Source: Diphasiastrum complanatum (taxonomy: Eukaryota > Streptophyta > Lycopodiopsida > Lycopodiales > Lycopodiaceae). Taken from it: a stretch of 64,000 nucleotides of DNA. A program made the translations under genes and the position numbers. Shown here piece after piece: positions 1 through 64,000 of this stretch. The notes beneath the pieces are model-generated. The model saw only the letters and a program-made list of their open reading frames with translations, was not told where the DNA came from and ran no database searches. Location: assembly GCA_029204225.1 (NCBI GenBank), contig CM055098.1:4079607-4143606 (forward strand), written 5' to 3'. Position 1 is the stretch's first letter. Each line of letters begins with the position of its first letter.

Positions 1-239
1 CTGACAGACTCAAATCACCAACTCGAATTCCAACAGAAAAGCTTGAATCAGAATCGAACTCGAAACCTGCAGAATCTAACTTGAAACCACCTATGAGAAG
101 ATCTGACAGACAATGAAAACCACCAAAAATGTATGGTCAGTATGTTTTTAATACAACCATCAAATTTTGTGGTCTCTCTGATGAACCTCAAACATTCGAG
201 AAAACAGTTGATGGACCAGATAAAGATCACTAGATTCAG

Positions 240-473
240 ACAATGGAGGACGAAATGTCATCCATGTATAAGAACAATGTATGGACACTTGCATCTATTT
301 TTTATGGAAGGAAACCAATCAAATGCAAGTGGATCTACAAGATCAAAACAGGTCCTGATGGAGAAAACATTAGATACAAAGCAAGGTTAGTTGCTAGAGG
401 TTTTTCACATAAGTGTGGGATCGATTACACTGATACTTTCTCACCAGTAGTCAAAATACATCAATTCGCTTGA
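240..473 (+). pseudogene. Ty1/copia reverse transcriptase, N-terminal fragment
   Basis: The reading frame has the start of the copia reverse-transcriptase domain: a KWIYKIK-type motif, then [13 protein letters not shown] and [13 protein letters not shown], in the usual order and spacing. It has no start of its own and breaks off at about 470, where a Ty3-like element in the opposite orientation begins. About 75 residues of a domain that normally runs to about 240 remain. It is a dead piece of a larger element; the rest lies off the left edge or was removed. Confidence 0.85.
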
Positions 474-881
474 ACTGTCACGATTTCCAAAAGTGACTCG
501 GCCTTTGCTCCAGTCATGAATGACTCGTGCATTGGTGAGCCACGGACGACCAAGTAGTAATTCATAATAATAGGCATTACTGGGAATATCAAGTACTACA
601 AGATCAACAAAAAACTTGAGACCTCCTAGTTTGATCAACATGTGCGGAGGGAAACCGGTAGGTCGGACCACACTTTGATCAGCCATCCGAAGCTGACAAG
701 TAGGTTTGGCTAGCTTGTCTCTCAGATTCCTTTCGATCATGAGGGATGTGGAAATGATATTAACCCCGGAACCTCCATCGAGTATCGCTAAAACTTCATG
801 GGATTGATGATGAGTAGCTGGGATTTTGATGTTGCCTCGTTTGCTGAGTGGATTGGTTAGATGTAAGGGCATTTCAGGCAA
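474..881 (-). pseudogene. Retropepsin-like aspartic protease domain of copy A
   Basis: The protein has the retroelement protease pattern: an active-site stretch AILDGGSGVNII (DGGS in place of the more usual D[ST]G) and, about 85 residues later, the LLLGRPWL motif that closes the fold. A similar LLGRPWL stretch occurs in the unrelated Ty3 element at 42.2 kb. In the host element this enzyme cuts the Gag-Pol polyprotein. The frame runs out at the copia junction, so no reverse transcriptase follows. Confidence 0.75.
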
Positions 882-1295
882 CTCGTCAATAGTGGTGGGG
901 GTATTGGATTGGATCTATTGTTTCCACTGGCCAGCATGCTTCCAGAGTACATGGAAGGGAAGAGTGACATTGGCTTGTAGTAAATCTCCCCAAACTTCGG
1001 TACCTTCAAGGCTTTTGCTTTCAAAGAGCTTGTGATGTACTTTATGGGAAGAGGAAGATCGTAGGTCGGCATTACAGATTTGATGACGATACTCATGATG
1101 CAGCCGAATTTCTTCAGATGGTTGAATCATCACTTGGAGGAACAACCCACGGTTGAGTTTTGCTAGGTGCAAGTGTAGGGGCTTGGCATTGGGTTTGTGC
1201 TCGAGTCAAGACCCAAGCAGGATGTGTCGATTGGTAAGGTTTCTACTTGCACTGAACAGACAGGAGTGGCTGCCTTAGATCAGGTGGGCAGTCCT

Positions 1296-2126
1296 TCACG
1301 TGATGTTCAATACCACAGTTTTCACAAGCTGGAGGAAAGCGAGTTTATCTGGGCAGCGAATACTAGGATGTTTACCTGCACAGATAAAGCATCCTCGTAT
1401 TGCAGGTAGTTGATGTGTGGCAAAGACAACTTGGTTTGGATTGTAAGCTTGGGCATTGGGATTCACCGGTTGAGCATTAGAATCATAGGTATAATAAACA
1501 ACCGTTTCAGTAGAGTATTGTGGTTGAGTATTGTCTTCCACATAGTAGGAGGCCGGATCGATGGTATTCGGATCAAGATAATGGATAGCGTTTTGTGGGC
1601 CAGGTTGGTTAACAACAAACTGTTGACGTGGGGATGGGTATTGATTTGGTGCAGGTGGTTGTGGTTGGTAGCCCCTAGTCGTGGCACAGGTTGTTGGGGC
1701 GGGTAAGGGCGATAACCTCGATAAATGGTGGGTTTGGTGGCTACTGGAAAATGATTTCGCAGTTGAGGGCATTCATTAGCAGTGTGATGTTGTGAGCAGA
1801 TTGGACACCAGAAGAACAAATACAGAATTATCATTGGAGAAAATAAGAAGACGAAGTACAGGTAGAAAGTCATGCCACTCAGAGATAGGCGGATGAGAAT
1901 GGACATAGTCAAACCACTTCGACCTAGTAGAACCCTTTAAGAGAAAAATTGCATCAAGAATCTTATTAGGACATGGACAAGTTCGCCGAGAAGTATCAAA
2001 GTAATACTGAAAACGTGTGAGCCATTTGTCGAATATATGTTCATATGGTATATCACTATTAAAAACAAAAAGATTATCTAAAGGGGATAGAGACCGAAAA
2101 TCCGAAGTCATGACAGCCACATGCAA
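1296..2126 (-). pseudogene. gag region of copy A (frameshifted)
   Basis: The N-terminal part (2126-1780) begins MTSDFRSLSPLDNLF and contains a W..F..YFD and W.D.....P..EW pattern typical of plant Ty3 gag. The same protein start is found on the plus strand at 6545. After a frameshift come two cysteine-rich stretches (CPIC..HHTANEC and CFICAGKHPSIRC), which look like degenerate zinc knuckles with one residue too few in the spacer. A P/Q/N-rich linker lies between them. The frame changes and lost spacing mark it as non-functional. Confidence 0.65.
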
Positions 2127-2729
2127 AAAATTAAGCTAGGCAAGATGCTAATCAAGTGGACGAACTAAAGGAGAGGACATAAGTCATCACAACAGGTACG
2201 CCAATGAAAAGATGTGACAAAGGCTGTTAAAAAAAGAGGGAAATGACAAATAGTATAAGTAGTACCTTGCAATTGCCATCAAAAGCGTGCTGAAAACAGT
2301 AGTAAAATGGAGAGATACCAGGCAGCCACCAAATAGAGATAAGATGGGCCTCCAAAAGCAACCAAATAATGAGAGAAAGAAGTAGCAAGTATTGCAGTAT
2401 ATGGCTAGAAAATGGACAGCCAAGTAAGGAAGGTGAGTGCCAAAAAGAGAGGGTTAGGCAGCCAGCAAAGCTAGAAAATAAGTAGAAAGGTGGAGACAGT
2501 GCAAGGAGGGGTGGGCTGGAAAAGAGTACAAATAGGTTGAGTTGTGGATAGCAAGTGGAAAGAAAAGTAGAGTGCTAGAAGTAGGTGATGGTGGGCTGGA
2601 AAATGGATAGTAGGGCGTCAGTCCTCCTCCAAACAATAGTGATAATTTGCAAAACGAGTGGAGAGAGAGAGAGAGAACTGAAGATCCAAGCTAAAAATGC
2701 TAAAGATCCAAGCTAAAAATGGGTGCTGG

Positions 2730-3150
2730 ATAGCAACTAGTAAGATCCACAAATGTCCTGCAAAATGATGAAAAAACCACTGAAAATGGTGATGAAGTAG
2801 GGCGCTGGACAACCTCCAAACAATCAGCAAAATGGACAGCAAATCGGTGGAGAAATCCTTCGAAGATGGCAACGTAGTAGGGCGCTGGGCAGTAGCTACC
2901 AAAACCTGCACATAACTTGAAAAAAAAAATGGAGAAAACCGCTGAAGATGGTGATGAATTAGGGCGCTGGATAGCCTCCAATCAATCTACAAAATGGGCA
3001 GCAAATCGATGGAGAAAATCGACGAAAGTGACAAGGTAGCAGGGCGTTGGCTAGCCTCTACCAAATCTGGAAAGACGATGGAAATTTGATGAAAAAATCA
3101 ATGAAAGTGATGGGTTAGTAGGGCGCTGGACAGCCTCTACTAAATCTAAA
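2730..3150 (-). repeat. Tandem repeats in the leader of copy A
   Basis: About five degenerate units of roughly 70-110 bp, each marked by the words 'tagggcgctgga' and 'cagcctc', lie between the primer-binding site and gag. They explain the apparently open but meaningless frames in this stretch. Non-coding leader repeats of this kind are common in plant LTR elements. Confidence 0.7.
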
Positions 3151-3184
3151 AAAGTGGTGCAGAGGAAAGTGCTCTAATATCAAG

Positions 3185-3588
3185 TTACGAATGAAGCGAC
3201 AATTGATTTAGAGCTAAGCCATGAAAGCATCACATAAGCAAGACTTAACCCTAGAAAGCGGAAAGAGAGATTAAGGAGACTAAAGAGAGAGGTCAATATC
3301 ATCAGCTGAGTAACAAATGACATAGACTCCCTACTTATAGCCTAGAGGAAGCCCTAAAAGGAAGCTTCCAGTGGTAGGGCCCAATTGGGGGGGATAATAG
3401 TGCACCCTCAAAGAAGGCCCCCACTCTCCAGTACTATGTCCAAATGTCCCAATAATGAATAATAAGGCCCAAGGCCAACCATATAGTCGAAGTGTCAATA
3501 ATGAATAAAATAGGGCCTAAGGCCTGCTTATGCATAAAGTAAAGTACATGTAAATGGACGTCGCGAATGTAATGAGCCGAGTCCATAA
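3185..3588 (-). repeat. LTR of copy A
   Basis: On the minus strand it starts at TTATGGACTCGGCTCATTAC and ends just before a sequence resembling TTGGTATCA-AGCAC, the plant initiator-Met tRNA primer site. It is about 404 bp and aligns over its whole length with the plus-strand LTR at 4781-5183, including a shared 'TATAAGTAGGGA' promoter-like word. Confidence 0.85.
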
Positions 3589-3591
3589 CTC

Positions 3592-4055
3592 CTAAATCTT
3601 TATGAATAGTCTCTTAAGCTTTAGTGCCTCTTTGCAAGATGTAGTAAGTACTTTGTACTCGACTTTAGTGGATGACAAAGAAATGGTGTCTTGTTTCCTG
3701 GATAGCCATAAAATTGCTCCATCTCCCAAGAAGAATGCATATCCACTTGTAAAATTTCTATTGATAGTATCGCCAACAGAATCTAAATTAGAATATCCTG
3801 TAAGGCTGATTTGAGATCCCCTGTATTCAATCATAGTCTCTAGATCCTGAGATATATCTTAACACTCTTTTGGCCGTGATCCTTTGCTTGACACTAGGAC
3901 TTTGTAGGAATTGATTTAACTTTCTGACACTAAAGCTAAGACTTAGTCTTGTAATGGTTCTTTACATTAGGGTACCAATAAGTTTTGTATAGAGAGTAGT
4001 GTCTACAAAGGATGCTTCTCTGCCTCCTTTCTTAAAGTTACAACTTATATTCGTA
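3592..4055 (-). pseudogene. Ty1/copia RT end and RNase H fragment
   Basis: Minus-strand frames read, in order, TLYTKLIGTLM, then FLQSPSVKQRITAKRVLRYI, then a copia RNase H start (GYSNLDSVGD) followed by SGYAFFLG, ILWLSRKQ and SLSSTKVEY. This is the normal order of the C-terminal pol region in copia elements, with the catalytic aspartate replaced (GYSNLD for the usual GYSDAD) and at least two frameshifts. It sits between the two head-to-head Ty3-like copies. Confidence 0.8.
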
Positions 4056-4059
4056 GGTG

Positions 4060-4780
4060 TTGCTATGGGAAATATGTTACAACAACAAATTGTCGACATG
4101 CGGTCTAAGCATGAGCAGGCGGAGGTCAAAATGAGGACTATGACCCTCTCGGCAGGCACTCCTAAACCCAATGTTCACCAAGAATTCTTTTACTGGAGAG
4201 AATAAGGAAAGACACCAGGATGTTGTCTTGGCATGGCTTGATCGATGGATGCCACATTTTTCCATGCATGATTTGCCAGACAGCTCCCGAATTGCTACTG
4301 CCATAATGTTTTTACGCGGTAAAGCGTACTTGTGGTGGCATGATCTTGACGATTTTGAATACTATCATCGATTTGCTACCTCGCAAATGGGGGCGAAACT
4401 TTTGGATGTGTACTTACAAGACTTCCAAGAGGCAGCATTGCGGTTTGTTAACCGCATTGATGGAGTCCTCCTCGAACTTCATTTTATTTTGGGCTTGCCT
4501 AAAAACTATCAATTAGAGGTCCAGTGTAATCAGCCACAATCCCTTGTCACGAGGATTTTTGACAATACGCACACGATAACCCGCAAAGAGCAACAGAAGC
4601 CTGAATCCAAGCACAAATCCTCTTCGGGCCCTTCCTTCAAAAAAGGCAAAGAGAAAGTTGTTGACGTAGCTTCCCCATCGGGAAAGAAAAAGAAGCGCCC
4701 TCGGTTGGAGAGACCATACTTTGACAAGGCCAAAAGCGATGTGTTGTGTTTCTCTTGTATGGAGAAGGGGCACTTCTCAG
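4060..4780 (+). pseudogene. Ty3/gypsy gag, cut by the LTR of copy B
   Basis: The protein has the retrotransposon gag core (WLDRWMPHFSMHDLPDSSRI followed by FLRGKAYLWW), a K/S-rich linker and the start of a zinc knuckle, LCFSCMEKGHFS, which lacks its final cysteine because LTR B begins at 4781. A one-base frame change near 4170-4200 separates the first 45 residues from the core. It comes from a different Ty3 family than copy B and must have been there before LTR B inserted. Confidence 0.85.
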
Positions 4781-5183
4781 TTATGGACTCGGCTCATTAC
4801 ATTCGCCACATCCATTTACATTTACTTTACTCTATGCATAGGCAGGCCTTGGGCCCTTTTTATACTTTATTGACACTTAGACTATATGGTTGGCCTTGGG
4901 CCTTATTATTCATTATTGGGACATTTGGACATATTACTGGAGAGTGGGTGCCTTCTTGGGGGGTGCACTATTATCCCTCCCAGTTGGGCCCTAGCCATTG
5001 GAAGCTTCCTTTTAGGGCTTCCTCTAGGCTATAAGTAGGGAATATGTGTCATTTGTTACTCAACTAATGATATTGATCTCTCTCTTTAGTCTCCTTAATC
5101 TCTCTTTCCTGCTTTCTAGGGTAAGTCTTGATTATGTGATGCTTTCATAGCTTAGCTCTAGATCAATTGTGGTTCATTCGCAA
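4781..5183 (+). repeat. LTR of copy B
   Basis: It starts TTATGGACTCGG and ends before TTGGTATCATAGCAC. It matches LTR A nearly base for base apart from substitutions and small indels. It contains a TATAAGTAGGGAA promoter-like word at about 5030. Confidence 0.85.
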
Positions 5184-6544
5184 CTTGGTATCATAGCACT
5201 TTCCTGAGCTACTGGGAAGTGTTCTGTGCTTTTTGGTTTCTTTTCAGGTTGTTTGGATCTTTGAATTTCTTGTTGTGTTTTTTTTTTTCTAGCAGGTTGC
5301 AAGATCTTCATTGAAAAGCCTACGATCTGCCATTTGTTCTCTCTCTTTTGTTTGCAGGTTGGAAGAGCTTCAATGAAGGATCTGGATCTGGCCATCTTCT
5401 CTCTCTCCAACATTGGTGCTACCATCTATTGCTCTCTCTCTCTCTTCTTGCTGCCTCTTCTCTGATCCGCCAGCTAGTGCTCCTTCTACGTTCATTCCTG
5501 CCTTTGCTGCCTCCATTCCTTCATTCCTACCTTCCCTGTTGATTTTATACTCCTCCTTCAGCCTATTTACATTGCCTGAGATGTCACTATCTCTCTAAGT
5601 TCTACACCTATCTCTAGCCTATGATCTACATCACCTCCATCGGAACTCTATCACTCATCTACCTATGTACCTCTTCCTACTTCATTGATCGCTCTTCCAC
5701 ATCCACCCTACTACCTTCTGGTAATCTGTTCACTGGCAACCTGCCTCAACAACTGTCCTCCTCTCATCCTTTCCTACCTTTGTGGAGCACTTCATCTTTC
5801 CACAACTGTCATTGCTGCCATTGCCTCCAACATTGTCTGGCTTCCACCTCTCTAGCTAGTGACGCATCTATTCTTCCTATACCTACCTACTTCCGATTTA
5901 CTTCAATCTTTTGCTTCTCTCTTCTCTCTTCATCATTGTTCCTAGTTGCCTCAATTCCATTACCTTACTGACCTGCACCCTACTCTACCTACCTACGATC
6001 TACAATGATTTGCCTACAACTTACTGTTCCTTGAATTTGCAAGCAATTTTAACATTGCTCGGGGATCTTCAGATTTTCAACCATTCTCCTCATTTTATTT
6101 TTGCCAATTCTTAACAACATCCGACATCCTTTTCCATTTCATTTTGATTACATTACCTCTCGAGGTATTCATTGTTGCCTTTATAGTCTCTTTTTACATT
6201 ACTTCCGTTTTAGTGTGATATTGTTTTGTTTTTCTTTATCTCACTTTTTTGTTAAGATCTGGTGTTCAATTTCATTTTGTTACGATTAGAAAAAAAAAAA
6301 GAACAAGGCAAACAATTTGGATCCTTCATTGTTTGCTTTTCTTTTACGGTTTCTCCTTAACTTGATTCTCAGTTACCTGTCAATATTTTAGTGTATTCTG
6401 GTTTGTCCCCGACTTTGATTTATTTTTTAATGTGATTCTGTTTTCGTTTTCTGTTACAATGCTTGAAAAAAAAAAACCACCCAAATTATTTGGATCATTG
6501 GGTTACGTATTCTTTTTAGTTACTTTCGATTTTATTTTTTATCA
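5184..6544 (+). other. Non-coding leader of copy B
   Basis: This is a pyrimidine-rich stretch with no credible gene. It contains two copies of a roughly 40-bp motif starting 'caggttg.aagagctt/atctt', near 5294 and 5356, and a poly-A/T patch near 6290. Open frames here are rich in L, S and P because of CT-rich composition, not coding. Confidence 0.6.
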
Positions 6545-6850
6545 TGACTATTGATTTTCGGTCTCTATCCCCTTTAGATTATCTTTTTACTTTTAATAGT
6601 GATATACCATCTGAACATATGTTCGACAAATGGGTCACAAGTCTTCAGTATTTCTTTGATACTTCTTGGCCAACTTGTCCAGGTCCTATTAAGATTCTTA
6701 TCTCTTAAAGGGTTCTGCTAGGTCGAAGTGGTTTGACTATCTCCATTGTCATCCACCTATCTTTGAGTGGCATGACTTTCTACCTGTACTTCGCCTTCTT
6801 ATATTTTCTAATGATGATTCCACATTTGTTCCTCCTCTCGCTCTTACGAG
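6545..6850 (+). pseudogene. gag start of copy B
   Basis: It translates to IDFRSLSPLDYLFTFNSDIPSEHMFDKW-like protein, parallel to the gag start at 2126 on the other strand. A stop appears after about 52 residues and the frame changes several times beyond it, so it is dead. Confidence 0.7.
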
Positions 6851-7009
6851 TGGTATTATAGGTCTTGAGAGTTCTACTTCTTATGATTCCCCTCGAGAGC
6901 ATTCTTCCATATGTGAGGTTCCATTTTCTTGTGTAGGACAAATAGAGATAGAGTCACACATTTCTAGAGATTCACATGAGGTTGATTCACGCATTGCTAG
7001 CGATACACT

Positions 7010-7560
7010 GAATATGGGCGTCCCTTCACTCAATGATGCCTATAAGATTTCAAAAAGTGATTTTGACCTTATTCCACTACCAATGATGGTGCACCGGGTG
7101 GTAAGTGATGGCATGAATGTTTTAAAAAGTGATTTTGGCGTCATCTTTTTACTCCCATTAGTGTTGACGGGGGTGAAAAGAGAGGCTCAAAATATTTAAA
7201 AAGTGAATAAGTATGAGCTTCCCTTCACACCCATTGATTATGGTGGTAAATGATGTCATAAATGTTGCAAAAAGTGATTTTGGCCTTATCTTTCCACCCT
7301 CGAAGTTGACAGATTGAAAGATAGGCCAAAAACTTCAAAAAAGTGACTATGGGCTTCTCCTCACATGAGGCTAGCAAGTGATGCCATAAATGTTTTAGAA
7401 AAAATGGCCTCACCTTTTTTCTCCCATCAGTGCATTGATGGGGTTGGAACGAGAGGCCCAAAACATCATAAAAGTGAATACGAGCTTCCCTTCACACCCA
7501 TTGATGATGGTAGTAAGTGATGCCATTAAAATTTTAAATAGTCAATTTGGCCCTAAAATC
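7010..7560 (+). repeat. Degenerate tandem repeat, about 127-150 bp period
   Basis: Four diverged units are marked by 'gatg.cat.aatgtt..aaaaagtgattttggc' at about 7103, 7252, 7379 and 7520, each preceded by 'gcttcccttcacaccc'-like words. No gene is visible. Confidence 0.65.
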
Positions 7561-8300
7561 AAATGTATGTTTCTTTCACATTGGCCACAATTCTCATAGT
7601 CCAATTTTGGGTGTCCATTTTTTTGTAATTGTTGTCAAAAAAATTCTAGAACATGAGACATACATAGAGGAGGTAGCAAATGGCCACCTATATGAAGGTG
7701 GCGTACATCTCCTTCTCTCACCATTCTCCCTCTCTCTTTTCTCCTTCTCTTCTTGGCAAAGTAGGCTCGGGAACACATTGCCCACATTCCAACTACTGCC
7801 GATCATGAGGAATCAAATAATCTAATACAATTGAGTTCTGACTCGAACTCTAAATCACGCATCATGTACCATCTTCTTATTCTAATAAATTAATGTACAC
7901 ACACACACACACAACAATTACAAAGATCATGACTAACTAGTGTGTTAGGCACGATGTAGAGCTTACAAGATAATGCTAAATAGTTTAGTGTAAATTGTAT
8001 AGTATACAAATGTGAAACTAGGCAGTTAATGTATGGTAGCATGTTCGAATGGTGACGTAGTCTATTTTAGATTCGGTAGAGAAAGAGCTTCATTTTGAGT
8101 GGTACCATTCAATATTCGATAGTTCGATAGGATCGACAGTGTCGACAAGGTTGATAGTTCGATGTCGATGACTCTGTTTCAAATATCCGTGTAATTTTGT
8201 AGACTGTTTGAATGTGAGTGTAAAACTGCAGACTGTCTCGAATAATAGTTCATTTTTGTAGACTGTCGTAGAGAGTAAGTATTTAAATGGTACAAGAGTA
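7561..8300. other. Intergenic, no gene seen
   Basis: A short (AC)n run is at 7897-7913. A stretch at 8110-8280 is rich in the words 'gttcgata', 'gtcgac' and 'tagactgt'. I see no supported coding sequence. Confidence 0.5.
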
Positions 8301-8349
8301 CTCATAAGATAGAATAGGTGAATAGGATTACAATTAACCTCCAACACCA

Positions 8350-9480
8350 TTGACATTGTACTTCATCTTGTACACCCATTTATTACCAATGGGTTCATTT
8401 TCTTCTATAAGGTCCAATAACTATCATGGCGTTTGATGGAATCAATCTCCTCCTGCATTGTTTTTTGCCAAATCTCTTGATCCTTGGCCTCTTCAAAGCA
8501 AGAAGACTCTTTAGACTTAACAATGTGGCTCATAAGTGCAAAATTAACTGAATACTTGTCAAGTTATTTCCTCTCATGTGTGGATTGACACAACTCTCCT
8601 TGTTTACTAGATTTTGCTACCTCCTATTTTGCACTCTCCATCAACCTGATGTACTATTTGGGTAGCTTCCATTGCAATGACCCACTACGAGGGGCGTATG
8701 TGTCCCAAGGAATGTCCTTCTCCTTGTGCTTTTCTCCAACCACTTTCTCTTTACTAGTTCCAAAGGATTTATCTCTCCTCCACCTACCCTCATTCATGGG
8801 AGATGTGCCACATCTTTCATCTTCGATCATATGTTCATCTTGTGGTGGTTGTGTAGCTTCATCCTCAATGAGGATCTTTACTAGTTCCAAAGGATTTATC
8901 TCTCCTCCACTTGCCCTCATTCATGGGAGATGTGCCACGTCTTTCATCTTCGATCATATGTTCATCTTGTGGTGGTTGTGCAACTTCATCCTCAATGAGG
9001 ATCTTTGAGAGATCATCGCTATCTCTCTCAACATCACCAAACCTTTGAACTTTATCAAATACCAAATCTCTACTGATGTGCATGCATCGATTCACTGAAT
9101 CATAGTAACGATGCCCATTGGTTTGTTCGTTATAACTTGTAAAGATGCATTTTAAGGCTTTTGCTTGCATTTTGCGAGGGATATGGAGATATACCTTGCA
9201 TAAAAAGACACGTAGACCATATTCCACACTTGGTTTCTTCCCATTGAATGCTTCTTCAAAAGTATGATTATATACAACAACTGTAAGGCTCCTATTTTGC
9301 AAGAAAAATGTCGTGCATACTGCCTTGGTCTAAAAGGAATCTGCAGCTCCCATATGCATCATCATGGCTCTAGTGGATTCCACAATCGTACGATTTTTCC
9401 TTTCCACTACCCCATTCTGTTGAGGTGTATAAACCAATGTAAACTGGTGCTTAATTCCATGCTTTTTGCATAAATTCCTC
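8350..9480 (-). pseudogene. Ty1/copia integrase to RT fragment
   Basis: Reading down the minus strand: KHGIKHQFTLVYTPQQNG and VVERKNRTIVE (integrase core end), then a stop (9330 region), GKKPSVEY, LHIPRKMQAKALKCIF and YYDSVNRCMHISRDLVF (integrase C-terminus). A serine/acid-rich linker follows, and finally the RT start EAKDQEIWQKTMQEEIDSIK at about 8500. This is the canonical copia order. It is broken by stops, by a 127-bp duplication in the linker and by loss of the rest of RT. Confidence 0.9.
8754..9007 (+). repeat. 127-bp tandem duplication inside the copia pol linker
   Basis: Two copies begin at 'ctagttccaaagg' (8754 and 8881) with few mismatches. As 127 is not a multiple of three, the duplication shifts the pol frame. 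Confidence 0.85.
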
Positions 9481-9639
9481 GACAACTCAGAACTCCCTTT
9501 GGCCTGCACCTTTCCTCTGCCCAGCTCTCTGATTGGTTTCTGACCTCCTTCATGACCAAACTAGCACCTAGGAAGCCTGGATAAATGTCCTTTGCAGCCC
9601 GTGTGCTTGTTGTCTGTGCCACATCCTTTATGCTTATCT

Positions 9640-10344
9640 AGTCTTTTTCTCTTCCTTTTTTATTAGCACTCATTTCCTTCTTGCTTCTATTGCCTTCTTG
9701 CTTCACCACTTTCTTTGGGCGGGGAAGCGTCCTCTTCTTCCTTGGGCCGTTGTGACTGCTCCGGTCGTGGATGGCGCGTTGGCCATACCAGACCCTCTTC
9801 TCAAAAACAAATCCTTGGCCCCATGTCAGCACTGGCACTCTCTCCTCCTCCATTACTTATCTCGGGTCGTGGCTGCCCCTCCCTTGTTGCAGCCTCCACT
9901 TCATTCGTTAGGCTCCTCAGTTTTGGTGGCTCCTTTCGTCTGAAAGGACCCTTCATCCTTAAAACCTTGACCTTGCCCTTTTTGATCTATTTCTCCTCTT
10001 TCACTGGTCCCCAACCGCTCCTCTCTCGCCTGAAGAGTCTATTTGGATGTCTTCTCTTTTTCCCTTGGTTTCACTCTCATCCCCATCTCTGCCTTGCCCT
10101 AGCCACTAAGGGCCTTGCTACCCTACGCTAGCTCATTCATGTTCCCCCTGGTCACTTCCTGCCCCAAGCCCCTCTTTCTATTAATGAATGCTCCCTTCTG
10201 GACCTGGCCTCCCTTGCGTCTCTTGGCCTTTGGATTTCCCCTAACCACTCTCCTCCGATGGGGATGATTGGGAGCCTCCCCTTTCCCCTTCTCTCTTTGC
10301 CTACCTCGAGGCCCACCATAGAGCCAATCCCTCCCTCCTTCCAT
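9640..10344 (-). pseudogene. Possible LINE or retroelement ORF1 remnant
   Basis: This is a GC-richer stretch whose minus-strand frames are rich in K, R, G and P (for example GNPKAKRRKGGQVQKG and GPRKKRTLPRPKKV). That is the character of the basic region of plant LINE ORF1 proteins. I see no zinc knuckle and no endonuclease motif, and the frames are interrupted, so the assignment is tentative. It faces away from the LINE tail that follows. Confidence 0.35.
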
Positions 10345-10439
10345 CCTTCTTTAACACCAACTAGGGCCAGCCACCGTTTGAAGCTCCAGATTTGCTACCA
10401 TTCGCTCTAAGTCTCTCCCCATCCATGCCAAGTGCCCCT

Positions 10440-10915
10440 TTCTTACTGACCAAAAGAGGATTCTATTAAGCGTTTGTTTCTACATTGCAATAGGCACCTC
10501 TTGGCGGATCTTGCCCTTTTACTTGGTCGATGAATGCGCCTTTTCCAATTTTCGGTTGACACCATTCTCTTGGGTGATTCTTTTCACATGACTTTGGGTT
10601 GCCGTGCTTTTTGGCATGTCTGCAGGGGTAGCTATGTTCTAAAGCTGTGGATATGATACAATCAGATAGTTTTTGATGGTTTTGCTACACCACCGTAAGC
10701 TGCTAGCTGTTTCCAGTTTGCTATATACTTGTTGTAGCTGTTACTTGTACACTGTTTACACTTAGGCTCGGGACTACCGCCCTGTGCAAAGAGCGAGTAG
10801 TCCTTTTATTTACTGTGCAATTCCCACCTTTTTGGGATGGATACTTTTGGTTGAGATGACTCTCTATGTACATTTGTGGATATCTAATAGTATCTTAACC
10901 TTTTGCAAAAAAAAA
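10440..10915 (+). mobile_element. LINE 3' end (zf-RVT-like tail and poly-A)
   Basis: The start reads KESIKRLFLHCNRHLLADLAL, which matches the zinc-binding tail at the end of plant L1-type reverse transcriptases (E...HLF.HC). A non-coding tail follows with the stock phrase 'gggactaccgccctgtgcaaagag', ending in 'ttttgcaaaaaaaaaa' at about 10906. That is the expected 3' poly-A end of a LINE copied by target-primed reverse transcription. Confidence 0.7.
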
Positions 10916-11357
10916 ACTATAACTACTCTTGTGATAATGTATGCTTTGGCAATTGAAAACATCAAAAAAAAAACTAATGAATCGTCAAAATAACTTAAAT
11001 TACCGATACTTACCTATTTAGCAAAGAAGCTAATAAACGCATTTGTCTGAACGACCTTAAAAAAAAGAAATTCAATTTCACGGTTATGGCAAGGCCTTTG
11101 TGGTATAGTACCACAACGTTCTTGCTGGCTTGGTATCCAAAGTTTTTTTGGTCCCAAGTTAGAGCCTATCAAAAACTAAGATGCATAATACATGGTTATT
11201 ATGACATTTAAGGGATCCTGCAAATACAACACATCTTTTGACGAGGTTTCTATTGTTTTGAGGTGTTAAGGTAGAAGTTCATACCTCAAAAGAGGGAATG
11301 CTTGAGGGAGGCCCTTTCCTAGCATGAAAGCCTTAAAAACACTCATAGATTCACTAG

Positions 11358-11452
11358 GAGGGCCATTACCATAAATAATCTAGGACCCAAGCAACGAGTG
11401 GCGGAGGCCATGAGTTGCCCAGGGGACTGGATTATTTATGATAACGGCCCTC
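11358..11452. repeat. 26-bp inverted repeat around a 43-bp spacer
   Basis: The arms 11358-11383 and 11427-11452 (GAGGGCC.TTA.CATAAATAATC..G) pair with about three mismatches. This could be a small foldback element or a structured transcript end. Confidence 0.7.
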
Positions 11453-11512
11453 GACCAAATGGCCATTACCGTGTGTAGTTGGCGTTTGCTCTTTTTTTTT
11501 TTTTTCTTTGTA

Positions 11513-11667
<155 letters not shown>

Positions 11668-11954
11668 ATACCTCTCTCACGCTTGAACTGCTCTATTTCT
11701 CTCTCAGGCTCTCTCTCTCCCTCTCTCTCTCTCTCAACAACAGCTAGCTAACTCTCTCTTGCAACATCTCTCTTTGTTTTTCTCTTTCCCTCTCTCGCGC
11801 GTGCACTCTCTGTGTGTCTCTGATCTCTGCAAGAGCTTCATGTACCCAACTAGCAAGCAAGCGCTCGCTCGCACTCTCGCTCCCTCTCTTGTTGTGCACT
11901 CTCTCTTTCCCTCTCTCTCTTGTTGTGTGCACTCTCTTTCCCTCTCTTGTTGTG

Positions 11955-12055
<101 letters not shown>

Positions 12056-12689
12056 CTAGTACCCGGGTTCCATCTTCGAACACCATCACTCTCTCTCTTC
12101 TCTCTCCCAGCACGCAGGTTACATATGTGAAGAGAGAAAAAACTGGGGCCGTATATAATAAAGGGCCCAAAAATGTCTTAAACATAATTTAAGGTTAAAA
12201 ACAAAAACTAGCTATGCAATTCTAGCCTTGCATTGACTTGAAGACATGTTCTATTGACACATTGTAAAAGTTACAACTGGCTACGCAATTCTAACGTTGC
12301 ATTGAGTTGCAAAAAACGAGGCTATTGACTTATTTGCAAGAGTCGCAACAAAAATCAAGAACATTGAAAGCTTAAAAAAATTGTATTTAAAATTGTTAGA
12401 ATTACAATTTGCAAAAAACCAAGTTGTTGTAACAGATAGTAGAAGAAGAAAGCAAAATTTGAAATCAACAAGCCAAAAGCTTAATTGGCAGGCATACACG
12501 AAAGACATGCGAGAAATGTATTATGAACCGAATTATAGGAGCTTGCGTCTCTTTAAATACTAGTATGCTTTTGAATTTACAGAATTACATCTTAGTTTGT
12601 TGTAACCAGACTCGCTTGTTGATTTGCAGTGTCAAACATAAAACCTTTCGATTTTGTTAGCTATTTTCTATCTTCAACAACATCTAAAA

Positions 12690-14000
12690 CTTGAACATGA
12701 AACTGCTCATAAAAAGATCGGTCCATAGAATAGTGTTTTCTCATTTTTTTGGGTGGTAGCCTTGCATGCTGTTGCAATCAACGTCGTAGATTGCATGTTT
12801 GGCCAATGTAGACACCATGGGTTTCTTTGCATTCTATTTTGTAGATTGAATATTTGATCTTGGACATTTTTTTGTTGATGTTGTTTCCTGCAGGCAGAAA
12901 TCATATTAGTTTAATGGAAAGCTTATAAATAAAGAAGAAGATCATTGTCTGATTCAAATTCACCTGCGTACTGGATGCAGATGGCAATGCTGATGGAGAA
13001 GTTTCTTCCTACAAGAAAATTTGTATTAATATGCAGTGGGTTAAAATGGTTACTTGTAATCACATATATGGAAATGTAGATGGCAACACACACTTACGGT
13101 GTTAGTGATCATTGCAGAAAGTTCGCCTTCGAGAATCTCCAAAACCATCTGTTAGCTTTGTACCGTCATCTGACAAGTGGCCCAATTTTTTTCCCAAGTC
13201 CATTGTGATTGCGTTCAGTTCGGCACGACTCATATCTTTCCAATCATCAATTGGAATCTTGTAGCCGAAGTAAAGATTTCTCATTGTGTAGTAGTTCTTA
13301 TTTAACATAGCATCAAAATGTTGGATTGTTGGTCGATTTATTGTGATTGTTGTAGGGATGTTTATGGATAATATGTTATATAGATGTTTTAGAAACCCTG
13401 AAATAAGAATGGCATTTCAAAAGATGTATTTAACATTCGTAGTTTTTGTACTAGGTGATTAAAAATAGACATTTAGAAAAATAGAAAGTTATAAAATTAT
13501 TAAAGAATAAGAATAGAATATAGCTTCGATTGGGTCTCCATGATATTGATTGATGTATTGACCTCTTTCGTGCTTCTTTTGTTCAATGAATCTGCTTACA
13601 ACTAAATTTGTTTGGAAGCCTTCTTTGTATGTGTTTGGATCAATACCACAGCTTTTCAATAAGACCATTTGTTTTGTTGTTGGGAATATTTTTTCCGTGG
13701 AAAATGGTATTTTAGGAAAAGTTTTCGAAGAGGACACCTCGGCTTTCAATTTTGGAATAACTGAAACAATGAATTTGATATTGTGGTTATTCCGAGAAAG
13801 GACATTTATGAGTCCAAAGTGGAAATGAAATTTGTATAATTACCTCTTTTGGATCATACTCAATTTCGAATGCCTTTTCCTTTTCTGATAATCTGCAAAT
13901 ATTAGAAAGACATATTCAAAAATAATATACAATCATACATGAAGACAAAATAAGTGGGTAGAAATGATTATAGTACATCGCTGAAGATATGACAATATTT
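12690..14000 (-). pseudogene. Remnant of a spliced gene of unknown function
   Basis: I do not recognise the product. On the minus strand several open stretches are bounded by good splice signals. Exon-like pieces are at about 13900-13845, 13760-13570 (contains LLKSCGIDPNTYKEGF), 13405-13100 (contains NYYTMRNLYFGYKIPIDDW and MDLGKKLGHL), 13010-12965 (EETSPSALPSASSTQ) and 12885 downward (ETTSTKKCPRSNIQSTK then a stop). Acceptors TTTCAG, TTGTAG and CTGCAG and donors GTAAGT and GTGAAT fit. The junction between the second and third pieces keeps phase. Two one-base frame conflicts and a TAG indicate decay. It follows the helicase on the same strand and may be its spliced C-terminal part or a separate cargo gene. 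Confidence 0.45.
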
Positions 14001-14089
14001 CGGATATTTATGTTTCAGACGGAAATCAGTATCGGTGGGAAATGTTCTGGTGTCAATTTAGTTGTTAACAATAAGTTTTCACATTTTAT

Positions 14090-15394
14090 TACTCAAGATA
14101 ACATGACATAAATCAAGCCAAGTGCAAAATTTGATCTTATATCTAGGATGGCTTTTTCCTGAATGGTCACACCTTGTGCTTTGTGTGCAGTGATAGCATA
14201 TGCTAACATTATTGGAAATGTAGATTTGTAAAATATTTTCGTATCGAATCAAATTTTTGCAAATGCAAATCTTGTTATATTGAATTTTTTTTTTTGGGTT
14301 TCAGTTTGAATGATGATTGTTGTCAATTCATGAATCTTGGAATATTTGAAGGCAGTTATGTGAGCTATGGTGCCATTGACTATACCATTTGAAATATCCA
14401 AGTTTGCAAGTACCATGACTTTTGCTCCTATAGCTAGTTTTGGAATTTGATGGAATAATGGATCATTGATCCATGTTGTTAGATTGCTTTCTAATGTAGC
14501 ATTTGTTTTAACAGAAATTTCTAGTATATCCGAGGTAGAAAACAGTTTTTGTAAGATGAGGTTTTTAAAATAAAGCACATCTTTTCTATGGGTACATATG
14601 ATAGTCATATTATGATTTGCTATATCAGGTATGCTGGACCTAGGAAGTGTACAAGTAGCTAATGTTTCATCTATTTCCAATTGTGTGGGCTTTTGGAATC
14701 TAATTTTGTTCAGGAAATGAAGGTATTCGGGATCATCAGCATGCCTAATTGAATAGGATAGTTGCAAGTGTGTTGCGATTTTCCAGAATGGAGAGTTTGA
14801 AAGATGACATATTAAACAAAGCGATTCTGATTTGTGTTTACGAATGGCTAGAAGCTGTGCATGATCACCGACTAAAAGTAAGATATAATTTTCAAATACA
14901 ATGCTAGATGGATTTTTTTTTATTTGATTTATTTGATGGATCACATATGTTAAAATTTGAGCAGTTAGCATTGAGATTTCATCTATCACAATATATTTTG
15001 CTTCAGATATTAATTTGTGTCGAAAATCGGTTGGTATCAAGTTTTTTATGTAAAGTTGATTTATTGGAATTGCGAATAAGTTGTGGACTGTAAATGCCTG
15101 TTTTGCTAATCGAAATGCAGCTGCACCTGTTGTTGTGGCTAACAAAATTGGTTGTCCTTTCTCGATACATTTGTAAGTGAGGTATCGTATCAAAAATGTT
15201 TTGCCACTTCCTGGAGTGCCTGATAAAATAAATAATTCCAAATTTGAGCTTGTAATAATTTTATATACCTTATCTTGTTCATCAGTAAGCGATGAATTTC
15301 GCATGTTTTCAAATTCAGATTCCAAGCCCAAATCATTTTTCGTATCTTCTGGCAAAGATATGGTTTGTGCATTTTTTATTGCTGAATTTGACAT
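14090..15394 (-). pseudogene. PIF1-type DNA helicase of a Helitron-like element
   Basis: This is a 5'-to-3' superfamily-1 helicase of the type fused to or carried with Helitron Rep proteins, where it unwinds DNA during rolling-circle transposition. Visible motifs in order: DEQDKVY entry, Walker A GTPGSGKT (about residue 58), Walker B VIDEIS, GDHAQL, an IRHADDPEYL region, LAIGAKVMVL and NGIVNGT. The main frame stops at 14249. Beyond that single TGA it continues in the same frame through AYAITAHKAQGVTIQ (motif VI) and then meets a second TGA where the family has SRV. Both stops fit C-to-T change of a CGA arginine codon. The gene was nearly intact until recently but is now dead as read. Confidence 0.85.
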
Positions 15395-15399
15395 TGTTA

Positions 15400-17853
15400 A
15401 TGTTTCGTTGATAAGTAGTTTTTTTGTAGAAGTATATTTGACATTTCTTGTTGTTGTTCTCTTTCAAGAAGTTGTCTATTAGCGTATTCTGCGATGTAGA
15501 TATCAATATCCTCCTCTTTCTCAACAAAATTTTGAAGTATGCACTCCAAGAAATATGAACAATCAGTATTATTTTCTCTTATTAATTCTTGTTCATTACG
15601 GAAAGATATGTTTTTGAGCAAAAAATTGAAAAAGAAGGCTTTTGTATGATGCACAGGATAATAGTCAGTAAATCTTATAAGTTTATTATTCCTATACAAG
15701 TAGTTTCCTGTCTTGTCAATGTAATCAAAAGGAGAATTTTTTTTCTACATCGTATATATTCCAGAATTTATAAAATGTTAATTTTTCTAATTCTGCAGGT
15801 CTGTATGTGTAAACATCAATTGGATGGAACATCAACGTGTTATTTCGACTCACATATCTGCATCTAAGATTTGGAGGAGAACTATCACTATAATGAACAG
15901 CTTCTCTTCTTTTTATCATAGGAATTTGCAAACAAGCAAATGTTATTTCAGATAGACTTGTTGGCTTTGTTAAGATTGACGTTGTAATTAGTTTTAACAT
16001 GTTATTGTCCATGTATTCTAGTCCTATACGTTTTGCATCTTCTATTTCCAGATTTAAGTGTCCAGATGGTTCAGACTTTATAGCATATTTTAGAATGTAA
16101 TATGACCAATTTGTGTTGCTAATCCTTTGTAAGTTCATGTGCGCTTTCCAAAGAAAAAGTATACTTGGATGATATGATACTACATTCCTACCTTCATGTC
16201 TAGGTCGATAATATATCCAATTTCTATTTTCGGAACTGAGATGGTTGGCAATGAAGATGGTTGAAATGGAAATCCATATTTGCATGGATTTGTTGTGTTG
16301 CTTTTTATTGTGCAGTTTTTTCGACAATAATGGATCTGTTTCTTAACAACCAAATTGTATAGGTTTCTATCAAATTCATCAATAGGCTCATCAAATTTGT
16401 GCAATTGGTCATTCCATTTTGTTGGAATGCATGCAATGATTTCATTTGAAATTGTTTCCACATCTTCTTCTTCAACCCAAAACATGATATGTGCATGAAC
16501 TGATCTTCTGTTTTGGATCTCATATCGAATGACATAGTGTTTGATTCTTCCTAACAAGAAGTGCTTTGAAAGCAGATACTCTTTCATGAATCTTTCCAAT
16601 CGGACAATTTCGCCAATCAAAATCCATGTTTATTTGCTGTGCAATTTTCTCTATTTTAGTGATTTCAAACCATCTCGTCTCTGAATTTTCGTCCGCAGTC
16701 AATGTTAAAAAAAATTGGGGGAGTCCCCAGTGTTCAACCATTGTTAAGAGATCTTTTAAATTGCGTCTATGCCAAGATGGTGTGTTTGGAATTTGAGTTG
16801 GTAGAGTATATTTTTAAAACATGACTGAATATTTGTTGTTCAGACGCTTTCTTATTCTTTGAGAGAAAGCTGATTATATCTTTTTGTAGCACTATTGATG
16901 GAAGGCTATTCGATATTAAAATTGCTTGCCTAATTTGGTATGACACTATTATGTAGGGCGGATATAGTGTAAACATCAAAAAGAAAGAACTTGCTCGTAG
17001 GCTAGCATAATCAACGAAGCTTATATTTCCATCATAAAAATCCATGAGCAAATGGAAATAAAAAAGGAAACAAGCTTCTTTCCAATGCTAACATGGGTTT
17101 GTCATCATGTTGACTAATATTTACAATCCCTATATGTTTTGAGTAAATTTTGTTATTGTTTTTTAGTTTTAAATTTGAATATTGATAAATATCATGATGT
17201 CGTTTGTCATTATGCTTTGATAATGGGGTTGTATCTTCTAGTAGAATATACGATTTTTGGAGGGGGTCAACAGTCATAGTTTCATATGCAACATTGCCAG
17301 GGAGAAGATGATCGATAGATTGTAGAGAAATGAAGGCTAGACTTGTCTGAAGCATTTTTCTCATACATGGTGTAAAACCTTGCAAATGATGGATTATGTT
17401 CTAAATTTTGTTTTAACAATCTTTGGAGGGACTGTCTCTTCGCAAACTCATTTTCAATATGTAGATCACATGCAATTGCGTTATCAAGCAATGATTTTGT
17501 TGTGATCCAGTCTTTCGAAAAAGATTTATATCGTATTTTGTTTCAATTGAAACATCAACGAAGGCTAGATTTTGCACTACAAAAGGCTCTAATCTCAAGA
17601 TGCTTCGTATATATTCAGGTGATTGAAATACAGTGTAGCATATTCTATATTTATTTTTTACACAAGAATTACAGACATGCCATGCTTTTTTGGATTCATT
17701 TTCATATGTATATTTCCATAAAAATGTATTGGCTATTGCATACGGAGGTATATTATCAATTTCTAATATGTTTTTTTTTTTGGAAATGTGTTGCATGGAA
17801 AAAGTTGAGCTGCCACAAGTAGAACAACAGTTCATACATTTTACTAGATTCAT
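15400..17853 (-). pseudogene. Helitron-like Rep (HUH nuclease) protein, frameshifted
   Basis: Split over about eight alternating frames, the minus strand gives: a cysteine-rich start (CMNCCSTCG...CNSC); LALERSLFPFLFPFAHG; TPSWHRRNLKDLLTMVEHWG followed by FFLTLTADE; the metal-binding HUH motif as RRSVHAHIMFW (about 16500); and WSYYILKYAIKSE (about 16100), which carries the paired tyrosines of the rolling-circle nuclease. It ends just before the helicase. Family knowledge says this protein nicks and joins DNA strands at the element ends. The wording around TPSWHRRNLKDLL differs from the Rep text I know from ordinary plant Helitrons and may belong to another Helitron lineage. At least seven frameshifts make it inactive. 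Confidence 0.8.
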
Positions 17854-17859
17854 ACTGAT

Positions 17860-18519
17860 TTTCGACCATTGATTATTAATTTATGAAATTTCTAGTCTCG
17901 TCCTATTGAAGAGTATAAAATTGTCCCTTTGTTTTCTCAATGTTCTTTGTCTAGCAAACGAGCATTTTTGGTTCATGGATGATGTCATGAATATAGTCCA
18001 AGCAACAAGAAAGATGGCAATTACAATACGTATTAAAATTTAAATGCTTTAAAAAAAGATTGCAATATGCGTCTTTGAATCGAAAAGCTACAAAATGAGA
18101 TGAAAAATTTATTATTTGAAGTATCAAAAAGAGTAAGTAGTCTTTATATAAACACCTGCAAGCATATAAACATACCAAATGATCATTTATGATTTTTAGA
18201 TAACAAAGAAAAAAAAACGTATTATAGTACATTAGGAAATGTATCATAACATATAGAATTGTAGCAAGTATTTGAAGAGGTTTGAAAGAAGAAGAAAAAA
18301 AATAGAACAAAACAGTTGAATCGATTGCTAACTTGTAGTTTTAAACTATCATATCATTCCACATCTATTTAGCATGACATATTTTCATAATCCATTTCAA
18401 ATTTCAAACATATTAGCAAATAAACTCATAAGAAAATAAATTTGTAATGCGTGAAAATATCATGACATGTAATATAACTTGTATCCGTTCTTTGTTCTTT
18501 GCACATAGTATCTGTACAT
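17860..18519. other. AT-rich spacer between Rep and kinase
   Basis: About 660 bp of A/T-rich DNA with no supported gene. It separates the start of the Rep frame from the end of the kinase, both on the minus strand. Confidence 0.5.
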
Positions 18520-19958
18520 TCAAAATATATAAAATGCAGGCATCATTTCGGCCATTGGTCGAAGATATTGATCTGGATGCAAGTTAAATCTCCTAAGATT
18601 ATTATCTAAATCTTGAAAATTTCTTCTCGCATGTTCGTCAGCAATATAATATTCTTTTGCGACAATATATTTGATATGCTCTGCATTAGCTGTTGCAAGG
18701 CTTTGATTCCAATCTAGATAGTGCAACTTACAAAACTCCTCACAAAATGTGATGAGTTCGGTGATCAGCCATGCCACTGACCATGTGTCTGTAGCTCTCG
18801 TGTACACATGGTTGCGATTTAGCAACTCGGGAGCTAACCACGGCCGAAGTGCATGGGTTGTCGAATTGGCCACCCAAGATTTTTTGGATTCATATTGGAC
18901 TCTTACTACCATTCCCCAATCAATAACACCAATTCTAGGATGCATTTGGTTGGTGAAATCGATCATGACATTAGCTGCATGCAAATCGCAATGTAAAAGA
19001 AATTCATTATGTGCAAATGCCATTGTTTGCACGAAAGCATGTGAGATGCCACACACATGTCACAAATTGATTTCATCTTGACCATCTCATCTAACGCTAT
19101 AATAGGATCTACTTGAGAACTCTTTATCTTACCATTTCTTTGCAACTTTGCCATGGCTCTTCTGAACGAGCCATTTTTGATTGGTAGTTTCATCATCGTA
19201 TCGTCCATGCTACCTCCATTGAAGTACGGGAAGATAGAGACCAAAGGAGGTTGTCGTGTATGTCCAATACTCCGTACAATTTTCATGTGTGCAATATCAA
19301 TACTAACTTCCTGCGCGAAGGATTTCAATCTATCTTGCCGCTCACCTTTGTATCTCTTTGCAGCAAAAACAACTTCTTCAGGGAAAAAAGATATTCCGAT
19401 GATTCCAAGTTTAAAACAGGCTCCAAATGTACCAGATCCTACTCTTTCTTTCCAAACAATTGCATCATTTGGAATTCCCACTGATAGAGTGCATTCGAAA
19501 TTCCTGACACTCGTTGCTAGTCGTGTAAAATATGTTTTCTTAAACTCTATTGATGAATTGTCTCCCACATGTGAATGGCATTGATGTTCCAATCGCATTT
19601 TTTTTGATAACACAATTTGTGACTCGATGTGTTTAGCTCTTTTATTTTTTTCTTTCTGTATTCTCCACAGCTTGTCCCAACATTCTAATTTAGTTCTATC
19701 TATCCCCAAGGGAACTTCATCTCCCAAGTCCTGAAGACATTAACTGACATTTCCAATAAAACTAGAAATATTTTCTATGACTTTTTCTTCATTGGAGTTA
19801 TATGTTTTACATGCCGCTTGAATTATTTTGTTTGTAAGTGCTCTCACACGAGCCTCATTGCAACCAACTTCTTGTAACTCAATGTTGTTGAAACCACTTA
19901 TTAATCGACAAACCGATGTACGTAAAGATTTGAGAAGGATTTTTCTTTGCTCGCCCAT
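18520..19958 (-). pseudogene. Protein kinase, full-length but with one stop and one frameshift
   Basis: A kinase of about 475 residues. Its N-terminal 70 residues (starting MGEQRKILLKSLRTS) are not recognised. Then come the glycine loop VGSGTFGACF, the lysine in VVFAAKRYKG, the catalytic loop HCDLHAANVMID (Asp and Asn present), DWG in place of DFG, APE as PWLAPELLN, and a normal helical C-lobe with DTWSVAWLI. An in-frame TAA lies at 19740-19742. A two-base TG expansion at about 19055-19060 shifts the frame just before the catalytic loop; on each side of it the frames read straight through the fold. Base composition matches the Helitron-like block. I cannot place it in a named plant kinase family. 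Confidence 0.75.
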
Positions 19959-20065
19959 AATTTCTGCAGAAAAACCTAATCGTTACTAATGCCGGAATAT
20001 TGAATTTACAATAAAAAAATTTGATTGCAGAACAACTGTTAAAACAACAAATTGCATATAATAAA
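19880..20065. repeat. Direct repeat, first copy (kinase 5' end)
   Basis: This covers the kinase start codon and upstream region. A diverged copy lies at 20710-20887, about 825 bp away in the same orientation, sharing 'gaaaccacttatt', 'atattgaatttacaata' and 'aaaacaacaaattgcata'. Confidence 0.8.
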
Positions 20066-20384
20066 AAATCTTTTTTACTAGTTAGGAATAACATTTTATA
20101 GACCCGGCCTCGTAATAAAGCTCACTTCACGAATCACAATTTAGTTATTACAAATCACAAAAAAGTTAATGAGTTTCTAATATTAGAAATATGAAATTGC
20201 AAGCATCTGTGGCAATTGAAATATGAAATACAAAATTGAAATGTACTAAATCACCTAGAAAAATAAAAACAGATACTAAAATGTTAAAATTGAAACATTT
20301 ATATAATTTTAAAATCTTTAAGCAACACAGTCATAGAATGCACACAATTCTTAAATAATGAACATGCAACAGACAATCATGATA

Positions 20385-20690
20385 ATTATGCATTCATCAA
20401 TAGCACCTACCCAAATGAATGGCCATGCATAAAAAATGAATCGACAATTAACAAGCATACAAAAAATTACTGGAAACTCATGAGTAGCACCTAGTCAAAT
20501 AAATGGTTGCGCACCATAAATGAATTTAGAATAATCAGGAACCGAAGAGTAATTTTGCAACAAACAACCATTGCAGTTATAGATTCATCAATAGCACCTA
20601 ACTAGTAAACGATCATGCACCAAAGATGTATCAATAATTATCAAGCACACAAATGGTTATTGAGAATCATCAATAGCACATAGCCATTAC
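20385..20690. repeat. About 95-bp tandem repeat, 3 units plus
   Basis: Units are marked by 'catcaatagcacctA' at about 20395, 20490, 20587 and 20674, followed by 'aaatgg..atgcac' and 'aat.atcaagca.acaaa'. The stretch is AT-rich and I see no gene. Confidence 0.7.
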
Positions 20691-20709
20691 AAAGAATTTC
20701 TATTAAGTA

Positions 20710-20887
20710 AATGTTGTTGAAACCACTTATTGATTGCCAAATAGATGTATGTAAAGATTTCAGAAAAAAATTTCTTTAGTCGCCGATAATTTTTGCAAAA
20801 AAACCTAACAGTTATTAATGCCGAAATATTGAATTTACAATAACAAATTTGATTGCAAAAGAATTCTTAAAACAACAAATTGCATAA
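20710..20887. repeat. Direct repeat, second copy
   Basis: A copy of 19880-20065 with about 85 percent identity by eye. It ends exactly where the plastid rpoB fragment starts. Confidence 0.8.
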
Positions 20888-21338
<451 letters not shown>

Positions 21339-22242
21339 AGTCGGTTAAATTATCGTTCAACGATTACAGGGCTTGCTTCTCTGAAGCGGCCGGCTCTTTC
21401 GAGGAATTCCAGATGGAATTTGTGCAAGTTAGCTAATGCAAATATACAAGTACAAGTGATCTCTGTTAACGCGATTGTTCTCTCGTAGTGTAAACTTTCA
21501 AAAGCTGATTTGATACTCCAACCAATGCAGGCAAATGGTGACTGCGCTAGTCACATACACAAAGAGGTCATTGTGAGATAACTTGGAAGTTAGAAACTAG
21601 AACAGTGCATGACAGTGTTACATGGAAGCTGTAATTGCGACCTCTCTCTCTCTCCCTCTCATGTTTTTCATGAAGTAAGATAATGCATTGCAGCTATTGA
21701 TGGCAAAGTGTTTGGTGGATGATATTTCCAAAGAACCTGAGAATAGACCACGTAATTTCCCTCTACTTTGTGCAGCATCGACCAAGGCTACTTTGTGCAG
21801 CAAGGCAACACAGCGAAAGTGCCCCTCACGCCATCTCGGTCATTAACCAGCTTTTGAACGCCCTTCTTTATTTCCTTCTCGCTTCGACAATCTATTTTCC
21901 TAATATACATAAGACGTTTACCACCTTAGTTCAAATAGCTATATTCTTCTGCTGATTGCCTCACCTTACTACACTTTAGATCATCTCAGTATTTTTGGTT
22001 ATTGCAAAAACTGAACATCGCTTCTGTAACTATCATCTGATTCCTTTGATCTTTAGCGTATACAAGTAGTTATCGAATCCTCATACAATTAGTTGCTCCC
22101 TGCAACTGTTGGTTTAATCACAAATAATGACGCGACTTTAATGCTCCGTACATTGATCACATATATGAATTATTCACGAATCCAATAAAATAATAAGCAT
22201 TGACCTGGACCAGCGATTAATCGGATTCTAAAGTTATTACAT
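21339..22242. other. Intergenic, no gene seen
   Basis: The rpoB similarity ends abruptly at about 21338. A short CT run is at 21640-21660. No coding sequence can be supported, though the P450 5' exons would be expected in this direction. Confidence 0.4.
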
Positions 22243-23200
22243 TGTTCAATGCAGGAAAACGATTGGTATTCTGGTGGGAGATTGAACCCAGAATTACAGT
22301 CACAGAACCAGAAATAATCATTTGAATTCTCGCTACTAAGACTGGCCACTTTGGCAAGTCACCTTTACAACAGAAACGAGGGGCTGGTGTTCTTGGAAAT
22401 GGATTTTCCAAGTAATCTGATGCTGACGTTGAATTACATGGAATGGTACCTTCTATGGTCCAAAGTAAGAATGAAATCCTAGAGCACTGGAATGCGTTAA
22501 TCAGAACGAACGGAGGAGAAGCTGTGGAAATTGACGTATATGAGCAATTTGCCATTGTAACAACTGATGTGATTGCTGGAATTTCATTTGGGAGTAGTTA
22601 CGATGAAGGGAAAAAAGTCTTTCATTTATTACGATCGCTTGAAAAGATTTTTGCACAATCCAATGCTTTGTGTGGCTTCCTGGAAGCAGGTAACTCCGAC
22701 TTGAACCCTTCGTGCTCTGGCTTACCATTGACTTGTAGTACTCATTATAGCTACCGAATAATTTACTTTGGAGGCCTGATCGAAAACGTCCATAAGGAAA
22801 TGTAACTGTCCCATTAATTGTCCTCAAATATTGTAGCTACCAATAAGCAAATCCAGGTATGCAAGATCTGTTAATTGCTATATGGATGATCAATGTGGTT
22901 ACTAGCTAAAAAGCAATATTTTTGGAATCGTTAAGGTTCTCTTTTATTCTAATCTCCCTTTTGTACTTTTTGCAGGTGCAAGCGCAGAAATTTTCGGAAT
23001 TGACATATTTCTTATGGGATTCTAACAACTTAACTGTTGCTACAGGTTTCTTTCGACTCCCACGAATTGACATGGACCATGATGCTGCTACCTTTATATC
23101 CAGAATGGCAAGACAAAGCACGTTTGGAAGTCCAAGAAAACTTCAAGGGGGGAGAGCCTGATGCTGACATGCTAGAGAAGGAGATGAACGACTGCACCAC
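22243..23200 (+). pseudogene. Cytochrome P450, CYP72-clan pseudogene
   Basis: P450s of this clan are membrane-bound haem monooxygenases of the endoplasmic reticulum. One frame from 22246 reads GKRLVFWWEIEPRITVTEPE, stop, ILATKTGHFGKSPL, GVLGNGFSK, stop, GMVPSMVQSKNEILEHW, then ITTDVIAGISFGSSYDEGKK-like text typical of the region before the I helix. After about 350 bp of non-matching sequence, 23042-23200 gives LTWTMMLLPLYPEWQDKARL and PDADMLEKEMND, the end of the I helix and the J region. The AGTDT/ETT signature, the ExxR motif and the haem cysteine loop are all absent. Two stops plus internal and 3' deletions make it a clear pseudogene. Confidence 0.85.
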
Positions 23201-23409
23201 CATCATGTGTGTTCTTAGTTTAGCAATCGAAGGTAGAGAAACGCTTTCATTTATGTTTCTGCAGTCAAGACCTTTTCGGGAAGATGTTTGATGTATGTTC
23301 GTGAGTTGTGGTATGCTTCATTGTTTGGGAAATATTGTGGGAACAAACATGTTGGAGCTCAGAAAAAGCGGAAGGGTGTTACCACAATAGACAATTCTCT
23401 GTCAAGATA

Positions 23410-23860
23410 TACGTAGTTGGACCTCCTCGCAACACGATCTCTTCAACGTAGCTGTAGCTGCACCTCCTCGCAACACGATCTCTTCAACTGTTCTCTGTAG
23501 CGATACCTCCTCGCAACACGATCTCTTCAGCAGATGCAAGCGTCTGTCTCAGCAGCAAGATACAGGTTGAGGTTATGCTCTGTCTCAGCAGTAAGACACA
23601 CCTTCTGCTCTGATCGTTATCATCTTATCATGTGCATCATGATGGGGTCACGATGACGACATACTGATTCATGTGGCCTTCATGTGCATGTCCAATACGA
23701 GTGATAAAAAGTGTTTTGCAAAACTCAGAAATAGCTTTTGTCCCCAGATGAACGTGATAGGAACACGTCATCACGTGCTGAAACTGTCACAGTATCCCTG
23801 CCCATACTGCCCAACAAGGGCAGGGCCAACAAACGGATGCCACGTGGATAGCCTCAACCT
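23410..23860 (+). repeat. Direct repeat flanking the receptor kinase, left copy
   Basis: It begins with three copies of 'cctcctcgcaacacgatctcttca' (about 23420-23530), then 'gcagatgcaagcgtctgtct', and ends 'atgccacgtggatagcctcaa'. The right copy is at 25395-25845 with the same order of words, 1,985 bp away. Confidence 0.75.
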
Positions 23861-23875
23861 TCCAAATGCCATCAA

Positions 23876-24720
23876 CTATCTCAGCTCAATTTATCCAGAA
23901 ACTCCTTCACAGTTTCAATCCCATCAGCTCTAGGGAACCTCACTGCCTTTACCAACTTGGATAATTCAGAGAATTATCTAAGTGGGGATATCTTGTGGAG
24001 TTAGAAAAACGCAGAAAATGAACTGGCCCATTGGCTTGGTGTGTAGGTGCAACTTTTGCAGCTGCAGCTCTGATCCTTTTTGTTGAGTCATGTATTTTTT
24101 CATAAAAAGCTTATTTCAATATGAAGGAGAGGGATGGGAAAGCTTCGTGGAGCCTGACCTCCTTCCATAAGCTGGGATTGAGTGAGCATGAAGTGTTGAG
24201 CTCCCTGGATGAGTACAACTCGATTGGAACTAGGGGAGCTGGGAAAGTCTACAAGGCAACACTTAGCAATGGACAGGATGGGGCAGTCAAGGAGCTTTGG
24301 ACCGATGCGAAGGGTCACAAAAAGCATGACTATGGATTCAATGCATAGGTGGAGACTCTTGGGGAGTTGCATCACAAAAACATTGTGAAGCTCCTGTGCT
24401 CTTGTCCAGTCAAGATGCCAAACTACTTGTCTATGATTACATGCCCAATATGATTACATGCCCAATTGAAGTCTTGGAGATCAGCTACATAGCCCCAAAG
24501 CAAGCATCTTGAGCTGGGCTACACGCTGTAAAATTGCACTTGGAGCAGCAGAAGGCCTAGCATATCTGCACCATGACTATAATCCTCCAGTGCTGCAGTG
24601 TGACGTGAAATCCAACAATATCTTACTGGACTTGGAATATGAAGCAAAAGCCATGATGATGGAAGTGCCATCGCAGGTTTGTGTAAATGAGTTAAGACTA
24701 AAAGCATTTACAATGGCAAA
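23876..24720 (+). pseudogene. HAESA/HSL1-type LRR receptor kinase pseudogene
   Basis: The family consists of plasma-membrane receptor kinases that sense peptide signals. The remains, in order: one or two leucine-rich repeats (LSQLNLSRNSFTVSIPSALG; NLDNSENYLSGDI), a degraded membrane segment at about 24040-24100, and the juxtamembrane text WSLTSFHKLGLSEHEV-SSLDE. The kinase N-lobe follows (GAGKVYKATLSNGQDGAVKELW), then a stop, VETLGELHHKNIVKLLCSC and finally [19 protein letters not shown] followed by [14 protein letters not shown] has become QCD, and DFG and everything after it are missing. There are several frame breaks and most of the LRR domain is gone. Confidence 0.85.
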
Positions 24721-24840
24721 ACCCTAGAAATCTTGAGCATAGCACGATCCATTTGTGAGAAAATCACATGCGAAATACTTGAGAAAAAAGAACATAACAT
24801 TTCCATCCTTAAAACTTCACAGATCACAGTTTTGAAAGAA

Positions 24841-25340
24841 GATGCAGTAATAGAAGAGCACTGAAAAGTGTCTAACGTGCCCATTGAAATCAAACGATTG
24901 TTGAGAATCGCAGATCATCAACGTTCAATTCTGCCGCAGGCATGAGAATGCAACACTTATGCTCAGAAAACGACATTAAATGTTGAATGGATGATTAGAA
25001 TCTGTAGCGAAGATGCAGTAATAGAAGAGCGTTGAAGAGTGTGTAACATGCCCATTGAAATCAAACGATTGTTGAGAATCGCAGATCATCAACGTTCAAT
25101 TCTGCCGCAGGCATGAAAATGCAGCACCTATGCCCAAAAAACAACATTAAATGTTGAATGGATGATCAGAATCTGCAGCAATAGAAGAGCGCTGAAGAGT
25201 GTCTAACGTGCCCATTGAAATCAAACGATTGTTGAGAATCGCAGATCATCAACGTTCAATTCTGCCGCAGGCATGAGAATGCAGCACTTATGCTTAAAAA
25301 ATGACATTAAATGTTGAATGGATGATCAGAATCTTTAGCC
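24841..25340. repeat. Tandem repeat, three units of 160-171 bp
   Basis: Units start near 24841, 25011 and 25171. Each carries 'aatagaagagc.ctgaa.agtgt', 'cccattgaaatcaaacgatt', 'gcagatcatcaacgttcaat', 'ctgccgcaggcatga' and 'acattaaatgttgaatggat'. Identity between units is about 90 percent or more by eye. No gene is seen. Confidence 0.9.
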
Positions 25341-25394
25341 TTCGCTGTCTCAAATCCTTAGAAAGCCAAATAAAGGAGCTCGATAGATAAGTAC

Positions 25395-25845
25395 CGCTCT
25401 GCCGTTGAGTGGAGGTATTCTTTTGAGTTCAACACGATCTCTTCAGCAACACGGTCCCGCTCTGCAGTTGAGTGGAGGTATTCTTTTGAGTTCAACACGA
25501 TCTCTTCAGCAACACGATCTCTCACGATCTCTTCAGCAGATGCAACACGATCTCTCACGATCTCTTCAGCAGATGCAAGCGTCTGTCTGAGTAGCAAAAT
25601 ACAGGTTCTACATCTGCACCTCCAATAATATCATTAATAAAAATGTTCTGCAAAACTTGTAAATAGCTTCTGTCTCCAGATGAACGTGATGCTACCATGT
25701 CATCAGTTGGTGAAGAATAGCTTTTATCCCCAGCTGAACGCCCAAGAGGAGCAGGGCCAACAAAGTAATGACACGTGATTAGCATAGGCTTAACGCTGTA
25801 GAGCCAACAAACACATGCCACGTGGATAGCCTCAATGTTGAGGAA
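25395..25845 (+). repeat. Direct repeat flanking the receptor kinase, right copy
   Basis: It contains a 70-bp internal duplication ('gttgagtggaggtattcttt' twice), several 'cacgatctcttcagca' units, then 'gcagatgcaagcgtctgtct' and 'atgccacgtggatagcctcaa', in the same order as the left copy. Confidence 0.75.
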
Positions 25846-26009
25846 ACGTTGCTCATGGCATAGGCTAGAATTGGAAACAAGTTAAGAATGTTGGTGTTCA
25901 CTTGTATGGCCTTTAATAAGCTGCCCTCCAAACATACACATTTTTTGAGGTGTTTATTTAATGAATTCATATGTAGGATTGGCCTGTAGGATTGGGCTCC
26001 TCTAATTTT

Positions 26010-26404
26010 TAGCACCCTACGCAGGCGTCAGGGTGGGCCAGGCAGGGAGGTTTTTTTTTTTTTTTTTTTAAACTGGTTGCCCTGGTGCCACGTGTCGGGC
26101 ACCAGGGTTTATCCCATAAGCAAATCTCTGAGATAAACCAGTACCTATATATAACTGAACCCACCTGCTTACTCAGATGTGTGCAGGTGGGTGTGAAGCT
26201 GCCCAGTGCCACCTGCCCGGTTCCCAGTGCCACCTGGGCCTGCCCAGCTCCACCTACCTGGCACCGGTGCCCCTGCCCGGTGCCACCCACCTGGCGCCGG
26301 TGCCCCTGCCTGGCCCCCCCTAGGCGCTGCCTGCCCCTTGGCGCGCCCGCTTGCGCCCTTTTAGCCAGCCCTTGGCTGGCACGCCCTGACGCGCTAGGGT
26401 GCTA
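26010..26404. mobile_element. GC-rich TIR element (MITE-like), 395 bp
   Basis: The ends are inverted repeats: left TAGCACCCTACGCAGGCGTC and right (as complement) TAGCACCCTAGCGCGTCAGG. Outside the first TA nothing matches, so a TA target duplication with GCACCCTA ends is possible. Inside are a long T run at 26051-26069 and five or more short 'GCC(C/T)GGTGCCACC' repeats (26195-26310). It has no coding capacity and lies about 450 bp before the glucanase start. Confidence 0.75.
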
Positions 26405-26849
26405 CAATTATGTGGAGCAAAGAATTCGAATAGGAGTGGGAGTCTGGCAGCCATGGACCCCGCCATTTCCCCGCGTCCCATTCTCTTCCTCATTCAAATT
26501 TTTGTATTCTTACTTCTTCATTTTTTGGAATTTTAGAGAAAGGATCGATCGAGCTCTCTAGTTTTGATGATGCAGCATAGAATTAATTTCGCAAATCTTT
26601 ATCTAAACTTCTCACAAGTAGAGTGTTATAGAGGTAGACTTTTCGATCAACTTTTGCAATTTGACAAGGATCACGTGATTCATTCACCGGCATGAAAGGG
26701 TACGGAAGCTAGAAAAGATACCACTACAAGGAATGAATGGTTCATATATGATATTCTGAGTATTTTTGTTACGTACGGTTCTGGAAAGGAAAGATAGAGC
26801 ACTGCTCTCAAGCCTATAATATCAGCAGGATCTTTGTTTCGCGAGTAAG

Positions 26850-29800
26850 ATGATGTGTTACGATAAAATGCAGGGTGGGCAATCTTTCAACACCATCATT
26901 TGGCTGATTTTGGTTGCCAGTGCTATTGGCTGTGGTTGTTTAAGACCAGGAGTGGAAGGTGGTGTGGGAGTGAACTGGGGAACGATGGCATCTCATCCAT
27001 TGCCTCCGCGTATTGTGGTAAACATGCTGCAGGCCAATAATATCTCAAAAGTGAAGCTCTTCGATGCGGATCCGAACGTGGTGGCCGCCTTTGCAGGCAC
27101 TAATATCGAAGTCATGATTGCAATTCCTAATGACATGCTGGATGGGATAGCTGCTAGCACGGATGCTGCGGATAGTTGGGTGCGAGATAACGTTACCCAG
27201 TACTTATTCCAAGGTGGTGTCAACATAAGGTATATGGCCGCCTCCTAACTTCTAAACTTCAATTATCAATCTGTAGCTTTTGTTACTATTTCTTTGTTCT
27301 TCATGCTAGTTGTGGTCTGTTATCAATGAGCAGGACTTGTTGATGTTCTCTTTTTGTCCAGCCAAGGTACATCTTGCTCGTCATTTCTTAGTTGATCTTG
27401 ATTGCCCGTCAAGTAGCACAGAAAGACTAGATAAATGGACGTTTGTAAGGAAAGAAACTATTCTTGTTATCAAACCAATGAGGTTAATGATGCAATTTAA
27501 GATATCTTATCTCTACCGCTTTTCACCTTTCAAGAGAACATTAGTCTCTCCGACATGGTGTGTCTTATCTTCCAAGATAAAGCACATCAAGAATATCTGT
27601 TTTAGTCGGATAAAATCAAGATTGCGGATTTCTTATACCCTCTGAAGGAATTTCGACAGTTTTCCACTTTCACGGAGGATACTCACCCAATCAAACCCTT
27701 TATTTTCTTTTCAGCACATTCTGTATAGCAGTAAGTGTTTTGTTGTGTCAGTGTAAGGCCTATATTCTGTGACCATCTCTTCCCTCTTCAAGTCGTAACG
27801 TTTTGTTCTCTTCAATCGAATTTCAATGTCAAGGTGTCTGGCCAACTCGTATCCATTTATAGTTACAGTTTCTATTAAAGTTTCCAAAGCTTTGATTCTA
27901 GAAATTGTTTCGTGTTCCAGATGCAGCAGAGTTTTGATAAGCAGGGGTGTTCTTTTGGATTTGATTTTGAAATTTATCCCTATTCTTATTTGATGTTTGA
28001 CATATTTGTTCCATTCTACAACTTCGTTTTTCTTAAACGATTGGCCTTGGAATCTTTCTCACCTGAGAGTTACAATTTTTAACTTTGTTAACCAAGGCTT
28101 TATACAGCTTCTTTTTTGTTATTGACAATCTAGGGTGACACTAAATCCAAGGTTGCCAGCTTATGTTCTCTTCCTTGGTATCTGTGACTGACAATCTAGG
28201 CTGACACTGAAACCTAGGTTTCCAGCTTATGTTTCCTTCCTCGGTATCTGATACTTGATCAAAATTGAATATCAGCAAATTTTGCACTCCTCTTTATTCC
28301 TGATTAACTATTCAAATTCTTTTGTCATTTTAGGCCAAACAATGCAGATCTGTTGTTCATTATTGTCCCACAAAATAAATTCAATATGCTTTCCTGGGTG
28401 ATGTTTGCGGAGTTGAAGAATGTGACTCTGGCTCAGAATAGCACTTAAACATTTGGAACTCGTCTGATCTAGGTTTTCTAAAGCGTTTTGACCCATGGAA
28501 GATTTAGGATGAGTTTTGGGAGATCATATATTTAAATGAATGAGCATGTAAAATCAACAAAAAAGGTAAATAAAAAAAGTCATAAACCTCCTAATCATCT
28601 CATTAGGGGCCATATTCATGAACATTGCCACATTGGACAGCCACCGACAAACATGGTCCATTAATGGATAAGACACTAAAAATGAAACATGCTTCAAAAC
28701 ACAGGATAACAAAACACTAGATAAGAAGTGTGCCTGCCATGCCCATGACTGATCTCGGATTGATTATCCCGTTAGGAGGTTAGTAGGCCTACCTCGACCC
28801 ACAATTTAATTATGATTTGGAGGGGTTTGGGGCCCTCATGTGTATACGGTCATAATTAATAGTTGGAGGCCTAAACTTATGATGGTGGACTTTTATGGGT
28901 CTATCAATGAGTCATGGGGGAACTGGATGATGTGGCTCAGTTAGGCTACGTGTCCAGTGAGGTGTCACAGTGCACTAATAGTCGTGCATGGGCCATAACG
29001 GGTATAAGTATATCCATTGGGCTCTCATTAGTGTATGCTTGATGTGGTACTGGTAGCAGAATGCTGCGGGAGTGACATCTCTCCTATTGAGCATTGATTG
29101 ATAGATCCATAGCTTGAGGGCTAGATATGATCGATCTAGGTTTGGTTGGGTTGGTTTGTCCACCATCCGTTTCCCTTTGGTTCTATGGATTTCAGCATCC
29201 TAGTCTTTGATCCTCGGAGGAGGTACTTATAGTGGTATCAGAGCCAAAGCTAGGACGAATTGTTGGATGGAAGCACACGAAAGAAAATCCAAGCATTGAG
29301 GGAGCATCATGCATGATGGGGTCCTGATTCTTGGAGAAGGGAGCAAAAGCGGGTGCAAAGACTTGTGGTTTGATTCACTTCGTTCCTTTCAATTTTACGG
29401 TTTTTTGAGAGGGTTTTTGTTGCAAGGTATGTGCATTACCTAGTTTTGCAGCAAATGATGATAACCGGGCTCTTGAAAAGTGAAATCCAAAAGTCAGTTG
29501 AATCCGTATTACAACCAAGGTTCGCAATGTTATTGGCATAGATTTTGTCAAAATTGCTTTTGCACTCTTCTTTGGCAAGACGGTTTGTTTCAGCATTTAT
29601 AGGTCCATATTGGCTGCTTTTAGGCAGTGAACCTTACATTAAATAAAGGCTGAAAATTTTGCATTTCATGAGAATAAAAGATTGCAAACTAATTTTTGAA
29701 TCCTTTTAGCTTCTGGTGTGATTGGTCAGAAAATCTTATGGTATCTACTCTTTGTTACTAGAGTACAATTCTGGACTGTTGGAATGTGTCTTCTTCCCCT

Positions 29801-30139
29801 GTCAGAAGTATTTAGATTTGCTTTTGATGATTGAAAGCAAAAAGGCTTTAAACCTTCAAAAAAATAAAGTTGTGGAAAAAAAGCACGTGAGTGAGAGACA
29901 TGGTGTCAGCAAATAGAAGAAGGACCGTACCCTTCTGCTGATTGTTGTTTTCTCTCTTCTGGAAAGTTCTTGCACTTGCAGCTGTGGGTTTTGAAAAAGT
30001 AAAGTTGTGTTAGAAGCTTTCTTCCTTGTTGAAACTGGTGGCATGCTCACTTCTTCAGAGTGGGCAGAATTAGAGTTACGAGGATTGATGGACAGGGGGC
30101 GGCCTCTTCTTTGTACCTCTCCCTCCCAGACCTGCCAGA

Positions 30140-30183
<44 letters not shown>

Positions 30184-33100
30184 CTGGCCTCTGCGGAAGA
30201 GCGTATCAGAAGGCGCCAATGACGCGAACAGAAGGTAAGCCTCACGCCAGAGGCCTGAGCGCAAACAGAAATATCTCAAACCTGAGCAAGAGCTCGGGCC
30301 CGAGCCATCTTTTAAGAGGGAAATAAAGGGGGGGGGGTGGGTAACTAGCTCTTAGCATATTGTTTTATTATTATTTTTCCCTCCAAAAATGCAATCACTT
30401 TGCAAGAATACCAGGCTTTGATCTTTCCAAATGCAGTTGTATAGTAATTTTTCTATGGAAATTTGCTTTGTCGTTTTTTTGCATTAAACTATGCAAACTG
30501 GCTAGCCGTTAAGGTAAGATGTTACTTTAAAGCATAGTTGCACAAAATCGCGTTTATGGGAGGAGACGTTTCGGAAACCGCGTTTTTGAGAAATGCGTTT
30601 CTCCTCCCAGAATCGCAAAAAAAAAAAAAAAATTTTTTTTTGGAAAAATAGCTTATGGCTGAAATTTTTTTTAGGGGATCAATGGTCAAATGAGAGTTTT
30701 GCCTCTCAGAAGTGCAGTAGATGGGGCACAAACAGATCTTATCTTCAATAGCTATTTGGTTGTTATTTGCTCTGGTTTTCAATAAATGCTCAGGGGGTTC
30801 GGGGGGCGGTAGCCCCCCGGTGGGGGGTTTGGGGGGTAACGCCCCCCAACGGCAGGGTCCGGCTCAACGGTAAGGCCTCTTCATGACTTGGCCTTCCACT
30901 CCCTGAGCGAAAACACACTTACTGGGACCATCTGTGATCGTAACAGACATGCTAGAGGTTAGTTTTGAATTTTTATCCTTGACAGAACCCAACATGGATT
31001 AATGCACCTGAACTGGACCATCCTGCACCCGAAACAGTCGGCAAATTACACAGTAATAATGCTCTTAATTAGAGCTTTCATCTGATACCCATATTGCCCC
31101 AAAAAAAAACTACTGTACTCGTAACAAGAAATTGATAACTAATGTTTGCCATAACTAATAACTAACAAATGTTTGCCATAGTATAACAAGAAACTGATAA
31201 CTAATGTTTGCCACCCAAAAGTTCCAAATCGAATTTGTTTGAAAGGATTGTAAGGCCTGATGGGCAGAACTTTTCTGAGATTTGATTTTTTGAGTGATAC
31301 GAAACTCGTGAAGTTTCCTACTAAAAGGGGGAGAAGTAGGTGGATAGGAAGTTATCTATGTGAAACATCTATTGCATAGATTCTTGGAGGAATCCGTAAT
31401 ATGTGTAGATGGGGGACCTATTTTTTAGAATCACGATTGATAGGATATTTTTGATTATATAGGAATCTCTTAAGGATTGTGGTTAAAATCTAGTTAGAAG
31501 GTGTAAGGAAAGAAAATTTAAAACATTCTTGTAGTAGATATGTTACTGATTACGAATCCGATCGATGTGTATCAGAACTAGATTTATCTATTACAATAAT
31601 GGTTTGATCCTTGTGGTTGTGATCAGCTTGATCTTAGTAAAGAACTAGGATCCGTGAGTTGATGCAAAGAATGAAATTCATTCTAACAATATATTCTTTT
31701 GGAAAAACCTCCGGTTGAGATATTGGTTACGAAATGGCACTCTTTGAGAAATATTCTCTTAGAGTTAACTGAGTTACAAGATTCTCAGTTAAAAATGTGT
31801 TTCTTACAGATTGTGTGAAATCTGTAGAGATATGCTATGTAGTGAATCTTTGTGGGATCATAAATTTTTTTGTACAAACTTTTAATCCCGTGGATCTACA
31901 AAGTGTTTCTTGCACTGAGTTTATGTGCATGCATAAACTAGTCGGTAAAATATAGGCATATTGATGAGAATTGTTGGAAGACAATTACTCATAGGTTAAA
32001 TAAAGATTTCTCGATGAGAAATACTTATTGACCTAGAATGGGATTAGAATCAGATTGAATGTGGTGTTTAAATTTGGATCCACACCTAAACATTCAAATA
32101 TTTCTAAATCAGGTACAACTAACCGAATCAGGTTACTTCTGAGTATTTGGTTTAGATTATAGAGTATATCACTCAATGATAATGTAGTTTATTGTATCAC
32201 TTATAAGTCACACCCTTTATGAGTCATTTTGGGATTCATTTAGAGGGTTTTGTGCCTAGGATACACGGGAACTTTTGGCTTTAATATTTTCTCGATTAGA
32301 AGAAGATAGAAAGAAAGGTATCCCAGAAACTCAGATGGAGTTGAATAGTTGATGTAAGCCAAAAGTTAGAACTTCTCATAAAGAAGTTCCGGTGAATCTT
32401 AAGTTATTCTAGATTTAAACTTAATAGTAATAGAATCTAGACTTATTATGGATTGGACCCTAACTTTGGAATGACACTTTATGTCGTGTCTAGAGTAGAG
32501 AAGTTTTGTGGATTGTTACATTCATTGGATATCCCAGATAAGGAATGGGATAATTTTTCCATGGATGTCGTGGTTGGGTTATCGCGGACGAATAAATAGA
32601 ATGATGCAATTTGGGTAATGGTCAACCGTCTTACCAAATTAGCTACGTTTATTTCGGTAAAGAACACCGTGAAGGCTTTTGATTTAGCTCAGATATTTGT
32701 TGAGCGGCTATTTAGGCTTTACAGATTATCGAGTGACATTGTGAGCGATCGCGATCCGAAGTTCACTAGTCACTTTTGGTCGGCCGTGTTTGCTAAACTA
32801 GAGACAACACTGAGCTTGAGTTCTTTTGATCATCTCGAGACGGATTGCTAGACGGAAAGAACAAATCAGACGATGGAACAAATGCTTCGGGCATATGTTT
32901 TCCGACTGCAATCTCATTGGGAGAAGTATATGCCCTTGATTGAGTTTGCCTATTACGGTAGTAAGAATTCGACTGCCGGTTATAGCCTGTTCAAGCTTAT
33001 GTACAGTTTTGAGCCTAGATCGCCCATAGTAGTTGAGACTCAATCGATCAAGTTTCAGAAAGTAGCAGATTTCCTGCACGACATGCAAGAAATGCTACAG

Positions 33101-33521
33101 ATAGCACGTGAGATGTCCAAAGTGCCCAGGATAGGGACATACATTATGCTAATATGAAAAGATTGCCTCGAGACTTTTAAGTGGGGGATTGGACGTATTT
33201 ATGAATCCCAAAGGATTCTAGTGTAATGCTTACAGGTAAGCATTACAAATTGTCCGCTAGGTATAGGGGATCATATGCTCCAAACCCTAAACCCTAAACC
33301 TACACACTGCCATGTCTTATAGGATGAGATCGGTTTCTCCCCAAATGAACTTCAACAGCTTACTAATCACTTATGCTACAACTTCGTCACTGGACCCTAA
33401 ACCTTAAACCCTAGCTGCAATACGCCGTCTCCCAGTAGCCCACTATCATCTTTGGAATGGCTGTATCACATTGGAGTCTGGAAAGTGTAGCACTGAACTT
33501 TCCTTAGACAACAAACTCTCC

Positions 33522-33584
<63 letters not shown>

Positions 33585-33767
33585 GATAGCCTTGCCATCT
33601 CCCACTGGATTCTTCTCTCTCTCTCTCTCTCGCTCTCTCTCTCTCTTTGTCTCTATCTCTGTGTGTGTGTCCCTCCCTCCCTATACCCTAAACCCTAAAT
33701 CCTAAACCATCTCTCTCTCTCTCTAAACCCAATAGCATCTCTCTCTCTTTCTCTCTCCCTAAACCAT

Positions 33768-33827
<60 letters not shown>

Positions 33828-36292
33828 AGGATTTTAGGGGCCAAACTTTTTTTTTTTGAAAAAAAATAAATATGCGTCCAGGTCCCGGACGCGCCACCTG
33901 GACGCGTCCAGCGTCCAGAAAAAAAAAATGGGACGCGTCCGAGACCCCGTGTTCGGGTGCCGGACGCGGACGCCAAAAGGCCACGTTCGCCCCGGACGCG
34001 GACGCCAAAAGGCCACGTTCGCCCCGGACCCTCATGTCTGGATTGTGTTGCTAATGTTTATATGATCATAATTAATGGTTGGAAGCCTAAACTCATGATG
34101 GTGGATTTTTATGGGTCTATCAGTGAGTCATAGGGGAATTGAATGATGTGGCCCAGTGACTTGTCCTAGTGCACTACTAGTGGTGCATGGGCCATGGAGG
34201 GTATAGTATACCCATTGGCCTCTCACTAGTGTATGCCTGATTGTCGTATTGGTAGCATGACATCCTTCCTATTAAGCATTGATTGGTAGATCCATAGCTT
34301 GGGTTCTAGATCCGATTGATCTAGGTTTGGTTGGGTTGGGTTGGTTTGTCCATCATCCGTTTCCCTTTGGTTCTATGGATTTCAGCATCCTAGTGTTTGA
34401 TCCCTTAAGTCTTGTTCTGTTTTGGGCCAAGTTAGGCCAGTGGATACATATTGAGTCTCTTATTGGGGATCCACTATTGAGTCTCTTATTGGGGACTTGA
34501 AGTCCAATATTTCTCTGTTTGAAATACAGACGCTCCAAACGTCGAGGTTTTAAAAGAGTTTCAATGCTACTCATAGTTTGGGGTAAGGTTTCACTGGTGA
34601 TAAAGTGAATATCTGCTGCATCAAAAAACATGACAAGATATCTGATACCAAACAAATAATCTCAGATTCTGTAGGTGACATCCTCCACTTTTAAGCCAAT
34701 AGAGAGTTGATAAAACTGGACTTACAGAAGTAGATAAGCTGCTTGCAGAAAATGATCTTAGTACATTGGCATTTTGATGACAAGTAAGATAAACGACAGA
34801 CAGTTTCTGATGTTGAAAGCTAATATGTTCCTGAAATTATGTATCACTGTTGATAATTTGCAGCATTAAAGTTGCTATGGCAACTAAGTTATTGAGCTTT
34901 GTACTTTTGAACGGGGGATTGATTGTGATCTCTGTAACGCTACAGTGTGTTTGATTTTTTGCCGTCAACAAATCCTGTTGCACTTGTGAGCTAGGAAGAT
35001 AACTAACAGTACTTGGAGAGTTATTGAATGCTATGCTATCAAGAAAATATGAGTTTTATTGTCACCTATGTTGTGTATGATCATTTAATGCCCTTTTGTT
35101 AACTTATATACTTATTCGATTTATAGCAATCTGATGCTTTTCTAGAAAGCTTTATATAGATGTAAAGCAATTTGAGTTTGACAGGTATGTTGCAGTAGGA
35201 AACGAACCATTTTTGAAAGCTTATAATGGTACATTTCAAAATGTCACCGTGCCAGCGCTTGAAAACATTCAGAATTCACTACTCAATGCAAATTTGGGAG
35301 GCCAAGTCAAGGCTATAGTACCTCTCAATGCTGATGTTTTGAGTGACGGAAATTCTCAACTTCCATCGGCAGGCACGTTCAGAGGGGATATTCAACCAAT
35401 AATGAAAGATCTACTCTCGCTCTTGGACAAAAACCAGGCCCCTTTCACTGTTAATATCTATCCTTATCTGAGTTTGCAGCAGAACCCTAACTTTCCTAAA
35501 GACTATGCTTTTTTTGACGGTGCTGCAAATCCTATCATGGATGGATCACATGTATATACCAATGTTTTTGATGCGAATTATGACCTGCTTGTGTCTGCAC
35601 TGATTGGAATCGGCTTTCCTAATATGTCTATAATCGTTGGAGAAGTAGGCTGGCCAACTGATGGAGAAATGAGTGCAAACATTCTAAGTGCACAAAAGTT
35701 CAACCAAGAGCTTCTGAAGCATGTACTGAGCAACATTGGCACACCGTTGCGTCCTGGGTTACCTTTGGAAGTCTATCTCTTTGCCCTTATAGATGAAGAT
35801 CAGAAAAGTATCGCACCAGGAAATTTTGAACGTCACTGGGGCATATTCACATTTGATGGGCAATCCAAATATCCCCTGGATCTTACAGGCCAAGGGCAAA
35901 ATGGTTCTCTCTTGAAAGCATCTGACGTCAAATACTTGCCATTCAGGTGGTGTGTTCTTAATCCAGATGGGGATATGTCCAAATTGGCAGAGAATGTTGC
36001 TTATGCCTGTACTTATGCAGACTGTACTGCTTTGACATATGGAAGCTCCTGCAATTCAATTGGTGGTCCAGGTAATGCATCTTATGCTTTCAATAGCTAC
36101 TATCAATTGACCAACCAAAATGCAGATAGTTGCTATTTTGAAGGATTAGGTATGGTGACCACTGCAGATCCATCAACAGACAGCTGTAAGTTTATGATAG
36201 AGATTGCTCTTTCCTCAGGACTCCGCGGGCCTTCTGCAAGTTTGTTGATGCCTTTTGCTGGATTGATTGCACTATTTTTTTTTTCGTTCTAA
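26850..36292 (+). CDS. GH17 glucan endo-1,3-beta-glucosidase with X8 domain and GPI signal
   Basis: The enzyme cleaves beta-1,3-glucan (callose) at the cell surface, plasmodesmata or wall. The exons are 26850-27229 and 35185-36292, with donor AAG|GTATAT and acceptor TTGACAG|G. They join inside an Arg codon to give 495 residues, a normal length. A hydrophobic signal peptide (TIIWLILVASAIGCG) follows the Met at 26868, which may be the true start, six residues after the first ATG. GVGVNWGTMASHPLPP opens the GH17 barrel. The acid/base is Glu134 in VAVGNEPF and the nucleophile is Glu280 in VGEVGWPTDG. An X8/CBM43 module occupies about 381-462 (RWCVLNP, AYACTYADCTAL, YGSSCN) with its cysteines present. 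The last 18 residues are hydrophobic, as in GPI-anchored members. No defect is seen. The closest family is the plant clade resembling Arabidopsis At4g31140 and At5g58090. Confidence 0.95.
28830..29232 (+). repeat. Left LTR of the intronic element
   Basis: It shares with 34060-34410 the phrases 'ctaaactcatgatggtgga', 'ttttatgggtctatca', 'gatccatagcttg' and 'tccgtttccctttggttcta', in order. Confidence 0.75.
29233..29245 (+). promoter_or_regulatory. Primer-binding site (initiator-Met tRNA)
   Basis: TGGTATCAGAGCC lies immediately after the left LTR. It is the standard minus-strand priming site of plant LTR elements. Confidence 0.85.
30144..30180 (+). repeat. (CT)n microsatellite, about 18 units
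   Basis: A pure dinucleotide run inside the glucanase intron. Open frames across it on both strands are artefacts. Confidence 0.95.
30533..30620. mobile_element. Word-rich hAT-like insert (partial?)
   Basis: It begins CATAGTTGCACAAAATCGCG, the same kind of end as the element at 59580-59792. It holds repeated 'gcgttt' words and an imperfect foldback (GGGAGGAGA at 30558 against TCTCCTCCC at 30600). An A/T homopolymer patch follows at 30617-30640. I could not find the other end or a target duplication. Confidence 0.5.
30790..30870. repeat. G/C-block inverted repeat with quadruplex potential
   Basis: Six-base G blocks alternate with C blocks (ggggggcggtagcccccc, then ggggggtttggggggtaacg followed by a C block). 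They can fold as hairpins or as a G-quadruplex. Confidence 0.8.
32500..33240 (+). pseudogene. Ty3/gypsy integrase fragment
   Basis: It reads NFSMDVVVGLSRT, AIWVMVNRLTKLATFI, SSDIVSDRDPKFTSHFW, SSFDHLETD, a stop where the family has GQ-ERT, then TNQTMEQMLRAYVF and WEKYMPLIEFAYYGS. This is the integrase core in order. The catalytic Asp in VSDRDPKF is present, but stops and substitutions (HLETD for HPQTD) make it inactive. Confidence 0.9.
33222..33247. repeat. Perfect 12-bp palindrome with 2-base centre
   Basis: TGTAATGCTTAC-AG-GTAAGCATTACA, just downstream of the integrase remnant. Confidence 0.9.
33275..33832 (+). repeat. Telomere-like (CCCTAAA) words and CT microsatellites
   Basis: Short CCCTAAA repeats are at 33283-33300, 33403-33420 and 33684-33700, among (CT)n runs at 33530-33582, 33615-33650 and 33770-33822. 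Plant telomeres are TTTAGGG, so these could be interstitial telomere scraps or chance low-complexity sequence. Confidence 0.7.
33960..34029. repeat. 32-bp GC-rich tandem repeat, two units
   Basis: Units starting CCGGACGCGGACGCCAAAAG lie at 33960 and 33992, identical by eye, with a partial third. They are preceded by several 'ggacgcgtcc' words (33890-33945). Confidence 0.9.
34060..34410 (+). repeat. Right LTR of the intronic element
   Basis: A diverged copy of 28830-29232 with several small deletions. Its end at 'agtgtttgatcc' matches the left LTR shortly before the primer site. Confidence 0.75.
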
Positions 36293-36814
36293 ATAATGGT
36301 TTATTCTGTTCCGATGCAAGTGGACCGGTTTATTCATTTCCAAGTATCCTTTTTAAGGAATAAGGTTATTGCATAAACTTGGCAAACCAAGCTTGTTCTT
36401 AAGCAGCCAATTTTGGTGGTATTGGACAACCATTCTTTAATAGAAGTGAGGACCTTGACCCCAGGAACCTGAGATTCCGTGGGAAAAGAGAGCATAAAAC
36501 TTAATGAGCAAATCACATTTTTGCTATGATTGCACGTACTATCAGGTTTATAGGCCACATATAGAAGCTTCAATGGTGGTACACTAGTAGCTGGCAAGTA
36601 GCGAAAACTTGAAGACCATTTCATAGAGACTTCCATTGGCAATAAGGAAATTTTGCGGCTTACTTTTAATCTTCTACTCATACAAAATATCTTTGTGAAG
36701 TACTCTTGTCCAGGATATGCACAATTTGTTGATTTGAGCATCTTATTGTTGGGTTTATTAGAAGTAAACAGCTACATAACACTTCAAAAACCTTTATGGT
36801 AGTTTAGAGTGCGA
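36293..36814. other. Glucanase 3' flank
   Basis: Presumed 3' untranslated region followed by intergenic sequence. A 135-codon frame on the minus strand (36334-36741) is open but matches nothing I recognise. It lies antisense to the probable 3' UTR. Confidence 0.5.
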
Positions 36815-36822
36815 CTGGGGGC

Positions 36823-37218
36823 CATAGAATCTGAGAACCGTGTACAATTCACCACGGTTCTCAGAACCGTACAGTGAACCGTACGGTTTACAAAAAATTC
36901 AAGGGTTCCCACCCCCAAAAATTCAAGGGTTCCCACCCCCAAAAACAGCCCAAAAATATGCAAAAGAGGGCCAAAAAAAATCAGAATTGCTAGGGAGTTT
37001 AATTATTTTTTTGGGGGAGGACCATAGCATTTGTGAAATGAGGACCAAACATGAGGAATCTGTGAAATCTGAGGACCATTTGTGAAATCTGTGAAATGTG
37101 GACCAAAAATGCCTTGGGAGGGGTTTTGAGGGGAATTTTGTAATTAATTAATTAATTAGATATAGGAACCGTGCTACGGTTCCCAGGACCCACGGTTCTA
37201 AGAATCGTGGGTTCTATG
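36823..37218. mobile_element. hAT-like MITE with 'ggttct/accgt' words, 396 bp
   Basis: The ends are CATAGAATCTGAGAACCGTG on the left and CATAGAACCCACGATTCTTA on the right (complement). Flanks ctgggggc and ctggcggc match at 7 of 8 positions, as expected for a slightly decayed 8-bp target duplication. Both ends are filled with AACCGT/ACGGTT words. Inside is a 23-bp tandem duplication (36893-36940, 'aattcaagggttcccaccc') and an (ATTA)n patch. Confidence 0.75.
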
Positions 37219-37226
37219 CTGGCGGC

Positions 37227-38480
37227 ATACAATAGACAGACTAGTTGCCAGCATAAAACTTTCTGAGATTTGTTTGGTTGATTTCTGAAGGGCTATATTC
37301 ACATAATTGTCCTGTTTTTGCCCACGGGTTTGTTAGGGTCAAGGACTCACATTGATGCAGTCATGAAAGATGGAATTTTCATAAACATGTTTTTGATCTT
37401 GATTGCTTATATTTTTGCTGTAAAATAATGTGAAGACAAAAGTAACATCCCTTTGATGGGTCATCATTCAGATTGTAAAAAGCTATGAAGGTACAAGTCC
37501 TTATTGTAATTTGGTTATCTTTCATTTTTGAATTAGATAGATTTGCTGTACTTAACAAAAAGGAAGCAAATCGATAATAGAAAGATGTCTATATCATAGA
37601 TGCATTGTGTTCCGGAATGTAGAATTCCGATCACGTTCCGTTTTGGATTCTTTTGTTTTTTGGGTTGGGGGAGGGGGGGGGGGGAGGGTTTCTTTCTAAA
37701 TTTTTGTAGATGTCTCAAAAAAAAAAAAAGCCTAGAAAGTTAACAAAGATTATTTTCCTTATTCCCCTGTACATATACCTTCTCCGTTTTCCCCCTTGCA
37801 ACTCAACTTTGTTGCCCAAATTTTCCTAACTTTTTGCCACACCTTTTTTTTCCCTTCTTGTTTGTACGTCTTTTTTCCCCCCTCTTTCACCACGGTTTCA
37901 CATCCACGCACGCCAACGCCAACAACATACGCATGTGCCAAGGGAATGTCACCAAAATAGCAGTGGGGGCATGTTAGAAAATTCTGGTGAAGATTCTTCT
38001 AACAGATGATTGCAGATTACAAGATGTTTGTGTGAGCTATGAGGGGACTGTATCATTCAATTCGAATATGGAGGAATCAAAACTCAGAAAGAGGATTTTC
38101 CCATTGCTCCACTGACAACACATTCAAAAGTTAAAGAGAGTGCATAAATTTTGTCAAATGAGCTAGCAGGGAAAGCCGGTTTCTCCTCATCGAGTTGGTA
38201 TGAAGAAAGTTCAATCTTTGATCTTATAACAAATGTCAAAAGTGCCCAATGAATATCGCATGTTATACAGCCAAAAAGGAGTTCCAGAATCTAGATTCAC
38301 CGGGAAAGCCAATATCAGAAAGTCGAGCCAACAAGCGAAGACAAAGCCCAGCGTCTCCCCAACAGATTTTACGACAACGGAAATAAACGCATGGCCGAGT
38401 CGACATACAAGTTAGATTTATCAGTAATATGATGTCAGACACCCTTAAATGGTGCACTACTGTACTCGTAAGCCAAAGGC
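37227..38480. other. Intergenic, no gene seen
   Basis: 37595 starts another CATAGATGC end followed by 'ttccggaa' words (37595-37650), then G and A homopolymers at 37667-37725. No coding sequence is supported. Confidence 0.45.
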
Positions 38481-38900
38481 GCGAGAAGTAGAGATAGATT
38501 TAAAATACCAATGGGCCAAAATAAGAAAGGACCCAAGTAGTTCTAAAATGCATGTTGGCTTTTAACTTTTTATGATAGTCAAGTTATTATGGCACATGGT
38601 TTTGGGTGAACCAAAAACCTTAACCCTAACTTTGTCTATAAGTAGGGATGTGGCACCATTTTGTACTCAATTTTCACTTGTATGATTAGAGATTGAGAGA
38701 GAGAGAAGAAAGCCTCCTCCTTCATTTTCCTACTTTTGTGAAGTCCTCCTATTTTGACATTGTATCCTTGCTTGTGGATGAATGAATGCTTGATTGTCTT
38801 TGTTTAATCATGCTATCACAAATAGAAAGATCATTTGCTCAAGCTTTCATCCTTCTAATCCACAAAATCACACAATAGTAAAATAGGTGTTAGAAATCCA
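38480..38900 (+). repeat. Probable copia LTR
   Basis: It has an LTR-like layout on the plus strand: a 'tctataagtaggga' promoter-like word at 38634, a CT/GA leader, and 'caaaatcacacaatagtaaa' before unique sequence. A second LTR was not found. The copia gag at 42558 could be its interior, separated by the Ty3 insert. Confidence 0.4.
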
Positions 38901-39121
38901 TTTGTAGTGATCAACAGGATCCAATAAGTAGATTTCCTTTCCGTATACACCTCCCTTGAGAAGATAAGCCTCAAGAGGAGAAGATCTAGAGCTCAAGAAG
39001 CCTAGATTTACCAAAAAACATTGATCCATGAAGAGGATCCATCCACAAACCCAAAACCTCAAGAGAGTAGGAAGAGTGTCAAGCATCTCACCTCTCATCT
39101 AAGCCATTCCACAATTAGACC

Positions 39122-42100
39122 TCATGCCAAGATTGACATCCTTGGTAGGCTTAGATTCCATCTAGATCCGTAGCTTAACCCCCTGTCCATTGGATCGAAA
39201 CCCATACTACACGACAACTCACCCGGTTGGAGATCCAGACCTTGACTTTTCCTCTTGATCGCTACGATTGGGGAGGTATGGAAAGGGGTCCAACAACTTC
39301 TTTTAGCAGGATGAATTGGACCGAGATAGTTCAATCCCCACTTTTCAAACGGTGCTTGTGCTAGAACTGGATGTAGAAGATCATAGTTCAATCTCGTCGG
39401 TCTTCTAGCTCTCTGGCACACCTCACATTTCTTCAAGTATTCATCCGTGTCCTTATGAATTGTTGGCCACCAGCATCCTGATTGCAAGATCTTGCGAACT
39501 ATAATGTTAGATGCGAAATGACCACCACCCATGCCTTCGTGCGAAATTGAAATAATCTAGCTGGCCTCGTGTGGAAGAATACATCTCCGAAGGATACTAT
39601 CTGATCCTCTTCGATATAATTGGTCGGCAATCAGTTGATAGGGTCTAGCTTTTAGAATCAACTTTCGTTGTTTTGCCTTGGGTAAGGATTTGTCTGGTTG
39701 GCCCCGCATAAGATACTCAACAATGTCAGTGGCCCATTCAGGTACAGTGTCAATGTAAAACAAGGCAGCGTCTGGTAGCTCATCATCAGGTAGGGCTGCT
39801 GTCTCCTTCCCCTTGATTTGCGACACATGATCTGCCATATAGTGCTGCTAGCCCTTGCGCACGACGATCCAAAAATCAAACTCCAACAACAAAAGTAACC
39901 AACGAGTGATTCTCCCTGTGTTGCAAGTTTTATTAACAAGATAAAGCAGGGGTTGATGGTCCGTATAAAAGGCAAAGTGGGTGGCCATCAAATAATGTCG
40001 AAATTTCTTAACCTCATAACTCCCGCTTTGTGGTTGAATAGTTTATTTCTGAATCACTGAGTTGTTGGCTAGCAAATCGGATTGAAAAATCTTTTTCGTA
40101 TTCTCTCAGCTGAGTTAAGACTGCTCCCACTGCATACTTTGATACGTCTGTATGCACATGAAACTCTATGGACCAATTGGGTGGCCTTAGTATTGGCGTT
40201 GATACCAATGCATCTTTAAGTTTTTGAAAAGCCTGTAGGGCCTCCTCCATCCAATGTGGTTCCGTTGTGAGCTTGTAGATTGGTCGTGCTATTTCCGCAA
40301 AATCTAGGATGAAAATCCGATAGTAGTTAGCGTGACCCATAAACACGTAGACTCTACGAATTGTCCCTGGAGGTGGTAGATCAACAATGATCCTGATCTT
40401 TAATAGATTAGTGGCGATTCGTGTCTTGATACAATATGGCCTAGTATGAGGCTATGCGTCACCCAAAACTGACACTTTTATGGGTTCAAGGATATCTGAT
40501 ATTCGTGGCATTTCTTCAACACCTTTTTCCAAGTTGGATAAGAGCTCAGAGTTAGGCTCGTGCACGCACAGATCATCCAAGAAGATCTCTAGAAACTTTT
40601 GTAAATATTCTTTGAATGTCACCTGCATAACCCATTTGAAGGTACTTGGGGCATTGCAAAGTCCAAACGACATCACCTTGTAGGCATAGGTTCCCCATTT
40701 AGTGGCGAATGTTGTCTTGTGCTGATCGTCCGACGTTATTTTCACTTGATTGTAGCCGCTGAAACCGTCCAGAAAATTGTAGGCTTCTACTCCTGCTACT
40801 ATGTCTAGAACACTTTCTGTAAATGGTAAGGAAAAATGATCCTTCTTTGTAACTGCATTTGATGCCTTCAAGTTTACACAAATTCGCTTTGTCGTTCTTC
40901 TTGGGTACTATGACTATCGAGGATACCCATTCTGTGTGCCCGATTTCATAAATGAAATCAGCATCAAGTAACTTCTGCAACTCCTGCTTGATCAATTCAG
41001 TGTAGTTAGGATTGCAGCGATAGTAGCGGCTCACCTTGGGGACTGCTCCATCCACCAAGGGTATGATATGTTGAGGACTACGGTTGGTGGTATACCCTTT
41101 AGATCTTTGTAATTCCATGCGAAGCAATCTTTGTATTCCACCAATAATCCGCGTAGCCTGTTTAATTGGGTGGGTGTCAGCTGTTCTCCCACATGTACAA
41201 TTTTCTCTTCTTCACCTAGCTCGGCTAGATTCATAAGTTGTGTACGCGCAGGTCCTTTGAAGACTTGTTGCGCTGGTTCCTAATTTTGATCAGGTTCTCT
41301 TTGTGCTTGCGGCATCATGATTACCACGTCGTCCAAGGTATAATTTCTGAAGGTTTTTGGCATCTCATGAGCTGGTGTTCGGCAAGATTCCTTCTTCAGC
41401 ATATTAATCTTTGCCCGACTTGTAATTTTTGGATTTTCGGTCATCTTTGAGGATGATGACGTTGCATTTGGCTCCAATCGGATTGATTTCAAGGAGTACA
41501 ACACTTTTATTTATTTTTTTATCAACATAGTTGGGTACGTCCTTGTTATCTTTCCGGGGAACCAGATTGATATTCGCTTCGTGGTTACAAATATCAATAT
41601 CCACCATGGCTATTGCTTCTTCCAGTAGATCACTCCATCGGATCACCTGATTGTATTGCTGTTTCTGCTGATTCTTCTTGTTTGCAGGTGCCTTGGGTGG
41701 ATCTATCTTGGAGACTTTTGCCATGGCCGATCCTTACGGTGGCTGAGCTGGTACTTTTCTCATTCCATAGCGATCTGGGTCCATATGTTGCAAGACCTGC
41801 TCATCAGTCAGCTCAATCTCCTTGTTGTAGGTAAAAGCATGTTGCCAAGGGACTAAATTATCGTTCACAAGGTCCTCAATAGTTTCCGCAGACAACCATG
41901 CTACATTGATCATATTCACTCCGAAAGTAATTGGTGTGTCCAAGTAATAGCACTTGGGTGAAGATGTGCTAGATCTTGGATCTAAATATGGTTGACAAGC
42001 ATGCCCAGCCATATAGTCAACTGTTGCCAATGCGTCCGTCCATCTCACGATATCCGTTTCAGAGTCGTAATGACCTCCCTTGGCTTGCCTTGGGCGATCG

Positions 42101-42433
42101 ATTGTGTGATCGGTGGTGGACGATCCGTCATCAGCTTTTGGTGTAATTGGTTTCACCGCCCATGTAGTTGGGTATCTTTACAGCCTGCTCCATGTTCTCA
42201 AAGGTAAGTTTTCCGATTTCCTAGTTGTGAACCACTTGCACGATCCTCAACCAAGGTCTTCCTAGTAAAACATGGTAGGCAGAAGGGGACTCTGGTATGT
42301 CCATCACCACAAAGGTGATTACGAATTGCATTCTCGCTATTTTTATCGGAATGTTGTCAACTATCCCTTTTGGCTTTACACAGGATTGATCTGCTAGTTT
42401 GATAGCAAATTTCGCTGGTTTCAATCCTGGCAA
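39122..42433 (-). mobile_element. Ty3/gypsy pol region (LTRs not found)
   Basis: Minus-strand order: protease-like (AYHVLLGRPWLRIVQV, about 42240), a charged linker (42156-41734), reverse transcriptase (PNYTELIKQELQKLLDADFI at about 41000; NFLDGFSGYNQVKI; AYKVMSFGLCNAPSTF; catalytic site as IFLDDLCV at about 40590), RNase H start (HVHTDVSKYAVGAVLTQ at about 40150), and integrase zinc-binding HHCC (GGHFASNIIV..., CEVCQRARRP at about 39420). It then enters the core at WGLNYLGPIHPA and breaks. The frames are interrupted at 40440, 40870, 41230 and 39840. It ends at about 42555 against a plus-strand copia gag. Confidence 0.9.
40452..41127 (-). pseudogene. Reverse transcriptase domain of the Ty3 element
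   Basis: Family hallmarks are in order: the palm start EWVSSIVIVPKKNDKANLC, YNFLDGFSGYNQ, CNAPSTFKWVM and the two catalytic aspartates as FLDD instead of the usual YVDD/FIDD. A frameshift near 40870 splits it, so no functional enzyme is made. Confidence 0.9.
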
Positions 42434-42557
42434 ACCTCATTTCTGATACAAGGTAGTGGAGATCAAATTTACACCTGATTATCCATCTACCACTACTGCT
42501 TCATCCTCAAATCTTTTGTGCTTGATGGGCAGGGTGATGTTGTGCTCTTCCCTTAAG

Positions 42558-43625
42558 AAACCATTTTTTGCAAAGCATGAGGAGAAGTGATGAAAGTGCA
42601 CAAGAGTACGTGCTTAGAATCAAATCTCTTAACAAGGAACTTGCTTCAATAGGAGATAAGATTCATGATAATGAACTTGTTCAAGTTCACATGATCCTCA
42701 ATAGACTTGGAGACGAATATTCCAACTTGGTCCAAATTTTTGCTATTCAAGATAGCCTACCTTCCATAGACAAGCTCCATAGTGTGCTTGTGGCCGAGGA
42801 AATATGTCAAGAATAGGATGTGTTCCTTGTCCTTGCATGATGGAGATGAGAAAGCCAATTTCTCAAGCAAAGGCAAAAAGAATAACCAAAGCAAAGATTC
42901 TAAGGAGGAGGATCAAGTAACAAGCTCAAAGGCAAAAGGCAAGAAAGACAAGTCCAAGCTAAAATGCTTCTTTTGTAAAAAGAAGTTGCACTTTGCAGCC
43001 AAATGCTTCAAGAGGAGTCTGCACAAGGAAGTCAAGCAAATTTAAGCAAAGAAGAATGTGATTATCCTTACATTGAGGAGGCATCACTAATGATGTCCAA
43101 CTTCCCATTAACAAGCCTCAGGTGAGAAAGTATCTTGGTGGATAGATAGTGGGGCAAGCTCCCACATGACAAGTCACAAAAATATTGTTCTCAACTCTTA
43201 CCTTTTGATAGATCTAAGAAGCTTATACAACAATTGATCTTAAATGCAAGATTGGGGGAGTAGGATTAGTTCCTATGTGTCTTGAATCTACCAAGAAAGT
43301 CATGCTTGGGAGTGTGTTGTATGTTCCCAACATTACAAGGAATTTGCTAAGTGTTGGGAAACTGATGGAAAAGGGCTTCTTTATTACATTTGATATTAAT
43401 GCTTGCTTGATAATGAGGAGTAGGAATGTCATTGCCAAAGGTATTAAATATGGTAGGCTTTTCAAGCTTGATGCTTTTGTGGAAGCTAACCATGGTGGAT
43501 TGATAGCCAAGGAGAAGATAGCACAAGTGGAGCCATTTCACAAGAGATTGGATCACTCCAATGACAAATCCATGGAGGCTATGTGCAAGGAGGAGCCTAT
43601 TTTGGGCTGCCTAGATCCTTTGTAA
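42558..43625 (+). pseudogene. Ty1/copia gag-protease region, copy 1
   Basis: It has gag (UBN2 type) text RRSDESAQEYVLRIKSLNKE and LVQVHMILNRLGDEYSNLVQ, a K/S-rich stretch, a zinc knuckle CFFCKKKLHFAAKC (CX2CX4HX4C), and protease WWIDSGASSHMTSH with the intact DSG. Then comes the pre-integrase stretch LYVPNITRNLLSVGKLMEKG ending GRLFKLDAF. The N-terminus of gag is missing at the junction with the Ty3 element and frames change near 42810 and 43050. The same family as copy 2 at 47.3 kb. Confidence 0.9.
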
Positions 43626-46100
43626 GAGGTGGTGACGCATGGGAGGCAGGTGCTTTGGATAAATCACCTAAGTTGTCTTTCTCAAGATCTATCACAGAGT
43701 CATCATTATCCAAGTGTAATCACTTCATCAAGAGTGCACTTTCCAAGTGTAAGAAGCATTGGGTGGATCTAATTATTTCAAATTCTCCATAGTTAATGTT
43801 GGATAGATATGATTTTTTCTACTTTTCACCATCAAGAGCTATGATGCTTTTCATCTTGTGTAGATGTGCTAAGAAAATGAAGTTGAAGCTTGTGTAGCTT
43901 CATCATGTTTTTGTGAAGCAACTTCATTTGGTGACTATTTTTTTAATAGCTTGAAAACGGGTGTCATAACAGGTAAAACACCATTAATAGTAACGTACTT
44001 GAAATTCTTTGAGTCCACATGCGTTGTGCATGATTGTTTCAATGTAAGGACCAAAGATTATCCTACTTCAATGAAATGAATAATGGTAGATTTTGCTCTT
44101 CAAATAATGGAGATTGTAGAATCTACATTTTTTCCACCAAAGAAATTGTCAATGGTGGAAAACTTGAAGGTGCACTTTTGGATTAGCACCTTATTCAAAT
44201 CATTGACGGTCACATGCAAGGAAAAGGTGAAGGGCCAAGAACTCCAATAAGTCCTTCAAAGTCCAAGATGGAGACATCAAGGCTCAAGTTCATTGACAAA
44301 GGAATCAAACAAAGGTGAGGAGAGTGACATCTCTCATGCATTCATCAATCCATTTGATGTTACTTTATGCGTGCAAAGTTTCTTGAAGGCAAGGGATTGG
44401 CATAGTCATGGAGAGATCATCAATATCATGAAGGTAGTACCAAGATCTTGGCATACTCAACTCAAAATCCTCCATTATTCTCTTAAATCCATTTGGAGAG
44501 AGCATGATCCAGTATTTATCCTTATGTTTCATGAAGGATCAGTATTCATTTTTGCATTCTATGTAAATAATCTCATGTAAATAATCTCTCATGGGAGAAT
44601 ATGAAAATGGTAAAGAAAAAATGCATATAGATCTAAAGTACTAAAGTATGCGTGAAATGCAATTTGTTTTATCTCCTGCTACAAAGAACAACATAAGATG
44701 TTTTCATTAATGGGATTATTTCTCACAACATTAGCTATCAATACTATGAGCTACTTGTTTTTGACATTTCTCTACATTTGAGACATGATTTGGTTTGATT
44801 CTATTATAAACACCTAACATACATATTCATTACAAGTAAGACATTCATTGAAGCTTTAACATTTAAAGAACTGCATATGTCTAATACAAATGTATGGTTC
44901 TTTTTAATCATCTGCAAATGGAGTTTTTTAACATTCGTTTGTTTAAAGAAGATTTATATATAAAGGGTCTACAAAGAGTAATGGATTTTTATTTAGTCAT
45001 GAAATTAGGGTTTGAGATTTGCTTGTAATATGAAAAATGTTCTTGGAAACTCAAACATGTTAAATGTTGGCTCATAAAGAATACATACTTCGTGGAAGAG
45101 CCATGGCATCATCACAAGAAAACCTAATGACGCATATCCAAGTATGTGATGTAAAACATTTTCAATTGTATAAGTGTTGTGACATTTTGGATGCATTCCA
45201 AGGATGGAGAATAGAGATGACAAGAAAGGCATATTGCAATGTTTACATATTGGTTTTTCTAGCTTTCTGAAACAAAAAACTACATGTTGTATACCACAAT
45301 GTTCAAAGCGTATTTTTTGAAGCAAAATATGATTTAGGACCACTAAAATAAAACACTCATTTTTTAATCTCAATACAATTGAACAAATAGGGTTTAGTTG
45401 AACCAATCCAATTGTCTTCAGTCTTTTCTCAAAATTAGGATTTTTGGCTTGAATACTTTTGAATGCATGGATTTGCGCATGAATTATGACATCTACATAT
45501 GACTCATTGGGATGATTCAATGTTCGTACAAATTAGAAGGACATGAAATTGCTCTAATACCGATTTGGATATCCTTGCCAAACCTAATGTCAATAAATGT
45601 AGCTTGAGGACATTGTGAACTATCGTAGGTACAAGTAATGACTTCTAGTGTAGTTTTCTAAAGTTTTACTATAGTGTTTTGGCTTGATTGCTCTATAAAA
45701 CATGGATATGGTCAAGAGATATGACATGAGTGCATGACTTGTTATTCTATCCAACAGTCACTAGGATTAGCATGACATGGATTTGTCCTAATACTTGTAT
45801 GTTCTCGCTTAAATTATTGCAAATAAATTAATGTGTACGAGTAAGTTAGTATAGATTGTTGTGTTATGTAATGATTGATATGGACCATTGCCCATAATTT
45901 CTTTGGACCTACATAAATTAACTTGAAATTTTTTTTTGTTTTATGTAGTAAATTACTTTGGATGCAACATCTTATATGGTTTCACTTAAAAGTATTTGAT
46001 CTTTTAAGCTAGCTCATTGTTCACACCATATGAAAGATCGGTGAAACATTGTGAGTTTGATAAGTAATGAAAATGTGAAAAATTAGCAAAATTTAGCTTG
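43626..46100. other. Degenerate copia tail and AT-rich intergenic DNA
   Basis: No domain can be assigned with confidence. 44293-44580 is open and ends FIFAFYVNNLM, which could be a decayed YVDDL reverse-transcriptase site. A 171-codon minus-strand frame at 45005-45520 matches nothing I recognise. Confidence 0.35.
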
Positions 46101-46463
46101 GCTATTTTGTATTTTCTTGTTTATGAGTAAATCTCACACGTGTCGAAAAAAGTCAAAAATAGCTTAGTCATGTTGAGTTAGGGGTACATAAAATTTAGAG
46201 ACATCTATCCAAGTGTAAGTAGGGGGCCAATTTTGGCATTAGAGGCAAAATAGAATCATACACATGTCAAGTCATAATTAGGCCAAAAGTCAAAAGTGAT
46301 GTAGCTCGAGTTAGGTTAGGCTACTTATATTTTTCATGATTAGATTTGGTGAGTGACACATCTCCATGTATTGTCATGAGAACTAGTGACCAATCAAAAA
46401 GCTAGAATCTCTCAAAATAGTTCAATCAAGATTAAGGCCTCGTTTGTCACTCAACCATCACCA
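46100..46463 (+). repeat. Probable LTR end of copia copy 2
   Basis: It ends in 'gtcactcaaccatcacca' just before TAGTATCAGAGCTAGC (46464-46479), a primer-binding site variant. The start of the LTR is not clear and no second copy is in the window. Confidence 0.5.
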
Positions 46464-46479
46464 TAGTATCAGAGCTAGC
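46464..46479 (+). promoter_or_regulatory. Primer-binding site of copia copy 2
   Basis: TAGTATCAGAGCTAGC resembles the plant initiator-Met tRNA primer site TGGTATCAGAGC with one change. It is about 790 bp before the gag start. Confidence 0.65.
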
Positions 46480-47168
46480 CTAAGATATCTATGTATATGT
46501 CAAGTTTGATGTGAAAATTTGCCTTGAAATCAAGACTTTGTGAGTGTAGATGCATCTCCTTGTCTATATTTGTGATTTTAGGATCAAGAAAGGTCATAAT
46601 CATTATGAATGGACCTGATCTGGTACTGTATGGAATTCAGTGCTCAGACACGTGTGAGGTACATCCAACTTTAATGGTTTGGTTCTCTTCCAAGTTAGAT
46701 CCAAAATCTATGCTAGATAGCTTGTTAGAAAGCTAGAAAAGCTAATATTTTGATGCAATTTGTTTCAAACCAATTGGATGTGCCAATAAAAAGCTATAGC
46801 CTTTTGAGTGAGGGTCTAGGGCACCTAGATCTGTATGGACACTTTTGATTTGATCCATATCTTGTTTGTTTGATCCAAAACTTAGAAAAAAGCTTGCCAA
46901 TCTTGTCTATTTGAGATCTAGACAATTTTTTTGAGGTCATAGCCACATAGTTTCATGCAATTCAATTTGTATTTGAGTCATTTGTAGATTTTTTTGCGTG
47001 CGTTTGTGTGCTTGAGTTGAGTTGACCCAAACTTTGTCCTTGCTCCATCTTGGGATGAGAGTTTGATCTAGTTTGAGAGATATTGGTAGAGCTAGTGAGA
47101 TGGGTCTCACAACTAGTTGCAAGATCTCATATTGGAGTTGGTAGTACACCCTTTGTGAATCCATTATT

Positions 47169-48280
<1,112 letters not shown>

Positions 48281-50018
48281 TTTGGATATAGCATATTTGA
48301 CGAGTTAAAATACTTCAATAGGAAAAATTAAACTGCTAAGTGCCATTATTTGTTGATTCTAGACGGATTTAATTGTACCTACTTTTGAATTGTACAAATA
48401 TACAATATACATCATTGGCCAAGCTAAATAAGAGCTCAAGGCTGGAATATGTCAACGTGATGTACTTGTCAAAAAGGTTCAAGCCTGCCCCTCAATTCAT
48501 GCAATAAAACTCTTGCCCAACTTGACTTGCTAGTCTTGACTTAATTTTTTACATTGCTAGTGTGAAAAAATATCACATAATGAGTTTCTAGACATGCCAA
48601 CATAATTTCCATAGAACAAAGGTAAAACAAATAGAAACCCTATCAATGGTTTTCAAAAGAGACTACCCAACATAGGTTTTCAAATTTTGGCTACTCATTA
48701 AGAAAGGCAAAGGATCTTGAGATTTCACAAATATAGAAGTACAAAAGTAAAACAGCAGTCCAAGGCTGAATGAGTAAGCAACAAGGGTGCACGATAAAAA
48801 ATACTAAGGACCCACAGCACACCTCGTACAGAGGCAGTCATAATTTTAAATGAAAAAGTTTTGTGGCACGGGTCAAATCCAATTTTAATGTTCACATGAT
48901 TAATGCTCTTTTTGGTCATAACTAGTATAGTAGGAGGCCAACTACACCCTTGCTTTTATGCTATGAGTGAAGTCCTAGATTGATCTTTTATACACGTAAG
49001 CTCTAAGCACGTTCAGGCATGCAGTATGTACACAGGAGCATTTTGTCATATACTGGAACTACAGAAGATGTACTTTAACTATGACTACCCTAAAAAAAAC
49101 TCCCTTTTAAGTACTAGGACCCTGTCTTGCCTTTGAAAGGGCAATAAAGCTAACGGAATCCACGGAATGTTAGCAAATTTGAGCTGCTTTTGGGCCCTGT
49201 CTTCAAAAAAGCTGCCATATAAGATTATCCTAGATTTGAGATTTCCTCACATAGCAGATTTGACTTTATAATTCCATAAACAAAGGTAAAACAAATAGAA
49301 TACCCTGAAATGTGTTTAACACCAGAAGTTTGTGTAGGACTCAGAAGTATGATCTTACATGGTACTTACAACATCATAGAAGCAAAAAAAGTTGATCATA
49401 ACATGGCTGTGAAATCACCTTGCCAATCTGAAAGGGCAATGGATTTAAGATTAACTAGCCAGAGTTTAAGGTGTTACTATTAGAGAAAAGAGCTTGCAAG
49501 TTGTCGTGTACGAACAAACCATTTGTATATACCTTATACTTTTACCCCACATAAGTAGCAATATTGTTTGCTGTATAGCAACAACTACATTGTATCACAT
49601 CTGCTGAACAGATGATTTAATCCACCTTTTCCTTGCATAATTGTCTGCACTTGTTAATAAAAGAGATTACAGAAATTTTCTGCACTCAATTGCATACAAG
49701 CCATAAGAACCCGTAAGACATGTTGAAATCTCTGCAACAGTGGCTTCAAATGCCTTTGAGAGGCTGCATAATAAATATGTGAGAAGGCAGTTGATTGGTT
49801 TCTCTGATCACAGAATACTTACATTTCAACAGTTCAGTGAAACAATCAAATGAAATTTGCAATGTCAAGCAAAAAATAACAGTTGATTTTTTGCAACGTC
49901 CCAGATGCCTGAGCAAAATTCTGAGAGTTCCTTGACCATTCCATTTTTCTACCACTGCAATAAAACCATAGCAAGACTCACATCCTAAAATCATAAAGAA
50001 GAATTTTTTAAAAAAAAT
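48281..50018. other. Intergenic, no gene seen
   Basis: AT-rich sequence without a supported reading frame, repeat or RNA gene. Confidence 0.5.
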
Positions 50019-50026
50019 TTAAGAAC

Positions 50027-50804
50027 CACAGTTGCCCGTTCCGGAACAGAACGCATTCCATTCCGGAACTTCACCAAAAAAAATTTCAAAAAATACGTTC
50101 CTTTTTAACAAAGGAAACGAAATAAGGAACAAAATAGTGATTCTAGGATCAACGTGAGGCTCAGATAGAGATTCTAGGATCAATGTGAGCTGCAAGAATT
50201 TCATTCGCTTTTGCCAGATTTTTTGGCTATAAGCAGCTCTCTATCAGCGGTCAAGACAAGATATGCATTATCTAGCGTCAGACACGACATGGACATTGAG
50301 ATAGAGAGTGAGTTTTCAAATATAGCATTAAATTTCATGCATAACCGAGATATGGAACGCAATGCAGAAAAAAAGGGCCAGTCATCTGAATATGTGCACA
50401 GCACAGTGACAAACTAGCACAGCAGCCACAAACCCATAAAAAAAGTATACGCAAATGGGTATGTCAGAGACAAAGGACGTGACAGTAACCGATATGGTCG
50501 TGGTGGTCCATTGCGGTCCAAGGGAAACTATAGAGATCGAGCTCATCCTTATGATCGCCCCAGTGCTGGCCGTGGAGGTTGCTCATCTTATGATCGCAAC
50601 TAATTATTGTCAAATAGCTAGTAACTTCTTCAATTTTGTTTCTGCTTGAATTGTATGTTTTGCAGTGTATCTAGACTCTGTCATCGTATTATCAAGAAGG
50701 AAGATCGCGGCCAGTTTAACACCCCTGTTTTTTAATTTCTTTTAAAACGTTCCGACCCAGTACGTTTCAGAACGTACCCAAAAGGTTCGGAACGGGTTTC
50801 TCAG
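50027..50804. mobile_element. hAT-like element with 'cgttcc' words and captured exon, 778 bp
   Basis: The ends are CACAGTTGCCCGTTCCGGAA and, as complement on the right, CTGAGAAACCCGTTCCGAAC. The flanking 8-mer TTAAGAAC is present on both sides (50019-50026 and 50805-50812), a perfect 8-bp target duplication as made by hAT transposases. Both ends carry CGTTCC/GGAACG words. A direct pair 'gattctaggatcaa.gtgag' is at 50142 and 50171. The middle holds an RG-rich coding-like stretch. Confidence 0.85.
50455..50604 (+). pseudogene. RG-rich protein C-terminus captured in the hAT-like element
   Basis: The frame beginning NGYVRDKGRDSNRYGRGG and ending AGRGGCSSYDRN, then stop, is about 48 codons rich in Arg, Gly, Asp and Tyr. 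This composition is typical of the tails of plant RNA-binding proteins, and the codons avoid low-complexity DNA. It is not possible to name the donor gene. Being inside a short TIR element with a target duplication, it is best read as a transduplicated gene piece. Confidence 0.5.
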
Positions 50805-50812
50805 TTAAGAAC

Positions 50813-51737
50813 TAGAGTCCTAAAAAATGTGGTGGTATAAAATCGAGTAGATGCTCCTGAAACATTCAATAATTGGTAAAAATGACCACTATCATGTGAA
50901 ATCCTTCAAGACACCCTACCATCAGAAATTAATCAGCTTGTGATCTTACATCTGAAAATTCAATTCACTAACTACTTCAATGTGCCTCAGAATGCTAGCA
51001 AAATCTGCACACAAGTTGCAGTAGAAATGCAAGCAGAACAAACACACTTAAAAGAATACGTTGGAACAGCCATCAAAATTTTGACAATTCTGGTCAGAGA
51101 TGCCTCATGAGATCTAAGGAAATTTTGGCTATTAAAATACCTCTAAAAGGCGAACAACCATGCAAGATAGCGTAGAAAATCACCAAACAACCTCCTTAAA
51201 AATAGAGTTGGGAATGATGGAAAGCTTGCATGATTGAATGGATTTCCGAATGGCTTATGATCATCACTAGGACAGTGACACAGATACATACACCAACCAT
51301 CCAACCCACAGCACACCAAATTCAAATATCTCGGGGAAGCTCTTACGATAACCATTTTCTTAAGTAAAAAATTGGCTGATCGTTTTATACCTTTTTGATA
51401 CGTGAACTGGCAACCTGGCCACAAAAGCACATGATAATGATAATGTATGTCATCCAGCTTAGATTTTGAGTTGGACTGGGTGTTATTCCCGTGAATGTAC
51501 AGTTTTTGTAGTGTATATATTGAGGCATAGTGAAAGATTAATCAAAAGTGGAAGAGCAGATGATTGGCCGCCCACCAGATGTGGCATTAACATGAAGATT
51601 GGTGGAGCAAAGGCTTTGATGAAATAGCAATGGGCAAGAGTCCAGCATCACAAACATGACTATTACCCATTGAGGGAACCTCATATGACAGACAGTTAAA
51701 GACTGAAAATAAGCAAAGAAGTGGCTCATAAGGATCA
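50813..51737. other. 3' flank of the deadenylase gene
   Basis: Contains the presumed 3' untranslated region (minus strand, below 51738). No other gene is visible. Confidence 0.5.
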
Positions 51738-52377
51738 TCATCTTCGCAGCCGAGGCTTACAACGGAACTCTGCAAGCAGTGCAATATGGTCTGATGACCA
51801 TTCAGGAGACGGCAATGCAGTGTCTTTGTGCAAGTTCTCCTCATCCAAAAGCTCTAACAATGACTCCACGGTTAGCGAATCGGCTGCAGTAAGCATAAAG
51901 ACAGTCATCATTAATTTTTGTGTGGCATCACCACTAGATATTTATTCTGTAGGCAATTTTCAAACAATCCACAATTTCTACTAGAAGCCAAGACAGATTA
52001 TGAAATGAAACTATGTTGGCTGTAGACTGTAGTATAAGGAGCCAAATCTGAGTTATAAGCTGCACATCATATAAAATGTCACATTCTTGTAACTCCAGTT
52101 GCTATGGCTACGTGTGAGAAGTACTTCACTTGGAATCCCCCCCACACCTCACACATTTAAACTTCACACCTCACCACCTTTGGCAAGTTTTCCCATTCTC
52201 TGTTGAAGGGATAGTGCGCCCTCTTACCATGCCCCTTATTCCCTTTGATGCCTACATTGCTTGCTTTTTTATTACTTTTGTGTGTAGATGCTTTGGAGAT
52301 GGTGCTTGGAGCTATGGCATAAGGAGACTATGTCGAATTGATTGAAAACTTTTTGGAGATCCAACTTCTACTCTCTC

Positions 52378-52434
<57 letters not shown>

Positions 52435-55400
52435 AATCTTAAGAATGAGATCGGAGATGGACGAGATTTAGGAAATTGCATCCTCTAAAAGAATCTAGTA
52501 GATTCAGAAATTAGATAGGATATAGGTTTAGGGTTTAGGGTCTAGTAGATTCAGAAATTAGATAGGATATAGGTCTAGTAGCCTACAACAAAACAACCAA
52601 ATGAACATTGTCATAGGACATCTGGGAGAGCCTGCAGAGGTTACTGAGCATGCAAAATGACCTACTGAAAGGGAACAAGACGTTAGGGCCTATTCTTGGA
52701 CTCAATTTAACCCTGGAGGGCCACCAGTCAATTGTAGGGTATGGTGATGGGCGGTAACCATGACTAGGCAACCAGGCAACTTGGGTCAAGTGTCTCGCAA
52801 GCTGCCTTTGAATAAGCCATCCAGCCACTTGTCAAGGATACAGAGCCTTGGAGTGTGAGCTTGCATAGAAATGCTCATAACGGGAGAAGTACATGTTGAA
52901 ACAGTGGAACAGATTTTGACTTGCAAGAGACATGATTGCAAGTAAGTGTGCCTCTGTCATGATCCATCCTCCTAAGGATGCAAACAAAGAGGTACTTTGT
53001 CTTGGTTACAATTGCAGCCAAAAACACAACAATATTCCTTAAGAAAGAGGAAGAAAGCTCTGCAGTAGAAAATCTAGTAATAAGCGTGATGGCAAATATA
53101 GCAACTCAAAGATATCACTGCAAACAAAGGCTACTAGCAGTAATAAGTACCAAAACTGACCATTGCATATTAATGCCTGATCCTGATCCTTAAGCACTCT
53201 ACCGCTAGAAATCCAAATATGTGATCATCTTCTGAAATGATAAGAACTTGCACTCTGATATGACAGACCAAGACAATGATGGGTTGAACTTCCAGGAACT
53301 CAAATTAAGATCTATATGTAGATTGCTCAATGCCTTATTATAGGAAACCCGACTACGTATACAGAACTTAAAAAATGTGTACTTTGCTCAATGCCCTGTA
53401 ATAAGAAACCCGATTATGTATAGAGAACTTCAAAAATGTGAGTAATTTGCTCCAATTGTTTTAGGAAGATAAATGGCTGGCTCAGCCTGGAAGAGGAATA
53501 TCGAATATGCAAACTTCAGAATATCCAATCAAGAATTTGTAAGCTTATAAGTCTGCCCTACTGGAGAAAGTTTGAATATTCCAAATAGATGTCAAAACTT
53601 AAGCACCCAAAAAAGAAAAGCGGTGAGATGTTGGCATTTAGAACTTTGAGCACCCTTCTTTGGAGTACACAAAATTGAAGAGGTTTATCTTCTATAGCAA
53701 ACTACTACTAGGAGAGTCGAATTGCAATCAAAATCTATATCCAAGAAATGTCAATCCTCTGCACTCTAAAACTGGAAACATGAAACTTCAGAATCTCTCT
53801 TTTTTATATGAAAAGCTACAAGTGGATCAAAACAATTTGAGCACCCACAGTAGATGAAGATACGATCTCTTAAAGCAATGGTGCCCACCTTGCTACCTGA
53901 AATGTGACCCCGTAAAAAAAAAATACCCACTTTTTACAATCCTCTCTTCAGGTCATCACCTTCTAATTGTCTAGTTTATGATGCGTTAAAAAGTTGCAAA
54001 TGACATTTCCTAAGTTGCAGGACCCCAGGAGTACCCAAATGATAATCATAAAATAAACATCCCAAGGACCCCAAATTTTTGCCTATGGACATACTATCGT
54101 ACCTAAAACTAAGGAACACTTTTTACGGTTCATCAGAACACCGGCATTAATGTGATGACCATGCATGTGATGGATACAATCGAGGCAAAATGTTGCTAAG
54201 CTCAGAAAGTTTGTGAACTTCTTGCCATAACTCCAGAGGTCTTCATCCAAATTACACGTTGCTATGGTACAAAAGCTCTGAGTGGTTATGACATGCGTAC
54301 CTCCAGCCAAAAGAGATTAGCTCTGAGAAAAAGCTTGTAACCCGAGCAGACTAACCCAAATGAAGATAGGGATATCACCTAGATGCTAGGGGCTGGTCCC
54401 AGACCTAGCATGACCATCAATGAGTCTGTTACTAGATGGCTATCCGAGAGTAAGCTGCGATGATGGCAAAATAACATGGCTAAAGGCATTTCGTCAAAAC
54501 TGGATTGAATATTTGGACCAAAAAACCTTTTGGGAAGCTTCAAGAGATGTGTTGTAACTATAGGAGTTTCTAAGATGTCATGAGAAGCTAGCTGAAAAGC
54601 TCTACTGGTGATCAAGCTAAGCAATGAGCCATTCTTGGGCAAAAGGTGAACGTTATTTGTCACTACATCATCAGACTAATTGCCTTATATGCAACGAGAG
54701 ACAATCGGAGCAGAGCCCGATAAATGCACAGACAATAGTGTGACCCATCAACTAAAAACAAAAGTATGGGGCATAGAGAGGACTCAGGCAGAAAATAGCC
54801 TCATTCTCACAAATCTAGCTGGACTTCAAAAGCTTGAAGAATTAAGTTCCACAAATTCAGAGATAGAATCGCCATTCCAGGAAGAGAAAAGCTTGACAAA
54901 CGGCAGTGCTGCTGTAAAATACATGTTTTGATTGTGCCAGCAAATGGACCTATGACAAGCTAGCCGGCACGCTGCCAGGGCAATCAAACTGTGCAATGGG
55001 CCATTCTGGGGCAAGAAGTCACCGTTAGTTGTTCCTACATCAGACTGATTGCATCAGACCCAAAAAAGAGCCAGGCCCAGTGACGGTAGTGTGAACTATC
55101 ACCTGATAAGAAAGTACTGGACATGGACATGATCTAAGGGAAGAAGTAGCTTCATTCTTATCGGCACCTAGCAAAGCACTTTTCATAATCATAGTTTCAA
55201 AAAAATTTGATATGATTTTCTAGGAATCATTTCAAATCAGTGCACGATTCATATGGAGTTTTGAAAGAAGATTTAACTTTAAATTCTTTTTCTCCTTTAG
55301 AAACTTCTAAGTTTTAGAACATTTCTCTGTTTGTAGTCTACATGTCTTAATCTATTTTGTATTTTAAACTGGTCTGTGCCTATGCGGAAGCATCATGCAT

Positions 55401-58400
55401 AAGTTCACTCATTTGCTTAATTGGTAGACTTGCACAATTAGAAGCCATGCATGGCAACAATCTAGATCTTTTGCAATATTTTGCATGAAATTGTTGCTCA
55501 ATGTGTATAATTTATTTGATACCATATGAAATATAGAGCATCAATAGTCACACTCTCCTTTCCTTTATGATGCTAGATTTATATGTTAAACTCTTGCATA
55601 AACTTGACCTACCTAGCTTAGCAACCCTTCAACTTTAATCGATTAAACTACTTCAAAGTGTTATAGTTGGTGTGGCCAAACACTACTTGGTAATGTGTGG
55701 TATATTTTTACTGAATAGGAATGAGCTTCTTGCTCTCAAAGGGACTAGCCTCTCCTCTTGGCTTAACGTATCTCCCTACACCTATGCCATTTACATTGTC
55801 TCTAGAGAAGACATTTATAAGGTCTCTACATATTTGAGCACTAGAAAAGTAACTAATGTCTCCTTGAAAGGATCTAATTGTCCCGCACTTCGATGTCCTA
55901 GCTTACAACAATTTTACTATTTGCAACTCATTCGTCAAAGGAGCATTTACCTTAGAGTAGTCTTGGATTTATTTATAGTAAAAATCAAAGAACTCTAGGA
56001 ATCACCATAGGTCACATGCCTCTATAGATCTCTGCCATCCATGAACCACAACCATCTTGGTTGGATCCACCTTTGAGACGATCCTTATTCTTGAGGAGAA
56101 TCATATGTGAAGCAATGGGTGGATAACCAAGTATCTTAGCTTGAGGTACTCCCATTTGTTTTTACAAAGTACTTGACATTGTGGATTGTGGATTTACTAG
56201 GATCCAACCTCATTTACCACTCAGTTTGGAGCTATAAATACTCACTTTAGGCAAAGCTCTAGGCTTCAAGGCATAGGCGATGTGTGTCCCATAGCCTCAA
56301 GAACGCATGTACAAAGGATGTCCAAGTTTTACTCATTTGGGTAGAGATCTTTCCAAGTGGCAAGCACCATACTAGTGCATGTCATCCATCCTTGGGTAGA
56401 TTTCCCTCATACTGGGCTCCTCTTTCTTGGTTCTCAAACCCACGTTGAAATCCTTGGTTAAGATTCCTCTTCATCTCTTCTTCCATGTTCAACGTATAAG
56501 TGTCGGGATTCAAGGTGAACTAGAAGCGGAAACATTCACAATGAATTAAGTGATTAACGTTCTATGAACAATCACAAATTATGCATACAAGTGGAAGCAA
56601 AGTACGATATCAATGGAGACAAATTTCTGTACAAAGAATGTATGTACACAAGCATTGCCACTCTCTCTAGTCTCTCCAGCCTCTTCAAGCTCTTCCTTCC
56701 CTCTTCAGCAAAAAGAGGGCGCCTATTTATACTAGTAGAGATAGAGAAATCCAATGGTTCCCAATGTGGAATATCCAAAAGCCAACAGCCAAGAGCCATG
56801 TGTTGCATACGAGTTTTAAAAGCAAATGAAAAGTCTTGGCATTGGACAGCCAAGTGCTAATTGGAGAAGAAGGTCACTTGCCCCATGGACCCCCCATTAT
56901 GAGTTGGGCCTCTCCAAACTTGAGTACATGGACCAAAAGTTAAAAAATGCTCTTTGGGTCCTCAAAACCATATACATTGCCCCAACTTCATTAAATATGG
57001 CATTAACCCCATGAAGTCACGCAATCCAAGCCTGGACAAAGCTCTGTACTCGCCATACTATCTCTGGAGAAGATTCCACACAGGGAGAAAATAAATTCTG
57101 ATGACCCCTAACAGCCGTATAGGGTGTACCTTCTGGTACCTCAACTTCGCAGTCAGAGCATCAACAGAGGAATCTCCATTAAAGGACAAATAGTTTTTCT
57201 AACACTCTCCCTTAATGACAAATTTAATTTTGCTCTAACCCCATCAAAGGTTCTTGTTTTGTCTCCAAACCTCAATTCCCAGGTAGTAGTGTAGGTGCCC
57301 GAGATCCTTCATCTCAAACTCTGCACTTAGTGACCTTTTCTCATTTTCAATGAGTTTGTCACAGCTACCTATAAAGAGTAAGTCATCCAAAAAATAGATT
57401 CCCAAGCAACAAGAGATTTGTGCTCAATTGCCAATTAGAATCTCGCAATCCATAAAGACTATAATACTTCCTTGAAGCATAGGGAAGGGAAGAAACTGCA
57501 GTACTCCCAAAAACACCAGCCAAGAAAATTGCCTTCAGTCTGTCGTGCCCAGGGTACTGGCTTGGACCAAATAGGATCTCATCCTTCCTTTATAACAGAA
57601 CCTTCAGGTAACTCCAGGTAGTCCGTCTCAAATCCAATGACCAACCAGATAACAAAACCCAATTTTGCCTTCATGGACTTTGGAGGCTCCATAAGTTCCC
57701 AAGTTTCACACTTTAGAAGTAATATTCTTTGTTTACTCTTTTGGAGTTAAGTATATAGCAACATTGCCAGGGCTTTGTAGTCATCCCAGAACCAGACCAT
57801 GTCTTCTTCAGGATTCAAGAGAGAGATGCCATAACGATTCAATTAGACTTTTAAGTGCGTTTTCATCAAGCTTAATTAATGTAAGTCCTGAATTCCTTCA
57901 TTTTGTACATGCATCTAATTTAGTCTTCAGCATAAAAAACAAGAATACTATATAACACCAACTAATAAGAATTCCTCCATCATTGAGATTAGTAGATCCC
58001 CACTGATCTATGGCCAGTAGACTTCATGGAGAGCTATTTGAGCTCGAACTCCGAATATGGAATTCATCAAAGTATTTTTTCTTATCCTATAATAACATAG
58101 CTAATCCAATAAATGCACCAACAAAAAATAGGTTGAGCGCAACTTTGGCTAACTTGTTCAACACTCTTCTTCTTTACGACCACCCGTGTGCAAAAAATCC
58201 CAAAAGGATTTCACATGGAAGAAATAGCAGTAAAGTTTCAAATCGGAAACTTGCTCCAACTTCCATTCAGTTATATCACTTAAAATTTTGCTTTGCCTTG
58301 GGTTATGGATTCAAGGTTTGTGTTCATGTATATTATATAGAAAAAGAACCACTACCCCAACCATAAGTGCTCCAGCAAAGCTCACACCACGATACCTGCT

Positions 58401-61400
58401 AACAAATCAAACAATGGAATTGCGTTCCACCAATTTCTCTCCCATGATGCGTACCTACGTATCTTATAGGATTAAAAATGCTCATTGGTATCCAAATTCT
58501 AAATAGGAAATCAAATGTATGACAAGGAATAAATGACTTAATACTTTTTCTCTCCCTATTCACAAAAATAAGATCCAAAATGCTTAGCACTTGTCCCATG
58601 GACCCCCCAATATGAGTTGGGCCTCTCCAAAACTTGAGTACATGGACCAAAAGTTAAAAAATGCTCCTTGGGTCCTCAAAACCATATATTAACATTGCCC
58701 CAACTTCATTAAATATGGCATTAGCCCCATGAAGTCGTCACGCAATCCAAGCCTGGAGAAAGCTCTGTAGTCACCATACTATCTCTGGAGAAGATTCCAC
58801 CCAGGGAGAAATCTGATGACCCCTAACAGCCGTCTAGGGCTGGTACCTCGACTTCGCAGTCAGAACATCAACAGAGGAATCTCCATTAAAGGACAAATAG
58901 GACAAATGGTGACTTCTAACATTAAGGAATCTTAAATACTTTACTTGCCCTTAGGATGAGCTGTATCTGTTCTATCTAGGGTGCAACCTTCGTAGACATT
59001 TGCCGTATCAAGATCCTTCAAAACTCAATAGATTCCTGCAGCTCTCTTCTTGGGTCCAAATCTCTCTAAGATGTGGTTAAAGTACATCATGCTGATTTAC
59101 ATATATAGAATCACAGCTATCTTCATCTACATTCATCACAATTATAAACACAAATTTTCATGATGCTACTACCTTAACTCTATATTGGAGATGAGAGGAT
59201 CGTTTGGCAACTCTCTCTCTCCTCGCAACATGCCTTCATTTAAAACTAAATACATGCTGATAAAATTTTTGTTGCTCATCTGCATGCCATCATTGACCTA
59301 GCTAGTACAATGTTAAAACCTACCAGCATATTTGAGTCTTCGATGCCTTGCACCGAGGACTTATTGCATTAGAATTGAGCTCTAGTTCTATGGAACATAC
59401 CTTTGGTTGGTGGGCTTCAGAAAACTTGGACTTTGGGCACCACTTTGTTTCAAAAGAACCTTACCTCACAATTCGCCCTTGTAAATTTATGCATTGGCAA
59501 CCGTGTCTTTCATAACAAGAGTTACAAATTGAACATTGTTTAACTAATATTTATTTGCAATCGTTTTGTCTTAACAAATCAAAGATGCACTGCTGAATCA
59601 CGGACAGTGATCTGAATCATGGACAGCGATTCGGACAGCAATCCAAATCGTGACCCTTGATTCGTTGGGGGGTCGCGATTCACGATTCGCGGTAAATATA
59701 TATTTTTTCAACTAAAAGAATGGCAATTCTGGTTCGCAGAATTGCGATTCGCGAATCGCAATTCCAGTGAATTGCGATTTGCAGCATCTATGTAACAAAT
59801 AAAATGCCAATGAAAACTGGAAATGATAACCAACTCAGTGGAATTCACATTGTCCATTTCTCATTGACACGAGGCCAGTAAATACTCCCCTGCTGAGTAG
59901 TAAGAACATACAAACTTTGGTCATTGGCAAGTCATTTGTTGCTCCTTCAAATGGCAGGTTGTTATGGCCATTGGCAAACACAGGGATACTAGTGACTCGT
60001 TAGACCCTAGGGGGTCCCGGCGGGGTGACACTCAGCCCCATAGTTCGGGATAATAACTCTTAGGGACTAGGATCTAGTGGGCTTGGTCTATATTCATAGG
60101 GAGTGCCACTAAGTGAAGGGCACCCTTAGTTGCTAAGGGTGGGTCCCTAAAGTTAGGTAGAGGACCTGTGTGCATCCACATGCACAGTGGCAACTGTGCA
60201 TGTGAGAGGAGTGCATGGCCTCTTGGAGGCTGGGCGCTGGTCCTATATGGTGGCCTGTGAATGTAGAGCCAGGTACAGGATAGTGGGTGGAAATCCATAG
60301 TCACTCTTCATCTTTGGTTGGTTCTCTTTCCATTGCTCCTAATACAGGTCACCAACAGGTTTTGAAGGATTATCTCTCTTGTTTGCCAACCTTTCATGAT
60401 TGTGCCTTTAAGAAGAGTTGAAGGAAGTCAAGGGTGAATTCTTCATGATTTTTGAGAACTTTGCTCCCTTCGCCAAGGAGGCATCTTCATGCCTACTCAG
60501 CTATTCCTTAAGAAGTCTTGGGATCCTCCTTTCTCCCCTGCTATTGAAGTCAAGGGTGGAATTCTTCCTCCATGATTTGAGGACCTTGCTCCCTTCGCCC
60601 AGGAGGCATCTTTGCGCCTACTCAACTTTTCTTTACAAGTCTTGGGATGCTCCTTTCTCCCCTACCATTGTGTTGCCTGATCTTTCTTTGATTCTATAGC
60701 GGCTAGTAAGTTCTTCCTGAAAATTAGGTTGTTAGGCTGCGTGAGCCGAGTTTTGAGATCCTACCCCCAGTCTCCTGGCCACCCACCAAATGTGTGATTG
60801 CCCCCCAAGAAACTGGTACCGAGGGATGATACACACTATTCAACATTCTTTTGTATGGAGTCCATTTTAAGTACTCCATACGTATATGACACTTACGAGG
60901 CCTTCCGCCTCGACGTGGCAGGTTCGATTTAGACCTTCAACATTGACCCTTAGCGAGCACAAGCATATGAATTATGCTCCCTTTCAAAGTGACTGATTAA
61001 GGATTGCAGAAGGGCTGGCTCCAATACCATGTTGGAGATCAGGTCGTTGGGCTTTGTGGATCGAGTATTCTAGCCTCCTAGCCACGTGCCAGTTTGAGAA
61101 CTCACCAAAATACTGGGACTAGAAGACAACACACTTATTCAATACCTTATATGTAGTCCATTCTAGGTGCTCCATTTCCTTATGGGACTTATGAAGCCTT
61201 TGGCCTCCATGTGGCAGGTGCACTGCTACAACTTCAATAGCTCCTTGCTAGTAAATCGCTAATTTGAAACTTGTAAGATGCTGAAACAATACCTTCTTGT
61301 TGACATCTGGTGCAACTCCTATGAACCTACAAAATCCTTGTAAAATTTTGTTGGGCCAGCAAACAATATGCATGCCTGTGCTCTTTTGGACCGATGAACT

Positions 61401-63299
61401 TACAGTAAGTATCCACCTCATAAATGCATTTTTGTTTGGCAAAGCCCTTGTTGCAGATCCTAGCAATGGCCAACAACAAAAGCTACTGAAACGTTTTTGC
61501 TGCAATTGGCTACATGCAATCAAGATCGATTGGCTGGCAAATTTAGAATAATCATTCGAGTTAGATTACATACAACCCATTGCCCTTGATCAATCTTCCA
61601 AAGACAAGGTGAGGTCCGCCACATTTTTGAAGGGGTCTACTGCAACCTGTCTAGTACCCAATGTCCTATCAAAACATGTCCTTTTGGTCTCCCATCTGCT
61701 TGTTGCCAACAACTCACTTCTTGGATTCTGGACATAACCCAGATGTGGACCCTCATCCTCCAAACTCGAGAAGTTGACTAGGATAAATGGGTCCCACCTC
61801 AATGATGGTCCACAGTTTTTTCTGTGGCATGAGCTGTCTAAGGTGCTAGCACATGGCACTAAAAATGTCAACAGTGCCGCACCAGCATTCCACCTCTTGT
61901 GAGGCTATCACCTCAAGGCGTATTGTTATGATACATAACATTCCTACTTTCATGAACTACATTTAATCATCTAGATCGATAATAAGAAGTCTCCTAGGAA
62001 CTTGTGAAACATGCTGTAATTCAAAACAGAGAAGGCTAATATTAGGCATCTACAAAATTGCACAATCCCGACGTTTCTTTAAAAAACCCCGTCACGAATC
62101 AAAGACAGTATGCCTCTTTTCCTGGAATGCATCCATAATAAACAGAAGTTCCTACAGTTTTTATGTTAGTCAGCACGCTTTCAGAAAAATTTCAGTAAAG
62201 ATACGCATTCAAGATTCCAAACCAAAGGACAAATGTACAACAAAATCTCAGCTAAGGTGTTGAATCAAAATCATTTGATTTTACATGCTTCATCATGTAA
62301 CTGACCTGTATAGAAGATATAATCCAGAGTTCCCAGAAAATCTCGGGTACAGTTAGTAAAAAGAGGCTCTTTGCTACTAGAGTCCATACGCTGATGTTGC
62401 TGCTCAAAAGCTGGTCCAGCTCTTGGCATTCTTGAAAAGGCCGAATAGGCACTCATCTGCGAAGTGGAAACAAATGGGAGTGTCAGCATAACTAACCATG
62501 CCTTGTGTGAGATAGGAATCCCAAACCACCCCGTGGAAAATAACCCATGTAAAAGTCTAGGATAATACTAACATGACTCAAACCAAGAAAACACTATTTG
62601 CAGTTGTTGACATCACTCAATCTAGTTATGCATAGGATCAACAATAGCATTGGCAGAAGACAGTCAACCAAACAACAGGTTCAAACACTTGTTACTGATT
62701 CCATCCATAATCTCATTTTATAGTTCAGAATCCACGGACTTCTAAGAGGGCCCCTTTTATAGCAACTGCACTGGAGGATCTGCGCAATAAGGCATCACAA
62801 ATCTAACCTTAAGTATAATTTCCTATTATATCAAACCTACATGAAACACCCATAGTAATCGAAGTTTGGAGACAAGCGCACTGAACTTATTCATCGTTAA
62901 CAGAGCTATACAGTGATTAGGTCTCCACTTAAATGAGAAAATGGACTTTGTCCTATTCATGTCCTAACTTCAAAAACTAGGTAAAGAGGAGATAGTATGA
63001 TTCCAACCAATCGTAGCTGATGACAAAGCTTGCTTGCAGGACGTAAGATGCCGAGCACATCGGCAGCCAAATCTGGATGTGCAGGATCAACTCTCCCCGT
63101 CGCAATAAGACCATGTGGTGCACTGCAAACCAAAATAGATTATTTCACAATCACTTCTCAAAGTCAAACATTTTGTTGTCTCATGAATGATTAAGGCATT
63201 TGCTGACCTGCCAGGGATAGAATTGAAATCACCAGCAACCAACATAGGAATATCTGCACTTGCTGCAATCTTTTCCAGCCCTTTCAAAAGGGTATGTAC
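51738..63299 (-). CDS. CCR4: CCR4-type poly(A) deadenylase, C-terminal exons
   Basis: This is the catalytic subunit of the CCR4-NOT complex, which shortens mRNA poly(A) tails in the cytoplasm. It is an endonuclease/exonuclease/phosphatase-fold enzyme. Four exons are visible (minus strand): 63299-63208 (LLKGLEKIAASADIPML, then GDFNSIPG), 63122-63008 (SAPHGLIATGRVDPAHP; GILRPASKLCHQL), 62456-62306 (SAYSAFSRM; EPLFTNCTRDFLGTLDYIFY) and 51883-51738 (ADSLTVESLLELLDE; ALPSPEWSSDHIALLAEFRC, end RLRR). Together they give 168 codons including the stop, and phases agree at every junction. The catalytic Asp/Asn of GDFN, the Asp of TLDYIF and the final SSDH Asp-His are all kept. The third intron is 10,422 bp. 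The donor after 63008 is GTTGGA, weaker than usual. Upstream exons (for the part before VHTLLKG) are outside the window. Confidence 0.93.
52378..52432 (+). repeat. (CT)n microsatellite
   Basis: A nearly pure run with one G interruption, inside the deadenylase intron. Confidence 0.95.
52495..52578. repeat. About 46-bp tandem duplication with TTTAGGG words
   Basis: The phrase 'ctagtagattcagaaattag' and the following 'ataggatatagg' occur twice. Two TTTAGGG units sit between them. Confidence 0.85.
53326..53455. repeat. About 64-bp tandem duplication
   Basis: 'tgctcaatgcc.t.taata' followed by 'gaaacccgattatgtata' and 'agaactt.aaaaatgtg' occurs twice in direct order. Confidence 0.85.
54590..55165. 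repeat. Diverged direct duplication, about 360 bp apart
   Basis: 54600-54815 and 54960-55165 share 'gagccattctggggcaa', 'cctacatcagactgattgc', 'gagcccgataaatg' and 'agcttcattctta' in the same order. Confidence 0.65.
55166..56560. other. Intronic sequence with faint retroelement text
   Basis: On the minus strand 56500-56400 reads MEEEMKRNLNQGFQRGFENQ, which resembles a retroelement gag start. Nothing else is clear. Confidence 0.35.
56880..57194. repeat. Direct repeat (LTR-like), left copy
   Basis: About 315 bp, at least 90 percent identical by eye to 58597-58900: it begins 'cccatggacccccc', contains 'gagttgggcctctccaaa' and 'ccttgggtcctcaaaacc', and ends 'ctccattaaaggacaaatag'. Confidence 0.9.
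57230..57420 (-). pseudogene. Ty1/copia reverse transcriptase fragment
   Basis: The minus strand reads GIYFLDDLLFIGSCDKLIEN (catalytic YVDD as FLDD), then LSAEFEMKDLGHLHYYLGIE, the standard copia RT continuation. It lies between the two direct repeats, so they are probably the LTRs of a deleted copia element. Confidence 0.85.
58060..58400 (-). pseudogene. Two short hydrophobic exon-like stretches, unknown gene
   Basis: The minus strand after a GTTAGCAG acceptor (58390) reads YRGVSFAGALMVGVVVLFLY. Further on (about 58140-58085) it reads KVALNLFFVGAFIGLAMLL before a stop. Each looks like one membrane helix. Origin unknown; possibly a captured gene piece inside the deleted copia element. Confidence 0.3.
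58597..58900. repeat. Direct repeat (LTR-like), right copy
   Basis: Copy of 56880-57194, 1.7 kb away in the same orientation. Confidence 0.9.
59580..59792. mobile_element. hAT-like MITE with 'gattcgcgaatc' words, 213 bp
   Basis: The ends are CAAAGATGCACTGCTGAATC on the left and CATAGATGCTGCAAATCGCA on the right (complement). It is flanked on both sides by the identical 8-mer TAACAAAT (59572-59579 and 59793-59800). The interior is dominated by AATCGC/GCGATT words (59670-59770). Non-coding. Confidence 0.9.
60424..60667. repeat. 122-bp tandem duplication
   Basis: Units at 60424 and 60546 share 'gaagtcaagggtg', 'ttgctcccttcgcc', 'aggaggcatctt', 'cgcctactcaac' and 'aagtcttgggat'. Confidence 0.9.
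60726..61235. repeat. Direct duplication, about 310-bp period
   Basis: 60726-60940 and 61040-61235 share 'aggtcgttgggct', 'tatgtagtccattcta', 'ggcctccatgtggcaggt' and 'acttcaa' in order, with many differences. Confidence 0.7.
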
Positions 63300-64000
63300 C
63301 TAAAAAAAGGAGTAACCATACCAGCACTGGAGTGAGGAGCTTAACATATTCTAGCTATTCTTCCAAATGAATAAGTAAATAAATAAATAAATCACACAAG
63401 AAACTGCTAACAGTGGATCTCTATAGACTATTACCATCGACTCTTTCTCACCAAGATTTAAGTTCAAATCACTAGATTCACACTTCTGCTGCCAAAAGTG
63501 ATCTTCTAAACCCAGCTATGCTATATAGAAAAGCTCGTCCAATGCTAGAGGAATGTTTCCTGATAAGTACAAGCCTTGGCAACAAACTGCAGAAGGTCTT
63601 CTCAAGTTCCACTGAGCAAACATTGAAAGGTAACAAATGAAACTCAAAGATCCTAGCTTAAGTAAAGAGAAAAGGCATTTAACTAACAACTATCTAGTAT
63701 AAACATCACTAATACTATCCATGTGATTCTGAACAATGTGATTAAGCTCTCTTTTGCTGCGTTGTGCAACACAGAGCTCTTTCCAAAACTGTTAAGAAAT
63801 TCTGGCAGGGTTCAGATGTGAACGCTGTCTGCAACTTTGTAAAATTTTCTTCATCTTTTTGTAAAATTTTGTCATTTTCTTAGCAATATATTATGAGGTA
63901 CATAGAAACAATCCTTAAAAAGCCCTAAAACCCTGTTGTACATAAGTCACAATCTTAAGCACCAAGGCATATATTCTAGGCAACAATGAAAACATAAGAG

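Follow-up and report, generated by a model that had tools for sequence, protein, structure and literature searches.

Do the short hAT-like elements at this locus share their tips while the words repeated beside the tips differ from element to element, and if so, what has changed? The locus lies in a 64,000-nucleotide stretch of DNA (the window; C7:4079607-4143606), and we searched the assembly that contains it (1,744,706,496 bases in 5,176 contigs). The window comes from the nuclear genome of a plant: it contains matches to GH17 and X8, at 26820-27248 and 35135-36292, that we take to be exons of a single gene, along with pieces of LTR retrotransposons and a Helitron remnant. The remnant (14249-16629, minus strand) encodes a PIF1 helicase (PF05970), and its match to Helitron_like_N falls just under the cut-off. 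Two overlapping minus-strand frames at 18520-19739 match protein kinases; one is above the cut-off for Pkinase (PF00069) and the other is under the cut-off for PK_Tyr_Ser-Thr. Compared to Rfam, the window had no match at the gathering score.

Short hAT elements in the window

Five elements in the window, A through E, fit short non-autonomous hAT transposons, with D and E represented by their left ends only (Table 1).

Table 1. Elements A to E and their parts, in window positions.
Feature	Position	Strand	Description
Element A, non-autonomous hAT, 213 bp	59580..59792	.	tips CAAAGATGC / CATAGATGC; spacer-T words GAATCG/CGATTC, 5/5
A, left target-site duplication TAACAAAT	59572..59579	+	exact
A, right target-site duplication TAACAAAT	59793..59800	+	exact
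A, 26-bp perfect palindrome GAATTGCGATTCGCGAATCGCAATTC	59739..59764	.	inverted words
Element B, 778 bp	50027..50804	.	tips CACAGTTGC / CTGAGAAAC; GAACG at both ends, spacer absent at 6/8 sites
B, left target-site duplication TTAAGAAC	50019..50026	+	exact
B, right target-site duplication TTAAGAAC	50805..50812	+	exact
B, 61-codon RGG-rich open frame with terminal stop	50418..50603	+	
Element C, 396 bp	36823..37218	.	tips CATAGAATC / CATAGAACC; spacer-C words GAACCG at 7/8 sites
C, left flank CTGGGGGC	36815..36822	+	7/8 vs. right flank
C, right flank CTGGCGGC	37219..37226	+	7/8 vs. left flank
Element D, left end, tip CATAGTTGC	30533..30625	+	spacer-A words mostly; T at +16 and innermost sites
D, interior Y	30633..30790	+	90-93% over ~150 bp with L024, L066, L068-L072
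Interior X, further along D	30999..31098	-	92% identity to L023 over 100 bp
Left end of element E, with tip CATAGATGC	37595..37650	+	B-type words CGGAAC/GTTCCG

The original prediction was that A and B have exact 8-bp duplications and C a 7/8 duplication, that the ends of these elements are alike, and that the tips stay fixed while the words inside them change. The exact duplications of A and B hold up. An exact 8-bp duplication with CnnAG at both tips occurs 3 times in the window, compared to 0.35 times per shuffle (21 in 60 shuffles); the third case, at 36622-37073, looks like chance. If one mismatch is allowed, the window has 7 such cases and the shuffles average 8.9. Since the window is no richer than the shuffles, the 7/8 duplication of C is not significant alone, and the case for C is its tip match (11/17, equalled by 7 of 268 shuffle hits) together with its words.

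The ends of A and C are indeed similar (the tips of C are of the type CATAGAA(T/C)C), but the right tip of B is a poor match, with only bases 9-17 (CCCGTTCCG) matching in register. Also, the tip CATAGATGC that was ascribed to A is at its right end only; the left tip is CAAAGATGC. We dropped tips alone as evidence because they are too weak: exact CAYAGWTGC occurs 6 times in the window, compared to 2.3 expected (4 of 100 shuffles had as many), and with one mismatch it occurs 54 times, compared to 48.9 expected. As for the words, repeated 6-mers in A and C exceed all 500 shuffles. They are weaker for the right end of B and for D (9 and 14 of 500 shuffles, respectively, were as high), and not significant for the left end of B (100/500), all of B (82/500), or E (81/500). 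The starts of D and E had been proposed as relatives of the other elements. Both have a tip and words, but the search for their right ends gave only chance-like matches within 6 kb.

The assignment to hAT, which was also proposed originally, is supported by 8-bp duplications, tips, subterminal repeats, and two elements in the same genome that encode hAT transposases (see below). Judged against the general hAT tip consensus, the tips are of the hAT type, and A, like the genome copies that we compared, has a tip resembling CATAG[AT]TGC at each end. The duplication is exact in A, B, L003, L005x, L012, L015, L022, L030m/L031m, L066, L059, and L062, and 7/8 in C, L004, L011, L021, and L023; none was called in L019. 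We also considered the CACTA superfamily, but the tips are other than CACTA and the duplications are of 8 bp, not 3 bp.

The RGG-rich frame inside B is possibly the captured 3' end of a host gene; its last 54 residues have no match in Pfam. In D, a GC-rich block with runs of G and C (GGGGGGCGGTAGCCCCCC) lies between Y and X (30793-30880).

A common word with an element-specific spacer

Each element was originally thought to have its own, different word. As stated, this does not hold: CGGAAC/GTTCCG is common to B and E, AATCGC is common to A and D, and in A-D most of the words prove to be forms of GAA(N)CG. The form is GAATCG in A (5/5), GAACCG in C (7/8), GAACG without a spacer in B (6/8), and GAAACG in D (2/3). 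E has one GAACG and otherwise B's word CGGAAC. Across the window, 21 of 25 sites carry the commonest spacer form of their own element, and none of 100,000 permutations was as high.

When 601 patterns of this shape were compared, GAA(N)CG alone combined clusters in 6 of 7 end regions with zero clusters elsewhere in the 64 kb. The end regions were taken from the elements named earlier, which makes both this test and the tally of word forms by element post hoc in part. Because the pattern was found in the same data, we also relabelled the letters within each element. A word common to A-D arose in 25 of 13,824 combinations, or in 3 of 64 if C and G were swapped only with each other (identity included in both). 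In 40 kb adjoining the window, we found no further element of this kind, and GAA(N)CG was clustered twice, with three sites and no tips each time. So, clusters of GAA(N)CG alone are not diagnostic.

To map the sites, we relaxed the word to [AG]AA-N-[CT]G and counted positions from the tip. Five positions recur: +16, -21, -37, +46, and -51. In 14 elements (26 ends), 36 of the 89 sites are at these five positions, compared to at most 22 on the best five in 5,000 random placements, although the elements are related and their ends are not independent; the commonest single position (9 ends) equals the maximum of the random placements. At least three of the five positions are occupied in 7 ends, from 7 of the 14 elements. 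The spacer at these ends is T in A, L012, L023, and L066, A in L005x, A plus one C in L030m, and mixed in D. The map stays where the spacer differs. No end of B, E, L003, L015, L021, or L022 has three map positions, and C shares only +16. The elements that share the map do so because they are related.

Relatives that align but differ at the spacer

We used A as a query against the genome and scored 40 of 165 candidates, including A itself and its duplicate. The duplicate is an identical copy in a segmental duplication on another long contig (L001; C8:33173851-33177063; 97.7% over 2,304 bp). All 40 scored matches had E below 1e-9, and the family is alignable. We called a boundary with a duplication in 15 of 28 A-like loci and none in the other 13; 6 of the 15 have poor tips (L008, L013, L014, L016, L020, and L028). 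The duplications are exact in L003, L012, L015, and L022, and 7/8 in L004 and L011. Relatives with good boundaries have tips like CATAGATGC and alignable interiors. GAATCG or its decayed form GAATTG prevails, with GAACCG or GAAACG once each in 3 of the 28 loci; the query itself has spacer T, which favors a one-word outcome, and our samples, besides being small, over-represent spacer T. Its relatives make A a member of an ordinary MITE family in which one word prevails. The original prediction had set its idea against one ordinary MITE family with alignable interiors, and for its headline element this is what we found.

The family of A raises the possibility that these are all ordinary, separate hAT MITE families, each with its own subterminal repeat, and that the tips are alike because hAT tips are conserved. 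B and E, with their other words and no site map, fit this as well, and differing subterminal motifs are established in hAT elements: AAACGG in Ac and AAG(T/C) in Hermes, according to the parts of PMC3260210 and PMC10368747 that deal with these motifs. But A-D have one site pattern, and a single map extends across A and two further lineages, X and Y, in which homologous interiors lie beneath different words. Given these lineages, we consider separate families to be quite improbable.

A scan for duplications with tips covered 243,250 bases (the fetched loci plus the window) and gave 27 distinct cases, compared to 3 to 17 hits in five shuffles; it misses B and C, whose tips are under its threshold. 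A tip score of at least 16 was reached by 13 cases. All of these except L054, which lacks GAA(N)CG sites, have three or more of them, and among these 12, only L005x and L030m/L031m were not recruited by their match to A. L005x (338 bp, exact duplication) has spacer A at 8 of 9 sites. L030m (302 bp, exact duplication) has mixed spacers, with A the commonest (5/11), and L031m is also mixed (commonest spacer 7/13). Over their full length, L005x and L030m can be aligned with L023, which is 363 bp long with a 7/8 duplication and has spacer T at 13 of 14 sites, and with L019 (361 bp); the tips of these elements are similar.

X thus comprises four loci and a near duplicate; L031 was omitted from the groups as a near duplicate of L030. 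Comparing the two spacer-T elements with the two spacer-A elements, we found that fixed differences occupy 7 of the 13 spacer columns, as against 2 of 65 columns elsewhere in the words and 17 of the 177 that remain. The excess in spacer columns is significant by Fisher's test (p = 2e-5 vs. other word columns and 2e-4 vs. the rest), although columns of related elements are not independent. As read from the alignment table, all seven fixed spacer differences set T against A. Columns 66 and 309 keep their spacer.

The second lineage is defined by interior Y of D, which D shares with ten fetched loci (three of them only partially). In L024, L066, and L068-L072, the words are mostly spacer T. Compared to the majority of nine Y relatives, D has another spacer base at 6 of 8 end sites (T to A at five and T to C at one); a ninth site in D is a chance match in the interior and was excluded. 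D retains T at +16 and at the innermost site. Interior columns differ at 12 of 146, and the rest of the end differs too (15 of 52 columns). The majority row was made without L024, whose end aligned with gaps, and the nine relatives include two near-identical pairs (L064/L067 and L068/L069) of which both members were kept. The relatives were recruited by a spacer-T query, and the spacer-A side of Y is D alone. So the idea of fixed tips with changing words is supported by the X elements, which align yet differ at their spacers, and by D as compared to its relatives, but not by the family of A, with its one prevailing word.

What might have changed the spacers? We think it probable that the arrays bind a transposase and that the base which sets their specificity changed piecemeal, at existing sites. 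The ends of the small elements carry arrays of GAA(N)CG, in which inverted pairs are frequent; many elements have these sites at set distances from the 9-bp tip. A DUF659-type hAT transposase, acting in trans, most likely grips the array via an N-terminal zinc finger; it would cut at the tip, and insertion would leave the 8-bp duplication. We infer that GAA(N)CG is the transposase's site and that N is part of the specificity, or recognition code, with most copies in most elements sharing the same N. Related lineages would have switched N in place, one site after another, and kept their site positions, tips, and interior; the states of N are T vs. A in two lineages, C in element C, and none in B. 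A change in the transposase's specificity may have driven the switch, and the pairing of any given transposase with the elements that it moves is putative in the same way.

Another explanation is that an element lineage exchanged its ends for those of another family, through recombination or gene conversion, with the whole set of words arriving at once. The interior of D differs at 12 of 146 columns, compared to 27 of 106 columns in three end classes (including six columns from the interior chance site), as would be expected from an exchange. Also, spacer-T and spacer-A ends have the same site map, so a swapped end would look in register. However, the switched sites in D are bracketed by unswitched ones, with T at +16 and at the innermost position, while at this end both spacer-A elements of X carry A at +16. 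The spacers of L030m also form a mosaic, and such a patchwork could come from patchy conversion but not from a single exchange. Because switched and unswitched sites are mixed in D and L030m, piecemeal co-evolution of protein and sites fits better than one exchange of ends, and we regard end exchange as unlikely.

A third alternative needs no change in the transposase: inverted words could copy onto each other by hairpin or template-switch conversion, so that a mutation in one word spreads by neutral homogenization. The words do form perfect palindromes, of 26 bp in A, 12 bp in C, and 10 bp in B. Among palindromes made up of three or more letters, the window has none longer than the one in A (GAATTGCGATTCGCGAATCGCAATTC), and because of its inverted words, A as single-stranded DNA folds far better than 200 shuffles (z = -6.1). 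On the other hand, the positions of the words are fixed, both of the distant ends of the X elements change together, and the sequence between words is not homogenized (as judged by eye). Homogenization therefore strikes us as very improbable.

If the change in place did occur, it matters because a joint change in the specificity of a transposase and its many sites is hard to explain: a change in the protein would strand every copy. Alignable copies that differ at one base of a conserved site make such a change testable, by binding assays and by dating the copies. If the change in place is real, hAT MITEs could also be grouped by transposase according to their spacer base. A bolder proposal is that several mutually incompatible hAT recognition systems operate on one site grid, with the repeated base (T, A, C, or none) as an address that chooses the transposase, and that lineages switch this base at most sites of both ends while the rest remains homologous. 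We offer this tentatively and have more doubt than confidence in it.

Transposases, related systems, and other repeats

The original prediction also called for a hAT transposase gene with the same tips as the small elements. A search with PF05699 (Dimer_Tnp_hAT) gave 4,364 first-look candidates; we scored 150 of these, and all 150 passed the cut-off. Both ends were recovered for two of five longer transposase stretches, and both encode DUF659 and Dimer_Tnp_hAT. L059 is 3,226 bp long, with an exact duplication (AGACCCCT), an open frame of 566 codons, and the tips CATGGTTGC / CAAGATTGC. L062 is 3,134 bp long, with an exact duplication (CTCTGAGC), 586 codons, and the tips CATGGTTGC / CAGAGTTGC. 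So hAT transposase genes are present, but their tips are similar, not identical, to those of the small elements, and in the five longer stretches examined, no transposase element with the exact tip CATAG[AT]TGC was found.

Upstream in both L059 and L062 is a frame with a finger-like stretch (CxxC...H...C), which we read from its residues as BED-like. In Pfam, the frame from L059 has only a zf-WIZ match that is under the cut-off, and the frame from L062 has none. The commonest words in the two elements are AAACGT, CAAACG, TTCAAA, and GTTTGA. GAA(N)CG is present, though not foremost, and its spacer is A at 6 of 6 and 2 of 3 sites, respectively.

The other three stretches were less complete. We rejected the tip in L060 as an end of its transposase element, as it marks the end of another element, 301 bp long and flanked by an exact duplication of its own. 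In L061, the right end was found and the left end was not. We dropped the apparent end in L063, where the left end was not found and the CTCATC repeats look like acidic codons.

Ac/Ds of maize is similar to these elements in its 8-bp duplications and short tips. As set out in part of PMC3260210, it also has subterminal AAACGG hexamers that bind the transposase cooperatively, and its non-autonomous elements share little beyond the tips and some hexamers. Here, the site is GAA(N)CG, and its spacer depends on the element; AAACGG occurs 12 times in the window, with one in E and none in A-D. In Hermes, BED zinc fingers bind short subterminal repeats, AAG(T/C); a quasi-palindromic pair is bound cooperatively, and the two ends are arranged differently (from the portions of PMC10368747 on the repeats). 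The short subterminal repeats are alike, but the motifs differ, and binding is known for Hermes while the sites here are putative. Those portions of the Hermes paper describe no switch between lineages (PMC10368747).

The closest parallels for the turnover of motifs are in other superfamilies.

VANDAL elements are MULE-type transposons. For VANDAL21 and VANC21 of Arabidopsis, excerpts of PMC5735166 describe arrays of a short motif with C-type and T-type forms that are one base apart between related elements; the motif units diverge together, and coevolution of protein and motif was proposed. VANC21 is an anti-silencing protein, and its motifs are in one orientation and spread by tandem repeats, whereas here they often form inverted pairs near hAT tips. 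In the CACTA element Jozin of Chenopodium, the CACTA tips are kept while a subterminal 12-bp motif has three forms across four species (summary portions of PMC8978399). Jozin has 3-bp duplications and was compared between species, unlike the alignable copies within one genome here. Our literature search, which covered titles and the openings of abstracts, found no in-place spacer switch in hAT ends. Going by these sources, related motif turnover is already published for CACTA and VANDAL elements.

The window also contains two GC-rich blocks with repeated words of other kinds, neither of which has a convincing duplication. Another element with terminal inverted repeats lies at 26013-26406, with ends CACCCTACGCAGGCGTCAGGG / CACCCTAGCGCGTCAGGG and an interior filled with GC-rich words such as GGCACCGGTGCC; we found no duplication of 7-9 bp around it, with up to one mismatch allowed. 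A block at 33870-34040 is dense in GGACGC/GCGTCC and contains a 14-bp palindrome (CTGGACGCGTCCAG). This block is possibly another repeat family with its own word, and similar words adjoin the A-like match in L028.
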